Assembly: GCF_024346315.1 (NCBI RefSeq)
Contig: NZ_JAGQCS010000003.1
Location: 1 to 64,000, forward strand
Length of the DNA stretch: 64,000 nt
From: Cyanobium sp. ATX 6F1
GTDB taxonomy: Bacteria > Cyanobacteriota > Cyanobacteriia > PCC-6307 > Cyanobiaceae
Reading direction: 5' to 3'
Position 1 is the first letter of the stretch; every line of letters starts with the position of its first letter. The notes under the pieces were generated by a model. The model made no database searches and was not told the DNA's origin. It was given only the letters and a program-made list of their open reading frames with translations. Positions 1 through 64,000 of the stretch are shown one piece after another. The translations under genes and the position numbers were made by a program.

Positions 1-155
1 ACGAACTGCTGCATAAGGGAGTGGGTCGTATGGAGGCGCTGGTGCAGGTGCAGGAGGAGTTCCGGAGTCATCCCAAGCAGAAAGATTGGGGCGACCATAA
101 ATACTGGGCGGCCTGGCAACTCACGGGTGATGGGGGGCCGGTGCCTGGGTTGTAG
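1..155 (+). CDS. CHAT-domain-type protein, C-terminal 50 residues (5' cut by window)
   Basis: Frame 3 is open from the window edge to the TAG at 153-155. The tail contains the stretch KYWAAWQLTGDG, which resembles the end of CHAT (caspase-like) protease domains, where a YWAAF-x-LxGD motif closes the fold; such proteins usually carry TPR repeats upstream. Only the end is visible, so the catalytic His and Cys cannot be checked. The ClpC stub follows directly. An alternative is an unrelated protein with a similar C-terminus. Confidence 0.55.
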   Translation, partial: ELLHKGVGRMEALVQVQEEFRSHPKQKDWGDHKYWAAWQLTGDGGPVPGL

Positions 156-223
156 GACCCAGGCACCGGCAAGTGCACTGGAACTGGTCTCGGCGTCATC
201 GGGCGCTATGTGCCTCAACAGCC

Positions 224-391
224 CGCGCCGTGATGCGCCTGCTGGAAGACAGCCTGGCCGAGGAGTTCCTCACCGGGCGCCTCAAGGATGGCGATTCCGC
301 CCTGGTGGATGTCAACGAGGAGAAGCAGGTGGTGATCCGCCACCAGACCATCACCGCGCCGCTGCCGGAGTTGGCAGGGGCGAGTGCCTGA
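224..391 (+). pseudogene. ClpC-type AAA+ unfoldase, C-terminal stub
   Basis: The open frame here starts with RAVMRLLEDSLAEEFLTGR and continues with GDSALVDVNEE. This matches the small D2 C-terminal domain of ClpC/ClpB-type Hsp100 chaperones, where a similar LEDxLAEExLxG segment closes the second ATPase module. No Walker motifs or other Clp domains lie upstream; the CHAT tail is there instead, so about 55 residues remain of a protein normally above 800. The real gene's terminator seems retained just downstream. I infer a truncated duplicate left by a rearrangement, not a working gene. Confidence 0.6.
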
Positions 392-427
392 GGGGCGGGC
401 GCTTAGCGCCTCTGATTCAGAAGATTT

Positions 428-452
428 GGGGGGCCGATGGGCCCCCTTTTTT
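428..452 (+). terminator. Rho-independent terminator after the clpC stub
   Basis: GGGGGCC (429-435) pairs with GGCCCCC (440-446) around a 4-nt loop and is followed by six T residues. This is a strong intrinsic terminator, probably inherited with the clp fragment. Confidence 0.8.
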
Positions 453-455
453 GTG

Positions 456-1008
456 AATGATGACGGGCTGGGGTTTGAGACACCCCGCATCAGGTGTTGG
501 TGTTGCTCCTGCAGCCGGAGCTGGGTGTATGGGGATTGGCGGCTGAGATCTCCCATGCCTTCGGGTGGAAGTGCTCAAAGCCCCCACGGCGGAGTTGCTC
601 ACAGTTGGCCTTCCCCAATAGTTGCGGTGCAAGGAACCTCAGGGCGGCTGAAAGGACTCAGCAAACCAGGCAGCAGGTACACAACTTCCGGCATTGGTTT
701 GATACCCAACTGTTGAAAGGGGTCAGGTCTTTTTCACTATCCAGGAGGTACCAATGCAGGCCATGGAATGACGAAGCAACTTTCAAGCACCTTATCGATC
801 ATGGGGAAGCAAGGTGTAGAGCCCAGCGGATCAGCCCTTAGCGGGGCTTGATAGGGTGAGTGTGTTATGCAGGTTTCCGCGGCCAGGAATGGGACGAAAG
901 GGGGTTGCAGTAGAACGCGCACCTGAGAAAATCGTCTGATGTGCTGAGCGGAGAAGGGCTGAAAAGGGGTGGCAAGACGTGGCTGGATGGGCGAACTGTC
1001 GAAATAGA
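456..1008. other. Gene-poor stretch, nothing recognisable
   Basis: This interval of about 550 bases has no reading frame with recognisable protein motifs. An AGGAGG followed by ATG near 743-755 leads only to a five-codon frame. It lies between the clpC stub terminator and the cassette-like boundary at 1009 and reads as decayed accessory DNA. Confidence 0.5.
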
Positions 1009-1015
1009 GTTAGAT
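1009..1015 (+). other. Candidate integron recombination boundary (R' box GTTAGAT)
   Basis: GTTAGAT fits the R' consensus GTTRRRY of integron recombination sites. It is the exact reverse complement of the R'' box ATCTAAC at 2056-2062. Cassettes are cut between G and TT, so a cassette starting at 1010 with TTAGAT would, on circularisation, restore perfect pairing with its own R''. The remainder of an upstream attI or attC is not recognisable, so the site may be decayed. Confidence 0.45.
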
Positions 1016-1065
1016 TGTGGTGAATTTTTAAGATCACCGGTTCATAGAAAGCTTGGAGGAAACCC

Positions 1066-2061
1066 ATGAAAGCGATTGTGTACACAGAATACGGGGCACC
1101 GGATGTTCTTCAGCTCAAAGAGGTGGAAAAACCTACGCCAAAGGATAATGAAGTTCTGATAAAAGTCTATGCGGCAACCGTAACCACAGGGGACGTGAAC
1201 GTTCGGGGGTTTACCTTTGTCCCTCCCGGATTCGGGCCCCTACCACGATTAATGTTTGGTCTTAGAAGGCCAAAAAGAACAATCCTGGGGACTGAGCTGG
1301 CTGGAGAAATTGAAGCCGTAGGCAAAGGCGTGAAATCATTTAAGAAGGGTGACCACGTTTTTGGCATCGGCTCAGATAGCTTCGGCGCTTATGCCGAGTA
1401 TGTGTGTCGGCCTGAAGCAGGGGCATTAGCAATGAAGCCGGCCTTTGTAACACACGAGGAAGCTGCCGCTCTTCCTTTTGGAGCGGGAACTGCCTTGTTC
1501 TTTCTGAGAGATATGGCGAAGATTCAGCGCGGACAAAAAGTCCTGATCAATGGCGCTTCTGGAGGGGTCGGTACTTATGCGGTTCAACTTGCCAGGTACT
1601 ATGAGGCAGAAGTCACCGGGGTATGCAGTGCCACGAATTTAGAATTGGTGAAATCCCTGGGGGCCGATAAGGTCATTGATTACACCCAAGAGAATTTTAT
1701 CCAAAATGGTGAGTTGTACGACATCATCTTGGACACAGTCGTAGGCAAGACTTCGTTTTCACGTTGTAAGAACTCCCTGAAGCAAAAGGGACTTTATCTC
1801 GCAGTGGCCGGCGGGCCACAGGAGTTGATTCAAATGCTATGGACTTCCATAATCGGCGGGAAGAAAGTGTTGTTTGGGTCGCCAACCGAGTGCAAAGAAG
1901 ATCTAATGTTCATCAAAGAACTGATTGAGGCGGGGAAGATAAGAGCAGTCATCGATAGACGTTATCCCTTGGAGCAGATTGCCGAGGCGCACCGTTACGT
2001 GGACAAAGGACACAAAAGAGGAAACGTAGTGATAACTCTGGAACAGAGTGGCACAATCTAA
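1066..2061 (+). CDS. MDR-family NAD(P)-dependent oxidoreductase (quinone reductase-like)
   Basis: This 331-residue protein is a cytoplasmic medium-chain dehydrogenase/reductase. The N-terminus [20 protein letters not shown] and the nucleotide-binding loop [15 protein letters not shown] (about residues 160-175) place it among zinc-free NADPH:quinone or enone reductases; no structural-zinc Cys cluster is seen. The substrate cannot be deduced. The ATG has a GGAGG about 8 nt upstream. The gene is visibly AT-richer than the core genes, and its TAA stop lies inside the attC-like R'' box (2056-2062), the classic arrangement of an integron cassette gene. It reads as intact and horizontally acquired. 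Confidence 0.85.
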
Positions 2062-2125
2062 CAACGGAAAGCAGCCGACATGGCTCCGCTCTGCTCCGCA
2101 AGGCAACTGAATCCGACCGTTAGCC
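2056..2125 (+). other. attC-like integron cassette recombination site
   Basis: The 70-bp element begins with ATCTAAC (fits RYYYAAC, R'') and ends with GTTAGCC (2119-2125, close to GTTRRRY, R'). CTAAC and GTTAG pair exactly; the inner arms (CAG near 2072 and CTG near 2107) are only weakly complementary. Size is within the usual attC range. The upstream stop codon sits within R'' and the next gene starts 37 nt after R', both typical of cassette arrays. The two boundaries at 1009 and 2119 define a 1,110-bp cassette. A folding model run would be decisive. Confidence 0.55.
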
Positions 2126-2161
2126 CGTCTCGATTCACACAGCATCTATTGGAGGTCAACC

Positions 2162-2427
2162 ATGACCAAGCCAGTCCTTGCTCCAGTCTTCTGCCAAGTT
2201 GCCTGGATTGTCCGAGATCGTTCAGCCGCCGAGAAGTTCTTCGTTGAAACGAAGGGAATCAGGCGCTTCATGCACATGGAGGATCTTGCTGCAAAGGATA
2301 CCGAAGGCACGTATCTCGGCAAGCCCGGAGATTGGCTCTGCAACCTTCATCTCGCCTGTGCTGGGACACCCAGATTGAACTGATCCAGCCTGTCTCGGGG
2401 ACCACCTCGGTGGCACTCATGGCATGA
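2162..2427 (+). pseudogene. VOC (glyoxalase/bleomycin-resistance fold) protein, frameshifted
   Basis: The first frame gives a VOC-type beta-alpha-beta start (FCQVAWIVRDRSAAEKFF, then TYLGKPGDWLCNL) and stops at 2381-2383. From about 2364 the +1 frame continues the family pattern as GDTQIELIQPVSGTT to a TGA at 2425-2427, so one base, probably a G in the GGGAC run, has been lost. Even when joined the product is under 90 residues, short for a VOC protein, and homology ends there. ATG follows GGAGG at 2151-2155. It would be the second gene of the cassette-like array. Confidence 0.65.
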
Positions 2428-2770
2428 GTCAAGAGTCTTCAACCAAGGCCAGGAAAGTACGGGCGGACTTGCCCTCAATCGGCTGGCGAGTGCAGAGTCA
2501 ATCCTGTGCTGCAAGTCGTTGGAGCTCAATGCATTCCCTACCGACGTCCTGGCCTTTGATGATCAAGACGAGGTTGACCCGAAGATGTCATGACTGATTG
2601 CTAAGTGTGCGGAGCTCAAGCCGTGCGACGTTTAATGCCGGCATAGAATTAGCCACCATCGCCACAGACTAGAGCCGCCACCGAATCGTTCTCCTCTGCG
2701 GTCACTACAGCTTTTGGCCTCGCGATGGCGAACGTCAGCCAGCCTTCACCCATTACCCAAGGAGCCCAGG
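2428..2770. other. Non-coding gap before the sulfatase gene
   Basis: No convincing gene is seen. A degenerate attC-like pair (TGCTAAG at 2599-2605, ATTAGCC at 2648-2654) could be the decayed site of the VOC cassette, but two and one mismatches respectively make this weak. The sulfatase promoter presumably lies here, without a clear -35/-10 pair. Confidence 0.4.
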
Positions 2771-4237
2771 ATGAGTCAATCGAGCAAGCCCAACATCCTG
2801 ATCATCTGGGGTGACGACGTTGGCATGTGGAACATCAGCGCCTATCACCGCGGAATGATGGGTGGCAGCACGCCGAACATCGATCGCATCGGTAAGGAGG
2901 GGCTGATTTTCATGGATCACTACGGCCAGGCCTCCTGCACCGCGGGACGCGCGGCGTTCATCACGGGGCAGTATCCGATCCGGGTCGGTTTGGCGACCGT
3001 CGGCTTGCCGGGTGCGGAACAGGGCCTGAACAAGGCTGACCCAACGCTGGCCAACCTGCTCAAGCCGCTCGGCTACGCCACGGGGCAGTTTGGCAAGAAC
3101 CACCTCGGCGACCGCGATGAGCACCTGCCCACCGCCCACGGCTTCGATGAGTTCTTCGGGATCCTGTATCACCTCAATGCCGGGGAATACACAGAGCAGT
3201 ACGACTTTCCGAAGGACCCCGAAGTCGCCAAACAATTCGCCCAGCGCGGCGTCGTTCACTCCTGGGCGAATCCGGATGGCACGCAGAAGATTGAAGACAA
3301 AGGCCCGTTCGGGCAGCAGCGCCAGCGGACGCTGGATTCTGAAATCCTCGTCGAATCCAAGCGCTTCATCAACGACGCGGTCCAGGCCGACACACCGTTC
3401 TTTGTCTGGCACAACACCACGAGGATGCACTACCGCACCAACCTGTCGCCCGAGTACGAGGGCAAGAGTGGCTATGGCCTCTATGCCGACGGCATGATGG
3501 AACTCGACGACACGGTCGGCGAACTCCTCAAGCAGCTCGACGACTTGGGCGTCGCGGACAACACGATCGTCATGTTCTCCACCGACAACGGTCCGGCCAT
3601 GAACAGTTGGCCCGATGGCGGCAACACCCCGTTCGGCGGTGAGAAAGGCGTCGGCGGCAAGGAAGGCGGCTTCCGGGTGCCGATGCTCGTGAAGTGGCCC
3701 GGCAGGATCCCCGCGGGCGAGACGACCGGTGAGTTCATGACCATGGAAGACTGGATTCCCACCCTGATGGCCGCTGTCGGTGAGCCGAATGTGAAGGAGA
3801 AACTCCTCACCAGTTACCAGGCGGGCGAGCAGACTTACACCCACATCCACCTCGATGGGTACGACCAGACTGAACTGATCACCGGCAAGGGCAAGTCCAA
3901 GCGCAAGGAGTTCTACTACTTCACCGAGACCAAGCTCCACGGCATCCGCTACGGCGACTGGAAGTTCCTGTTCGTCAAGCAGGACAAGTGGTTCAATGGC
4001 GTCCAGCAGGACATGCTGACGCCGCTCGTCACCAACCTGAAGCTTGATCCATTCGAGCGCATGGAGCATTCGCGCGGTTTCGATGAATGGCAGGAGAACC
4101 ACGCCTGGACCTATGCGCCCGCCTTCGCTCAGGTCGGCGTGCTGATCAAGTCGCTCAAAGACTATCCGCCGCGCATGGAGAGCCTGGACTTCAATATTGA
4201 CGAAGCCATGAAGGCGCTCACGCCCAAGGGGGATTGA
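2771..4237 (+). CDS. Sulfatase (arylsulfatase family, formylglycine-dependent)
   Basis: The 488-residue alkaline-phosphatase-superfamily hydrolase would cleave sulfate esters. Metal-binding aspartates appear in ILIIWGDDVG (residues 10-18), and the maturation motif SCTAGRAAFITGQ puts the formylglycine precursor at Cys56. Further conserved parts are GKNHLGD, STDNGP and the C-terminal WKFLF. It needs a formylglycine-generating or anaerobic maturase encoded outside this window. ATG 2771 is preferred over 2714 because AAGGAG lies 6 nt upstream. No signal peptide is seen, so a cytoplasmic location is likely. Two DUF1254/DUF1214 proteins follow, suggesting one functional unit. Confidence 0.9.
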   Translation: MSQSSKPNILIIWGDDVGMWNISAYHRGMMGGSTPNIDRIGKEGLIFMDHYGQASCTAGRAAFITGQYPIRVGLATVGLPGAEQGLNKADPTLANLLKPLGYATGQFGKNHLGDRDEHLPTAHGFDEFFGILYHLNAGEYTEQYDFPKDPEVAKQFAQRGVVHSWANPDGTQKIEDKGPFGQQRQRTLDSEILVESKRFINDAVQADTPFFVWHNTTRMHYRTNLSPEYEGKSGYGLYADGMMELDDTVGELLKQLDDLGVADNTIVMFSTDNGPAMNSWPDGGNTPFGGEKGVGGKEGGFRVPMLVKWPGRIPAGETTGEFMTMEDWIPTLMAAVGEPNVKEKLLTSYQAGEQTYTHIHLDGYDQTELITGKGKSKRKEFYYFTETKLHGIRYGDWKFLFVKQDKWFNGVQQDMLTPLVTNLKLDPFERMEHSRGFDEWQENHAWTYAPAFAQVGVLIKSLKDYPPRMESLDFNIDEAMKALTPKGD

Positions 4238-4289
4238 GACCGGTTCCGGTCGTTGTCGTCTGGCCAGCTGAACCAGTGCCTCAGCTGGC
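4238..4289 (+). repeat. Two inverted repeats after the sulfatase gene
   Basis: GACCGG-TT-CCGGTC (4238-4251) is followed by GCCAGCTGA (4263-4271) pairing perfectly with TCAGCTGGC (4281-4289) across a 9-nt loop. No T-run follows, so termination is possible but not typical; mRNA end protection or partial attenuation before the downstream gene are alternatives. Confidence 0.5.
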
Positions 4290-4329
4290 TTAACAACCTA
4301 GGCTCAAGTCATCAAATTGATTGTTGCGG

Positions 4330-5406
4330 ATGAAACGAACCACCCGGAAAATTTTCAACTTCGCGGGCGTTGTGATGGCGCTGTGTGCGACGACGATCGT
4401 CCAGCCGGTCGCTGCACAAACCCCCGTTGTCAAGCAGAGCATCACGCAACAACGCCTCCCTGAAGCTGGCGTCAAGGTGACGCCGAAGACCTATATCCGG
4501 GCCGAAACCGATCGGCAGTTCGCCGAGATCGTGAAAATGGCAGGGGGCGTCAATCGCTTCTATCACTTCCGCACTCCCACGCCGCTCGATAAGCAGAATG
4601 TCGTGCGGATGAACCGCGATACGCTTTACTCCATGGGTGTTGTCGACACATCCAAGGGTGCAACAATTACTGTCCCTAAACTGCCAAAAGGTCGCTACGC
4701 GTCGGTGTATCTCGTTGACAATGATCACTACGTACCGTTTGTGATCTACACGGAGGGCACCCACCAACTCCCGAAGGACACTAAATACCTGGGCGTCGGA
4801 GTGCGCATCCAAGTGGTTAATCCGAAAGATCCAGACGAAATCGCCCTGGTCAACAAGTTGCAGGATCAGTTCGTCATCAAGGCCAACAGCGCCGATCCAC
4901 TGCCCAAGTTCAAATGGGATCGCCCCTCTCTGAAGACCTTGACCGCGCAGTATGAAAAGGATTCAGCGCAGTACAGCAGTTGGAAGGGGATGCAGGGACC
5001 GCGCGGTAAGGTTGTTGAAAAGATCCGTCACATTGCGGCTGCGGCGGCCTGGGGGCTCTTCCCCGAATGGGACGCCACCTACCTGAACTACAGCGGCGGC
5101 CATAATCCAAAGGTTTGCCACACAGCCACCTACAAGGTGCCGGAGAACAAAGCCTTCTGGTCGATTTTGATTTACGGCAACGATGGGTTCATCAAGAGCG
5201 AGAACAGTCTGGTCAATTCCTCGAATGTGAAGCTCAATGCCGACGGCACGTTCACCGTGTCTTTCGGATCAAAGCAACTGTGTGGTGCCGTTCCGAACCG
5301 GCTGGATGTGACCGAAGGATGGAACTTCCTGATGCGTGTGTATCGTCCAGGGCCATCCGTCCTGGATGGAAGTTACAAGCTGCCTAAGGCAACGCCAATT
5401 CAATGA
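4330..5406 (+). CDS. Secreted DUF1254/DUF1214-domain protein
   Basis: The 358-residue protein starts with a signal peptide (MKRTTRK, a hydrophobic run, then VQPVAAQ with likely cleavage after AAQ). A DUF1254-type region follows (about residues 50-170, including QNVVRMNRDTLYSMGVVD). A DUF1214-type C-terminal domain (about 240-345) includes AFWSILIYGNDGFI and GWNFLMRVYRPG. The molecular function of these domains is not established. ATG 4330 gives the positively charged signal start; a TTG at 4321 is possible. It lies 92 bp after the sulfatase and 6 bp before a paralogue, so co-transcription is likely. Confidence 0.8.
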   Translation: MKRTTRKIFNFAGVVMALCATTIVQPVAAQTPVVKQSITQQRLPEAGVKVTPKTYIRAETDRQFAEIVKMAGGVNRFYHFRTPTPLDKQNVVRMNRDTLYSMGVVDTSKGATITVPKLPKGRYASVYLVDNDHYVPFVIYTEGTHQLPKDTKYLGVGVRIQVVNPKDPDEIALVNKLQDQFVIKANSADPLPKFKWDRPSLKTLTAQYEKDSAQYSSWKGMQGPRGKVVEKIRHIAAAAAWGLFPEWDATYLNYSGGHNPKVCHTATYKVPENKAFWSILIYGNDGFIKSENSLVNSSNVKLNADGTFTVSFGSKQLCGAVPNRLDVTEGWNFLMRVYRPGPSVLDGSYKLPKATPIQ

Positions 5407-5412
5407 GCTGAG

Positions 5413-6411
5413 ATGACAAACTCAACATTCGCTTCACCGTCTGATTTTGGAGTGACGGACACCGCTTACAAAGTCTCGGAGACCGATTTCAACATCAAAC
5501 GAAGCCTTGCCAAGGCGAGTATCAACACCTGGGCGCATCAGCGTGATGTCAGCAACGTCAAGACACAGCAGGTCATCCGGGAAAATCAGGATGTCATCTA
5601 TTCCAGTGCCGTCGTGGACGTCCGGAGCGGAGCGACACTCTCCGTGCCGGCAAGCAAGACCTATCACATCATCGAGATCATCGACCAGCAGAACTACATC
5701 GTTGGTGTGGTGTATCCCGGTAAGACTCTCACCATTACCCTCGATGATCTGACATACGGCAACTACGTCTACCTCAACATGCGAATCCGAAAGCTTCCGG
5801 AAGCGCAAGGCGGACTCGCTGCCACCCATACCCTTCAGGGGATGGCAACCATCGAGGCGGCCTCAGCCGTTCCCTATGCAACTCCTGACATTGTGATCGA
5901 TCAAAAGCAGATGGAGGTGATCCGTACGGCGCTGATCAAGGACGTTCAGGCTGGGAAACTGCCAGACACCAGCAGGGCCCAAGGCGGAGTGTCGGAGACC
6001 GAACCGCAGGATCATCTCTACGCCACCGCCTACGGATGGGGTGGTCTCTCGGTCGAACATGCGGCCTACGCTCCGATTGCGAATCGTACAGAGAACAAGG
6101 AGGGCAAGGCGTTGCCATCGAGCCTCACCTTTATGCCGCCGGAAGTCGATTCTGACCGAGGCGGTTTCTGGTCGATCACCACCTACAACAGTGAAGGCTG
6201 GCTGGCCAGGGACAAGGCCGCCCTTTCGAATTCAGAGGCCATCCCCAACCCCGATGGTTCCTACACAATCCGGTTCAACTCTCCCGGTAGCGCGAACAAC
6301 GTCGAGACACCTTCACCTTTCGCCGCGCTGCTTCGAATCTATGTCCCCAAATCAAAGGAGAGTGCCATGCAATTTCTAAAAAGTGAGAGCAAGAATTTGG
6401 TTATCAAGTAA
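5413..6411 (+). CDS. DUF1254/DUF1214-domain protein, no signal peptide
   Basis: The 332-residue protein has the same two-domain order as its neighbour: IRENQDVIYSSAVVDVRSGA matches the DUF1254 pattern, and GGFWSITTYNSEGWLARD with LLRIYVPK the DUF1214 pattern. Unlike the upstream protein it has no hydrophobic leader, so it is probably cytoplasmic. It is a diverged paralogue, not a recent duplicate. The ATG is only 6 bp after the upstream stop. Function unknown; linkage to the sulfatase suggests a shared pathway. Confidence 0.75.
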   Translation: MTNSTFASPSDFGVTDTAYKVSETDFNIKRSLAKASINTWAHQRDVSNVKTQQVIRENQDVIYSSAVVDVRSGATLSVPASKTYHIIEIIDQQNYIVGVVYPGKTLTITLDDLTYGNYVYLNMRIRKLPEAQGGLAATHTLQGMATIEAASAVPYATPDIVIDQKQMEVIRTALIKDVQAGKLPDTSRAQGGVSETEPQDHLYATAYGWGGLSVEHAAYAPIANRTENKEGKALPSSLTFMPPEVDSDRGGFWSITTYNSEGWLARDKAALSNSEAIPNPDGSYTIRFNSPGSANNVETPSPFAALLRIYVPKSKESAMQFLKSESKNLVIK

Positions 6412-6835
6412 TCTGACTCTCGCGAATGATCATGAGCTTGCTGCACATGTCCCAAGCCGATTCAAGTCATGGAAGTCAATTCATTGCAAGGTCGCGATAG
6501 TTGTTGCACCAATGGGGCTCGCTTCCCTCTGCCAGCGGCCTCGATCCCATCAAGTTGGCTCAGGCTACGTGGAGGGTGTGGATCTCAAGCAGCGCTACGT
6601 CAATCCAGGCTCAGGTATTCACGGCCTTTTCCCGGTGGGGACTCTGGTTACCAGTTGATGGATGACTTCAGCGATAAGCTCTAGCGTGCGGAGCTGATCA
6701 TCTATCGGGCGCTCTGATGACTTGCGCTCTTGTTCACCTTCAAACTACAGTACATGGGTCAACGGATCCCTTGTATTCTGCAAGTCATTCTCCTTCAGCT
6801 ATTTTTCGGGCTGAGGCCATTGAGAGGGTCATGAG
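6412..6835. other. Non-coding gap in the island
   Basis: Several short frames cross this 424-bp interval, but none has recognisable motifs or a good ribosome binding site. No terminator, repeat or attC-like site was recognised. Confidence 0.4.
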
Positions 6836-7156
6836 ATGAGAGCGACGTTTTCTCAAATCGGTGGCGTTAGGGTTGGCGGTGGCACCTTCTTCTCCTTCAA
6901 CGCATCGTGGCCATTCGCCTCGATTCTGGTGGCTGATTCGGTGTTGACCATCTCCTGCCTGGGCATGAGCTGGGTTTTCCCCAAGGGTTCGATTCGGAGA
7001 CTCAGCCCATGCAGCGGCCTGTTTTCGGATGGATTGCGCATTGAGCACAACGTGGTAGGCAATGCAGAGTTCATCGTGTTCTGGACTTTTAAGCTGGCCC
7101 ATTTACAGCGTGAGCTTGAGCAGAGAGGCTATTCAGTCGATGAACCAGAGTTCTGA
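6836..7156 (+). CDS. Small hypothetical protein, possibly PH-like
   Basis: This 106-residue frame shows alternating hydrophobic beta-like segments (TFFSFNASWPFASILV, LTISCLGMSWVFP, LRIEHNVVG, FIVFWTF) and ends in an amphipathic helix LQRELEQRGY. The pattern resembles small single-domain PH-like proteins of the type where an SWPFA segment is followed by a strand-rich core and a C-terminal helix. There is no signal peptide, and function is unknown. It stands alone between two gaps in the AT-richer island. Confidence 0.5.
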   Translation: MRATFSQIGGVRVGGGTFFSFNASWPFASILVADSVLTISCLGMSWVFPKGSIRRLSPCSGLFSDGLRIEHNVVGNAEFIVFWTFKLAHLQRELEQRGYSVDEPEF

Positions 7157-7477
7157 CGATGCGCTCCAGCAATTGGTGGTGCACCTTGGCAAGAACCTTG
7201 ATCGAAAGCTTTTTCATGTGTGCTGCGCTTTCTAAAAATGTTGACACTTTTGCTAAGTTCCGCATGGGGCCAGTGACCGTCAAGGCTAAGAAATATCAAC
7301 GGCTTTTATGGCTAGTTATCACAGACTTACCATGATTCTACCTTCGACTGGCGCGAATGCGATTGTTCGTCCACTCAGCCGCTGAGTACGCATCATTGGA
7401 AGCTCTGGGCTTGTGATCGGCCGTGAGGGTGCTCCTCTACAACATCTTCAATCAAACCCATTGAACGTCGTTGAATC
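7157..7477. other. Non-coding gap
   Basis: No gene, attC-like site or terminator was recognised in these 321 bases. The sequence is AT-rich relative to the core. Confidence 0.4.
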
Positions 7478-7768
7478 ATGAAAGTTGTTATTCGGAGCTA
7501 CTCGGGTAAGGGTGCTAAGGAGACATTTGATGCGCTGGAGCAGCAATCGGCCGATGTTGAGCGCCTGCTCCGTTCTGTGAAAGGGTTCGTTTCCTACACA
7601 CTCGCTCATACCGAGCATGGTGGCCTTTCGGTGACCGTTTGCCAGGACCAGGCTGGAATTGATGAGAGCCTGCTCAAGGCGAAGGACTATATTGCGAGGA
7701 ACATCCCTGACACGGGCGCATCGGCGCCAGAGGTGACAGTCGGTCATGTAATTTTGCAACTTACTTGA
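7478..7768 (+). CDS. Small hypothetical protein, ferredoxin-like (ABM-type) fold
   Basis: The 96-residue protein begins MKVVIRSYSGKGAKETFDAL and contains KGFVSYTLAHTEHGGLSVTV. This beta-alpha-beta pattern, with a strand built around 'GFVSYTL', resembles dimeric alpha/beta-barrel (antibiotic biosynthesis monooxygenase-like) proteins. No active-site residues can be assigned, so an enzymatic role is not claimed. It is in the accessory island, 119 bp upstream of the cupin gene. Confidence 0.55.
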   Translation: MKVVIRSYSGKGAKETFDALEQQSADVERLLRSVKGFVSYTLAHTEHGGLSVTVCQDQAGIDESLLKAKDYIARNIPDTGASAPEVTVGHVILQLT

Positions 7769-7887
7769 ATGCTGATGTGAACTGCATTGCGTCGAACCTA
7801 GTGGGGTGTCGTGGTTGTTAATCACACATCCTTATGGCCAGGCCGCTGAGGTGAGTCGTTAGGATTTGGATGTTCGGAGATAGGATC

Positions 7888-8235
7888 ATGACGAGCAACG
7901 AACCGGTTGCACCTGAGACGAAGGGTGTTGCGACGATTTTGCTTTCTACGCTTGACCTTGGCCCTGAGATCGTGGGCATGGCTGGCCGCCAACTTCGAAT
8001 GCGTAGGGTGACCATTGAGCCTGGAGGCGTCTTCGGTCCGATTCACGACCATCAAGACAGACCAGGAATCGTCTACATCCTGCAAGGAACAATCACTGAC
8101 CATCGAAATGGAGTCGCTACGGACTATGGGCCGGGCGTGGGCTGGCCCGAGGACAGGAACACCACCCATTGGCTTGAGAACAGAGGAATGATTCCGGCGG
8201 TTGAGATCTCAGTCGATATTGTCAAGAATGAGTAA
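7888..8235 (+). CDS. Cupin-domain protein
   Basis: The 115-residue single-domain cupin has a metal-site motif 1 of form HxH with downstream acid and Gly (IHDHQDRPGIVYILQG, about residues 52-67) and a later motif 2 region with a His in TTHWLENRG. Such small cupins bind a divalent metal; substrates vary widely and cannot be inferred. ATG 7888 is chosen over 7870 because GGAG lies 8 nt before it. It is followed by 165 bp without features before the broken esterase gene. Confidence 0.75.
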   Translation: MTSNEPVAPETKGVATILLSTLDLGPEIVGMAGRQLRMRRVTIEPGGVFGPIHDHQDRPGIVYILQGTITDHRNGVATDYGPGVGWPEDRNTTHWLENRGMIPAVEISVDIVKNE

Positions 8236-8400
8236 GCTCAAGGTCAACAGCTATCACGGCTGGGCCGCGCACGTGGCTTGAGCGGTCGCGATTCAGTCGG
8301 CTTCGCCTCCTTTCGTGCGCCGATTTGATCCGACATCAAGGGGTCATTCCATTGAACCCATGGAGGTTGTGCCAATCTCTCCAAATGGCATGAAGACAAC

Positions 8401-9350
8401 ATGAAGAAGCATCTGACGGCCATCCTGGTGGTGTTGGCTGCGTTCGTCCTGATCGGAGCTGGGTGTCTCGCGCAGTCGGTGAGGGGCACGCTCACGCGAA
8501 CGATCAAGGTCGGTGCTCTCAGCCGAACCTATTACCTCCATCGTCCGCCTGGGTTGCCGAAGAACAAGTCAGCGGCCCTTGTCCTGGTGTTCCACGGTGG
8601 TGGCGGCACGGCCTTGCAGATTGAGCGCCATAGCGGCTTCAGTGAGCTCGCGGATCGAGAGGGTTTTCTTGTCGCTTACCCCGAGGGCGTGGGCAGGAGC
8701 TGGAACGATGGCCGCGATGCTGCGGGGATTGCAGCCCAGCGCGACAGGGTCGATGACCTCGGCTTCATGGCCGCCCTGGTTGACGATGTGGCCAGGGTCC
8801 ATCCACTCGATCCCAAGCGCGTCTACGCCGCCGGCATCAGCAATGGTGGAATCTTCTCCCATGCCCTGGGCGCTCGCCTGTCAACGCGGATCGCGGCGAT
8901 CGCTCCGGTGGCCGGCGGTTTGGCCGAGCCCTACAGCTTCTCGTTCCAACCGGAGCAGCCGTGTCGGTGTTGATCCTGCAGGGAACCGATGATCCGCTCG
9001 TGCCTTTTGGTGGTGGCAACATCGCAGCCCGTTCCGCGCTCAACCGTGGGCGGATCATCTCCACCGACGCAGTGATCCACCAATGGCTCAAGCGCAACGG
9101 CTCCCAGCTACAGCCGGTGATCAAGGATCTCCCTGACACCGACAAACATGACGGCTGCCGTGTCCAGTCGTTCAGCTATGCCGTTGGTAAGGCTGGTACG
9201 GAAGTCGTGCTCTACCGCATGAACGGAGGCGGTCACACCTGGCCGGGTGCTCCAGCGATCCTGCCCAGATGGCTCGTTGGCAACACCTGTCACGACATCA
9301 GTGGAACGCAGGTGATCTGGGATTTTTTCAAAGCTCATCCAAAGCCGTAG
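8401..9350 (+). pseudogene. Secreted PHB-depolymerase/feruloyl-esterase-like hydrolase, frameshifted
   Basis: The first frame (8401-8973) has a signal peptide (MKKHLTAILVVLAAFVLIG), the oxyanion segment LVFHGGGGT and the nucleophile elbow GISNGG. After about 8958 the sequence continues in a different frame with the acid region LILQGTDDPLVPFGGG and the catalytic-His region MNGGGHTWPG, ending at TAG 9348-9350. Together they form a complete LpqC-type (COG3509) esterase of about 315 residues, so one indel near 8958 separates the nucleophile from the rest of the triad. Unless this is a sequencing error, the product is inactive. Confidence 0.8.
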
Positions 9351-9555
9351 CAACAACCAGGAAGGTTTTGACTCCTTTTGATCCTGGCATTGGTCACCAG
9401 ACGATGGCTCGAAGCTGGATCTACTCAAATCCTCCACTGAGTTTTTCATTCGAGAGATGGGTGGACCGAGTGTGTTGTCACACGACGTTGTTCAGCTCTC
9501 GAAGGGGTTTACGCCCACCCTGCCATCACCTGCCATCTGAGCTGGGTGCCTTGGC

Positions 9556-9942
9556 TTAAGTGTGTCGCCTCAACAGCCAGCGCCGCGCCGTGGCGAACAC
9601 CAGCAGCCCCACCCCGGGCTGGATCAACACAGGAGCTTGCGCCGCCAGCGGTAAGTCCGGGCAGGAGAAGCTGGCCGTGAACTGGCTGAGGATCTGCAGC
9701 AGTCCGCTGAAGATCGCGCAGAACATCAGCACGATCACCACGGGGAACAGCACCAAGGGCGTGATCACACCGATCAGGGCCATCACCAGCCCCAGGACCT
9801 GCAACCCACTCAGCCAGCGCCGGGTCCGCGCCGTGAGCCCAGCGCCTGGCAGAAGGGCGCTCAGCAGCACGGCCACCAGCAGAGGTACCAGCAGGGTCAG
9901 GGCCCAGCGGAGCGCTTCGGCGGCGGATTCAGGGATGGCCAT
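9556..9942 (-). CDS. Small integral membrane protein, unknown function
   Basis: The 128-residue protein has about three hydrophobic segments (TLLVPLLVAVLLSALL; LVMALIGVITPLVLFPVVIV; a C-terminal PGVGLLVFATA) and a basic tail ARRWLLRRHT, consistent with a cytoplasmic C-terminus. I do not recognise the family. It is transcribed divergently from mscL with about 105 bp between the starts. GC-rich coding shows that the core genome resumes here. Confidence 0.6.
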   Translation of the reverse strand: MAIPESAAEALRWALTLLVPLLVAVLLSALLPGAGLTARTRRWLSGLQVLGLVMALIGVITPLVLFPVVIVLMFCAIFSGLLQILSQFTASFSCPDLPLAAQAPVLIQPGVGLLVFATARRWLLRRHT

Positions 9943-10048
9943 GGGCGTTGCTTGGCGACTGGATCATCACCGCCCTGGGCTGTCGTTGTCTCAGCCGCTG
10001 GGCTACTTCCGCTCAGGCGGTAGCCTCCGCGATTGCGTTCTTCCTTCC

Positions 10049-10429
10049 ATGGCACCCCGCCGCAGTTCCTTCCTTCGCGATTTCCAGGAGTTCATCAACA
10101 AGGGCGATGTGGTCGATCTGGCGGTGGCCGTGGTCATCGCCGGAGCCTTCGGCAAGGTGGTGGATGCGGTGGTCAGCCTGGTGATGACCACGCTGCTGGC
10201 TCCGGCCCTCAAGGCCGCCAACGTGGCCTCGATCGCCGCCTGGCCCGCCGGCGCCGTGATCGTGGCGCTGATCAACTTCGTGGTGATCGCCTTCGTGGTG
10301 TTTCTGATCGTGCGCGCGATCGAACGCCTGCGCCGCAAGGAGGAGGCCGTTGCTGCCCCCGATCCCCAGGCCGATCTCGCGGCCGCCGCCACGCGCCTGG
10401 CCGAGGCCCTCGACCGCCGCGCCCTCTGA
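10049..10429 (+). CDS. mscL: Large-conductance mechanosensitive channel MscL
   Basis: The 126-residue protein is short but has the MscL order: an N-terminal amphipathic start (RSSFLRDFQEFINKGDVVD), TM1 (LAVAVVIAGAFGKVVDAVV), a short periplasmic loop, TM2 (AVIVALINFVVIAFVVFLIV) and a charged C-terminal helix. The channel opens under membrane tension to release osmolytes after hypo-osmotic shock. ATG 10049 is chosen because it directly precedes the conserved start; longer upstream frames are not coding. Convergent with recQ, 28 bp away. Confidence 0.85.
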   Translation: MAPRRSSFLRDFQEFINKGDVVDLAVAVVIAGAFGKVVDAVVSLVMTTLLAPALKAANVASIAAWPAGAVIVALINFVVIAFVVFLIVRAIERLRRKEEAVAAPDPQADLAAAATRLAEALDRRAL

Positions 10430-10457
10430 GGGCCTGGGCCCCTGTGGTTCGGTCGGC

Positions 10458-12290
10458 TCAGCGCGTGCTGATCACCGCCAGGACGGCTTCGCCGTAGCGC
10501 TCCAGCTTGGCGGCCCCCACACCGCTCACCTGGGCCAGTTCGCCAGTGCTGGAGGGCCGCAGTGCCGCCACCTCCACCAGGGTGCGGTCGTGGAACACCA
10601 CGTAGGGGGGCACCCCCTGGCTGCGGGCCTGTTCCCGCCGCCACTCCTTGAGGGCCGCCAGCAGGGCTTCGCCTTCGCGATCCAGCTCCGTGTCGCCCGC
10701 CCGGGCGCGCTCGGCGCCGCTGGGCCCCTGGCGGCGCTGCACCTGCCGGGGGGGCGGCAGGTGCACGGCGAAGCGGCTCTCCCCCCGCAGCAGCGGCCGC
10801 ACCAGATCATCGGCTCCGAAGCGCAGGCCGCCACGGGCCTCCGGGTCGCTCTCCAGCAGCCCCCGGGCCACCAGCTGCCGAAACAGGCTGCGCCACTGGC
10901 CCTTGTCGAGCTCCTTGCCGATCCCATAGACGCTCAGTTGCTGGTGAGCCAGCTCCCTGATGCGGGCGGTGTCGGCCCCCAGAAGCACATCCACCAAATG
11001 GGCCGCCCCGAAGCGGCTGCCCGTGCGGTAGACAGCTGAAAGCGCCATGCGGGCGGCCTCGGTGCCGTCGCTGGAGCGGCCTGGCTCCAGGCAGCGGTCA
11101 CAGTTGCCGCAGGGCTCCGCCAGCGCTTCACCGAAGTGGGCCAGCAGCACCTGGCGCCGGCAGCCCGCCGCCTCGGTGAAGGCCACCAGGGCATCGAGCT
11201 TGCCGTGCTCGATCCGCTTCTGCTCCGGCTCGGCGGCGGAGTCGTCGATGAAGCGGCGCAGCTGGGGCAGATCCCCCGCCCCGTGCACCATCCAGGCGGT
11301 GGCCGCCAGCCCGTCGCGCCCGCCCCGGCCGGTTTCCTGGTAGTAGGCCTCCAGGCTCTTGGGCAGGTCCACATGGGCGACGAAGCGCACATCGGGCTTG
11401 TCGATGCCCATGCCGAAGGCCACCGTGGCCACCACCACCACGGCGCTCTCCTGGCGGAAGCGCCGCAGCACCTGGGCGCGCACGTCGTTGTCCAGGCCCG
11501 CGTGGTAGGCCAGGGCGTCGAAGCCCGCCGCCCGCAGCGTCTGGGCCAGGCTCTCCACCCGGCTGCGGGAGCGGGCGTAGACGATGCCCGCCTCGCCCCT
11601 TTGCCCCTCAAGGAAGGCCAGCAGCTGGCGGCTGGGGTCGTCCTTCTCGCGCAGCAGGTAGCGGATGTTGGGCCGATCGAAGCTGGCGCTGAACACCCGG
11701 CCGCTTTCCAGCGCCAGGCGCTGGCGGATCTCCTCGCGGGTGCGCGGATCGGCCGTGGCCGTGAGCGCCAGCCGCGGCACCGCCGGGAAGCGTTCCGCCA
11801 GCTGGGCCAGCTGCAGGTATTCGGGCCGGAAATCGTGGCCCCACTGGGACACGCAGTGGGCCTCATCGATGGCGAACAGGGCGATCGGCAGCTCCCCCAG
11901 CCGCTCGAGGGTGTCGCCCGAAAGCAGGCGCTCGGGAGAGAGGTAGAGCAGGTCCAGCTCGCCGGCGCGCAGGGCCCGCCAGCTGGCGGCGCCCTCGGCG
12001 GGGCCCTGGGCGGAGTTGAGGGCAGCGGCGCGCACCCCCGCCTGGCGCAGCGCCTCCACCTGGTCCTGCATCAGGGCGATCAGGGGCGAGATCACTACGC
12101 CCGTGCCGGCCCGGCAGAGGGCGGGGATCTGGTAGCAGAGGGATTTGCCGCCCCCCGTGGGCATCAGCACCAGGGCCGAGCCCCCCGCCAGCACATGGTC
12201 AACGATCGCTTCCTGGGGGCCGCGGAAGGCGCCGTAGCCGAACACCTCCCTCAGCACAGCCGCCGGCTCGCGCAGGGGTGCTTCGCTCAT
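10458..12290 (-). CDS. recQ: ATP-dependent DNA helicase RecQ
   Basis: This 610-residue superfamily 2 helicase unwinds DNA 3'-5' in recombination and fork repair. It shows the motif 0 region FGYGAFRGPQEAIV, Walker A in LMPTGGGKSLCYQIPAL, the DEAH box AIDEAHCVSQWGHDFRPEY, motif VI QETGRGGRDG, a zinc cluster with CGNCDRC, and an RQC and HRDC tail (the last about 80 residues, from PPYVVFHD). Full length for the family. Its ATG overlaps the stop of the upstream methyltransferase gene by 4 bp, so the two are probably co-transcribed. Confidence 0.95.
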   Translation of the reverse strand: MSEAPLREPAAVLREVFGYGAFRGPQEAIVDHVLAGGSALVLMPTGGGKSLCYQIPALCRAGTGVVISPLIALMQDQVEALRQAGVRAAALNSAQGPAEGAASWRALRAGELDLLYLSPERLLSGDTLERLGELPIALFAIDEAHCVSQWGHDFRPEYLQLAQLAERFPAVPRLALTATADPRTREEIRQRLALESGRVFSASFDRPNIRYLLREKDDPSRQLLAFLEGQRGEAGIVYARSRSRVESLAQTLRAAGFDALAYHAGLDNDVRAQVLRRFRQESAVVVVATVAFGMGIDKPDVRFVAHVDLPKSLEAYYQETGRGGRDGLAATAWMVHGAGDLPQLRRFIDDSAAEPEQKRIEHGKLDALVAFTEAAGCRRQVLLAHFGEALAEPCGNCDRCLEPGRSSDGTEAARMALSAVYRTGSRFGAAHLVDVLLGADTARIRELAHQQLSVYGIGKELDKGQWRSLFRQLVARGLLESDPEARGGLRFGADDLVRPLLRGESRFAVHLPPPRQVQRRQGPSGAERARAGDTELDREGEALLAALKEWRREQARSQGVPPYVVFHDRTLVEVAALRPSSTGELAQVSGVGAAKLERYGEAVLAVISTR

Positions 12291-12892
12291 CGCTCAAGCA
12301 TGCCCACGCCGTTCCGGAAGATCAGCATTCGGTTGTTGGCGGGCAGATCCACGCCTTCCGCCAGGTTCAGCCCCACCCGGACGGCCTCGGCCTGGATCAC
12401 CTGGGCATCGCGAACCCCCATGGACGGATCGCGGGCCCGCAGCTCGGCGTCGAAGGCGGCGTTGCTGGCAGCGCTGTGCACGCCGCCCTCGCTGAAGGGG
12501 CCATAGAGCAACAACAGGCCCTCGGGCGAGAGCACCTGCGCCGCGCCGGCCAGCAGAGCCAGCACGGCCTCCCAAGGCATGATGTGCGCCGTGTTGGCCG
12601 AGAACACCGCCTCGAAGGGGCCCGCTGGCCAGGGCTGCTCGCGCACGTCGAGGGCGAGGGGCTCCAACAACCCCTCTGGCCGGGGGGGCTGCAGCAGCAA
12701 CAAGCGCAGCATCTCCAGATGGGGCGCCAGCTCCGTCGGTTGCCAACTCAGGCCTTCGATCGAGGCGCAGAAATGCTGGGCGTGCTGGCCCGTGCCCGAG
12801 CCCAGCTCCAGCACCGTCGCGCGGGCGGGGAGCCGGCGGCGCAGCACTTCAAGGATCGGGCCTTTGTTGCGCTCGCAGGCGGCGGAGAACAC
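12287..12892 (-). CDS. DUF938 SAM-dependent methyltransferase
   Basis: The 201-residue protein has the class I methyltransferase motif I VLELGSGTGQHAQHF and the DUF938 signatures AACERNKGPILEVL at the start and FSANTAHIMPWEAV, LLYGPF further on. Substrate is unknown. The start is a GTG at 12892, placed from the family's N-terminus and lying just after the stop of the next upstream gene (12900). It ends in a 4-bp overlap with recQ. Confidence 0.8.
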   Translation of the reverse strand: MFSAACERNKGPILEVLRRRLPARATVLELGSGTGQHAQHFCASIEGLSWQPTELAPHLEMLRLLLLQPPRPEGLLEPLALDVREQPWPAGPFEAVFSANTAHIMPWEAVLALLAGAAQVLSPEGLLLLYGPFSEGGVHSAASNAAFDAELRARDPSMGVRDAQVIQAEAVRVGLNLAEGVDLPANNRMLIFRNGVGMLER

Positions 12893-12899
12893 CGCCGCT

Positions 12900-13649
12900 T
12901 CAGGCCGGCTGCCAGTCGTCCGGGGGCAGGGGCTTCTCGGTGTCCTTGAGCGAGGGGAAGGTGCTGCGGATCAGGGCCACCACCTCCTGGCGCACCTGGG
13001 AGCGGAAGCTGGCCGCCGCCTGGGCCTCCAGCACGGGGTAGTCGCTGGCGGCGGCGTTGTCCTCGCCCCGCAGGGGCTTCCAGCTGGTCTTTTCCCTGGC
13101 CTTGAGGGCCGCCAGCGGGGCAGCGAAATCCACCTGCAGCACACGGCCGCCGGCGGCGGTGGCCGCCACCCAGGCTTCCCGAGCCGGGATCAACGCCTTG
13201 GCCTTGAGGGTGTCGGGCAACCCCAGCACCGGTTCGTCGTAGGCCAGGGCGCGCAGCTCTTCTTCGAGCACGATGCGCCAGGCGCCCAGCTCAACGCCTG
13301 TCAGCCCCAGTTCCGCCTCGGCGGCCTTGAAGGCCTCCAGGTAGAAGTTCAGCCAGCGCACGTGCGACTTGTCGCGGAAGCTCTTGCGCACCGACCCCTT
13401 GCCCGTCGGCAGCTTGGGGAGGGCGGCATCGGCCTTGCGCAGGTAAGCCCGGTCCTCCGGTTCGAGGTTGATCGCCCCCCAGCGCTGGCGGTACTCCCAC
13501 AGCTCCTCGTAGCGCCGCACGTCATCGGCCGGCCAGCCCAGCTCCTTGAGTTCCAAGGCCCGGTTCACTTCGCCCTTCAGCACCCTGTGGCCCGTCTCAG
13601 TCGCAGGAAGCGTAGAGGGCGGCCCCCTGGGGAGGTCAATCGTGGCCAC
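12900..13649 (-). CDS. Conserved-type hypothetical protein
   Basis: The 249-residue protein is soluble, rich in charged residues, without signal peptide or membrane segments. It contains W/Y-rich stretches (RRYEELWEYRQRWGAINLEP; FRDKSHVRWLNFYLEAFK) and ends in PPDDWQPA. I do not recognise a family. It starts with GTG at 13649, and its stop lies 8 bp before the DUF938 gene, which suggests an operon with that gene and recQ. Confidence 0.65.
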   Translation of the reverse strand: MATIDLPRGPPSTLPATETGHRVLKGEVNRALELKELGWPADDVRRYEELWEYRQRWGAINLEPEDRAYLRKADAALPKLPTGKGSVRKSFRDKSHVRWLNFYLEAFKAAEAELGLTGVELGAWRIVLEEELRALAYDEPVLGLPDTLKAKALIPAREAWVAATAAGGRVLQVDFAAPLAALKAREKTSWKPLRGEDNAAASDYPVLEAQAAASFRSQVRQEVVALIRSTFPSLKDTEKPLPPDDWQPA

Positions 13650-13680
13650 CCGGAAGCGCCCGTCAGGGCCGGGATCGCCT

Positions 13681-14799
13681 TCAATTCAGGACGGGATTGA
13701 GCCCAGGAATGAAGGCAAGGTTGCCTGGGCTGCTCTGGATCGCCACCCCGGCGGCCCCCACCTGGAAGCGTCCTTCGTCGCTGCCGGAACCGCCCTGGCC
13801 GTCGCTGGCCTGGATCAGCACCTTGCCGCTCTCAAAGAAGGCATAGGCGTTGCGGGAGCCGTCGGCCCAGGCCAGGTCGTAGATGGTCTGGCCGTTGTCG
13901 TTCTGCAGGCGGCTGAGGCGGCAGGGGATGCGCTCGGCGTCAGCCTGGTCGCCCCGGCGGAACACGCAGACGCTGGGGGCGCCGGGTGCCACGCCCTCCG
14001 GTTCGCTGGGGCGCGCTTCTGGATAGGGAACCCGGGCCGTGTCGTCACTGCCTCCCGCTGACCCCTCGCCAGCCGCGGGCAAACGCTTGAGGAAATCGCG
14101 CACCGCCGCCGCGGAGACGGCGAAGTTGAGCCCCTCACTGTCGTTGTATTTGAACGTGGCGATGCCGGCGACGCAGTTGCGGGCGTCGAGCACCGGGCCG
14201 CCGGAGTTGCCCGGGTTGATCGCCGCATCGATCTGCAGGATGCCGTCGCGATCCCGGAGGCTGCTGACGACGCCGCGGCTGAGGCTGAACTCCAGCCCCT
14301 TGGGCGCCCCGATCACGAACACCTCCTGGCCCACGGCGGAGGGCCGATCGTTCAGCTTGAGCACCTGGCCGCGGGTGCCCTGCACCGCCAGCAGGGCCAG
14401 GTCGTTGGTGGGGGAGCCGCCGCCGCCCCGGGCCACCACCTGGGCTCCGTCGCTGCGGCCGTCCACCCACTTGAGGTTCACCCCGTCGCTGCCCTCCACC
14501 ACGTGGGCGTTGGTGACCAGGTAAGTGGTGCCGTTCTGCTGGGCGACCACGAAGGCGCTGCCGAGGCCGCGGTCGGTGCGCACCACGGCGACGCCATTTT
14601 TAGAGGCGCTGAAGATCTGCTCGGCGTTGCGGTTGCCGTTGGTGCAGCGGCCGCCGGCGCCCACCGCCAGGGGCGGCTGCAACCGAGGGGCCAGGGCGGT
14701 GGCCTGCACCATGGCGCAGCCGCCCAGGGCCAGGGCCACCCCGGAGAGGGCGAGGCTGGCGCGCCAGCGGGGGCGAGAGGCCTTCGGGGAGGGGGGCAT
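13681..14799 (-). CDS. Exported trypsin-like serine protease (HtrA-like catalytic domain, no PDZ seen)
   Basis: The 372-residue protein has a leader ending in a possible lipobox (LALGGCAM), then a chymotrypsin-fold domain with the triad His in VTNAHVVEG, Asp in PTNDLALLAV and Ser in INPGNSGGPV. HtrA proteases usually carry PDZ domains after this; here the remaining ~130 residues look different (CVFRRGDQ, ADGSRNAYAFFESGKV) and no PDZ motif was seen. Likely a periplasmic or membrane-anchored quality-control or processing protease. It is followed, in its own direction, by the 249-residue hypothetical gene 31 bp away. Confidence 0.8.
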   Translation of the reverse strand: MPPSPKASRPRWRASLALSGVALALGGCAMVQATALAPRLQPPLAVGAGGRCTNGNRNAEQIFSASKNGVAVVRTDRGLGSAFVVAQQNGTTYLVTNAHVVEGSDGVNLKWVDGRSDGAQVVARGGGGSPTNDLALLAVQGTRGQVLKLNDRPSAVGQEVFVIGAPKGLEFSLSRGVVSSLRDRDGILQIDAAINPGNSGGPVLDARNCVAGIATFKYNDSEGLNFAVSAAAVRDFLKRLPAAGEGSAGGSDDTARVPYPEARPSEPEGVAPGAPSVCVFRRGDQADAERIPCRLSRLQNDNGQTIYDLAWADGSRNAYAFFESGKVLIQASDGQGGSGSDEGRFQVGAAGVAIQSSPGNLAFIPGLNPVLN

Positions 14800-14957
14800 G
14801 GTCCTGGGGGGGCGGGAAGGGGAGGCTGGCCTGGATCCTTTCTATGGCTTGGGTTTGCTCCTGTCGGCGGGGCGCTGCCCCCAAACGGTGACCGGATCTT
14901 TCCAGGCAGGCCTCCGGTCTGATCTGGTCATGAACCAGCGCGCCAGCGGGGCGATGA

Positions 14958-15797
14958 TCAGGTCGATGGCCGTTTCTGGGTGATCTGAAACGCCGAGAGG
15001 TACGACAAGGCGATCTGCCCCCCAGGCAGCTTGTCGATGATCCTGTGTAACTCCGCGAACAGCGCTGATCGACGCTCGGGGTCCAACCGGAGATAGGGGG
15101 AGTAGGTGGCCAAGGACTCCAGGTACTGATCCGCCGACCAGGTGAGCTGGGTTTCAACCGACCCCTCCTGCAGGTTGCCGAACAGGTCCGATTCCAGGGC
15201 GAGTTGCGCCAGCACGCTGAGAATCCGCTGCTGCTCAGCCCTGGTTTCATGGCGGATCAGCTCTGGAGCATGCAGCTCGTAGGCCTCCAGCAGGAGTTCA
15301 TGGGTGGCCTTTGAGGGCTGAAGTTCCATGTTCCACAACAAAATCAGATGGCCGCGTTCGTTCAGTGCTGAAGAGGCCTTGCGGTAGGCCACCTCTGGCG
15401 TCACCCAATGAAATGAACTGGCCGCCAGAACAGCATCGAAGGCTTGTTCAGCCAGGGGCCATTCCTCAAAGGCCGACTCGACGATTTCGATCGAGGGGTA
15501 GGCCTCACAACGTCGCCGAGCTGCCACAGCAAAGTCTCGGTTGGGCTCCAGGCACACCATCGGGCACCCCAAGGGAGCCAAGCCAAGGGTGGCGGTTGCC
15601 GGTCCACATCCCACCTCAAGGATTCTGGAGTAGCGGGTCAGTCCGGCGACCTTGATGACCTGCTCGATCAGCTCCTGGGGATAGGCCGGACGTGCACGTT
15701 CGTACACCTGGGCCGCTGCCGAGTACCACGATTTCCGTTCCCCAAGATCACGGGCCCCGTAGGACGCGATGGACTGCTTGAGATCAGCGTCGTTCAT
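14958..15797 (-). CDS. Class I SAM-dependent methyltransferase
   Basis: The 279-residue protein carries motif I in ILEVGCGPATATLGLAPLG (about residues 63-81), motif II/III around FDAVLAASSFHWV and HLILLWNM. Family members of this type act on diverse small molecules and the substrate cannot be inferred. The N-terminal region (WYSAAAQVYERARPAYP) is characteristic of one large cyanobacterial/bacterial subgroup. It stands alone, with about 160-200 bp on either side. Confidence 0.8.
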   Translation of the reverse strand: MNDADLKQSIASYGARDLGERKSWYSAAAQVYERARPAYPQELIEQVIKVAGLTRYSRILEVGCGPATATLGLAPLGCPMVCLEPNRDFAVAARRRCEAYPSIEIVESAFEEWPLAEQAFDAVLAASSFHWVTPEVAYRKASSALNERGHLILLWNMELQPSKATHELLLEAYELHAPELIRHETRAEQQRILSVLAQLALESDLFGNLQEGSVETQLTWSADQYLESLATYSPYLRLDPERRSALFAELHRIIDKLPGGQIALSYLSAFQITQKRPST

Positions 15798-15999
15798 GCG
15801 AACAAGCCTGGCCTTGCCTTGTTTTCAGGCTAGAGATCGGCACCGCATGGGACCTGTCTCCAAGCCCTCCTTGGCGGCGCGCCGAACCGCTCTCCCCAGC
15901 CTTCACGGTGACCCTCAATGGCTTCCTGATCAACGCGGGCTCAAGGTTCCCCCCAGGACGGCCAAGCGAGGGAAGGGGCGCGACTTTTAAACTCAAGGC

Positions 16000-17133
16000 A
16001 TGACCAGCCCCGTCAGCCAGCACCAGATCGCCCCGGCCCGGGTGCTGCGGGGGGAGGCGGCCTGGGCCGAGGCCCTGCCGCTGATCGCCGGCCTTTGTCG
16101 CCGCCCGTTGCTGCTCGGTCGCAGCGCCGCCACCGCCGAACTGCGCCAGCGGTTGGCGTCCGATCTGCGCGATCAGGGCCTCGATCCGATTGATGGTGAG
16201 CTGCAGTTCGACTGCTGCGAGCAGGATCTGGGGCGACTGCAGGCGGAGCTCACCGCTGCAGCCCGCGCTGGCCGCGCCGTGGATGCGGTTCTGGCCGCCG
16301 GTGGCGGCAAGGTGCTCGATGCCGGCAAGTTGCTGGCCCAGCGGCTGGACCTGCCCTGCCTCACCGTGCCCACCAGCGCCGCCACCTGCGCCGGTTGGAC
16401 GGCCCTGGCCAACCTCTATTCCCCAGCCGGTGCCTTCGAGGGCGATGTGGCCCTTGATCGCTGCCCGGAGCTGCTGGTGTTCGACCACGGCCTGGTGCGC
16501 CAGGCGCCCGTGCGCACCCTGGCCAGCGGCCTGGCCGATGCGATGGCCAAGTGGTACGAGGCCCAGGTGAGCAGCGGCAGCAGCGGCGACGGCCTGATCC
16601 AGCAGGCGGTGCAGATGGCGCGGGTGCTGCGCGATCAGCTCCTGCTTGAAGGGGAGGCGGCCCTGGCGGAACCCGGCGGTGAGGCCTGGGTCCGGGTGGC
16701 GGAGGCCAGTGGCCTCACCGCCGGTCTGATCGGCGGCCTCGGTGGCGCCCGTTGCCGCACGGTGGCCGCCCATGCGGTCCACAACGGCCTCACCCAGCTG
16801 GAGGCCACCCACGGCAGGCTCCACGGCGAAAAGGTGGGCTTCGGGATCCTGGTGCAGCTGCGTCTGGAGGAGCAGCTCGCCGGCAACCAGCTGGCGGCCC
16901 AGGCCCGCCGTCAGCTGCTGGGCTTCTTTCGCACCCTCGGCCTGCCCGTGACCCTCGCCGATCTGGGCCTCGCCTCGGCCCCCTTGAGCGATCTGCAGGC
17001 GATCTGTGCCTTCGCTTGCCTGCCCCACTCCGACCTCCACCATCTCCCTTTCCCGGTCACCCCCGCTGATCTGCTCGGGGCCCTGGTGAGCGCCGACGCC
17101 TGCCCCACGCACCAGCGCGAGCTCGCGGCTTGA
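16000..17133 (+). CDS. Iron-containing alcohol dehydrogenase family protein (glycerol dehydrogenase-like)
   Basis: The 377-residue protein has the dehydroquinate-synthase-like NAD-binding motif VLAAGGGKVLDAGKLLA (around residues 96-112), followed by TVPTSAATCAGWT. Candidate metal ligands are an Asp in SGLADAMAKWYEA and His residues in HAVHNG and HGEKVGFG. These match the glycerol dehydrogenase branch of group III alcohol dehydrogenases; actual substrate unknown. The stop overlaps the TTG start of the hydrolase gene, so these form an operon with it and the DUF2993 gene. Confidence 0.8.
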   Translation: MTSPVSQHQIAPARVLRGEAAWAEALPLIAGLCRRPLLLGRSAATAELRQRLASDLRDQGLDPIDGELQFDCCEQDLGRLQAELTAAARAGRAVDAVLAAGGGKVLDAGKLLAQRLDLPCLTVPTSAATCAGWTALANLYSPAGAFEGDVALDRCPELLVFDHGLVRQAPVRTLASGLADAMAKWYEAQVSSGSSGDGLIQQAVQMARVLRDQLLLEGEAALAEPGGEAWVRVAEASGLTAGLIGGLGGARCRTVAAHAVHNGLTQLEATHGRLHGEKVGFGILVQLRLEEQLAGNQLAAQARRQLLGFFRTLGLPVTLADLGLASAPLSDLQAICAFACLPHSDLHHLPFPVTPADLLGALVSADACPTHQRELAA

Positions 17134-18008
17134 GCGCTGGAGAGGCGCTGCTGGCCGAGGCTGCCCGCAGCCTGATCGACCCCCAGGGGCGGGACCTGGC
17201 CGCCGCGGTGCAGTGGTGGGAGCTGGCGGGGCTGGAGGGTCGCTGGCCGGTGGCGCTGCTCGGCCAGGGGCCGCCCCTGCTGCTGCTCCATGGCTTCGAC
17301 AGCTCGCTGCTGGAGTTCCGGCGCCTGGCGCCCCTGCTCTCGGCCCGTTTCACCCTGGTGATCCCCGACCTCTACGGCTTCGGTTTCTGCCCCCGGCCCA
17401 GCGAGGGTTCCTACAACCCGGCCGGGGTGCTGGCTCACCTGGAGGCCCTGCTGGCGGCCATCGCCGAGCGGATCTCCCCGGACCCAATGGGTCTGATCGG
17501 CGCCTCCATGGGCGGATCGGTGGCGGTGGAGCTGGCCCGTCGGCAGCCCGAGCGCATCGAACGGCTGCTGCTGCTGGCCCCCGCCGGGCTCACCGGCCGG
17601 CCGATGCCGCTGCCGCCCTTGCTGGATCTGTTGGGGGTGCGCTTTCTCGCCCTTCCCGGCGTGCGCCGGGGCCTAGTGCGCACCGCCTTCGCCGACCCCG
17701 CCAGCAGCGTGGGCCCCGCCGAGGAGCAGATCGCCTCGTTGCCCCTGGCGGTGCCCGGCTGGGGGATGGCCCTGGGCCGCTTCGCCCGCAGCGGCGGCTT
17801 CGCCGGCTGCGGTGATCCCCTGCCCCCCCAGCCCCTGCAGGTGCTCTGGGGCGCCAACGATCGCATCCTGCGGCCGGCCCAGAAGCGCGCCGCCCAGGCC
17901 TTGCTGGGGGAGCGCCTGCGGGAGCTGGAGGATTGCGGCCACCTGCCCCATCTCGATCAGCCCCAGCGGGTGGCCGAGGCCTGGGCGTGGGCTGCTGAAC
18001 AGCCATGA
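17130..18008 (+). CDS. Alpha/beta-fold hydrolase
   Basis: The 292-residue protein has the oxyanion motif LLLLHGFDSSLLEFR, the nucleophile elbow LIGASMGGSVAVELA, the acid region VLWGANDRILRP and the catalytic-His region EDCGHLPHLDQP, so the triad is complete. The substrate is not inferable; related proteins sit in lipid or pigment metabolism. The likely start is TTG at 17130, overlapping the previous stop (TTGA), and its own stop overlaps the next ATG, so it is translationally coupled to both neighbours. Confidence 0.8.
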   Translation: MSAGEALLAEAARSLIDPQGRDLAAAVQWWELAGLEGRWPVALLGQGPPLLLLHGFDSSLLEFRRLAPLLSARFTLVIPDLYGFGFCPRPSEGSYNPAGVLAHLEALLAAIAERISPDPMGLIGASMGGSVAVELARRQPERIERLLLLAPAGLTGRPMPLPPLLDLLGVRFLALPGVRRGLVRTAFADPASSVGPAEEQIASLPLAVPGWGMALGRFARSGGFAGCGDPLPPQPLQVLWGANDRILRPAQKRAAQALLGERLRELEDCGHLPHLDQPQRVAEAWAWAAEQP

Positions 18009-18646
18009 GCACTGGCCATGACAACTCCCGCCCCAGCCCTGCGTTGCAGCTGCTGGCCAGCGGCCTGCAGCTCTGGATCCGCCAGCAGTGCCAGGCCGTC
18101 GATGCGCTCGAGCTGCAGCTCCACGGCAGCGCCCTCCAACTCCTGCGCGGTCGCCTGGAGGGGGTGAGTGTGGTGGCCCAGGGGGTCGTCTACCAGCAGT
18201 TGATGTTCGAGCGGGTGGAGCTCACCAGCACCGCGATCCGCGTGCAGATGGGCGGCCTGCTCAAGGGCCAGGGCTTGCAGCTGGAGGAATCGTTCCAGAT
18301 CAGGGGCGCCGTGGCCTTCAGCGGCGAAGGTCTGAACCGCTCGCTCACCAGCCCACCCTGGGGGTGGCTGGGGGACCTGCTGGCGGAGCAGTTGTTGGGG
18401 CGTTCGCCCCTGGGGAGCCTGCGCATCGCCGACGAGGTGCTGGTCCTTGCGGTGGTTGCGGGCGAAGGGTCACCACCCAGCGAGATCTGCGCCATGACCC
18501 AGGCGGTGAAAGGCAGCGTCGAAATCAGAGCGATCGAGGGGAGTGCGGTGGCACGCCTGCCCATGGATCCATCGATTCGCATCGATGAAGCCCGCTTGAG
18601 CAAGGGCAACCTCGAGCTGGAGGGCGAGGCGAGGGTGTTGCCCTGA
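18005..18646 (+). CDS. DUF2993 (LmeA-like) lipid-binding protein
   Basis: The 213-residue protein shows the DUF2993 pattern: SALQLLRGRLEGVSVVAQGV, VELTSTAIRVQ, SFQIRGAVAFSGEGLNRSL near the middle, and the C-terminal strand region DEARLSKGNLELEGEARVLP. Members are thought to bind phospholipids and in cyanobacteria are common cell-envelope proteins. No signal peptide is evident here. The start overlaps the hydrolase gene by 4 bp. Confidence 0.75.
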   Translation: MSTGHDNSRPSPALQLLASGLQLWIRQQCQAVDALELQLHGSALQLLRGRLEGVSVVAQGVVYQQLMFERVELTSTAIRVQMGGLLKGQGLQLEESFQIRGAVAFSGEGLNRSLTSPPWGWLGDLLAEQLLGRSPLGSLRIADEVLVLAVVAGEGSPPSEICAMTQAVKGSVEIRAIEGSAVARLPMDPSIRIDEARLSKGNLELEGEARVLP

Positions 18647-18795
18647 ATGCATAAGGAGAGCCGGTTCTAGATCTTTGTTCCAAGCGCGACAGCTCCACCA
18701 TGCGGTTCCGCTGGCCGACGAGAGCCAGGAAGTTCAACAAAGATCATCAGGGGGCGGCTCAGGAGAATGGCATTGTTAGTCGATTACTGCCTGCA

Positions 18796-19008
18796 TCAAA
18801 GATCACTTGGTTTGAGACCGGTGTTCTTGGCAATTCGAGACAGCATCCTGGGGCCAATCTCCTCGCCATCATGGAATGCAAAGACATAGTCCGGATAGCC
18901 TGCGTGTTCAAGGGTCTTGTGAGATCCTGACTGACGCTTAACTCCCCATCCAATGGACAGCAGGGCTGCTAATACTTTCTTGGCTTTAGCTGACGGCCAA
19001 TGACTCAT
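18796..19008 (-). CDS. hicA: HicA family mRNA interferase toxin
   Basis: The 70-residue protein has the double-stranded RNA-binding-like HicA fold: a start with SAKAKKVLAALLSIGW, then the catalytic His in RQSGSHKTLEH (His at about residue 30) and the conserved tail GPRMLSRIAKNTGL. HicA cleaves mRNA and is blocked by HicB. It lies downstream of hicB with a 4-bp overlap, so antitoxin is made first. It is visibly AT-richer than the core and sits at the edge of the second accessory patch. Confidence 0.9.
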   Translation of the reverse strand: MSHWPSAKAKKVLAALLSIGWGVKRQSGSHKTLEHAGYPDYVFAFHDGEEIGPRMLSRIAKNTGLKPSDL

Positions 19009-19214
19009 GCAGAGAGTGGAAGGGAAAACTGGATGCTGACTGGCTCGGAGTCGCCATTTTCAAGCCGATCAGCGATTACACGAAGGGCTAAGACCTCAGC
19101 TTTTGACATTGCATCAGCAGAGGAACTCCCGTATGCAAGAACTCCAGGCAGCTCGGGCACCTCGGCGATCCAACGACCGTCTACTTCTTCTTCGCACTCC
19201 AAAGTGAAATTCAT
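19005..19214 (-). CDS. hicB: HicB family antitoxin
   Basis: The 69-residue protein has the partial RNase H-like HicB domain (MNFTLECEEEVDGRWIAEVP, then ELPGVLAYGSSSADAMSKAE). There is no C-terminal DNA-binding extension, so autoregulation, if any, may need the complex. ATG 19214 is chosen over the longer frame because AGGGAG (19221-19226, minus strand) lies just upstream and the family starts with this strand. Confidence 0.85.
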   Translation of the reverse strand: MNFTLECEEEVDGRWIAEVPELPGVLAYGSSSADAMSKAEVLALRVIADRLENGDSEPVSIQFSLPLSA

Positions 19215-19235
19215 TTGTAGCTCCCTATTGATGCC

Positions 19236-19244
19236 ATTGTAGCA
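19236..19244 (-). promoter_or_regulatory. Extended -10 promoter candidate for hicBA
   Basis: On the minus strand TGCTACAAT reads as an extended -10 (TGn plus TACAAT, 5/6 to TATAAT). It would start transcription about 15 nt before the hicB ATG, directly upstream of the AGGGAG. No clear -35 is seen, which fits an extended -10 element. Confidence 0.4.
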
Positions 19245-19411
19245 ATATTCCAAGCTAGAGCGCATCCTGTTCCTCCGCTCAGCCCGGCGCCCTTCCCAGA
19301 GATTCGGCTAAGTTGTTATTGGATGGTTTCTGTGAACCACCGCTGAGAGAGCACCCCTTTCTGAGAACCGCGTCTCAAGGGCATCGGGCTCACAGCAAGA
19401 ACCCAGTTGAA

Positions 19412-19608
19412 TTAGAGGCTTTTAGACCCTTCTCCATAGGCTTGGCCGTGATTCTCGGGTGCGAGAACCACTTGTTCATGACGCCACACAATGTCTGCCG
19501 GGTTGCGGACACAAACGGCCCACGATTGAGAACATTGATATAGATCATGGTCGTGCTCACGTTTTGATGGTGCAGAAGTTCCCTGATCGTGTGGATGTCC
19601 TGGCTGCC
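19412..19608 (-). pseudogene. Integron integrase (IntI-type tyrosine recombinase), C-terminal relic
   Basis: The minus strand encodes SQDIHTIRELLHHQNVSTT followed by MIYINVLNRGP, the catalytic C-terminal block of IntI proteins (typical DIRTVQELLGHxDVxTTMIYTHVLNRG), with the nucleophilic Tyr kept. After a frameshift near 19520 the other frame gives VRNPADIVWRHE, matching the IntI ending (V)RSPxD. Upstream, a KWRYPLSPRQL segment may be what is left of the FPS region, but the catalytic Arg/His box HSFATHLL is missing. Stop TAA is at 19412-19414. Non-functional; likely orientation would put any attI and cassettes to the right. Confidence 0.7.
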
Positions 19609-19733
19609 CTGCAGTTGACGAGGGGAAAGCGGGTAGCGCCACTTCAAGTCATTGGAGAACAGCCTTGAGGCATCCCGTGGCGTTGTCAATCCATTCCGCT
19701 GTGCTGGCCTGAGCGCTGTAGCCCAGGCCTCCC

Positions 19734-20249
19734 TCAGGTCTCCTGTGCAGTTTCAGGGCTGCTCTCGCCGCAGCGTTTCAGCACGGCATGAATCACTTCC
19801 GGAGCGATCCTGAAATCACTGCCATGCAGTTGGGACAACACGGCCCGAGCTGACGGGATCAAATGGCGCGCTCGGGCCATGCCGATGACCGCGGCTGTAC
19901 CTGCCATCGACAGCCCCAAGCCCTGGGCCACGGCCCGCCCTGAGCGCTCGTCGATCAGCAGCAGCGCCGGGCCCGGATGCGCCAGGGCCAGGCGAATGCT
20001 GGCCGCTTCTCCCTCATCGAGATCCGGCAGGTCAGGCCCGTCTGGAATGGGACCAGCAATCTGCAGCCAGCCAGCCTCCAACGCAGCGGTGATGCGCGCT
20101 TCTTCCGCAGGGAAGCCTCCGGTGATGACCTCAGCGGCGACCACTTCTGGGATGAGGACCTCCCCGAACAGCTCCTTCAGCCAGCCGATCCCGTTCACAC
20201 GGGCGAGGCCGATCAGAGGGCTGGCGTCGCTGATGACGACTGCAGCCAT
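19734..20249 (-). CDS. PIN-domain toxin (DUF3368 type)
   Basis: The 171-residue protein opens with the PIN metal-site strand VVISDASPLIGLARV and contains further acidic positions in PEVVAAEV, DEGEAASIRLAL and LLIDERSGRAVAQ, giving the usual four-acid nuclease site. DUF3368 proteins are putative VapC-like RNases. Its start overlaps the 3' end of the antitoxin gene by 37 bp, indicating translational coupling. It is next to the integrase relic. Confidence 0.85.
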   Translation of the reverse strand: MAAVVISDASPLIGLARVNGIGWLKELFGEVLIPEVVAAEVITGGFPAEEARITAALEAGWLQIAGPIPDGPDLPDLDEGEAASIRLALAHPGPALLLIDERSGRAVAQGLGLSMAGTAAVIGMARARHLIPSARAVLSQLHGSDFRIAPEVIHAVLKRCGESSPETAQET

Positions 20250-20575
20250 TGCTCCAGGGTGTCAAGGTCGGCGTTGGCTTCGGCTTCCGTCAGCCGGATC
20301 ACCGGAATCCCCAGCCGTGAGAGGTGGGAGATGAAGGCGGCCGTGTCCATCTCGGCGACCCGGGCGGCGCGGGCCAGGGACAGCTCACCATCGCGGAACA
20401 GGGCCGTGGCCAGCGCGGGCCGCACGCCCGGTGCCTGCAGCAGTCCGTCCTGATCGAGGCCCATCAACACCGCATCGGGATGGTCCCTGTTGAGCACGAC
20501 GACCATGCCCTGCTTGGACTGGCGCAGGGCCTCGGCCGGATTGTTCTTGAGGCCGCTGACGCTGACGGCATGCAT
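20213..20575 (-). CDS. Antitoxin with Phd-like start and UPF0175-type tail
   Basis: The 120-residue protein begins with a Phd/YefM-like segment (VSVSGLKNNPAEALRQSKQG, then VVVLNRDHPDAVLM) and continues with a UPF0175-like helix-turn-helix (LSLARAARVAEMDTAAFISH, then LSRLGIPVIRLTEAE). UPF0175 proteins are the usual partners of DUF3368 PIN toxins. The combination suggests a fused two-part antitoxin in which one part could bind DNA and the other the toxin. Confidence 0.8.
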   Translation of the reverse strand: MHAVSVSGLKNNPAEALRQSKQGMVVVLNRDHPDAVLMGLDQDGLLQAPGVRPALATALFRDGELSLARAARVAEMDTAAFISHLSRLGIPVIRLTEAEANADLDTLEQWLQSSSATPAL

Positions 20576-20621
20576 AGCCCATCCCTCCAGGGATGATCTG
20601 ATGGGATGATCCTAAGGGCGA

Positions 20622-21254
20622 TTGAGAAGGGAGGAGGTTTGCCCACTGGTGGCAATAGCCAAAAGCAGCACCAAGCCTTTGGCCTCCAGGAGTCGCAGCC
20701 GATCCCGCAACAAGTGGCTGCCGCTATCTCCGAACGAGCAGCAAGCCCGCGCCGCCGCCAAGGGCGCCCCGCTGCTGGAGCCCTGGCGCGAACACAACAC
20801 CTTGCGTGGACTGCGGGATCGGCTGCAGCTGGCTTTCGACTGCTGGAACCTGCTCGATGCTCCCGACGGCACCAGTCGCCGCTCGGTCTACCTGCCCCCT
20901 GGCGTCAAGGAGCCGGACTCCTCATACCGCAACCGGATCGAGAACGCCCGGCCCACCGGCTTTTTCCGTGACGCGCTGCCTCACACCCTGCAGGCGGTGA
21001 TCGGTGATGTGGATGGACGCGGCACCGATCTGGGGGTATTTCTGTTCATCGCCGATCTGTTGGTGCTGCGCGATGGCGGCTGCCGGACCATCAATCCAAT
21101 GACTGCGAAACAACCTGATTGCCAATGTGGCTGTCAATCGCTGGATGGGCCTGTGCCAGCCATTTCGTTGCGACTTGCGACGGAGAAAAGCTGCCTTGAG
21201 ATGAGAAAGTTTGTGGCAACCTTCACCCTGCCGATCAATTGTTGGGTTTATTGA
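20622..21254 (+). pseudogene. Probable phage portal protein fragment (DUF4055-like)
   Basis: The open frame contains WREHNTLRGLRDRLQLAFDC, SVYLPPGVKEPDSSYRNRIE and DVDGRGTDLGVFLFIADLL, a pattern I associate with DUF4055-type portal proteins of tailed phages, which are normally above 400 residues. The middle appears deleted between FFRDAL and LQAVIGDV, and after DGGC the frame runs into unrelated sequence. A cargo-like remnant of a prophage or transducing event is the likely origin. The family assignment is uncertain. Confidence 0.4.
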
Positions 21255-21365
21255 GTTACTTCGTTTCACTGGTCTGGCTCCTGTGTCACGTTTTCAGGGA
21301 GCCCTCATCGAAAAGGTTTGCTCCCTCAGCTTCGCCCAGAAACGTTCTACTCAGGACAGTCTTCT

Positions 21366-22283
21366 TCAAGAAACCAGTGGCACCAGCAGCGTGACGAAAT
21401 AAAAGACCACCGCCGGTGTGAACAGGTAGCTGTCGATGCGATCGAGGATACCCCCGTGGCCGGGGATGGCATCGCCTGAATCCTTCACGCCCGCATCCCG
21501 TTTCATCATCGATTCGGTCAGGTCGCCCACGAGGGCGAACACCGCCACCACACCGCCCAGCAGGCCCCCCAGGGCCCATCCCCCCCAGGGCCAACCCAGC
21601 AGCACGCCGCCGATCGCGCCGGTCAGCACGGCACAGCCCATCCCCCCCAGGGCCCCCTCAACCGTTTTGCCCGGGGAGATCGGCGAGAGCGGATGGCGCC
21701 CGAGCCGGCGCCCGATCACGTAGGAGCCGATGTCGGTGGCGACGATCAGCAGGCAGGCCAGCAGGGTGAAGGCCATGCCCGGGCCCAGGGGCCAGGGGGC
21801 GCCCACCAGATGGGGGGCCAGGGCTTCGCCTGTGAGGTCGCGCAGCTTGAGCCAGTGGCTGGGCAGAAAGCCCAGGTAGAAGAGCCCGAAGATCGAGGCG
21901 GCGATGTCGGCGATCGTGCCGGTGACCGGCTGCAGCAGCAGCCAGCCGCAGATCGCCGCCCCCGACACCGGCAGCACCGCCGCCGCCAGTTCGGTGGCGC
22001 GCTCGCCGCCGCCGCTGGCGGCCTGGGTGGCCAGCAGCAGCACCTGGCAGAGCACCAGGGTGGTCTTGGTGGCGGGCCGGATCCCCTTGAACTGCGCCAG
22101 GCGGAAGAACTCCAGCAGGCCCAGGTGAACCAGCACGCACACCGCCAGGGTGAACCACCAACTCCCCAGACTCACCACCACCAGACCGAAACCGCCTGCC
22201 GCCAGACCACTCACCACCCGGGGGAGGGAGGTGCGCTGGCGCGGTCCCGGCAGAGGGGGATCGGCGGGGATCAGCGGGCTCAA
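21366..22283 (-). CDS. cdsA: Phosphatidate cytidylyltransferase CdsA
   Basis: The 305-residue integral membrane enzyme makes CDP-diacylglycerol from phosphatidate and CTP, the branch point to phosphatidylglycerol. The family signature is complete near the C-terminus: MKRDAGVKDSGDAIPGHGG followed by ILDRIDS. About eight hydrophobic segments are present. Its ATG overlaps the cbiT stop by 4 bp, so it is the last gene of the decarboxylase-cbiT-cdsA operon. Confidence 0.93.
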   Translation of the reverse strand: MSPLIPADPPLPGPRQRTSLPRVVSGLAAGGFGLVVVSLGSWWFTLAVCVLVHLGLLEFFRLAQFKGIRPATKTTLVLCQVLLLATQAASGGGERATELAAAVLPVSGAAICGWLLLQPVTGTIADIAASIFGLFYLGFLPSHWLKLRDLTGEALAPHLVGAPWPLGPGMAFTLLACLLIVATDIGSYVIGRRLGRHPLSPISPGKTVEGALGGMGCAVLTGAIGGVLLGWPWGGWALGGLLGGVVAVFALVGDLTESMMKRDAGVKDSGDAIPGHGGILDRIDSYLFTPAVVFYFVTLLVPLVS

Positions 22284-22921
22284 AGGGGGCGTTCGGCGGC
22301 GATCAGGAACAGGGGTTCGGCCGCCGCCAGCCTGGCTTGGCTGCCCCGTCGCTGCATGCGGTGCACGGTGGCCTGCACCACCTGCACGTCATGGGCCTGC
22401 AACTGGCCCAGGGTGTCGGTGGCATCCACCAGCCCCTCCAGGCTCGTGGTGCTGATCACCAGCCGGCCCCCCGGCTGCAGCGCCTGCCAGACGGCGTTCA
22501 GCACATCCGCCAGGGGACGCCCCACCTCCAGCAGCACCCGGTCGGGGTTGGCGGGCAGCCTGTTCAGATCGCTCGGGGCCTGACCCTCGTGGATGTGCAG
22601 GTTGCTGATGCCGAAGCGGCGGCGGTTGCGCTTGAGCAGCTCGATCGCTTCGGGGTCTCGCTCCAGGGTGTGCACGGCTCCGGCGGGCATCAGCCGGGCG
22701 ATTTCCAGGGCCAGGGCGCCGGTGCCGCCCCCCACGTCCCACACCAGCGACTGGGCCCTGGGGCGCAGGTGGGCCAGCAGCATCACCCGCAGTTCAAGCG
22801 GCGTAGGGCTGAAGCCTGGGGCGTCCTCGAAGCTGCTGTCCGGCACCCCGGGGGTGACGAAATCCCACTGGAAGGGTTCGACGGGCACGCCCCCAGCAGC
22901 TGCTTGCATGGGCGTGCTCAA
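22280..22921 (-). CDS. cbiT: Precorrin/cobalt-precorrin-6B (C15) methyltransferase CbiT
   Basis: The 213-residue SAM enzyme methylates C15 of the corrin ring and decarboxylates the C12 acetate side chain in B12 synthesis. It starts with the CbiT-typical DFVTPGVPDSSFE, then motif I VWDVGGGTGALALEIARLMP, followed by HTLERDPEAIELLKRNRRRF and VLLEVGRPLADVL. The CbiE half found fused in CobL proteins is absent. It overlaps both neighbours by 4 bp. Confidence 0.88.
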   Translation of the reverse strand: MSTPMQAAAGGVPVEPFQWDFVTPGVPDSSFEDAPGFSPTPLELRVMLLAHLRPRAQSLVWDVGGGTGALALEIARLMPAGAVHTLERDPEAIELLKRNRRRFGISNLHIHEGQAPSDLNRLPANPDRVLLEVGRPLADVLNAVWQALQPGGRLVISTTSLEGLVDATDTLGQLQAHDVQVVQATVHRMQRRGSQARLAAAEPLFLIAAERPL

Positions 22922-24339
22922 TCCGCCAGGACGCTCACCGTATCAGCGATCTGGCCGGGCCAGAGTGCCCGCTGACGCCGCAGCCAATCGGCGCGCTCGG
23001 CGTCGATCCGCTCACCGGGGATCAGCAGGGGAATGCCGGGTGGGTAGGGGCAGAGCGGCTCCGCCGCCAGCCGTCCGGCGGCCTGCGCCAGGGGCACCGG
23101 CTCGGCCCGGGCTCGCCAGGCCACGGCGGGGGCCAGCTCCGGTTCGGCCACCAGGGGCAGCGGTGGCGCCGAGAAGGCGGGCAGGGGGGTGCCCCCGAGT
23201 TCTCGCCCCAACTGCTTGAGCTGCTTCCCCAACCGGGGGATCAGCCGGCTGGGGGGGCGCAGCCCCAGGCAGAAGGTGAGGCAGCCCGGTTCGGGCAGTT
23301 CGGCGATCACGCCGCGTTCCAGCAGCCACTGGTCGGCGTCGAGGCCTTGGATCCCCAGGGCCGCTGCGTGCAGTACCAGCCGCAGGGGATCGTCGTTGGC
23401 CACAACGGGCAGCCCCTGGCGTTCCAGGGCCGCGCGCAGCCGCAGACCCAGCTCCAGCGAGCGCCCCAGCCGCCGCCGGCCGTCGGGGCCGTGCAAATGC
23501 GCCAGGGCCGCTTCGCAGGAGGCCAGCAGCAGGGCGCTGGGGCTGGAGGTCTGCAGCCAGAGCAGCGCCCGTTCCACAGCCGCCGGGTCCACCCTGGCGG
23601 AGGCGCCTGGGCCCAGCAGCAGCACGGCGCTCTGGGCCAGGCCGCCGGCGGCCTTCTGCAGCGACTGCACCACCAGATCGGCGCCGCTGGCCAGGGCCCC
23701 CTGCGGCAGCAAGGGATCGAGACCGAAGTGGGCGCCGTGGGCCTCATCCACCAGCAGCGGCAGACCGCGTCGGTGCACCAGCTCCACCAGCGGGGGCAGA
23801 TCGGCCGCCAGCCCCTGATAGGTGGGGTTCACCAGCACCACTGCTGCCAGCTCACCTTTTGCCAGTTCCCCCCCCGCCAGCTCCCCCGCCGCCTGCAGCA
23901 CCCGCTCCAGGTGGGCGGCATCGGGGGGCAGCCAGAGGCCGGTGGCCGGATCGAAGGGCAGATCGAAGAGCACCGGGCGGAGCTGAGCGAGCACGCAGCC
24001 GTGCAGCAACGAGCGGTGCAGGTTGCGGGGCAGCAGCACCCGCGAGCCGGGCGGGCAGAGCCCGAGCAGCGCCACCTGCAAGAGCCCGCTGGCGCCATTG
24101 ACCCCGAACCAGCAGCGCTGGGCCCCGAGCAGCTTGGCCGCGGCGGCCTGGCTTTCGGCCACCGCGCCGTCGTGCTCCAGGGGCCCGCCGATGCTGGGCA
24201 GTTCCGGCAGGTCCCAGGAGCCGGGGGGCTGGCGCAGCAGCCGCTTCAGATCGGGCGCCAGGCCCCGGCCCCGGCCATGGGCCGGCAGGTGCAGGGCGAG
24301 GTCGGCCCGGGCCAGGCGCAGGGCATTCAGCAGGCCCAT
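22918..24339 (-). CDS. Orn/Lys/Arg decarboxylase-like PLP enzyme
   Basis: The 473-residue fold type I PLP enzyme has the family start ALHLPAHGRGRGL, ELPSIGGPLEHDGAVAESQ, the active-site lid VNPTYQGLAADL, the cofactor Asp in LLVDEAHGAHFG and the Schiff-base Lys in LVVQSLQKAAGG. It resembles short cyanobacterial members of the SpeA/CadA-type decarboxylase family that lack the response-regulator-like N-terminal wing; substrate unresolved. ATG 24339 is used because it precedes the conserved start; a longer frame begins at 24381. First gene of the operon with cbiT and cdsA. Confidence 0.8.
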   Translation of the reverse strand: MGLLNALRLARADLALHLPAHGRGRGLAPDLKRLLRQPPGSWDLPELPSIGGPLEHDGAVAESQAAAAKLLGAQRCWFGVNGASGLLQVALLGLCPPGSRVLLPRNLHRSLLHGCVLAQLRPVLFDLPFDPATGLWLPPDAAHLERVLQAAGELAGGELAKGELAAVVLVNPTYQGLAADLPPLVELVHRRGLPLLVDEAHGAHFGLDPLLPQGALASGADLVVQSLQKAAGGLAQSAVLLLGPGASARVDPAAVERALLWLQTSSPSALLLASCEAALAHLHGPDGRRRLGRSLELGLRLRAALERQGLPVVANDDPLRLVLHAAALGIQGLDADQWLLERGVIAELPEPGCLTFCLGLRPPSRLIPRLGKQLKQLGRELGGTPLPAFSAPPLPLVAEPELAPAVAWRARAEPVPLAQAAGRLAAEPLCPYPPGIPLLIPGERIDAERADWLRRQRALWPGQIADTVSVLAD

Positions 24340-24473
24340 GGCTCCCCGGAAGGTGTTCCTAGAGTCTGCAGACACGACCAAGGTCCCGGGAGAACCACGC
24401 CATCGCCGACGCCGCCCTTCCCCTGCGCTACGACCCCAAGGGTGACCTGCGCTGGCTCCTGCTTCGCCCCTGG

Positions 24474-26087
24474 GTGCTCATCGGACGCCTGCTCCAGGTG
24501 CTCAGCCAGCTGGCCGCCCTGGCACTGGCCCTGCTGATCCAGGGCTCCAGCAGCGACGCCGCCGTGCAGCGCCGGCTGGGCCAGAAGATCCTCACCACCC
24601 TCACCAACCTGGGCCCCTGTTTCATCAAGGTGGGCCAGGCCCTTTCCACCCGGCCTGATCTGGTGCGACGGGACTGGCTCGACCAGCTCACCCAGTTGCA
24701 GGACAATCTCCCCCCCTTCCCCCACGCCATTGCCCTGGCGGTGATCCAGGAGGAGCTGGGGGCCCCGGCCGATCAACTGTTCGATGTGTTCCCCCAGGCG
24801 CCGGTGGCCGCCGCCAGCCTCGGGCAGGTCTACAAGGTGCGCCTGGGCAGCGGCCATTGGGTGGCGGTGAAGGTGCAGCGGCCGAACCTGCCCCAGATCC
24901 TGCGTCGGGACCTGGCGATCATCCGGCTGCTGGCAGTGCTCAGCGCGCCGCTGCTTCCGCTCAACCTGGGCTTCGGGCTGGGGGAGATCATCGATGAGTT
25001 CGGTCGCACCCTTTTCGAGGAGATCGACTACCGCCTTGAGGCCGACAACGCCGAGCGCTTTGCGGCCCTGTTCGAGCACAACCCCACGGTGTTCGTGCCC
25101 CGGGTGGAGCGGCTGCTCTCCGCCCGCCGCGTGCTCACCACCCAGTGGATCAACGGCACCAAGCTCCAGGAGCGCCGAACCCTCGAAGCCGAGCACCTCG
25201 ATCCCACGGCGCTGATCCGCACTGGCGTGATGGCCGGGCTGCAGCAATTGCTGGAGTTCGGATACTTCCATGCCGATCCCCACCCCGGCAACCTGTTCGC
25301 CCTGCCGGGCAAGACCGGAAACCTGGGCCATGTGGCCTATGTGGATTTCGGGATGATGGACTCGATCAGCGACTTTGACCGGCTCACCCTCACCGGCGCG
25401 GTGGTGCACCTGATCAACCGCGATTTCCAGGCCCTGGCCGGGGATTTCGTCGCCCTGGGGTTCCTCAACCCCAGCACCGATCTGACCCCGATCGTGCCCG
25501 CCCTGGAGACCGTGCTGGGCGGCCAGCTCGGAGAGAACGTGGGCAGCTTCAACTTCAAGGCGATCACGGATCGCTTCTCCGAACTGATGTTCGATTACCC
25601 GTTTCGGGTGCCGGCGCGCTTCGCCCTGATCATCCGGGCGGTGGTGAGCCAGGAGGGGCTGGCGCTGAGGCTGGATCCCGCCTTCCGGATCATTGGCGTG
25701 GCCTACCCCTACGTCGCCCGGCGTCTGCTGGCCGGCGACACCGCCGAACTGCGCGAGAAGCTGATGGAGGTGCTGTTCGATCGCCATGGCCGCCTGCAGC
25801 TGCAGCGGCTCGAAAGCCTGCTGACCGTGGTGGAGGCCAACGACGGCGAAGGCTACGGCGATCTGCTGCCCGTGGCCGGTGCTGGCCTGCGGCTGCTGCT
25901 GGGGCCCCAGGGCAGCAGCCTGCGTCAGCGGCTGCTGCTCAACCTGGTGCGCGACAACCGGCTCCAGACCGATGACCTCCAGGGCCTGCTGGCTCTGCTT
26001 GGGCGCACCTTCTCGGTGCGCAAGCTGGCGGGCGGGATGCTGGCGCGGCTCAATCCCCTCGCCGGCGCCCTCGAGGCGGCGGCCTAA
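24474..26087 (+). CDS. ABC1/UbiB-family atypical kinase
   Basis: The protein (537 residues from GTG 24474) has the ABC1 markers in order: FIKVGQALSTRPDL (KxGQ motif), AAASLGQVYKVRL (Ala-rich loop), WVAVKVQRP (ATP-contacting Lys), FHADPHPGNLF (catalytic loop) and VDFGMMD. Hydrophobic helices lie at both ends. In cyanobacteria such proteins are linked to plastoquinone/tocopherol metabolism. The frame stays open upstream and encodes LPLRYDPKGDLRWLLLRPW before the first usable GTG, a segment that looks like genuine N-terminus, so the true start may be a rare codon (see findings). Divergent from the decarboxylase. Confidence 0.88.
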   Translation: MLIGRLLQVLSQLAALALALLIQGSSSDAAVQRRLGQKILTTLTNLGPCFIKVGQALSTRPDLVRRDWLDQLTQLQDNLPPFPHAIALAVIQEELGAPADQLFDVFPQAPVAAASLGQVYKVRLGSGHWVAVKVQRPNLPQILRRDLAIIRLLAVLSAPLLPLNLGFGLGEIIDEFGRTLFEEIDYRLEADNAERFAALFEHNPTVFVPRVERLLSARRVLTTQWINGTKLQERRTLEAEHLDPTALIRTGVMAGLQQLLEFGYFHADPHPGNLFALPGKTGNLGHVAYVDFGMMDSISDFDRLTLTGAVVHLINRDFQALAGDFVALGFLNPSTDLTPIVPALETVLGGQLGENVGSFNFKAITDRFSELMFDYPFRVPARFALIIRAVVSQEGLALRLDPAFRIIGVAYPYVARRLLAGDTAELREKLMEVLFDRHGRLQLQRLESLLTVVEANDGEGYGDLLPVAGAGLRLLLGPQGSSLRQRLLLNLVRDNRLQTDDLQGLLALLGRTFSVRKLAGGMLARLNPLAGALEAAA

Positions 26088-26099
26088 GGTCACAGCCCC

Positions 26100-26588
26100 A
26101 TGCCCCTGGCCACCACTTTGTTCCCCGACCCGATCACCCTCAGCGAAGCGGCCAGCGATGCGGCCAGCGGAATGTTCGGCGATCTCGACGCCCAGGAGAT
26201 CCTGCTGGAGTACGTGCCCTACTACAGCGATCCCCCCTACGCGGTGGCGATCTTCGGGTTGGCGGTCGGGGTGCTCTGCGGGCTCACCTTCGCCAAGGTG
26301 ATCCAGAACCGGCTGGAGGGCTGGAAGCAGGACCGCTTGACGTTGCTGCCGCTGGCGCGCATCGAAACGGTGGCTCCTGCGATCGGCATCGTGCTGGGCA
26401 TCACCCTGTTCATCGGCGGCATCCTGCAGGTGTTTGGCTTTGGCGGTGCCACGGCGCTGCTGGTGGCGCTGCTGCTCTCGTTGCTCACCGCCGGCGGACT
26501 CTGGGTGCAGCTCGCCCGCCTGATGGCCCAGGTGGACGCGGGCACCTTCAAGGCCGTGGATTTCGACAACTTCGATCAGTTCTTCTAG
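26100..26588 (+). CDS. Small membrane protein, unknown function
   Basis: The 162-residue protein has three to four hydrophobic helices (VAIFGLAVGVLCGLTFAKV; APAIGIVLGITLFIGGILQV; ALLVALLLSLLTAGGLWVQL) and an acidic tail ending DFDNFDQFF. The N-terminal third is hydrophilic and acidic. I do not recognise the family beyond its picocyanobacterial look. It follows the ABC1 kinase by 12 bp and precedes alkB by 5 bp, so the three are probably one transcript. Confidence 0.7.
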   Translation: MPLATTLFPDPITLSEAASDAASGMFGDLDAQEILLEYVPYYSDPPYAVAIFGLAVGVLCGLTFAKVIQNRLEGWKQDRLTLLPLARIETVAPAIGIVLGITLFIGGILQVFGFGGATALLVALLLSLLTAGGLWVQLARLMAQVDAGTFKAVDFDNFDQFF

Positions 26589-26593
26589 GGCCC

Positions 26594-27211
26594 TTGGTCG
26601 GCTTACCCCAGCGACCCCAGCGGACCTGCGCCGAGGGGCTGGCCCTGCGCTTCTGGCCCGGCTGGCTCGATGGTGGCCCCCCGGGCGCCGATCGACTGCT
26701 GTTCCAGCTGCTCGCGGAGGTGCCCTGGCGCCAGGAGGCGATCAGCCTGTTTGGCCGCAGCCATCCCCTGCCCCGCCTCACCTGCTGGGTGGCCGATCCC
26801 GGTTGCCACTACACCTACAGCGGCCTGCTCAATCAGCCCGAGCCCTGGAGTCCGCCCTTGGAGGCCGTGCGAGAGCAGCTCGGGGCGCTGCTGGGCTGCC
26901 GCTTCAATTCCCTGCTGCTCAACCGCTACCGCCATGGGGGCGAGCGCATGGGCTGGCACGCCGACGATGAGCCGGAGCTGGAGGCCAGCGCGCCGATCGC
27001 CTCGCTGAGCCTGGGGGCTACGCGCAGCTTCCGGCTCAAGCCGAAACGCCCCGAACGATTAGCCCACGCCCCGATCAGCCAGGAACTGGGCCATGGCGAT
27101 CTGCTGGTGATGGATCCCCCCACCCAGCGCCACTGGCTGCACGCCCTGCCGGCCCGCCTGAAGATCAAGGAGGAGCGGATCAATCTCACCTTTCGGGTGG
27201 TGAGCGGTTGA
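26594..27211 (+). CDS. AlkB-type 2-oxoglutarate/Fe(II) dioxygenase
   Basis: The 205-residue protein would directly reverse N-alkyl damage in DNA or RNA. Iron ligands appear as HxD in GWHADDEPEL and the distal His in QRHWLHALP; the 2-oxoglutarate Arg pair lies in RINLTFRVV. The substrate-side region NSLLLNRYRHGGERM resembles the ALKBH2/3-like branch more than E. coli AlkB. It starts with TTG at 26594, five bases after the previous stop. Confidence 0.88.
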   Translation: MVGLPQRPQRTCAEGLALRFWPGWLDGGPPGADRLLFQLLAEVPWRQEAISLFGRSHPLPRLTCWVADPGCHYTYSGLLNQPEPWSPPLEAVREQLGALLGCRFNSLLLNRYRHGGERMGWHADDEPELEASAPIASLSLGATRSFRLKPKRPERLAHAPISQELGHGDLLVMDPPTQRHWLHALPARLKIKEERINLTFRVVSG

Positions 27212-27263
27212 GGCTGCCTCCGCGATGGAGGAAGTCTCAACATGAAAGCGCAGATCGCTTGAT

Positions 27264-27962
27264 TCAATTTTTCCCAGATCCGTCCGCTTCCAGTTCCCGT
27301 TCCCACGACCCCAGCAGTCGCTCGCAGAGCAGGATGGCGCCGGCATCACGCTCAGCAAAGCTGTCTTCGCCCAGGAGAACGGATTCAATGCGCTCACGGA
27401 TCGACAGCTCGGTACTTGGCGTGGGCCGCATCAGTCGCATGAATCCCGCAACCGGCATCAGCCCCTCGGCCTTGCGCAGGGCATGAAATCGGCCTCGGGC
27501 TTCCTCAGCCTCCATGGCCAGCACGTCGTCGTCGGGATCCAGCAGGCTCGGCTTGTACGCCTCGGGGATGGCCAACTCGCCAATGAAGGCTCGGAAAAAG
27601 TCTCCCGGCGTCCACGGTTTTCCGTTTTGATGGCAGATCGGTTTGGCGTTGTAGATCCGCTCGTGCAGGACTCGATCGCGGATCGCGCCTCGAAAGTCCT
27701 CAGAAAGGGCCACGTTGGCCATCCCAAGGGCCTGAAATGTGCTCGTATCCGTGTTCTTGTTGAGCTTCAACTCAAGGCCAGTCAGCACCGAGTTGAGAAG
27801 TTTGATCGGCAGCAGCTCTGGGCAGTTATGGGCCCAATCCTGAAGCGTTTGGCTGCTCCAACCGTTGGACTGGCGCCACACCAACAGCATGTCGCCAAAA
27901 GCGTTGATGTGCTCTTCGCATTTCTCTTGCCATTTAGCTTCGTAAATTGAGAGATCAGGCAT
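27264..27962 (-). CDS. Hypothetical protein
   Basis: The 232-residue soluble protein is not recognised. It has a helical N-terminal half with a possible helix-turn-helix-like stretch (SNGWSSQTLQDWAHNCPELL) followed by LLNSVLTGLELKLNKNTD, and a C-terminal part with ELSIRERIESVLLGED. No membrane segments are seen. The composition is less GC-rich than its neighbours, suggesting later acquisition. Convergent with the dioxygenase gene. Confidence 0.6.
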   Translation of the reverse strand: MPDLSIYEAKWQEKCEEHINAFGDMLLVWRQSNGWSSQTLQDWAHNCPELLPIKLLNSVLTGLELKLNKNTDTSTFQALGMANVALSEDFRGAIRDRVLHERIYNAKPICHQNGKPWTPGDFFRAFIGELAIPEAYKPSLLDPDDDVLAMEAEEARGRFHALRKAEGLMPVAGFMRLMRPTPSTELSIRERIESVLLGEDSFAERDAGAILLCERLLGSWERELEADGSGKN

Positions 27963-28129
27963 AGTCGAAACGACAGGAAATCAAGAATCCTTGCTTGAGA
28001 GCGCAGACGGAGCACACCCACGAGCGAATGACGCTTGGACATACGCCGGCCTGGTAAGACTACAAAACGCAGGGAGATAGAGCTTTCCCTGTCACTCCCC
28101 ATCAGAGTGTCGCGATCAGGCCGTGGGTC

Positions 28130-28396
28130 CTATTCCGGCGGCGCCTGGACCGCCTGGGCCTCGGCCGCTTCGAGCATGGCGGCCGTGACCTCGATCACCT
28201 CGAGGGCGTCGTCGTTGTCGAGGTAGGAATCGAAGGAGCTGTAGCGCCGGATGCTCGGGGCATAGGTGGGGTTGCTACAGACCTCGCTCCAGGCCAAACC
28301 CTCGGGCTTCACCACCAGATAGCAGGCCAGGGCCTCATCGAGATCCGCCGCATCGCTGAAGCTGTCGCCCTCCCAGAGCACCTCGAAGAAGGTCAT
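28130..28396 (-). CDS. Small hypothetical protein
   Basis: The 88-residue acidic protein (MTFFEVLWEGDSFSDAADLD, then EVCSNPTYAPSIRRYSSFDS) has no signal peptide or known motif. ATG start; stands alone between two short gaps upstream of the large membrane-protein gene. GC and codon use fit the core genome. Confidence 0.6.
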   Translation of the reverse strand: MTFFEVLWEGDSFSDAADLDEALACYLVVKPEGLAWSEVCSNPTYAPSIRRYSSFDSYLDNDDALEVIEVTAAMLEAAEAQAVQAPPE

Positions 28397-28506
28397 CGCG
28401 ATCGATCCACACCACTCAGATCTAGCCCGGGCGACGAACCATGACAGTCAGCGGAGGCTCCATGGGCCGCTGACTAGGAAGAAGGCAGTTCCACTGACTG
28501 GTCTCC

Positions 28507-31500
28507 ATGGGCGGAGTCCTGATTCTGCTGGTGATCGTCGTGGCCATCGTTCTGGTGAGTGGCGCGTCAGAAGGACGCCGGCGCACCCGGGAGCTGTTGC
28601 ACCACTTCAAGCACCTGGAGGTCCGCCTGGCGGAGCTGGCCCTTCAGTTGCAGGGCATCGATCTGCGGTTGATCGACCTGGAGCGCCGCCAAGACGAGCG
28701 GGCAGAGCGGCGATCCCCGTCCCCCCTCCCAGAGCCGGCGCCGCCCTCCCTGACAGCCGAACCACGGGAGGTTCGATCGGATTCCTTGCATGAGAGCGCC
28801 GAGCGGCTGGGCAGTACCCCGCCGCCGCCGTCCAGTCCCAGGGCGCCCCATCAGCAGGGTTCGGTTCGTGCCCCCCAGGCGCCCGAACCGGAGCGCTCCC
28901 CGTCCCGCCGCCCTGCCGTCCGGCGTCCACCGCTTCCCCCAGCCCCGCTTCCCCCAGCTCCGCTGCCACCAGCCCCGCCTCCGCCGGCGCCGGCGGAACC
29001 CAGCGCCCTGCAACTGCTCTGGCGCCGGATTGAGCGCCTGTTCATCGAGAACTGGACCGGCATCCTCGGTGTGCTGGTGGTGGTGGCCGGGGTCACCTTC
29101 GTGGTCATCAACGTCGCCCTGCGACTGGGCCCCTTCCAGCGCTTCTGGATGACCGTGGCGGCAGCGGCCGCCCTGGCGGCTCCTTCCTTAGTCCTTGGGC
29201 ATCGGCTCCCCTGGCGCAACCTCACCCACTGGATGCGCAGCGGCGGGGCCGCCCTGTTCCTGTTCGCCTGTGCGGCGGGTGGTGGGCTGCCGGGCCTCGG
29301 TCTCCAGTGGCTGCAGAATCCCCGCCAGGGGCTGGCGCTGCTGAGCCTGGGGGTGGGGGTCAACCTCGCCCTGGCCGGTGTCGCCCGCACCCAGACGATC
29401 GCTTCGTTGCACGTGGTGCTGGGCCTGGTGCCCTTGATGATCGTGCTGGACAACCAGCCGGCACTGGCCGCTGAAACGCTGCTGATCGCCAGCCTGGTGG
29501 CCCTGGTGGGCTTGATCCTGCCCCTGCGCCGCCCCTGGGATCCCCATCTCCTGGTGGTCACCCTGGCCTATGCCGCCTTCCACGGCGCCTGGTTCCTGCG
29601 CTGCGCCGAGGCGCTCCAGGCCAGCGGCGACCTGCGCCTGCGCGGAGCCCTGGCGGCCCTGCTGGTGTTCGGGGGCGGGGCGCTGCTGCAGCACCGCCGG
29701 TTGCTCAGCCGGAGTGAGGGGAGCGCCGCGTCGCTGGCGCCGTTGCCCCTGGCCCTGCAGCTCAGCAACTGGGGCGCCCTGGCCCTGGCTCTGCTGATCT
29801 ACCCCCAGCAGGCCGCCAGCCGCGCTGGGGCCCTGGCCCTGGCGGCGCTGGTGGCGGCACTGCTGGCCCGACGGGCGCGCCAGGGCCAGCTGGGCTGGCT
29901 GCAGCTGAACGACACCCTGATCGCCCAGTCCTTGGCCATGGGGGCGGTGATCAGCCTCCACCCCCTGATCGCCAACGGCCCCTTGCTGCTGATGGTCCTG
30001 CTGGTGGAGACCCTCCTGTTCCTGCGCCTGGGTGTTGTGGAGAACGACTCCACGATTCGGCGCCTCGGCTGGGGGCTGGTGAACCTGATCGCCCTGCTGC
30101 TGGTGCTGGCCGGGGTGGAGGCGGGGGTGTCCGGTGGAGCGCCGGCCCTGCTCTGGCAGAACGGCGGTGTGCTGATCGGTGCTAGCGCCCTGCTCACTGC
30201 GGTGCAACGGCAGCTCAGCCTCAGGCTCGTGAAGCTCCCCCTGCCAGCGCTGCTGGGTTGGCTTGCCGGAGCATTGGCCTTCGTGGGCGCCATGGTCTGC
30301 CCGCCGGAGCCCAGCCGGGAGCTGCTGGCCCTGGCGGTGATCGGAGCCCTGCTGCTGGCGGGCCGCCGCTGGCGACCCGACGGAGTGCTGGCAGGAGCCA
30401 CGGCGGCCGCGGTCGCAGCCCATGGCGTCGGCTGGATCCATGGGCTGCAGCTGTTGGCTCCCGGCAGCCATGGGGGTGTGACCCTCTATGCCCAGGGGTG
30501 GTCAGCGCCGACGTACCTGCCCCACCTCCTGCCCCTCACTGGCCTGGCCCTGCTCGCCCTGGCGATGCGCCGGGAGACCGTGGTCAGTGGCATCGGCTGG
30601 GCTCTGTTCAACGGCACCGGCGTGGTGCTGATCATCGGCACCGTGTTGAGCACCACCACCCAGGGCGGTCCTGGAGGCCTGGCGCTCAACGGGGGTGTCC
30701 TCGTGGCCTGGGCCGCCTTCACCACCCTGGTGCAGTTGTTGATGCGTCGCTTTGCCGTTCGTCAGCCCTTGCCTCCGTTGATGGGTGGCCTGAGCGCGGT
30801 GCTGGTGTTCGTGGCCGCCGGCCTCTGCACCCCCGAAGGGGGCCGTGAACTGGAGGGCCTGCTGGCGATCGGTGGTCTGCTGCTGATCGCCCGCCGCTGG
30901 CGGCCGGAGGCCCTGATGGGCAGCCTCGCCGCGGCGGCCGTCGCCCTCCATGTGCTCAGTTGGGGTGCTCAGCTGCAGCAGCTGCCCTGGTCGCCCCTGC
31001 CGCTGCTGGGCCACCTGCTGCCGCTCACCACCCTGGCCCTGCTGCTGCTGGCAATGAAACGGGAGCCGCTGGTCAGTGCTGTCGGTTGGGCTCTGCTCAA
31101 CGGCACGGCGGTGATCCTGATCCTCGGCGCCCTGGTGGGCGCCGCATTGGAGAGAACCGCAAGCTGGCCTGAAACCGCCTCAGGACCAGCCCTGGCGGGA
31201 CTGCTGGTGGCCTGGGCCGGCTTCACCACCCTGGTGCAGGTGTTGATGCCTCGATTCGACCTTCGCCAACCCTTGCCGGCCTTGATGGGCTGGATCAGCC
31301 CGGCCCTGGTGCTGACCGCCGTGGTGGTCGGCACCCCCGCCGCTGGCCGTGAGCTGGAGGCAGTGCTGGCCCTGGGCGCCCTGTTGCTGATCGCCCGCTG
31401 CCTGCGGCCGGATGGCTTGCTGGTGGGCACCGCCGTTGCCGTTGCCCTCACCCATGCCGTCGCCTGGGGAGCGCTGCTGCTTGAGCAACCCTGGGCCACG

Positions 31501-32640
31501 GCCCCCCTGCTGGGCCACCTGCTGCCACTCACCGCCCTGGCACTCGTCACCATCGGCAGCGGCGGTCCCGGGGCGGTGCGCCTGTTGGGCCTCGACCTGC
31601 TCGGTCTCGACCTGGGCCTGGCGGCTTATCTGTTGTTTGAGCCGATCTCTCCGTTGATCCCCGGTGTGGTCTGGCTGCTGCTCTCCCTGGTGGCCCTGGA
31701 GAGCTCCGATCGGCTGAGGCGCTCAATGGCCACCCATGCCTTGGTGCTGGGCCTGCTCTACCTGCTGGCCTTCGCCGGGTCGTACCTGCTGGTGATCAGC
31801 CAGAGCCCGGCCCTGGTGAGCGCCGGGCCGTTCACCCTGCCGATCCGGCTGCTGATCGAGCTATTGGCCCTGGCGGTGGCCCTTTACTGGTGGTTCTTCT
31901 CGCCCAGGGAGCGCCTGCGGGAGCAACCGCTCTGGCAGGCGGTGCACCCCTGGTTTCTGGAGGTGGTCCTGGTGGGGGTCGTGGTCACGATCCTGGGCGA
32001 GGTGGAGGCGCTGTGGCGGCCGGTGGCCTGGTCGTTGCTGGCCCTGGTGCTGGTGAGTGATCCCTGCCGACGCCTGTTCGCCACCCGGGTGAAGGTCTAT
32101 GCGGTGATCCTCTACTGGGTGGCGGTCGCCACGGTGGTGGCCATGCTCAGCAGCCTGGAGACCCCGTCGCCGCTCTGGTACGAGCAACCCCATCAGCTCG
32201 CCCTGGTCGCCATTGGCCTGCAGATGACGTTCATCGTCGTCTCCCACCGCAGCCTGGACCTCCAGGAGTTGCGACAACCCGGCGGGGGCCCGCTGCTGGC
32301 TTGGGTGGGTCGCCGGGTGGCGGCCCACCGCAACCACTGGCTCTACTACCCGATGTTCGCCGCCGTGGCCTACTACCTCTACCTGCGCTACGACCCCTCC
32401 CTGCACACCCTGCTCTGGGCCGTTGAGGCGTTCGCGCTCTACGTGCTCAGTGCCCTGCTGAGGGAGAACAGCTTTCGCACCATCGCCCTGGTGGGGCTGG
32501 GGATCTGCCTGTTGCGCCTGATGTCGATCGATCTGGCCCAGGTGGATCTGGGCCTGCGGGGGATCGTATTCATCGGCGTGGGCCTGCTGATGCTGGCGAT
32601 GAATGCGATCTACAACCGCTTTCGCGCCCGCTTCGAATGA
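28507..32640 (+). CDS. Very large DUF2339 polytopic membrane protein with internal repeats
   Basis: The 1,377-residue protein has one N-terminal membrane helix, a short coiled-coil-like region (RRTRELLHHFKHLEVRLAEL), a Pro-rich linker (residues about 75-165, with PPLPPAPLPPAPLPPAPPPP), then roughly 35 hydrophobic segments. The start of the membrane part (IERLFIENWTGILGVLVVVA) matches the DUF2339 pattern, whose function is unknown. Three tandem repeats of about 165 residues lie at roughly 493-1002, each later one restarting with HLLPLT-x-LALL. Length exceeds most family members. The stop overlaps the M48 protease start by 4 bp. Confidence 0.8.
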   Translation: MGGVLILLVIVVAIVLVSGASEGRRRTRELLHHFKHLEVRLAELALQLQGIDLRLIDLERRQDERAERRSPSPLPEPAPPSLTAEPREVRSDSLHESAERLGSTPPPPSSPRAPHQQGSVRAPQAPEPERSPSRRPAVRRPPLPPAPLPPAPLPPAPPPPAPAEPSALQLLWRRIERLFIENWTGILGVLVVVAGVTFVVINVALRLGPFQRFWMTVAAAAALAAPSLVLGHRLPWRNLTHWMRSGGAALFLFACAAGGGLPGLGLQWLQNPRQGLALLSLGVGVNLALAGVARTQTIASLHVVLGLVPLMIVLDNQPALAAETLLIASLVALVGLILPLRRPWDPHLLVVTLAYAAFHGAWFLRCAEALQASGDLRLRGALAALLVFGGGALLQHRRLLSRSEGSAASLAPLPLALQLSNWGALALALLIYPQQAASRAGALALAALVAALLARRARQGQLGWLQLNDTLIAQSLAMGAVISLHPLIANGPLLLMVLLVETLLFLRLGVVENDSTIRRLGWGLVNLIALLLVLAGVEAGVSGGAPALLWQNGGVLIGASALLTAVQRQLSLRLVKLPLPALLGWLAGALAFVGAMVCPPEPSRELLALAVIGALLLAGRRWRPDGVLAGATAAAVAAHGVGWIHGLQLLAPGSHGGVTLYAQGWSAPTYLPHLLPLTGLALLALAMRRETVVSGIGWALFNGTGVVLIIGTVLSTTTQGGPGGLALNGGVLVAWAAFTTLVQLLMRRFAVRQPLPPLMGGLSAVLVFVAAGLCTPEGGRELEGLLAIGGLLLIARRWRPEALMGSLAAAAVALHVLSWGAQLQQLPWSPLPLLGHLLPLTTLALLLLAMKREPLVSAVGWALLNGTAVILILGALVGAALERTASWPETASGPALAGLLVAWAGFTTLVQVLMPRFDLRQPLPALMGWISPALVLTAVVVGTPAAGRELEAVLALGALLLIARCLRPDGLLVGTAVAVALTHAVAWGALLLEQPWATAPLLGHLLPLTALALVTIGSGGPGAVRLLGLDLLGLDLGLAAYLLFEPISPLIPGVVWLLLSLVALESSDRLRRSMATHALVLGLLYLLAFAGSYLLVISQSPALVSAGPFTLPIRLLIELLALAVALYWWFFSPRERLREQPLWQAVHPWFLEVVLVGVVVTILGEVEALWRPVAWSLLALVLVSDPCRRLFATRVKVYAVILYWVAVATVVAMLSSLETPSPLWYEQPHQLALVAIGLQMTFIVVSHRSLDLQELRQPGGGPLLAWVGRRVAAHRNHWLYYPMFAAVAYYLYLRYDPSLHTLLWAVEAFALYVLSALLRENSFRTIALVGLGICLLRLMSIDLAQVDLGLRGIVFIGVGLLMLAMNAIYNRFRARFE

Positions 32641-33593
32641 CATCCGAGCGCCACGTTCCCCTGCGCACAGTCCTGCTGGTGTTGCTGCTCGCCGGCGGTG
32701 CTGGACTGATCGCGCTGTTGATGCAGGCGCGTCCCGGTAGCCCCTTGACCTCCTCCCTGGCCACCCCCTTCCAGTTGCTGGGCACGCCGTTGAAACTGGC
32801 CGACCGGCTGGCCAGCCGGGGGATGCCGATCGGCTCGTTGGAGGAACGGGATCTGGGGGACACCTTCCGGGAGCGCTATGCCTACCAGGTCAAGGTCTCC
32901 GACCCAGACCAGGCCTACCTGGATGCCCTGATGCCGCTGATCCGGTCCCATGCCAGGAAGCCCTTCCCCTACCGCGCCTATGTGATTCCGTCGGAGTCCG
33001 CCAACGCCATGGCGCTTCCGGGCGGTGTGATCCTGGTCAACAGAGGGTTGCTGAACACCCTTGGCTCCGAGGCGGAGCTGGTGAGCGTGTTGGCCCACGA
33101 GGCCGGCCACATCGAACTGGGCCACTGTTTTGACACCGTGCGCTTCCAGTTGCTGGCCCGCAAGCGGGGCAGTGAAACGCTGGGGCAACTGGCTGATCTG
33201 GCCCTTGGGATCCTCGTCCAGCACAACTACAGCAAGGCCGCCGAGCACGAAGCCGACGTCTACGCCTTCACCCTGCTGCGCTACAGCCCCTACGACCCCC
33301 GGGGCAGCGGGGCCAGCTTCGCTTCCCTCGAACGCTCCGAGGGCTCACAATCCAGCCGTGCCGACGACCACGCTGATCTGCTGCGGGATTACATCAGCTC
33401 CCATCCGCCCCTGGCGATCCGCCAGGCGGAGTTCAGCCAGGCTGCCGAGGCCTGGTGGCGGGGCCATCCGGCAGAACGCCGCTACTGGGGCCGCCGAAAC
33501 CTGCGCGGGCGACGGGCCTTGAGCGCCCTTGATCTGGGGGCGGAATGGCACGGAGCGCGGTTGACACCGCCAGCCCCTCAAGCCACCAGATAG
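32637..33593 (+). CDS. M48-family metalloprotease, membrane-anchored
   Basis: The 318-residue protein has an N-terminal membrane helix (TVLLVLLLAGGAGLIALLM) and the zinc site VLAHEAGHIELGHC with the third ligand in AAEHEADVYAF. MALPGGVILVNRGLL upstream is typical of the BepA/Oma1 branch, which handles outer-membrane or periplasmic protein quality control. Its ATG overlaps the DUF2339 stop (ATGA), so expression is coupled. The 3' end overlaps the sigma factor gene's 3' end by 16 bp. Confidence 0.88.
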   Translation: MTSERHVPLRTVLLVLLLAGGAGLIALLMQARPGSPLTSSLATPFQLLGTPLKLADRLASRGMPIGSLEERDLGDTFRERYAYQVKVSDPDQAYLDALMPLIRSHARKPFPYRAYVIPSESANAMALPGGVILVNRGLLNTLGSEAELVSVLAHEAGHIELGHCFDTVRFQLLARKRGSETLGQLADLALGILVQHNYSKAAEHEADVYAFTLLRYSPYDPRGSGASFASLERSEGSQSSRADDHADLLRDYISSHPPLAIRQAEFSQAAEAWWRGHPAERRYWGRRNLRGRRALSALDLGAEWHGARLTPPAPQATR

Positions 33594-34567
33594 CCCTCCA
33601 GCTGGCGCGAACGGGCGCGAATCGCCTCCAGCCCACGACGCTCGAGGTTGCGGGTCTTGTCGCGACTCATGCCCAGGGTGCGGGCGATCGAGGTGAGGCT
33701 CATCGGCTCCTCCACATCGATGCCGTAGCGCATCTTCAGCACCCGGCCCTGGATTTCGGGCAGCTGCTCCAGCAGGGTGCGCATGTCGCCCCGCAGGCAG
33801 GCGCTGTCGACCGCCTGCTCGGGCAGTTGGGCGTCGCCCTGGAGCAGATCCAGCAGCTCGGTGTCATCGCCATCGCCCACCTTCATCTCCAGGCTCACGG
33901 GCGCTCGGGCGCGGCAGAGCAGATCCTTGACTTCTTCTTCGGGCAGCTCCACGGCCACGGCCAGCTCACTGACGGTGGGGGTGCGGCCCAGCTCCTGGCT
34001 CAGCTCGCGCTGACCTTTCTTGAGCTTGTTGAGGGTTTCGGTGATGTGGATCGGCAGCCGGATCGTGCGGCTCTTCTCGGCGATCGCCCGGGTGATTCCC
34101 TGGCGAATCCACCAGTAGGCGTAGGTGGAGAACTTGTAGCCGCGGGTGGGATCGAACTTCTCGACGCCACGCACCAGGCCGATGGTGCCCTCCTGGATCA
34201 GATCCAGCAGCTCCATGTTCCGGTTGGTGTACTTCTTGGCCACACTCACCACCAGCCGCAGGTTGGCGGCAACCATGCGCTCCTTGGCGCGGCGGCCATT
34301 GGCCAGCTTGCGCTTGAGCACGGGAAGCTCCAGCTGGGCGGCGGCGGCCCATTCGGCCTCGGAGGGCTTGGCGCCCTGGCGCATCTCCAGCTCCTCGACA
34401 ACCTCCTCGAGCGCCATCAGCTCCTGCACCTGGCGGCCGATGGTGATCTCCTGCTCATGGCTGAGCAGGGGCACGCGACCGATGTCGCGCAGGTAGGAGC
34501 GGACCAGGTCCGTGCCACCGCCCAGGGTGGATGTGCCATCGGCCGAGGCAATGGGGATGGAAGGCAT
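33578..34567 (-). CDS. Group 2 RpoD-like sigma factor
   Basis: The 329-residue protein has region 1.2 ([20 protein letters not shown]), region 2 ([19 protein letters not shown], then [19 protein letters not shown]), region 3 and a region 4 helix-turn-helix ([20 protein letters not shown]). The short N-terminus without region 1.1 marks it as a non-essential group 2 (SigB-E type) factor. ATG 34567 is preferred to 34633, as the longer extension (FASGLVISYET) is not family-like. Divergent from the response regulator gene. Confidence 0.88.
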
Positions 34568-34703
34568 GGGTTGGGAGTAAGGAACCCTTGTGGTTTCGTA
34601 ACTTATCACCAATCCCGAAGCAAATCCGAACATCGGGCCCGCCTGTGCCGCCCGTCACAGCCATGGGCCTGGAGAATGGGCCCATGCACCCCTGGCCCCT
34701 TCT

Positions 34704-35426
34704 GTGACCGCCCCGCGCCTGATGGTGGTCGAGGACGACGACACGATCCGTGAAACCATCGCCGAAGCCCTGGAGCTGGAGGGTTTCGAGGTCGCCGCCT
34801 GCGCCAATGGCCGTCAGGCCCTCGATCAGATCCAGAGCCACGGCGAGGCCCGCCGCTTTGATCTGATCGTGCTCGACCTGATGCTCCCTGGCCTGGGGGG
34901 ACTGGAACTCTGCCGCCAGCTGCGCCAACACAACGACCGCACCCCGATCCTGGTGGTCAGTGCCCGGGACAGCGAGACCGACCGGGTGCTGGGTCTGGAG
35001 GTGGGGGCCGATGACTACCTGATCAAGCCCTTCGGTATCCGCGAGTGCGTCGCCCGTTGCCGTGCCCTGCTGCGCCGTTCCCAGGCCGAGGCCGGCACCG
35101 GGGCCGAGCCTTCGCCGCAGCGGGTGCTCGAGCATGGGGCGATTCGCCTGTTCCCGGACGAATGCCGGGTCACCCGCGATGGGCTGGCGCTCAACCTCTC
35201 CCCCAAGGAGTACCGGCTGCTGGAGCTGTTCATGCAGCACCCGCGCCAGGTCTGGAGCCGCGACAAGCTGCTGGAGCGCATCTGGGGGATCGATTTCATG
35301 GGTGACAGCAAGACCGTGGACGTGCACATCCGCTGGCTGCGCGAAAAGCTTGAGGTCAACCCCTCCGCCCCTCGCCACATCCTCACGGTGCGTGGCTTCG
35401 GCTACCGCTTCGACATCGGTGGCTGA
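34704..35426 (+). CDS. phoB: PhoB/SphR-like OmpR-family response regulator
   Basis: The 240-residue regulator has a receiver domain (VVEDDDTIRE acidic pocket, phospho-acceptor Asp in LIVLDLMLPG, Lys in LIKPFGIRE) and a winged-helix DNA-binding domain (LSPKEYRLLELFMQHPRQVW, then VHIRWLREKLE). Pairing with the PAS-type histidine kinase points to the phosphate-starvation system of cyanobacteria, though other OmpR partners are possible. Starts with GTG; its end overlaps the kinase start by 8 bp. Confidence 0.75.
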   Translation: MTAPRLMVVEDDDTIRETIAEALELEGFEVAACANGRQALDQIQSHGEARRFDLIVLDLMLPGLGGLELCRQLRQHNDRTPILVVSARDSETDRVLGLEVGADDYLIKPFGIRECVARCRALLRRSQAEAGTGAEPSPQRVLEHGAIRLFPDECRVTRDGLALNLSPKEYRLLELFMQHPRQVWSRDKLLERIWGIDFMGDSKTVDVHIRWLREKLEVNPSAPRHILTVRGFGYRFDIGG

Positions 35427-36540
35427 ACCTCTGACCCTGGCCGTCGGCCTGGGACTGGGATGGCTCCTGGCCAAGGTGCTGCCGTGGCGCCGCCGCGGGC
35501 CCCAGCCTGGGGGCCATGGGCCCCGGACCCTGCCCCCTTCCCAGGTGCTCGATTGGATCGATGCCGCTCCCCAGGGCTGGCTGGTGCTCGATCCCCACAG
35601 CACCATCCAGTACGTCAACCCCCGCGCCCTGCGGCTGCTGCGGCAGTCCAGCGACCGCCTGCGCCGCGGCGAGGCCCTCGGGGAGGCGATCGAGACGCCG
35701 GCCCTGCTGAACGTGGTGCTTGATGCCCGGCGCCTGGGGCGGCCCCAGCGGATCGGCTGGATGGAGGGCAGCGAACCCCTGGAGGCCCATGCCCTGCCCG
35801 GTCAGGATGGCTGGGTGGGGTTGTTGGTGCAGAGCCGCCGTTCGCTGGAGGCGCAGTTGGAGCAGCAGGAGCGCTGGGTCAGCGATGTGGCCCATGAACT
35901 GCGCACGCCCCTCACGGCCCTGATGCTCGTGGGCGACAGCCTGGCCGGCCAGCTGGAGGGCCGCAATGCCGTGCTGGTGCAACGGTTGCAGCGGGAGCTG
36001 GATCGCTTGCAGCTGCTGGTCAATGACCTGCTGGAGCTCTCACGTCTGGAGAACACCCTGCATCGGGAAGGGGGGCGATACACGCTTCTCGACCTGCGCG
36101 CTCTGGTGACGGAGGCCTGGTCCAGCCTCGTTCCCCTGGCGGAACAGCGGGGCATCACCCTCGCGCTGAGCGCCCCAGCGGAGGCCCCCTTGCGGGGGGA
36201 TTCCTCCCGGCTGCACCGGGCCCTGCTCAATCTGTTCGACAACGCCCTTCGCCACAGCCCCGACGGCACCCGCGTGGAGGTGGGTGTGGAGATCAGTGGC
36301 AACTGGTGGCTGCTGAGCGTGCGCGACCACGGCGCCGGCCTGAGCGAGGAAGATCAGCGGCGCATGTTCGAGCGCTTCTACCGGGGCGACCCCTCCCGGG
36401 AGCGCAGCCAGCGGGGCGGCAGCGGCCTCGGGCTGGCGATCGTCCAGCAGATCGCCGTCACCCATGGGGGCAGGGTTCTCGGCCGCAACCACCCCGAGGG
36501 GGGTGCTGTGATGGACCTGTTGCTCCCCCGCGGCGGCTGA
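35419..36540 (+). CDS. phoR: PhoR/SphS-like sensor histidine kinase
   Basis: The 373-residue kinase has a single N-terminal hydrophobic anchor (LTLAVGLGLGWLLAKVLPW), a PAS-like domain (DWIDAAPQGWLVLDPHSTIQ, about residues 45-130), the phospho-acceptor His in VSDVAHELRTPLTAL, the N box LLNLFDNALRHSPDG, G1 VRDHGAGLSEED and G2 GGSGLGLAIVQQ. The SphS kinase of other cyanobacteria has this same short anchor plus PAS arrangement. GTG 35419 is chosen because it starts the anchor and gives an 8-bp overlap with the regulator gene. Confidence 0.75.
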   Translation: MAEPLTLAVGLGLGWLLAKVLPWRRRGPQPGGHGPRTLPPSQVLDWIDAAPQGWLVLDPHSTIQYVNPRALRLLRQSSDRLRRGEALGEAIETPALLNVVLDARRLGRPQRIGWMEGSEPLEAHALPGQDGWVGLLVQSRRSLEAQLEQQERWVSDVAHELRTPLTALMLVGDSLAGQLEGRNAVLVQRLQRELDRLQLLVNDLLELSRLENTLHREGGRYTLLDLRALVTEAWSSLVPLAEQRGITLALSAPAEAPLRGDSSRLHRALLNLFDNALRHSPDGTRVEVGVEISGNWWLLSVRDHGAGLSEEDQRRMFERFYRGDPSRERSQRGGSGLGLAIVQQIAVTHGGRVLGRNHPEGGAVMDLLLPRGG

Positions 36541-36543
36541 GCC

Positions 36544-37284
36544 ATGGCCGAAGACCCTCCCCTGCCCCAACGACTGCAGAAGCTGCTGGCCGGAGCGGGA
36601 CTGTGCTCCCGCCGTCAGGCCGAGGCCCTGCTGGTTCAGGGTCGGGTGCGGGTCAACGGCCGGGTGGCCCAGCTGGGGGATCGGGCCGATCCCCTCCGCG
36701 ACCGGGTGGAGCTCGATGGCCGTCCGGTGGCGGCCAGGGCCCCTGCGTTCACGGTGCTGTTGAACAAACCCCGGGGGGTGGTCAGCAGCTGCTTCGATCC
36801 GGAGGGCCGCACCACGGTGCTTGATCTGCTGCCGCCCGAGCTCGCCCGGGGCACGGGCCTGCATCCGGTGGGGCGCCTGGACGGGGAGAGCCGGGGGGCG
36901 ATGGTGCTCAGCACCGATGGGGAGCTCACCCTGCGGCTCACCCACCCCCGCTACGGACACCGCAGGACCTACCGGGTGTGGGTGGAGGGCCAGCCAGAGC
37001 CGGAGACCCTCGAGCGCTGGCGCCAGGGGGTGCCCCTGGACGGTGAGCCGAGCCGGCCGGTGGGGGTGAGCGTGGGCGAGCGGCAGCCAAGGCGCACCCT
37101 GCTGGAGCTGGAGATGCGGGAGGGCCGCAACCGTCAGATCCGCCGCACGGCCGAGGTTCTCGGCCACCGGGTGCTCGACCTGAGCCGCATCGCCATCGGT
37201 CCGATCAGCCTCGGGGCCCTGCCGGAGGGGCGCTGGCGTCGGGTCGACCCGGAAGAATGGGGGGATCTGGATCGCCTGGGCTGA
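36544..37284 (+). CDS. RsuA/RluB-family pseudouridine synthase
   Basis: The 246-residue enzyme begins with an S4 RNA-binding domain (QRLQKLLAGAGLCSRRQAEA) followed by a synthase domain with the catalytic Asp in HPVGRLDGESRG and the conserved MREGRNRQIRR near the end. It modifies a uridine in 16S or 23S rRNA; the exact site is not deducible. The ATG is 3 bp after the kinase stop, so it is probably in that operon. Confidence 0.9.
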   Translation: MAEDPPLPQRLQKLLAGAGLCSRRQAEALLVQGRVRVNGRVAQLGDRADPLRDRVELDGRPVAARAPAFTVLLNKPRGVVSSCFDPEGRTTVLDLLPPELARGTGLHPVGRLDGESRGAMVLSTDGELTLRLTHPRYGHRRTYRVWVEGQPEPETLERWRQGVPLDGEPSRPVGVSVGERQPRRTLLELEMREGRNRQIRRTAEVLGHRVLDLSRIAIGPISLGALPEGRWRRVDPEEWGDLDRLG

Positions 37285-37330
37285 GTCGACCCCCTGATCG
37301 TCCTCCTCTGATCGCCGTCTCCTGAGCACC

Positions 37331-38293
37331 ATGCCCCGGCCCACGCCGAACTCACCCCTGCCCCGGATCCTGCGGCGCTGGTTCGGCCGCGATCGCCCCC
37401 AGGGCTCAGGTGCCTCGGTCATCAGCGAAGACCCCCTGCTTCAGGCCGGCCGTCTCCTGCGCCAGCGGCGGGAGGAGCGGGGGCTGAATCTGCGCCAGCT
37501 GGCCCTGGAGACCCGCATCAGCACGCCGGTGCTGGAGGCGATCGAGCGCGGCTGGCGGGACCGGCTGCCGGAATCCACCTACCTGCGCACGATGCTGCCG
37601 CTGATCGAGCAGCACCTGGAGCTGCCCAACGGCAGCCTGCAGGTGGCCCTGCCCCCTGCCCAGGACGAGGAGGGGCCACGGCGCAGCCGCACGATGTTGC
37701 TGGGTCGCTTCACCCCCGGCTCGATCGATGTCTTCACCACCTGGCAGGGCACCTTGCTCTATGGGGTGATCACCCTCGCGCTGATCTATGGCCTCAACCT
37801 GCAGCAGCGGCAGCTGGCGACGGCCCAGATGCTCAGCCTGCGCTCCATTCCCCCCTTACCCCCGGGCGAACAGGTCCGCAGCGGCGACCCAGGCAGCTTG
37901 CTGCTCCAGATCCAGCCCGGCCTGCGGCCCCTGGCCCTGGCGGATCGAGGGATGGGACGCGTCGCCCTGCAACGGCTGCAGACCCCCGGGGCGCCCCGGC
38001 CGGGGGTGCTGCGGCTGCAGCTGGCGCAGCCCAGCCAGGTGGTGCTCAGCAGTGCCTCGGGCGAGCGCAGTCAGCTCAGCGGCGCCAGCGGTGAGCTGGT
38101 GCTGCAGCTGCAGCCGCCCCTGGAGCTGGAGCTGAGCCCAGCCCCCACGGGCCCGGCGGTGTTCTGGGATGGCCAGCCCCTGGCCCCGATGCCGAAGCAG
38201 CCCGGCCGCTACCGCTATCCCCTGCCAGCTCCCGTGCGCCCCGAGGCAGGTTCCGTGCGCCCCGAGGCGGTGGCGAATCCTTCCAGCCCCTGA
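37331..38293 (+). CDS. RodZ-like helix-turn-helix membrane protein
   Basis: The 320-residue protein has a Cro/CI-type helix-turn-helix (RLLRQRREERGLNLRQLALE, about residues 38-95), one membrane helix (TLLYGVITLALIYGLNL, about 137-153) and a periplasmic beta-rich C-terminus of the DUF4115 sort. RodZ links the MreB cytoskeleton to the wall machinery; cyanobacterial homologues vary. The last codons contain a 21-bp tandem repeat and overlap malQ by 79 bp, tail to tail. Confidence 0.75.
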   Translation: MPRPTPNSPLPRILRRWFGRDRPQGSGASVISEDPLLQAGRLLRQRREERGLNLRQLALETRISTPVLEAIERGWRDRLPESTYLRTMLPLIEQHLELPNGSLQVALPPAQDEEGPRRSRTMLLGRFTPGSIDVFTTWQGTLLYGVITLALIYGLNLQQRQLATAQMLSLRSIPPLPPGEQVRSGDPGSLLLQIQPGLRPLALADRGMGRVALQRLQTPGAPRPGVLRLQLAQPSQVVLSSASGERSQLSGASGELVLQLQPPLELELSPAPTGPAVFWDGQPLAPMPKQPGRYRYPLPAPVRPEAGSVRPEAVANPSSP

Positions 38294-39765
38294 AGCGGAC
38301 CCTCCAGCTCCCCGATCGGCTGGGTCAGCCGCCACTGCCAGTTGCCCGTGGTCGTGCCCGGGGTGTTGAAGCGCGCCCCATCGTCCAGCAGCAGCAGGTC
38401 CTGGAGCGGCACGATCGCCAGATCGGCGGAGGAGGCCAGGGCCAGTTGCAACAACTGCCAGCCCGGGGCCTGCATCGCCTCCCCCAGCACGGTTTCCACC
38501 TGGTGGCGCTGGCCGCCATCGAGTTGCTCCCACCAGCCCAGGCAGGTGGCGTTGTCGTGGGTGCCGGTGTAGACGACCCAGTTGCTGCCCTGGTAGTTGG
38601 CGGGCAGGTAGGGGTTGTCCGGGTTGCCGTCGAAGGCGAACTGCAGGATTTTCATCCCCGGCAGGGCGAAGCGATCCCGCAGCGCTTCCACCGCTGGGGT
38701 GATCACGCCGAGGTCTTCGGCGATCAGGGGCACGCGGCCCCCCTGGCGCCGGCGCAGTCGCTCCAGCAGGGCCTGGCCTGGAGATGGTTTCCAGTGGCCG
38801 CCCTCAGCGGTGCTGTCCGTGCCCGGCACGCTCCAGTAGGCCTCCAGGGCGCGGAAGTGGTCGAGCCGTAGCCCGTCCACCAGCTCCAGCTGACGCTCCA
38901 GCCGCCGCATCCACCATTGAAAACGGCTGAGGCGATGCCAGCGCCAGCGGTAGACGGGCGTGCCCCAGAGCTGGCCGGTGGCGGAGAAGTAATCGGGAGG
39001 AACGCCGCTCTGCTCGCTCAGCTGGCCATCGGATCGCACCGAGAACAGCCGGCGGTGGCTCCAGACATCGGCGCTGTCGTGGGCGACGTAGAAGGGCAGA
39101 TCGCCGATGATCTCGACGCCATGGCCCTGGGCATGGCGGTGGAGTTGTTGCCATTGCCGGTCCAGCTGCCACTGCACCAGGGCCTCCTGCAGCAACGCCT
39201 GCCGCTGCTGCCGATCGAAGTGGGCCAGGGCCCAGGGGCGGCGCCGCGCCAGGGAGGCCGGCCAGGTCCACCAGGGTGCCTGGCCATGCAGGCGGCGCAG
39301 CACCATGAAGCGCCCGTGGTCGATCAGCCAGTGGGCCTGCGCGCGCCGCCAGTGCTCGAACTCCGCCTGGCGCTCGGCTGCCTGGGTGGGCCAGTGCTCC
39401 AGGAGCTGCTCCGCCAGGGCTTCCGCCCGGCGGGGGGCCCCCTCCAGATCCAGGCGCTCCGTCTCCGCCGCCGGCAGCCGGGTGGGGCCATCGGCGGCGA
39501 TGAAACCCTCGCTGGCCAGGAGTTCCCCGTCCAGCAGCCAGGGATTGAGGGCGAAGCCGCTGGGGGAGCTGTAGGGGGAGCCGGTGCCATCGGTGGGGGC
39601 CAGGGGCAGCAGCTGCCAGACCGCCACCCGGTGGGCCGCCAGCAACTCCACCCAGCGGTGGGCCTGGGCCCCGAGGGTTCCGCAACCGGGGGTGTGGGGC
39701 AGGGCGGTGGGGTGGAGCAGCACGCCGCAGCGGCGTCCCCCAGAGGGTTGGGTGGCGCTGCTCAC
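38215..39765 (-). CDS. malQ: 4-alpha-glucanotransferase MalQ
   Basis: The 516-residue GH77 enzyme rearranges alpha-1,4-glucans in glycogen turnover. It starts with SGVLLHPTALP-like sequence (CGVLLHPTALPHTPGCGTLG) and has QLLPLAPTDGTGSPYSSPSG, the nucleophile Asp in DGLRLDHFRALEAYW, the acid/base Glu in LIAEDLGVITP and the late TGTHDNATCLGWW. Full length for the short bacterial/plant D-enzyme type. Its end overlaps the RodZ-like gene, and its start overlaps the bciB stop by 4 bp. Confidence 0.92.
   Translation of the reverse strand: MSSATQPSGGRRCGVLLHPTALPHTPGCGTLGAQAHRWVELLAAHRVAVWQLLPLAPTDGTGSPYSSPSGFALNPWLLDGELLASEGFIAADGPTRLPAAETERLDLEGAPRRAEALAEQLLEHWPTQAAERQAEFEHWRRAQAHWLIDHGRFMVLRRLHGQAPWWTWPASLARRRPWALAHFDRQQRQALLQEALVQWQLDRQWQQLHRHAQGHGVEIIGDLPFYVAHDSADVWSHRRLFSVRSDGQLSEQSGVPPDYFSATGQLWGTPVYRWRWHRLSRFQWWMRRLERQLELVDGLRLDHFRALEAYWSVPGTDSTAEGGHWKPSPGQALLERLRRRQGGRVPLIAEDLGVITPAVEALRDRFALPGMKILQFAFDGNPDNPYLPANYQGSNWVVYTGTHDNATCLGWWEQLDGGQRHQVETVLGEAMQAPGWQLLQLALASSADLAIVPLQDLLLLDDGARFNTPGTTTGNWQWRLTQPIGELEGPLQGLEGFATASGRTEPASGRTGAGRG
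38231..38268. repeat. 21-bp tandem repeat in the overlap of two convergent genes
   Basis: CCGTGCGCCCCGAGGC occurs at 38232-38247 and 38253-38268, a 21-bp period. It encodes VRPEA twice in the RodZ-like protein and, on the other strand, ASGRT twice in MalQ. Because 21 is a multiple of 3 both frames are preserved. Confidence 0.85.
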
Positions 39766-41006
39766 AGGCTGGGCAGGCGGTAACGGGCCACGATTGCCTT
39801 GGCAAAGCCAGGAATGTGATCCTCGGCTTTCTCGGGATGGTGCCGGCGCACCCAGAGGGCGTTGCGCGTGAAGTGGGAATCGATCGAGAAGCGGCCGTAT
39901 TCCAGCCCCTGGGGACCCACCCGTTGGACGATGAAACCCACCAGCTCCGCCAGCCAGCGGGGAAGTTTGATCGCCTTGTCATAGGCGTCGATGCCCTGCT
40001 GCACCGCGGCGCGGCGATCCCCACGGCTGCTCACCGGGGCCAGATCCAGTTCCGTTTCCACCAGATCCAGCAGCTCCTGACCGCGGGGGTTGCGCACCGT
40101 CAGCCACTGGCGGCCGAAGCTGGCGCCCATGTACCCCACCACCAGATCGGCGCCGCCGTTGACGTAGTCGAAACAGCTCAGGCAGCTGGGGGCGAAGACG
40201 TTTTTGAGCTTGGGGGTGTCGAGGCCGAAGAAGGGCACGGTTTCTTCGCGGCCATCGCTGTGGCGGAAATGGATGCGGAAGTCCTGCATGAACTCGTAGT
40301 GCACCACCGTGGCCGGCGAATCGCTGGCGCTCTCCAGGAAGGTCTGCAGCCCGGCGCGGCTGACGTTGTCGACGCAGGGCAGCCCGAGCACATAGAGCTG
40401 CTCCAGGGGGAGGGTGTCCTGGACGGCCCGCAGGGCCTGCACCTGGCAGCCGACGCCGATGGCCAACAGCCGCCTGATGCCACTGCCGGGGAGCTGCTCG
40501 AGCACCTCCAGATTGGGCGAGAGGGTGGGCTTGTTGACCCGGGCGGCCAGCACCTGCTCGGGGGTGCGGGCCAGCACCGGCAGGGGGGTGAAGCGGTCGT
40601 CGGGGCTCTGCTGCACGCACAGCACCGCATCCACCAGGCCGGTTTCCAGGGCGCGCACGCCGATGCGCGAGACGATGCCGCTCCACTGGGCTCCCTCGAT
40701 CGCTGGCCGCAACCGTGCCGTCACCATGCGCTGGCTGACGCCGAAATAGAGCTCGTCTTCGTTGGCCAGGTCCCGGCTGCGGCCGTGGGCCGCCGTTTCC
40801 ATCGCCTCGAAGCGCTGGTTCAAAAAGGCGCAGGCCCGGCGCACATAGGCCACCCAGCGGCTGTCGCAGAGCCCGCACTGGCTGCAGAGGTCCTTGGCGG
40901 GGTAGGTGCTGCCCTTGGCCAGGGGACGAGCTCGTTCGTGGGGGGCCGGGGACCGGGGGGCTGAGGTCAAGGAAGTTCTGGCGGCGGGCGCCTCCGCGCG
41001 CCTCAA
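39762..41006 (-). CDS. bciB: Ferredoxin-dependent divinyl (proto)chlorophyllide 8-vinyl reductase BciB
   Basis: The 414-residue iron-sulfur flavoprotein belongs to the FrhB/FdhB family. It has N-terminal cluster cysteines in DLCSQCGLCDSRWVAY, ELYFGVSQRMVTARLRP in the middle and the second cysteine group in APSCLSCFDYVNGGADL. In cyanobacteria lacking BciA this enzyme reduces the 8-vinyl group in chlorophyll synthesis; the related 7-hydroxymethyl chlorophyll reductase is the main alternative. It precedes malQ with a 4-bp overlap. The first ~35 residues are poorly conserved-looking, so the start is uncertain. Confidence 0.8.
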   Translation of the reverse strand: MRRAEAPAARTSLTSAPRSPAPHERARPLAKGSTYPAKDLCSQCGLCDSRWVAYVRRACAFLNQRFEAMETAAHGRSRDLANEDELYFGVSQRMVTARLRPAIEGAQWSGIVSRIGVRALETGLVDAVLCVQQSPDDRFTPLPVLARTPEQVLAARVNKPTLSPNLEVLEQLPGSGIRRLLAIGVGCQVQALRAVQDTLPLEQLYVLGLPCVDNVSRAGLQTFLESASDSPATVVHYEFMQDFRIHFRHSDGREETVPFFGLDTPKLKNVFAPSCLSCFDYVNGGADLVVGYMGASFGRQWLTVRNPRGQELLDLVETELDLAPVSSRGDRRAAVQQGIDAYDKAIKLPRWLAELVGFIVQRVGPQGLEYGRFSIDSHFTRNALWVRRHHPEKAEDHIPGFAKAIVARYRLPSL

Positions 41007-41095
41007 CTTATCGGCCGGCCCTACGAAACTGACAGGCCGGAGCCGGCCCGGGCCGGTGCATCAAAGTGGGGGCATCGTCCCGTGATCCAGACCCC

Positions 41096-42103
41096 ATGGT
41101 CCCCAGAGGGGAATCCCCATCGGCCCCGGGGGGGCGCTCACCCTCTGGCGGGACGCCGCAGCGGGGCAAGATCGCCCGCCCCAAGGGGCCCCACCGCCCC
41201 TGGCGCCTGGCGGGCCAGCTGCTGGTGGGGGTGGCCGGTCTGGTGATCGGCGGGGGCGTGCTGGGGCTGGTCTGGCCCCCGGCCGATCCGGCCGCCCTGG
41301 ATCAGGCCCGTGATTCGGCGGCCCTCTCTCCGCTCCCCGATCGGCCGATCACGGTGCTGGTGATCGGCACCGACGCCGATCGCCTCGGGGCGACGACCAA
41401 CGGCGCCGCCCCCCCGGGCACTCCCAACAGCGATGCCCTGTTCCTGGTGCGGGTGGATCCCAAGGGCCCGGTGCAGGTGCTGGTGCTGCCCACCGAGCTG
41501 GCGGTGAAGCTGCCGGGGCAGCAGCAGTCCCTGCCCCTGGGGGCCGTCTACCGCCGGGGGGGTGTGGCCCTCACCGCCGATGTGGCCGCCGAGTTGGTGG
41601 GACTTGGCAAGGGCCAGCCCGACCGTTATCTGCTCCTCAGCCGCGGGGGCCTGCGCCAGCTGGTGGATGCCCTGGGCAGCCTGGAGCTCAGTCCTGACCG
41701 GCTGATGCGCTACGAGGACAAGGCACAGAAGTACACGATCGATCTGCAGGCGGGGCTGCAACAGCTCAATGGAGTCCAGGTGGAGCAGTTGGTTCGTTTC
41801 CGCGAGCCTGCCGGCGGCGAGGCCGCCAGGCGCACCCGCCAGCAGCAGGTGATCAGCGGCCTCCAGCAGCAGCTGGCCCAACCCACCCACCTCGCGCGGC
41901 TGCCCGATCTGGTGCGGCAGCTGCGCAGCGGGGTCGAAACCAACCTCAGCGAAGCCGAGGTGCTCTCACTGCTGGCGGCCACCCTGGGCCAGAGCAAGCC
42001 GATCCGCTTCGCCAGCCTGCCCCTGGAGCCCCCGGCGGAACCCGCCCAGGCCCTGCGTCAGCTCAAGCGGGAGGCCACGCTGCCGCTCTGGCCCTCCCCT
42101 TGA
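41096..42103 (+). CDS. LytR-CpsA-Psr (LCP) family protein
   Basis: The 335-residue protein has an N-terminal membrane helix (LLVGVAGLVIGGGVLGLVW) and an LCP domain with TVLVIGTDADR, NSDALFLVRVDPKGP and a late RFREPAGGEAARRTRQQQVI segment carrying the conserved Arg cluster. LCP enzymes transfer lipid-linked glycopolymers to peptidoglycan or act in polysaccharide export. ATG 41096 is used; a GTG at 41066 is possible. The 3' end overlaps the convergent gene by 46 bp. Confidence 0.85.
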   Translation: MVPRGESPSAPGGRSPSGGTPQRGKIARPKGPHRPWRLAGQLLVGVAGLVIGGGVLGLVWPPADPAALDQARDSAALSPLPDRPITVLVIGTDADRLGATTNGAAPPGTPNSDALFLVRVDPKGPVQVLVLPTELAVKLPGQQQSLPLGAVYRRGGVALTADVAAELVGLGKGQPDRYLLLSRGGLRQLVDALGSLELSPDRLMRYEDKAQKYTIDLQAGLQQLNGVQVEQLVRFREPAGGEAARRTRQQQVISGLQQQLAQPTHLARLPDLVRQLRSGVETNLSEAEVLSLLAATLGQSKPIRFASLPLEPPAEPAQALRQLKREATLPLWPSP

Positions 42104-42681
42104 TCCAGGGTCTGCCAACGCAGCAGCAGGACCCGGGCGAGCCCGGCGGTGGCAGCGTCATCGGGATCCAGCGCTGGATCGTGCCCCTGGGGGTTCACCC
42201 AGCCCAGCCATGGCAGACCCTCGGCGCGGCGCCTGTCCGCCCTCCACGGTCCGCCCCATTGGATCAGGCCCACCAGGGGCACCCCGGCGCGCTCCAGAAG
42301 GGCGGTGGTGGCCGCCGCCAGACCCCCGTCGGTGCTGCTGCCGGCCACCAGCAGGGCGGTGGGCTGGCGGAAGGCCCCGAGCAGGTCCGCCCAGCGGCCC
42401 GCCGGCCCCAGCCATGCCCCTGGATCGCCGGGCAGGGGCGCCAGCCAGGGACCCGCCTGGGCCTGGAGCGCCGCCAGCTGAGTGGGTGGGTCGCCGCCGC
42501 CGCCGAAGCGCCGCCAGGTCAGGCCCACCCGAGCCGCCAGTTCCGCGGCGACCGCTTCGGCCAGGGGCGGCGCCAGGGAGCCAGCCGCCGCTTCCTGATC
42601 GACTCGGGCAGCGCCGACCACGTCCGTCAGCACCAGGCGCAGGGATGAAGGCAGCAGCGGTGGCGTTGGCAAAACGGTCAT
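42058..42681 (-). CDS. Hypothetical protein
   Basis: The 207-residue protein is not recognised with confidence. LRLVLTDVVGAARVDQEAAA at the start and QPTALLVAGSSTDGGLAAAT in the middle give a Rossmann-like alternating pattern, loosely like the dethiobiotin synthetase/CobQ group, but no P-loop is present. It is convergent with the LCP gene, overlapping it by 46 bp, and divergent from prs with 67 bp between starts. Confidence 0.6.
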   Translation of the reverse strand: MTVLPTPPLLPSSLRLVLTDVVGAARVDQEAAAGSLAPPLAEAVAAELAARVGLTWRRFGGGGDPPTQLAALQAQAGPWLAPLPGDPGAWLGPAGRWADLLGAFRQPTALLVAGSSTDGGLAAATTALLERAGVPLVGLIQWGGPWRADRRRAEGLPWLGWVNPQGHDPALDPDDAATAGLARVLLLRWQTLDQGEGQSGSVASRLS

Positions 42682-42748
42682 CGAACGATCTTCTCCTGGG
42701 CCGAATGGCTTCTACCATCAACTTTCAGCCCAAGCGCTCACGCCCGCC

Positions 42749-43744
42749 GTGACCAGTTTTTTGACCGCTGCACGGGTGGAACACGAGAGCGCACCCCACG
42801 ACACCCGCCGTCTGCGGCTGTTCAGTGGCACCTCCAATCCCGCCCTGGCGCGGGAGATTGCCAATTATCTCGGTGTGCCCGATGGCCCGCGGGTGATCAA
42901 GCGCTTCGCCGACGGGGAGCTCTACCTGCAGATCCAGGAGTCGATTCGGGGCTGCGATGTGTTCCTGATCCAGCCCACCTGCGCGCCGGTGAACGATCAC
43001 CTGATGGAGCTGCTGATCATGGTGGACGCCTGCCGCCGCGCCTCCGCCCGCCAGATCACTGCTGTGGTGCCCTACTACGGCTACGCCCGCGCCGACCGCA
43101 AGACCGCCGGCCGCGAATCGATCACGGCCAAGCTGGTGGCCAACCTGCTGGTCAAATCCGGCGTCGATCGGGTGCTGGCGATGGACCTGCACTCCTCCCA
43201 GATCCAGGGGTACTTCGACATCCCCTGCGATCACATCTACGGCTCACCGGTGCTCGTGGATTACCTGGCCGGCCGCAACCTCGGGGAGGTGGTGGTGGTC
43301 TCCCCGGATGTGGGCGGGGTGGCCCGGGCCCGGGCCTTCGCCAAGAAGATGAACGACGCCCCCCTGGCGATCATCGACAAGCGCCGCTCCGGTCACAACG
43401 TCGCGGAAAGCCTCACCGTGATCGGTGATGTGGCCGGCAAGACCGCCGTGCTGATCGACGACATGATCGACACCGGCGGCACCATCTGCCAGGGGGCCAG
43501 GCTGTTGCGGCAGCGGGGTGCCCAGCGGGTGCTGGCCTGCGCCACCCATCCGGTGTTCTCACCGCCGGCGAGTGAGTTGCTCTCGGAGCCCGGGCTGTTC
43601 GAGGAGGTGATCGTCACCAACAGCATTCCCCTGGAGCCCGACCGGCGCTTCCCCCAACTGCAAGTGCTCTCGGTGGCGAACATGCTGGGGGAGGCGATCT
43701 GGCGCATCCACGAGGAGAGCTCGGTCAGCTCGATGTTCCGATGA
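42749..43744 (+). CDS. prs: Ribose-phosphate pyrophosphokinase
   Basis: The 331-residue enzyme makes PRPP from ribose-5-phosphate and ATP for nucleotide, His, Trp and NAD synthesis. It has LRLFSGTSNPALAREIANYL, the flexible-loop region YYGYARADRKTAGRE, the cation site MDLHSSQIQGYFDIP and the PRPP-binding signature VLIDDMIDTGGTICQGA. Length fits class I enzymes with an N-terminal extension of about 15 residues. GTG start at 42749. Confidence 0.95.
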   Translation: MTSFLTAARVEHESAPHDTRRLRLFSGTSNPALAREIANYLGVPDGPRVIKRFADGELYLQIQESIRGCDVFLIQPTCAPVNDHLMELLIMVDACRRASARQITAVVPYYGYARADRKTAGRESITAKLVANLLVKSGVDRVLAMDLHSSQIQGYFDIPCDHIYGSPVLVDYLAGRNLGEVVVVSPDVGGVARARAFAKKMNDAPLAIIDKRRSGHNVAESLTVIGDVAGKTAVLIDDMIDTGGTICQGARLLRQRGAQRVLACATHPVFSPPASELLSEPGLFEEVIVTNSIPLEPDRRFPQLQVLSVANMLGEAIWRIHEESSVSSMFR

Positions 43745-43768
43745 GCTCGTTTCGATGAATCCAGGCCC

Positions 43769-45052
43769 ATGGGCAGGATCAGGGGCCTCCCTGTTTCTGC
43801 CGCTGCATCGCTGCCCTTGACGAGCCCCTTTCCCTTGCGCGTGCGCCTGAAACGGGCCCTGCCCACGGCCCTGGGCGGTCTGCTGGTGTCGGTCCTGCAG
43901 ACCGTCGGTCTGGGGCCGCCCGCCTTAGCCGCCAGCCAGAGCGTGGGGGTCTGGCTCACCAACAGCCCAAGCCCCCTCTACTACGACGGCAACCGCATCG
44001 ACCGGGCCGTGAATGAGCTGGCGGCGGCAGGGTTCACCACCCTCTACCCCAACGTCTGGAGCCGCGGCGCCACCTTCCATCGCAGCCGTTGGGCGCCGAT
44101 GGAGCCGGCCCTGAAACAGAGCGCCCCAAACCTCGATCCGATCTGTCGCCTCACCCGCGCCGCCCATCGCCGGGGCCTGAAGGTGATCCCCTGGTTCGAG
44201 TACGGCCTGATGGAGCCGGCTGACGCCGACGTGGTGATCCAGCACCCGGAGTGGGTGCTGCAGCGCAGCGACGGCACCACCACCTACGCCATGCACGGCG
44301 CCAACATGCGCAGCTCGCCCATGAAGGATCTGCGGGTCTGGCTCAATCCCGCCCATCCCGGCGTGCGCCAGCGGTTCATCGGCCTGATCAGTGAGATCGT
44401 GCGCCGTTGCGGGGTGGATGCGATTCAGCTCGATGACCACTTCGCCTGGCCGGTGGAGCTGGGCTACGACCCCTTCACCCGAGCGTTGTACGAGAAAGAC
44501 ACCGGCCGCCAGCCACCTGAGGACTTCACCAACCGCGACTGGATGACCTGGCGCCGCCACCAGCTCACGAACCTGTTGCGGGAGCTGCGCAGCGAACTCA
44601 AGGACCGCCAGGGCGGCGCCGGCATCAGCCTCTCGCCCGGACCCTTCCGTTTTGCCTACAACCAGTGGCTCCAGGACTGGGAGATCTGGTCGCTGGGGGG
44701 GCTGATCGATGAGCTGGTGGTGCAGAACTACGCCTACTCGGTGAAGGGATTCCTCAAGGACCTCGACCAGCCTGCGCTGGTCAAGGCACGCCAGTGGGGG
44801 ATTCCCGTGGAGATCGGTCTGCTGGCCGGTTTTGGCGGCCGCACCACCCCGATGCCCGTGCTGGCGGAGAAGGTGCGGCTCTCGGCCCAGCGGGGCCATG
44901 GGGTGATTTATTTCTATTGGGAGGGGCTCTGGGGCCAGTACGCCGGTCCCGAGGGGGGCCCGGCGCGCCAGGAAGCCTTCCGACAGCTCCACGGCAACCT
45001 GTTCCCTGATCCCTATCCCAACCGGAGCAATCTCAGGCCGGCGAAACGCTGA
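43769..45052 (+). CDS. Exported glycoside-hydrolase-like protein (GHL10/DUF187)
   Basis: The 427-residue protein has a long signal-type N-terminus ending around PPALAASQ, then the GHL10 pattern: GVWLTNSPSPLYY, TTLYPNVWSRGATFHRS, HRRGLKVIPWFEYGLM and DAIQLDDHFAWPVELGYD with probable catalytic acids in QLDDH. These TIM-barrel proteins are predicted glycosidases, possibly on peptidoglycan or exopolysaccharide. Convergent with pepN, 21 bp away. Confidence 0.85.
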   Translation: MGRIRGLPVSAAASLPLTSPFPLRVRLKRALPTALGGLLVSVLQTVGLGPPALAASQSVGVWLTNSPSPLYYDGNRIDRAVNELAAAGFTTLYPNVWSRGATFHRSRWAPMEPALKQSAPNLDPICRLTRAAHRRGLKVIPWFEYGLMEPADADVVIQHPEWVLQRSDGTTTYAMHGANMRSSPMKDLRVWLNPAHPGVRQRFIGLISEIVRRCGVDAIQLDDHFAWPVELGYDPFTRALYEKDTGRQPPEDFTNRDWMTWRRHQLTNLLRELRSELKDRQGGAGISLSPGPFRFAYNQWLQDWEIWSLGGLIDELVVQNYAYSVKGFLKDLDQPALVKARQWGIPVEIGLLAGFGGRTTPMPVLAEKVRLSAQRGHGVIYFYWEGLWGQYAGPEGGPARQEAFRQLHGNLFPDPYPNRSNLRPAKR

Positions 45053-45056
45053 GCCT

Positions 45057-45088
45057 GAGCCCCAGGTCTCAGTTCAGCGTTGGGGCTC
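45057..45088. repeat. Inverted repeat between convergent genes
   Basis: GAGCCCCA (45057-45064) and TGGGGCTC (45081-45088) are perfect complements across 16 nt, and the right arm lies in the last pepN codons. It could serve as a bidirectional terminator, but there is no T-run on either side. Confidence 0.4.
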
Positions 45089-47782
45089 CGTGCCGAGGCA
45101 CTGCTCCACCACCTCGCGGGTGTTGGTGGACAGGCGTTCGTCCGCCAGTTGCTCGAGGGCGGCCCGCTGGGCGGCGCCGCGCGCCGCCCCATAGCTCTGC
45201 CAGCGGCTGAACACCTTGGCCAGGCGCGAGGCGGTGATCGGGTTGCGCCGGTCGAGTTCGGCGATGCGCGCCGCCATGAAGCGGTAGCCGCTGCCATCGG
45301 CGGCATGGAACACCGGCGGGTTGCCCGCCAGGCCCCCCAGCACCGCCCGCACGGAGTTCGGGGCGGCCGGATCGAAGCGGGGATGCTCCAGCAGCCGTTG
45401 CACCCGCTCCAGGCCGTCGGCGAGCGGGGCCGAGGCCTCCAGCGCGAACCAGGCATCGAGGATCACGGGCTTGTCCTGCCAGCGCGCATAGAAGGCCGCC
45501 AGGGCTTGCTCGCGGGCCGGGTGCTCCAGGGGCTGCAGGGCGCGCAGGCCGGCGCGGGCCAGGGTCATCGAGGGGCCCTCCACGGCGGCCGCGGCGGCGG
45601 CGATCGCCGCCCCTTCACCGGCGGCGGCCCGCCAGGCCCAGATGGTGGCGGTCAGCATCCGATCGCCAACACCCTGGGGCCAGGGGAGGTCCCATTGGGG
45701 CGTGCAACGGGGGAGGGCCTCCAGGAGTGGTTCCGCCAGTTCGCTGCCGAAACGGCGCTCCAGGGCGAGCTGGGCGGCGAACAGGGCCGGCGGATCCGGC
45801 TCGGCGGCCTCAGCTTCCAGTTCCGCCAGTCCGGGCAGGTCCAGCAGCACACTGCGGTTGGCCTCCGAGAGCAGGCCATCGCGGAGGATGCGCTCGAAAC
45901 CGGCCACCAGACCCTCTTCCAGGGGTTCATTCGGGCCGCCGGCGGCCCGTTCGATCAGGGCCCGCCGCAACAGGGTCTGACCGGCGTCCCAGCGGGCCAC
46001 CGGTTCGCTGTCGTGGGCCAGCAGGTGCAGCAGTTCCTCGCTGGAGCGCTCGACCTCCAGCCGCACCGGCGTGGAGAAGCGCCGCAGCAGGGAGAGGGCG
46101 GGTGGATGGGGCTGGTGCTCCAAGCCCGTGAGCACGAACCGCTGCTCGGCCTGGTCCACCACCAGCAGCCGGCTGAGTTGTCCCCAGCGGGGCGGGAGGC
46201 TGCGGGCCGCGGCCTCCAGCTCGCTTTCCCCCTCCAGGCGCACAGGCACGGCCTCGCCGCCCTGGTCCACCAGCCCCAGGGCCAGGGGCAGCACCAGGGG
46301 CTGCTTGTGGGGCTGCCCGGGGGTGGGGGGGGTGTGCTGGCGGGCCGTCAGGGTGAGGGTGCCGCCAGCGGCGTCCCAGTGGCGCTCCAGCTGCAGCACC
46401 GGGGTGCCCGCCTGATTGTACCAGCGGCGGAACTGGGCAAAGTCGAACTCCGCTGAGCTGGTGGCCGCGCTGGAGGTGGCTTCGAGGGCCGCATCCTCCA
46501 TGGCCTGCACGAAGTCTTCGCAGGTGGCGGCGGTGCCGTCGTAGCGCTCGACGTAGAGATCGATGCCGCGGTGGAAGGTGCTTCCCCCCAGCAATGTGTG
46601 CAGCATGCGGATCAGTTCGGATCCTTTTTCGTAGATCGTGGTGGTGTAGAAGTTGTCGATCGCCTGGTAATGATCCGGCTGCACCGGGTGTGCTGTGGGG
46701 CCGGCATCTTCGCGGAACTGCCTGTTGCGCAGCATCGACACATCCTCGATCCGCTTGAGCGCATCGGCGTGCAGATCAGCGGTGAAGCACTGGTCACGAA
46801 ACACCGTCAGGCCCTCCTTGAGCGAGAGCTGAAACCAGTCGCGGCAGGTGATGCGGTTGCCGGTCCAGTTGTGGAAGTACTCGTGGGCGATCACGCTCTC
46901 GATCCGCTCCAGTTCGCCATCGGTGGCCGTGGCGGCATCGGCCAGCACCAACTTGGAGTTGAAGATGTTGAGGCTCTTGTTCTCCATCGCGCCCATGTTG
47001 AAGTGGCGCACGGCAACGATGTTGTACTGATCGAGGTCGTATTCGAGTCCGTAGACCCGCTCATCCCAGGCCATCGAGCGCTTGAGGGAGTCCATGGCGT
47101 GGGCGGTGAAGGGGGCATCGCCCGGCTCCACGTGCAAGCGCAGGCGCACCGCACGGCCGCTGGCGGTGATGAACGTGCTTTCCACTTCCTCCAGCTGACC
47201 CGCCACCAGGGCGAACAGGTAGGAGGGCTTGGGGAAGGGGTCGTCCCAGAGCGCGAAGTGACGTGGGGCCCCGCTGAGCGGATCGGGGGGCAGCGCTCCG
47301 CTCTCCAGTTGGTTGCCGTTGGAGAGCAGCACCGGGCAGCTCTCCCGTTCGGCCTCGATCCGCACCTGGAAGCGGCTGAGCAGATCAGGCCGGTCGGGGT
47401 GGAAGGTGATGCGCCGGAAGCCCTCGGCTTCGCACTGGGTGGTGACCATGCCGCCGCTCACGTAGAGCCCTTCGAGGGTGGTGTTGGTCTCCGGGTGGCT
47501 GCGCACCAGGGAGCGCAGCAGGAACGGTTGACTGGGGGGCTCAAGGATCGTCAGACCTTCGCCATCGAGCCGGTACGCCCCCTCATCCAGGGCCACCCCG
47601 TCGATGGAAAGCTCCAGCAGCTCCAGTTCGATGCCCTGCATCAGCAGCGGTGCGCTGTTCAGGGGGGTGATCCGCAGCTGCGCCTCCACCAGGGTGTGAT
47701 CGGGGAAGATCCGCACGATCAGGTCGGTGCGCTCGATGCGGATCGGGGCCGGACGGTAATCGGCGAGCCGCACGGTGGTCAT
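45074..47782 (-). CDS. pepN: Aminopeptidase N (M1 family)
   Basis: The 902-residue zinc aminopeptidase trims N-terminal residues from peptides. It has the substrate-binding motif NMGAMENKSLNIF and the zinc site VIAHEYFHNWTGNRIT with the third ligand Glu in LKEGLTVFRDQ. The C-terminal half is the helical DUF3458-type domain. Length is slightly above E. coli PepN. ATG 47782 (MTTVRLADYRPAPIRI) is chosen over 47839, whose extension is not family-like. Confidence 0.95.
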   Translation of the reverse strand: MTTVRLADYRPAPIRIERTDLIVRIFPDHTLVEAQLRITPLNSAPLLMQGIELELLELSIDGVALDEGAYRLDGEGLTILEPPSQPFLLRSLVRSHPETNTTLEGLYVSGGMVTTQCEAEGFRRITFHPDRPDLLSRFQVRIEAERESCPVLLSNGNQLESGALPPDPLSGAPRHFALWDDPFPKPSYLFALVAGQLEEVESTFITASGRAVRLRLHVEPGDAPFTAHAMDSLKRSMAWDERVYGLEYDLDQYNIVAVRHFNMGAMENKSLNIFNSKLVLADAATATDGELERIESVIAHEYFHNWTGNRITCRDWFQLSLKEGLTVFRDQCFTADLHADALKRIEDVSMLRNRQFREDAGPTAHPVQPDHYQAIDNFYTTTIYEKGSELIRMLHTLLGGSTFHRGIDLYVERYDGTAATCEDFVQAMEDAALEATSSAATSSAEFDFAQFRRWYNQAGTPVLQLERHWDAAGGTLTLTARQHTPPTPGQPHKQPLVLPLALGLVDQGGEAVPVRLEGESELEAAARSLPPRWGQLSRLLVVDQAEQRFVLTGLEHQPHPPALSLLRRFSTPVRLEVERSSEELLHLLAHDSEPVARWDAGQTLLRRALIERAAGGPNEPLEEGLVAGFERILRDGLLSEANRSVLLDLPGLAELEAEAAEPDPPALFAAQLALERRFGSELAEPLLEALPRCTPQWDLPWPQGVGDRMLTATIWAWRAAAGEGAAIAAAAAAVEGPSMTLARAGLRALQPLEHPAREQALAAFYARWQDKPVILDAWFALEASAPLADGLERVQRLLEHPRFDPAAPNSVRAVLGGLAGNPPVFHAADGSGYRFMAARIAELDRRNPITASRLAKVFSRWQSYGAARGAAQRAALEQLADERLSTNTREVVEQCLGTEPQR

Positions 47783-47835
47783 GGAAAGGGGGAGCAGCGG
47801 TGCTTCGATCCTGCCGCTCCGCTCCCCCTGCCGCT

Positions 47836-48453
47836 TCACCAGAGGGTGGGACCCTTGCCGATGGCGGCGTTGCAGCCCACCTGGGTGCCGAGCAGGGCGC
47901 CCAGGGGCACCGCCCAGGAGCGGCCGTCCTGACGGGAGGCGGCATAGCCGACGCCACCGCCCACCAGGCCACCCACCAGCCGGCCGATCTGGCAGGTTTT
48001 CTGCTGCTGTTGGGCATCGGCCTGCGTCAGCGGAGCGTTGCCGTCGAGCTGAGCGGCATACCCCTGTTGCCCGTAGGTGGGCTGGATGTAGTCCTGGCGG
48101 TAGGGCTGCCGGTAGGCCTGCCGGTAAGGCTGGGCGTAACCGGGCTCGTCGTAGCCAGGCTCGTAGTTGACCTGGTAGGTGGGTCGGTAGACCTGCCGGT
48201 AGGTCTTGGTGCGCACGGGTACCCCGTAGCTCTGGCGAACGACCGGCGCCGGCCGGTAGCTGGGCTGGCCGTAATTGCGTGAGCCGTCATCGCGATATTC
48301 CACCGTCGTCACGGTGCGTTCGATGATCACCGGCTGGCTCTGGGCCAGGGCGGCGACAGGGCCGAGCAGGGCCGCAGTGGCGAGGCCGCAGGCCAGCAGG
48401 ACAGGGCTGTTGGAACGCCAGGCCGGGCGGCTGGAGCGCTGAAGGTCATTCAT
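47836..48453 (-). CDS. Exported glycine-zipper protein with YRQ-rich region
   Basis: The 205-residue protein has a signal peptide (to AALAQSQ), a Tyr/Gln/Arg-rich low-complexity section with repeated YRQ (PYRQAYRQPYRQ) and a C-terminal glycine zipper GRLVGGLVGGGVGYAA of the type that inserts into membranes. Function unknown; a cell-envelope role is likely. ATG 48453 is used. Its first seven codons are duplicated, in diverged form, at 49121-49101 (see findings). Confidence 0.7.
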   Translation of the reverse strand: MNDLQRSSRPAWRSNSPVLLACGLATAALLGPVAALAQSQPVIIERTVTTVEYRDDGSRNYGQPSYRPAPVVRQSYGVPVRTKTYRQVYRPTYQVNYEPGYDEPGYAQPYRQAYRQPYRQDYIQPTYGQQGYAAQLDGNAPLTQADAQQQQKTCQIGRLVGGLVGGGVGYAASRQDGRSWAVPLGALLGTQVGCNAAIGKGPTLW

Positions 48454-48522
48454 GGGATCGGAGGCGATGGGACATCCCAGGTGTGAGGGATGAGCCAAGC
48501 AAAGCCCTGAGATCTGACCCAA

Positions 48523-48548
48523 TCACAACTGGCACATGTGCCAGTTGT
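48523..48548. repeat. 26-bp perfect palindrome, copy 1
   Basis: CACAACTGGCACA (48523-48535) is followed directly by its reverse complement TGTGCCAGTTGTG (48536-48548). A second hairpin, GGCCAG-ATGCGA-CTGGCC (48548-48565), follows. It lies between the 3' end of the 48600 gene and the start of the glycine-zipper gene. An operator or a terminator/processing hairpin is possible. Confidence 0.9.
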
Positions 48549-48599
48549 GGCCAGATGCGACTGGCCCTGCCCTGCAGGGCATCTGGGCCCTCCTGAACC

Positions 48600-49010
48600 C
48601 TATTTCGCGGCTGGAGCCGGAGCGGGTTTGCCGCCGGATTGCTGCTTGATCAAGCCTCTTACATTCTTGACAACATCAGCCGGCACATTATCCGGACAGA
48701 TCTCAACGGCGTCGATCACTGCGGAGTTGCTCGAGCCCTTGCGGAGTTCATCGCGCGCTAGGGGCTTTGGGCCCATTTGAACGATCATGCCACCGTGCTG
48801 ACCCTGGAGAACTAAAGAAATAGTCTCTCCAGCAATCGCCACGGCCCTGTCGAATTCGATCCCGGCCGCTCTCATGACGCAGATGTTAAGGGCTGCGAGA
48901 CGTGTGTAAAGCCTAAAGTCGGCATCGGTTGCTGGGTCTGCGAGGGCCGGCGTGGGCAGCAGCAGCGGGGCCAGCAGCAACGTACCGGACCAGCGTAAGA
49001 AGGTGGGCAT
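48600..49010 (-). CDS. Small exported protein, paralogue A
   Basis: The 136-residue protein has a signal peptide ending PTPALA, then a conserved body: LYTRLAALNICVMRAAG, FDRAVAIAGETI, QGQHGG, SNSAVIDAVEICPDNVPADV and a Gly/Pro/Ala/Lys tail. Two cysteines (NIC, EIC) are shared with paralogue B and could form a disulfide. The family is unknown to me. It is visibly AT-richer than paralogue B although both derive from one duplicated unit. Confidence 0.75.
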   Translation of the reverse strand: MPTFLRWSGTLLLAPLLLPTPALADPATDADFRLYTRLAALNICVMRAAGIEFDRAVAIAGETISLVLQGQHGGMIVQMGPKPLARDELRKGSSNSAVIDAVEICPDNVPADVVKNVRGLIKQQSGGKPAPAPAAK

Positions 49011-49075
49011 GCTAGATGGATTCTAGAAGCCGACACTCTGATCTACGGGTTCCCTTCTGTCTGTGTCTATGGGCA

Positions 49076-49090
49076 TGTTTTCGCTTCAAC
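49076..49090 (-). promoter_or_regulatory. Shared upstream element, copy 1
   Basis: TGTTTTCGCTTCAAC (plus strand) lies about 66 bp upstream of the paralogue A start and recurs exactly at 49801-49815 before paralogue B. Sequence around it has diverged much more, so it may be a conserved promoter or operator, or just a well-kept stretch of the duplication. Confidence 0.35.
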
Positions 49091-49191
49091 GCGTCCACTT
49101 GGAGCGTTGAAGGTTGCTCATGGGATCGGAGGGCGGATGGACATCCCCGGCGGGGGGATTCACCTAGACAACCCTACCGATCTGACTCAAC

Positions 49192-49217
49192 AGCAACTGG
49201 CACATGTGACAGTTGCT
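49192..49217. repeat. 26-bp near-perfect palindrome, copy 2
   Basis: AGCAACTGGCACA pairs with TGTGACAGTTGCT with 12 of 13 pairs intact. Relative to copy 1 both arms changed together near the ends, so pairing is kept. The element lies between the duplicated gene start and the 3' end of paralogue B. Confidence 0.85.
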
Positions 49218-49297
49218 GTCAGATGCGACTGGCCCATGACCAGCTCCCGAACGATCCCCGCAGAGGCGCTGCGGGGGAGCCGTTTCAGCCCGGTGGG

Positions 49298-49732
49298 CTA
49301 CTTGGCTGGGGCGGGTGCGGCGCCGGGCGCCTTGCCACCGGACTGCTGTTTGATCACGTCCTGAACCTTTTTGACGACATCCGCAGGGACCTCCTTCGGG
49401 CAGATCTCCACGGCGCCGATCACGGAGGAGTTATTGGAGCCCTGGCGCAGCTTTTCGATGGACAGGGGGTTGGCTCCCACCTGCTGGATCAGGCCACCGT
49501 GCTGGCCCATCAGCACCTGGGCGATGGTTTCACCGGCAATCGCCACGGCCTTGTCGAATTCGACCCCAGCTGCCCGGGCGATGCAGACGTTGATGGCGGC
49601 CAGACGGCTGTAGAGCGTCATGTCGGTGTCGGTGGCCGGGGCCGCCAGGGCCGGGGTGGGCAGCAGGGCCAGGGGCAGCAGCAGCAGCGGGGCCAGCAGC
49701 AACGGGCTGGACCAGCGGAGGAAGGTGCGCAA
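49298..49732 (-). CDS. Small exported protein, paralogue B
   Basis: This 144-residue protein is roughly two-thirds identical by eye to paralogue A, with the same signal peptide (FLRWSSPLLLAPLL) and conserved body (LYSRLAAINVCIARAAG, FDKAVAIAGETI, MGQHGG, VIGAVEICPKEVPADV). TTG 49732 aligns with the ATG of paralogue A; a GTG at 49768 would add 12 residues before the leader. Function unknown. Confidence 0.75.
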   Translation of the reverse strand: MRTFLRWSSPLLLAPLLLLPLALLPTPALAAPATDTDMTLYSRLAAINVCIARAAGVEFDKAVAIAGETIAQVLMGQHGGLIQQVGANPLSIEKLRQGSNNSSVIGAVEICPKEVPADVVKKVQDVIKQQSGGKAPGAAPAPAK

Positions 49733-49800
49733 GCTCGACGAAGGCGAGGAGGCCCCATGGTGAATCACAGGGGTCCCGGCTGTCGGTGCCCTGGGAGGCC

Positions 49801-49815
49801 TGTTTTCGCTTCAAC
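49801..49815 (-). promoter_or_regulatory. Shared upstream element, copy 2
   Basis: TGTTTTCGCTTCAAC, identical to 49076-49090, lies about 69 bp upstream of the TTG start of paralogue B, nearly the same distance as in copy 1. Confidence 0.35.
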
Positions 49816-49900
49816 CTGTCCCTTGGAGCGCCCTGCGCGCGGCCCCCGAATCGCGCCCGCACCGGCCCGCCTCGGCCACTGGCGTGGAGGGGGTCCTTCC

Positions 49901-49930
49901 TTGACGAAGGGCCTGTCGGCCCCGTAGTTT
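49901..49930 (+). promoter_or_regulatory. Candidate promoter for tRNA-Glu
   Basis: TTGACG (49901-49906, 5/6 to the -35 consensus) is followed after 18 nt by TAGTTT (49925-49930), a weak -10. Transcription would begin about 38 nt before the tRNA. Confidence 0.4.
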
Positions 49931-49974
49931 CCCTGCATCGGAGCGCACACCCACGGGGTGCGGTTCGTGGCCTC

Positions 49975-50047
49975 GCCCCCATCGTCTAGAGGCCTAGGAC
50001 ACCTCCCTTTCACGGAGGCGACAGGGGTTCGAATCCCCTTGGGGGTA
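49975..50047 (+). tRNA. trnE: tRNA-Glu (anticodon UUC)
   Basis: All tRNA arms are readable: acceptor CCCCCA with TGGGGG, the D-arm around TCTAGAGGCCTAGGA, anticodon stem CCTCC/GGAGG with loop CTTTCAC (anticodon TTC at 50009-50011) and the T-arm AGGGGTTCGAATCCCCT. The CCA end is not encoded. In cyanobacteria glutamyl-tRNA also supplies glutamate for 5-aminolevulinate, the start of heme, chlorophyll and corrin synthesis. Confidence 0.97.
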
Positions 50048-50276
50048 TTCAATCCGAGCTCAGTGTTTGTTCTCACGAATACTGAAAAATCGCCCTTTGA
50101 GAAATGCTCGTTGCGCTTGATCGCAAATCGAGCAGCAATCGAAGCGCCCATTCGTTACCCGCTTCAGGGTCAACGACCCCATGGGTTTCAAGCTGTCCGT
50201 AACGCTGCCATCGCTTCCAAGGTTGTTGTGCTTGGAGTCGATGCCATCACCGACGGAGCGGCGGTTGGCCTGGAGC

Positions 50277-52183
<1,907 letters not shown>

Positions 52184-52194
52184 CCTCCAGCTCC

Positions 52195-52217
52195 AGCCCG
52201 CCTTCGGCGGGCTTTTT
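52195..52217 (+). terminator. Rho-independent terminator of petH
   Basis: GCCCGCC (52196-52202) pairs with GGCGGGC (52206-52212) around TTC and is followed by five T residues, 12 bp after the petH stop. Confidence 0.9.
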
Positions 52218-52388
52218 GATGCCCGCTACGGCGCCGCTGGGGGGTCTGATGCTCCCCCTGGATCGGCGCCTTCTCCGCTCGTGCCGTTTGGCGGATTCCA
52301 CACAAACCATGCCCCCAGACCCCCGCGGCAGGGTCAAGCCGCTTTTCGTGGTTAAACCAGGGGCACCGCTTTCAGCGATCCCGCGCCC

Positions 52389-53912
52389 ATGACTGTCAGC
52401 CACACCAATCCCCTGCGGGTCGGCCTGCGCCAGGAGCGGGTGATCGCGCCCCAGTGTCTGGTGATTTTCGGCGCCAGTGGTGATCTCACCCACCGCAAGC
52501 TCATCCCTGCCCTGTTTGAGTTGTTCCGCCAGCGGCGGTTGCCCACCGAGTTCGCCGTGCTCGGCTGTGCCCGGCGGCCCTGGAGCGACGAGGAGTTCCG
52601 CCGCCGCATGACCGAGGCCCTCGCCGGCGAGATCCGGCAGCACCAGAGCGCCTGGGCCCAGTTCGAAAGCTGCCTGTTCTATGAGCCCGTCGACCTGGAG
52701 CAGCCCGCCGATGTGGTCCGCCTCGGCACCCGCCTGGAGCTGATCGACCGCCAGCGGGCTACGCGCGGCAACCGCACTTTTTACCTCTCGGTGTCGCCGG
52801 CGTTCTACGGCAGCGGCTGCCGCTCCCTGGCGGCCGCCGGTCTGCTCAAGGACCCCAGCCGCAGCCGGGTGGTGATCGAAAAACCGTTCGGCCGCGACTA
52901 CGGCAGTGCCCAGTCACTGAACCGGGTGGCGCAGGCCGCCGGCCAGGAGAACCAGATCTTCCGCATCGACCACTACCTGGGCAAGGAAACGGTCCAGAAC
53001 ATCCTGGTGCTGAGGTTTGCCAACGCGATCTTCGAGCCGATCTGGAACCGCAACTACATCGCCAATGTGCAGATCACCGCTGCCGAGACGGTGGGGGTGG
53101 AGGATCGGGCCGGGTACTACGAGTCGTCTGGTGCCCTGCGGGACATGGTGCAGAACCACCTCACCCAGATGCTCGCCCTGACCACCATGGAGGCCCCGGG
53201 CCGCTTTGATCCCGAGGCGATCCGCAACGAGAAGGCCAAGGTGCTGCAGGCGGCCCGGCTGGCGAACGAGGGGGAGCCCTGGAAGTGCTGCGTCCGCGCC
53301 CAGTACGGCCGTGGTGGCAATGCCATGAACCCGGTGGCCGGTTACCGCGAGGAACCGGGGGTGAACCCTGAGAGCACCACCGAGACCTACGTGGCCATGA
53401 AGCTGTTCGTCGACAACTGGCGCTGGCAGGGGGTGCCGTTTTATCTGCGCACGGGCAAGCGCCTGCCGAAGCGCATCAGCGAAGTGGTGCTCACCTTCCG
53501 TGAGGCACCCGTGCACCTGTTCGATGCCGCCGGCGGGAGTCCCACGGCCAATCAGTTGATCCTGCGCATCCAGCCCGATGAGGGGGCGGGATTTCTGTTC
53601 GAGGTGAAGGCCCCGGGCTCGGGCATGCGCAGCCGCCCGGTTGACATGCACTTTTCCTATGACGAATCGTTCGGGGAGCCTTCCGATGAGGGCTACGTCC
53701 GCCTGCTCGCCGACGCCATGCTGGGGGATCCCACCCTGTTCACCCGGGGCGATGAGGTGGAGGCGGCCTGGCGCCTGTACACACCGCTGCTGGAGCTGAT
53801 CGAGGACAACCCAGAAATGCTGCCCATCTACACCTACGAGGCCGGCACCTGGGGCCCCGGAGCCGCCGACAGCCTGCTCGCCGAAGACGACCTGATGTGG
53901 CGTCGCCCGTAG
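52389..53912 (+). CDS. zwf: Glucose-6-phosphate dehydrogenase
   Basis: The 507-residue enzyme starts the oxidative pentose phosphate pathway, the main dark source of NADPH in cyanobacteria. The NADP-binding LVIFGASGDLTHRKLIPAL and the active-site signature FRIDHYLGKETVQNILVLRF are intact. Full length. It is followed 74 bp later by opcA, its redox-linked activator, and sits after the strong petH terminator, so it has its own promoter. Confidence 0.97.
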   Translation: MTVSHTNPLRVGLRQERVIAPQCLVIFGASGDLTHRKLIPALFELFRQRRLPTEFAVLGCARRPWSDEEFRRRMTEALAGEIRQHQSAWAQFESCLFYEPVDLEQPADVVRLGTRLELIDRQRATRGNRTFYLSVSPAFYGSGCRSLAAAGLLKDPSRSRVVIEKPFGRDYGSAQSLNRVAQAAGQENQIFRIDHYLGKETVQNILVLRFANAIFEPIWNRNYIANVQITAAETVGVEDRAGYYESSGALRDMVQNHLTQMLALTTMEAPGRFDPEAIRNEKAKVLQAARLANEGEPWKCCVRAQYGRGGNAMNPVAGYREEPGVNPESTTETYVAMKLFVDNWRWQGVPFYLRTGKRLPKRISEVVLTFREAPVHLFDAAGGSPTANQLILRIQPDEGAGFLFEVKAPGSGMRSRPVDMHFSYDESFGEPSDEGYVRLLADAMLGDPTLFTRGDEVEAAWRLYTPLLELIEDNPEMLPIYTYEAGTWGPGAADSLLAEDDLMWRRP

Positions 53913-53986
53913 GGCGCCGACTAACTCGCCCGTAGGAAGGTCACCCCCCCCCCGCCCTTTCGTCGTTCTCTTTCACCACCCACCCC

Positions 53987-55297
53987 ATGGCTCCCCAACT
54001 CACCCTCCAGGCCCCGCTTGAACTTCCACCGCAGGAGGTTTCGGCCTACCTGGACAGCCTCTGGAGCAAGGAGTTGGCCGAGGCCGGTGGTGGGGCTGTC
54101 ACCTTCACCCTGGTGGTCTGGGAACCCTCCTGGCTGCAGCAGCAGCTGATCCGCACCGGCCGCCTGGATGGCCCGATCAGCGGCCTGCTCGATGATGAAC
54201 TGCTGGAGGCGGCCCGCGCCGCCGTGCCGGATTGTGGCCTGCCCCCGTTCACGGCCCCCTCGGCCCCGGAACTCACCTGGGCGCTGGGTTCCTTGCCCGG
54301 CCACCACAGCGCCGAGGATCTGCGCGGGCAGTTCGTCGACCGGGCGATCAGCGTCCACCAGCCCCGGCGCCTGATCACCCTGGCCCCCACCCTGGCCTCC
54401 GATGCGCCCCTGGAAACACTGGTGGCGGCCTATTGCCCCCTGCCGGAAGAACAACACGGCAGCCGTGGGGAAGCCTGCGGCGACGTGTTGGTGCTGCGGG
54501 GCGGCATGGGGGCCGTGGGCAAGGGCCTGGCCATGCTCCAGCCCCTGATCCCCAACGATCTGCCCTGCTGGGTCTGGTGGAACGGCTCCCTGGATGAGTC
54601 GCCGGAGCTGCTGGAGGGGCTGGCCATTCCCCCCCGGCGCCTGGTGGTGGACAGCTCGATCGGCACCCCCCGCCGCTGCCTGGATGTGCTGGCGGAGCGG
54701 ATCGAAACCGGCCAGTCGGTCAACGATCTGAACTGGCTGCGGCTGCGCAGCTGGCGCGAATCCCTGGCCATGGTGTTCGATCCCCCGAGCCGCCAGGGGG
54801 CGCTCAGCCGCGTGGTCCAACTGGACATCGATGTGGAGGGCAACCACCCGGTCAAGGGGCTGCTGCTGGCGGCCTGGATCGCCGACCGGCTGGGCTGGCA
54901 TTTTCAAAGCAGCTATCTGATTTCCACGGGCAACCCCGAGGGCGACGGCATCGGCGCCGAGTTCCAGCGCACGGACGGCGACAGCGTGCAGCTGCGGCTG
55001 ATGCCGGTGCCGGTGGGGGTGCCCAAGACCCACCCGGGTGCCCTGGTGGGCCTGCGCCTGATCTGTGCCCCCGAGAGTCAGCCGCCGTTGTGCGTGATTC
55101 TCTGCTCGGAGTCGGGGGGCTGCATGCGTCTGGAGTCCGGCGGGGTGGCCACGATGCAGCTGGTGGAGGAGGTGGTGCCCCTGCCCAACGAGAGTGAGGA
55201 GATGGAGATGGCGCGGCTGCTGGCTGGGGGCCACGACACCACCAACCCGTTGCTGGCGTCGGCGGCGCCCCTGGCTGCCAGGCTGCTGCCGCAGTGA
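53987..55297 (+). CDS. opcA: Glucose-6-phosphate dehydrogenase assembly protein OpcA
   Basis: The 436-residue protein is recognised by its position after zwf and by segments such as LDSLWSKEL, FTLVVWEPSW, CPLPEEQHGSRGEACGDV and DLPCWVWWNGSL. OpcA promotes oligomerisation and activity of glucose-6-phosphate dehydrogenase and mediates its redox control by thioredoxin in cyanobacteria. Length is normal. Confidence 0.9.
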   Translation: MAPQLTLQAPLELPPQEVSAYLDSLWSKELAEAGGGAVTFTLVVWEPSWLQQQLIRTGRLDGPISGLLDDELLEAARAAVPDCGLPPFTAPSAPELTWALGSLPGHHSAEDLRGQFVDRAISVHQPRRLITLAPTLASDAPLETLVAAYCPLPEEQHGSRGEACGDVLVLRGGMGAVGKGLAMLQPLIPNDLPCWVWWNGSLDESPELLEGLAIPPRRLVVDSSIGTPRRCLDVLAERIETGQSVNDLNWLRLRSWRESLAMVFDPPSRQGALSRVVQLDIDVEGNHPVKGLLLAAWIADRLGWHFQSSYLISTGNPEGDGIGAEFQRTDGDSVQLRLMPVPVGVPKTHPGALVGLRLICAPESQPPLCVILCSESGGCMRLESGGVATMQLVEEVVPLPNESEEMEMARLLAGGHDTTNPLLASAAPLAARLLPQ

Positions 55298-55317
55298 AGG
55301 CTCCCTGAGCCGCGGCC

Positions 55318-56778
55318 ATGGCCTGTCTGATCGCCGCTCCCACCAGTGGCAGCGGCAAGACCCTGTTGAGCCTCGCCCTGGCCGCCCTGGCCCGCCGCCG
55401 CGGCCAGTCGATCCAGACCTTCAAGGTGGGGCCCGATTACCTGGACCCCCAGCTGCTGAGCCGGGTGAGCGGCCGCAGTTGCCGCAACCTCGACCCCCTG
55501 CTTTGCGGCGAGGAGTGGGTGCGCCGCAGCTTCGAGGGCTACGGCAGCCGGGCCCAGCTGGCGCTGGTGGAGGGGGTGATGGGGCTGTTCGATGGCCGTG
55601 GCCCCAGCAGCGCGGGCAGCTCCGCCGCCGTGGCCGTGCAACTGGGGCTGCCGGTGGTGTTGGTGGTGGAGGCCAGCCGGCAGGCGGGCTCGTTGGCGGC
55701 CCTGGTGCGGGGCTTCCGCGACCACGACCGCGCCGTGCAGCTGGCGGGGGTGGTGCTCAACGGCGTCAGCACCCCCCGGCACCAGGCGTTGCTGGCAGAG
55801 GCGCTGGCCGCCATCGAGGTGCCCCTGCTCGGGGTGCTGCCCCGCCACGAGAGTCTCAGCCTGCCGTCGCGCCATCTGGGGCTGTTGCCCGCCCACGAGT
55901 TGCTGGATCTGGACCAGCGCCTGGAGGGCTGGGCCGCCCTGGCGGAGGCGCACTTAAATCTGGAGCGGCTCTGGCCCCTGCTGGCGGCGCCGCCCCCCCC
56001 GGTCGCGGGCACGGACGATCCGATCCGCTGGTGTCTGGCCCAGGCCAACCCAGGGGGGGATCTTGAGAGCCGCGGGGCGGAGTCAGCCGCCCAGGGAGCG
56101 CCCGATGGCCGCGCGCCCGTGCCGGTGGCGATCGCCAGCGACGCCGCCTTCCATTTCCGCTACCCGGAAGCGGTGGATTTGCTGGAGGCCCTGGGGCTCG
56201 AGGTGCACCCTTGGCAGCCCCTGGCTGATGAGCCGCTGCCCAGGGGCACCCGGACGCTGATCCTGCCGGGGGGCTACCCGGAGCTGCACGCCGCCGAGCT
56301 CTCCGCCTGCCGCCGCAGCCTCGGGGCCCTCGCGGACGCCGCCGCCGCGGGCCTGCCGATCTACGCCGAATGCGGCGGGCTGCTGCTGCTGGGATCGCAG
56401 CTGGAGGATCCGGCCGGGGTGGGTCATGCCATGGCCGGCGTGTTGCCGTTCAGCGCCCGCCGGGGTGCCCTCGATCTGGGCTATCGCCAGGCCACCCCCT
56501 TGCGCGATGGGCTGGTGGTGCGCCGGGGCGAGAGCCTCAGCGGCCATGAGTTCCACCGCTGGGAGCTGCGGGACGCCGGTGCTGGTGCCCGTGCGCTCTG
56601 GGAGCTGGAGGGTTGGGGTTCCCCCCGCTGCGCCGAGGGCTGGAGCACGCCCCGGCTGCATGCCAGTTGGCTGCACCTGCACTGGGCGGGCTGCCCGGCG
56701 ATTCCCGCCCGCTTGGCCGCCGCCGCCCTGGGCGCTTCTGTGAGCCGGCCCATGGGTGGGGCCGTTGCGTTGGAATGA
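55318..56778 (+). CDS. cbiA: Cobyrinic acid a,c-diamide synthase CbiA/CobB
   Basis: The 486-residue ATP- and glutamine-dependent enzyme amidates the a and c carboxylates of the corrin ring. It has the P-loop IAAPTSGSGKTLLSLAL, the VGPDYLDPQLLSRVSGR segment, VEGVMGLFDGRGP, and a C-terminal class I glutaminase domain with the nucleophile Cys in IYAECGGLLLLG and a His in SGHEFHRWELR. It follows opcA by 20 bp. The linker around residues 230-270 is longer and Ala-rich. Confidence 0.93.
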   Translation: MACLIAAPTSGSGKTLLSLALAALARRRGQSIQTFKVGPDYLDPQLLSRVSGRSCRNLDPLLCGEEWVRRSFEGYGSRAQLALVEGVMGLFDGRGPSSAGSSAAVAVQLGLPVVLVVEASRQAGSLAALVRGFRDHDRAVQLAGVVLNGVSTPRHQALLAEALAAIEVPLLGVLPRHESLSLPSRHLGLLPAHELLDLDQRLEGWAALAEAHLNLERLWPLLAAPPPPVAGTDDPIRWCLAQANPGGDLESRGAESAAQGAPDGRAPVPVAIASDAAFHFRYPEAVDLLEALGLEVHPWQPLADEPLPRGTRTLILPGGYPELHAAELSACRRSLGALADAAAAGLPIYAECGGLLLLGSQLEDPAGVGHAMAGVLPFSARRGALDLGYRQATPLRDGLVVRRGESLSGHEFHRWELRDAGAGARALWELEGWGSPRCAEGWSTPRLHASWLHLHWAGCPAIPARLAAAALGASVSRPMGGAVALE

Positions 56779-56797
56779 CGGCACTGAAGCAGCCCCC

Positions 56798-57484
56798 ATG
56801 ATTGATCCGAAGCTCTGGGGCGAACTGTTCGCCTATGGCGCCGGCATCAGCTTCAGTCCGATCCACATCGGCCTGCTGCTGCTGTTGCTGCTGGGCCCCC
56901 GGCCGCTGCTGCGGGGGGGGCTGTTCGTGCTGGGCTGGGTCACCACCATCGCCCTGCTCACCACCTTGATGCTCACCGTCGGCCATGGGTTGCTGTTGAG
57001 CATGGACAAGGGAACCGACCACCGCACTGGCCTCGACCTGCTGGCCGCCGGTGCCCTGCTGGCCCTGGGGCTCAACGAGCTGCGCCGCCGCCGCGAGGAG
57101 GGCGATGGCCCCCCAGGCTGGACGCGCACCCTCGATCGGCTGGTGAACCAGCCCCTGCCGCTGCTGATCGGGGCGGCGGCCGCCATCGAGCTGGTCAGCC
57201 CCGATGATCTGTTTTTGGCGGCCAAGGCGGCCGGAAGTGAGCTGGCGGCAGGCCTGAGCCGGGGCCAGGAGTGGCTGGCGACCGGCTTCTTCACCCTGGC
57301 GGCGAGCCTGCTGCTGCTGCTGCCCCTGGCCCTGGTGGTGGTGAGGCGCGAGGGCGTGCTGCCCCAGCTGCAGCGGGCCAAGGACACCCTCTATGCCCGC
57401 GGTGATCTGGTGGTCGGGGGCCTGAGCCTGGCTCTGGCGGGCTACCTCGGCTGGCAGGGGATCGAGGGGTTGCGGCTCAGTTAG
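56798..57484 (+). CDS. GAP-family-like polytopic membrane protein
   Basis: The 228-residue protein has about six hydrophobic helices (ISFSPIHIGLLLLLLLGPRP; GLFVLGWVTTIALLTTLMLT; LLIGAAAAIELVSPDDLFLA) separated by a charged RRRREEGDG loop. The arrangement resembles GAP/Sap-type proteins of the LysE-like exporter superfamily. A transport role is inferred only. ATG 56798; ends 4 bp into the convergent helicase gene. Confidence 0.7.
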   Translation: MIDPKLWGELFAYGAGISFSPIHIGLLLLLLLGPRPLLRGGLFVLGWVTTIALLTTLMLTVGHGLLLSMDKGTDHRTGLDLLAAGALLALGLNELRRRREEGDGPPGWTRTLDRLVNQPLPLLIGAAAAIELVSPDDLFLAAKAAGSELAAGLSRGQEWLATGFFTLAASLLLLLPLALVVVRREGVLPQLQRAKDTLYARGDLVVGGLSLALAGYLGWQGIEGLRLS

Positions 57485-58904
57485 TCCGAAAGCCAGCGCC
57501 GCCAGTGCTCAAGATCGGCCGCCGAGCCGCTGGCCCCCATCAGGCTCACCCTCCTGCGGGCGCGGCTGACGGCCACATACACCAGCTGGCGGCGCAGCAC
57601 CGGATCGGCGGGCCAGAACACATCGCGTTCCACGAACACCTCGTCGAAACTGCTGCCCTGGCTGCGGTGCACCGTGAGCACGGCCGCTGGTCCCAGGGAC
57701 GCGAAGGCATCGCGCACCAGGAAAAAACGCCGCCACAGGGAGCGCCCCTCCTGTTTGCCCGCCTCGCGGGCCTGCTGGCGCAGGCGGGAGAGCACCGCCT
57801 CCAGCTGGGCGCGGGCCACGCTGCCCAGGGGCGGCAACAACCGCAGGCCCAGGCTGCTCTCGCCCGCCTCCACCGAGGCCGTGAGCGTGTCGATCACAGC
57901 CACTCCGAATTCAGGCCCCACGCCGAAATCGGCCAGATTGCAGAGTTCCGGGGTGACATCGCGCACCACCAGCTCCCGGTTCGATCCCAGCACCATGTCC
58001 GGTTCCTCGCCTCCCTCCTCCCCGTCGCGGCAGGCGGGGGCCATCACCGCCGACCGGGTGATCAGCACTTCCCCGGGCAGCACCGGCAACTGATCGGCCA
58101 TCGCCCCGTGGAGGGCCCGCCGCGCCAGGGGCACCAGCGCCTCCAACGAGCGGTTGGTGTAACAGAGCAGGCGGGCATGGTCGGGGTCATCGCGTTCGGC
58201 GCCGACCCGCAGGGCCGCCACGGCCGCCTCCAGCCAATCACCCTTGGAGAGCACGGCCACCTGACCTTCCGGCCGCACGAGCGCCGGCCCCAGGGGCGGC
58301 AACTGGCAGGGCAGCTCGCCCCGGCGGAGGCCATCGGCCAGGCGCAGCACCGGGCCCTGGTGGCGCACCACCTCCTCCAGCTCATGGCCGGCCCGGCGGC
58401 TGAGGGCAAACACCGGGCTGCTGGCCTCTCCCACCGGGGGCAGCTGGGCCGGATCACCCACGAACACCAGCCGGGTGCGGAAGGGGTGGGCGCAGCGCAG
58501 GGCGATCTCGAGCAGGCTGCTGTCGACCATCGAGGCCTCGTCGATCAGCACTAGGCCCAGGTGCTCGAGGGCCCCGGCGGTCTGCTCGGTTTCCTCGCAG
58601 CGCTCCCGGTCACGTTCGCGCTTGAGCTTCAGCCGCAGCAGCCGGTGGATCGTCGACGGGTACCAGGTGGGCTGCAGGCCGGCCCGATGCAGCTGCTCCT
58701 TCACCACCCCGACGGCCTTGTGGGTGGGAGCGACCACGGTCCAGCAGAGGCCGGCGGCCTCGGCCTGGGCCAGGAAGGCGATCGAGAGGAAGGTTTTGCC
58801 GGTGCCGGCGGCGCCACTGAGCACGAAGGGCGTGCCATCGGCCGGGGCCTTGAGCCAGGCGGCAAACGCCTCCGCCGCCAGCTGTTGACCTGTGGTGAGG
58901 GGGC

Positions 58905-58908
<4 letters not shown>
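57481..58908 (-). CDS. RecD-like/UvrD-type superfamily 1 helicase
   Basis: The 475-residue protein has Walker A VLSGAAGTGKTFLSIAFLA, TVVAPTHKAV, Walker B LVLIDEASMVDSSLLEI, motif III VFVGDPAQLPPVGE and late motifs VLTVHRSQGSSFDEVFVER and YVAVSRARRRVSLMG. It lacks the N-terminal region of RecD2 and is close to Dda-like single-subunit helicases. A TTG start at 58908 overlaps the upstream stop (TTGA) and gives a natural N-terminus SPLTTGQQLAAEAF; a longer frame up to 59241 reads through the neighbouring gene and is rejected. Confidence 0.85.
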
Positions 58909-60388
<1,480 letters not shown>

Positions 60389-61297
60389 TCAAGGCACCAG
60401 ATCCGCCAACGGATTGTCAAGTCCGTGGCGGCGGCCCCAGGCCACCACCGTGTTCACCAGCAGCATCGTCACGGTCATCGGGCCGACGCCGCCGGGCACC
60501 GGGGTGATCGCCGCAGCGATCGGCTCCACCTCCTCGAAACGCACATCGCCGCAGAGCTTGCCCTTGGCGCCAGGCCCCGCCGCCGGATCAGGGGGCAGCC
60601 GGTGGATGCCCACGTCCACCACCACCGCGCCGGGCCTCACATGCTCAGCGCCGATCAGCAGCGGCTGTCCCGCCGCCACCACCAGCACATCGGCCTGGCG
60701 GGTGAGGGCCGCCAGATCCCGGGTGCGCGAGTGGGCCACCGTGACGGTGGCATCGGCGGCCTGAAGCATGAGGGCCATGGGCTGGCCCACCAGGAGGCTG
60801 CGGCCCACCACCACCGCCCGAGCACCGCTCAGGGAAACCTGGGCCTGGCGCAACAGCGCCATCACCCCGGCCGGAGTGCAGCTGCGGGGCCCGCTCTCCC
60901 CCTTGGCCAGGCGCCCCAGGTTGAGGGTATGCAGGCCGTCGGCGTCTTTTTCAGGATCGATCAGGGCCAGCAGCGGGCTTTCCTCCAGGCCCTTCGGCAG
61001 GGGCAGCTGCAGCAGGATGCCGTCCACGCTTGGATCGGCGTTCAGCCGCTCAATCACCGCCGCCACCGCGTCCGCCGGGTTGTCGGCGGCCAGGTGGGCG
61101 CCGTGGCTGGTGATCCCCACCCGCTCGCAGGCCTTTTCCTTGTTGGCGACGTAGACACCGCTGGCGGGGTCGTCCCCCACCCGCAGCACCGCCAGACCCG
61201 GAGGCCGGCCCGCCTGCTCGAGCCCGGCGGCGATCGCTGAGCGCAGGCGAAGTTCCAGCGCCGCCGCCAACTGGCGACCATCGAGACGCAGGGCCAT
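60389..61297 (-). CDS. folD: Methylenetetrahydrofolate dehydrogenase/cyclohydrolase FolD
   Basis: The 302-residue bifunctional enzyme interconverts methylene-, methenyl- and 10-formyl-tetrahydrofolate. It has [14 protein letters not shown] with the catalytic Lys, [12 protein letters not shown], the NADP loop [17 protein letters not shown] and the C-terminal [19 protein letters not shown] 61297 gives the natural start [11 protein letters not shown]; the much longer open frame upstream belongs to the antisense strand of the HD gene. Confidence 0.95.
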
Positions 61298-61375
61298 GGG
61301 GATGGGATTGCGCGACGACCCCCAGCATGCAACCCGATGCTCGGTGCCACCGCTAGTTTTGAGCTTCTTCTGTCC

Positions 61376-63466
61376 ATGACGGTGTTCCGCCTGGGTCGCG
61401 CGAACAAGCTCTGGTGGCAGCTGCTGCGGCAGGAAATGCCGCGTCAGGCCCTGGCGATCTGGCGGACCAGGGATCTGGTGGCCATTGCGATGGTCTGCGT
61501 GCTGGTGGCGTTCCTCTCCAGCTGGCCCTGGCTGGTGGAGCCCAACCTGCGCCCCGGCGTGGCCGCCCCTGCCGACACCTGGGCGCCGAAGGCTGCCACG
61601 GTGGTGGACAACGACGCCCTTGAGCAGCGGCGGACCCAGCTGGGCAACCGCAGCCATGTCCAGGTGGTCGACCAAGGGCTCTCGCTGGAGCTGCAGCAGC
61701 GGCTGGACCGCCAGCTCAGGCAGCTGGAACGCCTGGCCCCCGCCGCCCAGGGCAGGGTGGCTCCTTTCGATCTCACCCCCCAGGAGGAGGTCTGGCTCAA
61801 CGACCTCTCGCCCGGCCCGCGCCGGCAGTGGCAACGGGCCCTCCATGGCGCCGCCGAACGGATGCTCAGCCAGGGTCTGGTGGCCAGCCTGGCCAGCAGC
61901 CAGCTGGAGCAGGCCGCCCGCCTGCAGCTCGCCTCCCTCGGGGAACCGGCCCGCAGCCTCGGGGCCAAGCTCCTGGCCAACAGCTTCCAGGGGCGCTCCA
62001 ACCTGCGCATTGACGCGGCCCTGAGCCAGCAGTTGATCGAGGAGGCCCTCACCCAGCAGGGGCTGCCCCTGATTCATGTCAAGAAGGGTGATCTGATCAC
62101 CCGCCGCGGCGAGCCGATCAGCCCCCAATCCTTCGATGTGCTCGATTACTTCGGCCTGGTGAACCGTCGCCCGCTGGTGCGGGCCTGGCTGTTCCACTTC
62201 AGCGAGGCCCTGGCGGTCAGCGGCGTGATGGTGCTGCTGATCCGGCGCTGGCGGGCGAGCCTGGAGCCGCGCCAGGCCCTGCTGGCCCTGGCGATGTTGC
62301 TGGTGGTCCAGGGCCTCAAGCTCGCTCTTGGGGCCGCCGTCAATCCCCTGGCCGTACTGGTGGCCCCCACCCTGCTGGTGGCCCAGGGACTGGGCACTGC
62401 CTCGGGACTGGCCTGGCTGGCGGCCGCCAGCCTGCTCTGGCCCGTGCCCTACGAGGCGATGAGCGAGTCCAGGTTGCTGATCGCCTCGGCCGTGGCGGCC
62501 GTGGCGGCGATCCTGGCGGGGCGCCAGCGCAGCCGGGCCCAGCTGTTGCAGCTCGCGGTGCTGCTGCCGGCCGGAGCCCTTGTGGTGCAATGGCTACTGC
62601 TGCAGAGCACGGTGCTCACCGGCCGCAGCCTCGGGGTGCCGAACAGTGTTGCTGAGCTGCTGGGGGAGGCGGTGCTGGTGGGCGGACTGCTGATGGCCGG
62701 TCTGCTGCTGGCGCCCCTGGTGGAGAGTTCCTTCGGGCTGCTGACCCGGGCGCGGCTCCTGGAGCTGGCGGACCACGAACGCCCTTTGCTGCGCAGGCTC
62801 TCCTGCGAGGCCGCCGGCACCTTCGAGCACACCTTGATGATCTGCGGCCTGGCGGAGGAGGGGGCCCGGGCGATCCACGCCGACGTGGATCTGATCCGCA
62901 CCGGCGCCCTCTATCACGACGTGGGCAAGATGCATGCCCCCCAGTGGTTCATCGAGAACCAGGCCGATGGGGTCAACCCCCACGAGGCCCTCGACGATCC
63001 CTACGCCAGTGCCGCCATCCTCCAGGCCCATGTCGATGAGGGGCTGAAACTGGCCAAGCGCTACCACCTGCCCCGCCCCCTGGCGGATTTCATCCCCGAG
63101 CACCAGGGCACCTTGAAGATGGGCTACTTCCTGCACCAGGCCCGGGAGCGGGACCCCGACTTCGATGAGAGCCGTTTCCGTTACCGCGGGCCCACCCCCC
63201 GCAGCCGTGAGACGGGAATCCTGATGCTGGCTGATGGCTGTGAGGCGGCCTTGCGCTCCCTGCCCCCCGACACCTCCAAGGCCCAGGCCAGTGAGATGGT
63301 GCGGCGCATCGTCGACGCCCGCCAGCGCGATGGCCAGCTGGCGGCCAGCGGTCTCAGCCGCGGTGAGCTGGAGCTTCTGATCCAGGCTTTTGTGGCGGTG
63401 TGGAAGCGCATGCGCCACCGGCGCATCCCCTACCCGATCCCCGCCAAGAAGGGCTACAGCGCCTGA
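61376..63466 (+). CDS. 7TM-HD (PgpH-like) HDIG-domain phosphodiesterase
   Basis: The 696-residue membrane protein has an N-terminal helix ([20 protein letters not shown]), a large extracytoplasmic domain with [15 protein letters not shown] near its end, about six membrane helices, and a cytoplasmic HD domain ([46 protein letters not shown]). Related proteins such as PgpH hydrolyse c-di-AMP, so control of that messenger is likely. ATG 61376 is used; another ATG lies at 61337. Confidence 0.88.
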
Positions 63467-63479
63467 TCCCGTAGGCTCC

Positions 63480-64000
63480 TCAGAACGGCTCTGAGATGCG
63501 CTGGGGGGAGCTGAGCGGTTCGATGTAATCGCCCGGTTTCTGGCGTTTCGGCAGCGTGATCGACGGGGCCTTGATGGGCTGGTAGGGGATCTGATCGAGC
63601 AGGTGGCGGATGATGTTCAGCCGGGCGCGCTTCTTGTCGTTGGAATCAACCACGAACCAGGGGGCATGGGCGCTGTCGGTGGCGGTGAACATGGCATCGC
63701 GGGCGCGGGAGTAGTCGTACCAGCGGCTATACGACTCCAGATCCATCGGCGTGAGCTTCCAGGTCTTGCGGCCGTCGTGGATGCGCCCCTCCAGCCGCCG
63801 GGTCTGCTCCTGCTGATCCACCTCCAGCCAGTACTTGAGCAACGTCACGCCTGAATCCACGATCGCCTTTTCCACGCTGGGTGCCATACGCAGGAACCGC
63901 TCCACGGCTTCTTGTGAACAGAAGCCCATCACCCGTTCCACGCCGGCGCGGTTGTACCAACTGCGATCGAAGATCACCACTTCGCCGCCGGCGGGCAGAT
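63480..64000 (-). CDS. ppk2: Polyphosphate kinase 2 (PPK2), 5' end beyond window
   Basis: The visible 172 or so C-terminal residues contain the Walker B-type VVIFDRSWYNRAGVERVMGF and later LKYWLEVDQQEQTRRLEGR, WKLTPMDLESYSRWYDYSRA and TATDSAHAPWFVVDSNDKKR, which define class I PPK2 enzymes. They transfer phosphate between polyphosphate and nucleoside diphosphates. The frame continues unbroken to the edge. Convergent with the HD gene, 13 bp away. Confidence 0.93.
   Translation of the reverse strand, partial: LPAGGEVVIFDRSWYNRAGVERVMGFCSQEAVERFLRMAPSVEKAIVDSGVTLLKYWLEVDQQEQTRRLEGRIHDGRKTWKLTPMDLESYSRWYDYSRARDAMFTATDSAHAPWFVVDSNDKKRARLNIIRHLLDQIPYQPIKAPSITLPKRQKPGDYIEPLSSPQRISEPF

Follow-up and report, generated by a model that had tools for sequence, protein, structure and literature searches.

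A probable degraded integron gene cassette with a lone attC site in a cyanobacterial genome

The start of contig C3 of the Cyanobium genome studied here (G000) very probably holds, at about positions 982-2119 of the 64,000-nucleotide stretch that was analysed (the window), a degraded integron gene cassette with a lone attC site. The layout is that of a cassette, since the sequence and the list of reading frames show one ORF with short flanks and its stop codon inside the R'' box. The confidence in this reading has been slightly lowered because R2, the second of two attC covariance models described below, found no attC beside most relatives tested. The features, all on the + strand, are the following:

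982-988, + strand: probable left cassette boundary GCTGGAT, replacing GTTGGGT/ATTAGGT of homologous leaders (leader alignment)
989-1065, + strand: cassette leader with ribosome-binding site, containing GTTAGAT at 1009-1015 (match to the nhmmer leader profile)
1066-2061, + strand: intact 331-aa zinc-binding-dehydrogenase/quinone-oxidoreductase-like protein (Pfam PF13602, PF08240 and PF00107 above cut-offs)
2056-2125, + strand: attC site, worn (covariance models R1 and R2)
2056-2062, + strand: R'' box ATCTAAC, with the stop codon TAA at 2059-2061 inside it (sequence)
2066-2077, + strand: L'' box GGAAA-G-CAGCCG, with G2071 at the place of the extrahelical base (R1 and R2 alignment)
2104-2114, + strand: L' box CAACTGAATCC (R1 and R2 alignment)
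2119-2125, + strand: R' box GTTAGCC, the right cassette boundary (sequence)
2162-2383, + strand: broken VOC/glyoxalase-like gene start, a 73-aa ORF (Glyoxalase_4 E=0.16, below cut-off)

The preliminary description of this DNA had named two short strings, GTTAGAT (1009-1015) and ATCTAAC (2056-2062), and both are present as noted; the R' box at 2119-2125 reads GTTAGCC. It had also pointed to a stop codon inside R'' and a gene beginning soon after R', which agrees with TAA at 2059-2061 and ATG at 2162. The gene product is a putative oxidoreductase, for which the Pfam and NCBIfam matches assign the family and do not specify the substrate; with NCBIfam, at least 25 of the 29 models were below cut-off. 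No promoter-like site was found in the leader at 989-1065. The G+C content is about 47-53% across the oxidoreductase gene versus 58-65% across the sulfatase gene downstream.

The attC-like element was evaluated with two covariance models that were both built without the window sequence. Pattern scans close to integrases had given attC-like sites in G000, its congener G001 and the cyanobacterium G006, and the geometry of R1 was taken from the host attC (R box, spacers of 3 and 4, one extrahelical base). R1 was trained on nine attC sites, namely seven from the pattern scans, one from a genome of the same family (locus L015, genome G031) and one from a Chloroflexota genome (L155). R2 was iterated from R1 matches and its E-values are rough; its training set comprised 80 R1 matches at E<=0.005 from 35 loci searched with the window left out, including ten G000 sites. 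The covariance test proposed in the preliminary description was significant with both models, and the only match at E<=10 in the 64 kb was the element it had pointed to, 2056-2125 on the + strand (R1: 17.1 bits, E=0.034; R2: 28.9 bits, E=2.8e-5). R'', L'', L' and R' are present in this order at the 3' end of the oxidoreductase ORF in both alignments, and the unfiltered R1 score was 17.1 bits on the + strand versus 0.9 bits on the - strand. The R1 score by itself would not be sufficient for genome-wide significance. In the genome-wide R2 search of G000, for which 150 of 2110 candidates were scored, 2056-2125 is absent from the matches listed.

The controls comprised 24 stretches with 480 kb in total, 400 kb from five genomes of the family and 80 kb from contig C9 of the same genome away from its two attC sites. 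The top R2 match therein reached 14.4 bits. Among the matches listed for ten genomes of the family without an integron integrase over cut-off, the highest R2 score was 20.4 bits, with the number of candidates scored being capped in five of the ten. The 28.9 bits of the window site against the best control in 480 kb, together with the position of the element exactly at the stop codon, argue strongly against the view that there is no cassette at all and that a laterally acquired gene carries an attC-like tail by chance, which is regarded as very improbable. Collectively, the element at 2056-2125 is most likely a real attC. Two simpler searches had seemed to refute it until the models in the host register were built: a strict RYYYAAC...GTTRRRY scan gave 0 matches in the window, and a looser scan by arm complementarity ranked 2056-2125 39th of 68. 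At gathering thresholds, Rfam reported nothing in the window besides one tRNA. Between the VOC remnant and the sulfatase gene, at 2651-2740, a very weak R2 signal was observed without filtering (8.3 bits, E=0.2), which is probably due to chance.

The site is worn. The bottom-strand fold, the other test proposed in the preliminary description, was no better than that of shuffled sequences: the DNA fold of 2056-2125 has z=0.55, and 134 of 200 shuffles fold equally well or better. When compared with 300 shuffles, P was 0.58 for arm complementarity and 0.38 for energy, hence these fold tests did not reveal a well-paired hairpin on the bottom strand, notwithstanding G2071 in the extrahelical place. 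The expectation of extrahelical bases was thus borne out for one base in the right place and not for the fold around it. In the same test, 26 other attC-like sites, a comparison set that was partly preselected for pairing, gave P<=0.02 in 21 cases for energy and in 20 for the arms. The weakness of the hairpin against shuffles is a point in favour of a chance tail. When set in the register of the host attC, the site keeps 7 of its 11 L-box pairs and has 4 broken ones, and at least 7 such pairs occurred in only 1 of 429 control R''/R' spacings. At least 7 pairs in the host register are also found in 56 of the 80 R2 training sites, while the 24 with fewer pairs perhaps represent other attC types with another register. 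Because of the four broken pairs and the weak fold, the cassette is regarded as a worn descendant, for which no activity is claimed.

The left edge of the cassette likely differs from the one assumed before. The preliminary description had taken GTTAGAT at 1009 as the cassette boundary and proposed that circularisation of the unit would pair the R boxes perfectly. GTTAGAT is indeed complementary to R'', yet it lies inside the leader. The part of the leader that begins at 1009 shows homology to six other leaders (nhmmer, E=1.4e-14, aligned 1009-1094; the profile consisted of these six leaders and the first 30 coding bases of each), and the Chloroflexota locus L026 has GTTAGAT at the equal leader-internal place. 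Furthermore, in its fit to five homologous leaders the stretch 982-1011 ranks above 99.5% of 8572 window positions (p=0.0045, pooled), with p-values of single alignments upstream of 1009 from 0.0025 (L039) up to 0.49 (L102). A boundary-like heptamer is found about 22-26 nt upstream of the GTTAGAT place in L102, L026 and L039, and only in L102 does it terminate a modelled attC (18.3 bits); this upstream attC ends with ATTAGGT, which starts 71 bp before the ATG. At that leader place, L026, L039 and L099 have GTTGGGT, and the alignment puts GCTGGAT (982-988) there in the window. Hence, the left edge is probably situated at about 982, with the GTT core lost. Since GTTAGAT is leader-internal in L026 and the homologous boundary probably lies at 982, its perfect match to R'' is probably a coincidence, and the circle with perfectly paired R boxes is not sustained. 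For the same reasons, and with the L boxes worn, the cassette can hardly be called nearly intact. The position of GTTAGAT inside a homologous leader is a second point in favour of there being no cassette. A fuzzy leader-start pattern had no match in the window, and the initial view that the homology to L026 starts at GTTAGAT 1009, where blastn and nhmmer begin, was dropped because global alignments suggest an extension to 982.

The closest relatives of the oxidoreductase were found in Chloroflexota, with 73% and 70% identity; this comparison covered 79 loci, drawn from the 80 top-ranking of 151 stretches. In a quick tree of 113 rows, from which copies with less than 50% identity, less than 300 aa or inner stops had been dropped, the window protein groups with two Chloroflexota proteins (SH-aLRT 97), apart from a clade with the proteins of G001, G036 and Methylobacter (SH-aLRT 100). 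In that clade, the oxidoreductases of the cyanobacteria G001 and G036 are joined with a Methylobacter copy (L101, L104 and L032; SH-aLRT 100), which suggests, as far as the tree goes, an exchange of the gene between phyla. All relatives on plasmids were below 60% identity, and none were found in viral contigs, neither for the oxidoreductase nor for the VOC fragment. The plasmids also gave no match to the attC region or the VOC fragment, and the segment 2001-2200 had no match in 386 genomes of the phylum besides its own.

A stop codon inside RYYYAAC was observed in 9 of 139 copies of the family including the window versus 2 among the 645 other ORF ends of these loci; without the window the count is 8 of 138 (Fisher p=2.6e-5), whereby the copies are related and not independent. 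Two relatives have a cassette context, which speaks against a chance tail as well. The gene of the cyanobacterium G050 (L102) is flanked by two attC matches, for which R2 gave 18.3 bits (E=0.029) and 34.3 bits; the intI of this genome is on another contig. The copy of a Methylobacter MAG (L032) is flanked by attC-like sites as well, a weak one with 13.9 bits (E=0.4) and one with 25.9 bits, and shares its contig with intI. In G001, which belongs to the same genus as the host, a 59% identical homolog follows a run of five attC matches at a distance of about 670 bp, and no attC was detected behind the gene at E<=5. With R2 at E<=5, no attC was found in nine further loci (L022, L026, L027, L034, L035, L039, L049, L099 and L100), hence the cassette form is model-supported in few relatives; this absence beside most relatives tested is the third point that would fit a gene with a chance tail. 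L103 and L104 likewise have no attC beside their oxidoreductase copies (E<=1). Gene ends or leaders in several of the R2-negative loci, for example the tails of L026 and L035, look attC-like by eye only. An integron integrase over cut-off is present in 7 of 23 genomes with family members.

The host possesses an integron of its own. It encodes a full-length IntI of 329 aa without inner stops (C9:41774-42706; 445 bits, cut-off 265). With R1, G000 has 11 attC sites at E<=0.5, two on C9 (C9:43623 and the well-paired C9:45089-45173), four consecutive ones on C11, two on C4 and one each on C1, C5 and C3 (the last with E=0.24). With R2, among the 150 of 2110 candidates scored, at least 16 sites were found at E<=10, at least 14 at E<=0.05 and at least 13 at E<=0.001. 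Since intI exceeds the cut-off only on contig C9 and the window is located on C3, the earlier view of a single attC cassette away from a full integron integrase is supported. The cassette is 1 kb away from an end of contig C3. In the host integron (L011, G000:C9:41774-45173), the attC sites lie behind the 3' end of intI on the same strand; the classical integron layout is the reverse of this. In the window itself, a 120-aa frame on the - strand matches weakly the end of the integron-integrase model at 19519-19620 (26.8 bits, cut-off 265) and likely represents part of a different tyrosine recombinase; matches of this kind below the cut-off were seen in all 14 control genomes. Because psaA/psaB are present, G000 is regarded as a cyanobacterium; among the 14 control genomes these genes were detected only in Synechococcus elongatus, and the same test identified G001, G006, G031, G036, G042, G050, G051 and G054 likewise as cyanobacteria. 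The word picocyanobacterial in the preliminary description would suit the genome size.

The surroundings of the cassette bear on the question how it came to its present place. The VOC-like fragment at 2162-2383, whose start is 36 bp downstream of R', comes with a GGAGG resembling a ribosome-binding site directly behind R' and is possibly the remnant of a second cassette. It might be the next cassette in the stump of a former multi-cassette array (CALIN), whose other attC sites were lost by rearrangement. Such an origin is conceivable, if less than even in probability. The runs of attC sites in G000 and its congener G001 and the recently duplicated 3' end of a Clp-type ATPase gene upstream would be in line with it. 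However, besides 2056-2125 the unfiltered R2 search of 850-2800 gave nothing above 8.3 bits (E=0.2), and the only relative found for the VOC fragment was a 32% match in a single genome out of 299 from the Methylobacter phylum, with none in plasmids or viral contigs. The segment 223-451 is a recent segmental copy upstream of the cassette: it has 98% identity to its original at G000:C13:2378-2607, where a Clp-type AAA ATPase gene (Pfam AAA_2, ClpB_D2-small) contributes its 3' end together with the DNA that follows. Further upstream, 24-157 is 75% similar to two places on contig C12 and represents a repeat fragment at the contig end. No empty site was found, and collinearity with the congener G001 begins only at about 2743-2759.

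The segmental copy indicates another recent rearrangement nearby and would also suit plain DNA uptake, in which the gene arrived with its attC already attached and was inserted by ordinary recombination without the host integrase. This is considered rather unlikely. A 9 kb tandem in a Chloroflexota MAG (L026) is relevant in this regard. It contains five full family members and one running off the end, and also holds a 31-residue fragment and a distant (30%) family member. The tails of the copies look attC-like by eye, with no R2 match, and the genome has no integron integrase over cut-off; hence, such DNA may exist outside integrons. Against plain uptake, the host has a full-length intI and lone attC sites in several places that are explicable by off-target insertion, and among 80 attC-like sites the one that fits the arms of the window attC best is L015, from a genome of the same family. 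A direct correspondence between the window attC and the tail of L026 had been considered and was dropped, because the arms of the window site are matched equally well or better by 9 of 80 other sites.

Returning to the degraded cassette as the preferred reading, the gene would once have been carried as a circle by an integron integrase. The cassette might then have come to lie away from the present integron through off-target insertion, or it might be left over from a broken array. Later mutation would have eroded the inner stem and the GTT core of the left edge while the oxidoreductase ORF stayed open. With the inner stem and the left GTT core worn, excision has therefore probably become inefficient or been lost. 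In a wider reading, regarded as rather unlikely, cyanobacteria of this family with a working integron would scatter cassettes over the chromosome, the lone cassette among them, whereby genes of other phyla are captured and parked outside the integron and, with the decay of their attC, turn into ordinary chromosomal genes. The gene types to which this refers are a Chloroflexota-type oxidoreductase in G000 and, in G001 and G036, a type that Methylobacter also has.

With this cassette, one gene family is seen adjoining attC sites in more than one phylum. Moreover, a captured gene has maybe been caught with its attC wearing away and its ORF still open. Lone attC sites in a cyanobacterium that bears an integrase would allow a test of how cassettes settle as chromosomal genes. 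The concept of the integron as such is not changed by the window cassette. The preliminary description had implied that a cassette is odd in a cyanobacterium; this finds no support in view of the intI and further attC sites in the same genome and of cyanobacterial integrons in print, hence the cassette is not unprecedented and is rather an instructive case of gene capture. Integrons in both Cyanobacteria and Chloroflexota are mentioned by PMC8618304 and PMC9668308, and an attC model for Cyanobacteria was built in PMC8352920. In PMC5101192, the word integron occurs in a reference only.

Among known systems, the window cassette resembles SALIN and CALIN in having an attC and an ORF of cassette form on a contig without a full integron integrase. 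SALIN denotes a single attC without an integrase nearby. CALIN denotes a cluster of attC sites without an integrase according to PMC8618304 and PMC9668308. The window differs from both in that its genome has a full-length integrase elsewhere and that its attC is worn; it also differs from a CALIN, which has at least two attC sites, by having one at E<=10 in 64 kb. From a complete integron it is distinguished by the lack of an adjoining intI, which is over cut-off only on C9. With cyanobacterial chromosomal integrons it shares the geometry of the host attC as captured in R1 (spacers 3 and 4, one extrahelical base), whereas its site lies outside an array and has the L-box mismatches AA/AA and CC/AA. 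Off-target insertion of cassettes at attG sites has been described by Loot et al. (2024) as cited in PMC12901181; the lone position of the window cassette away from the integron is similar. Finally, the cassettes of L032 and L102 carry the same protein family between attC-like sites, with R'' overlapping the stop codon in L102 as in the window and lying behind it in L032. They differ from the window cassette in protein sequence (about 60% identity) and in the R2 score of the right-hand attC, which is 25.9 bits in L032 and 34.3 bits in L102 compared to 28.9 bits in the window.
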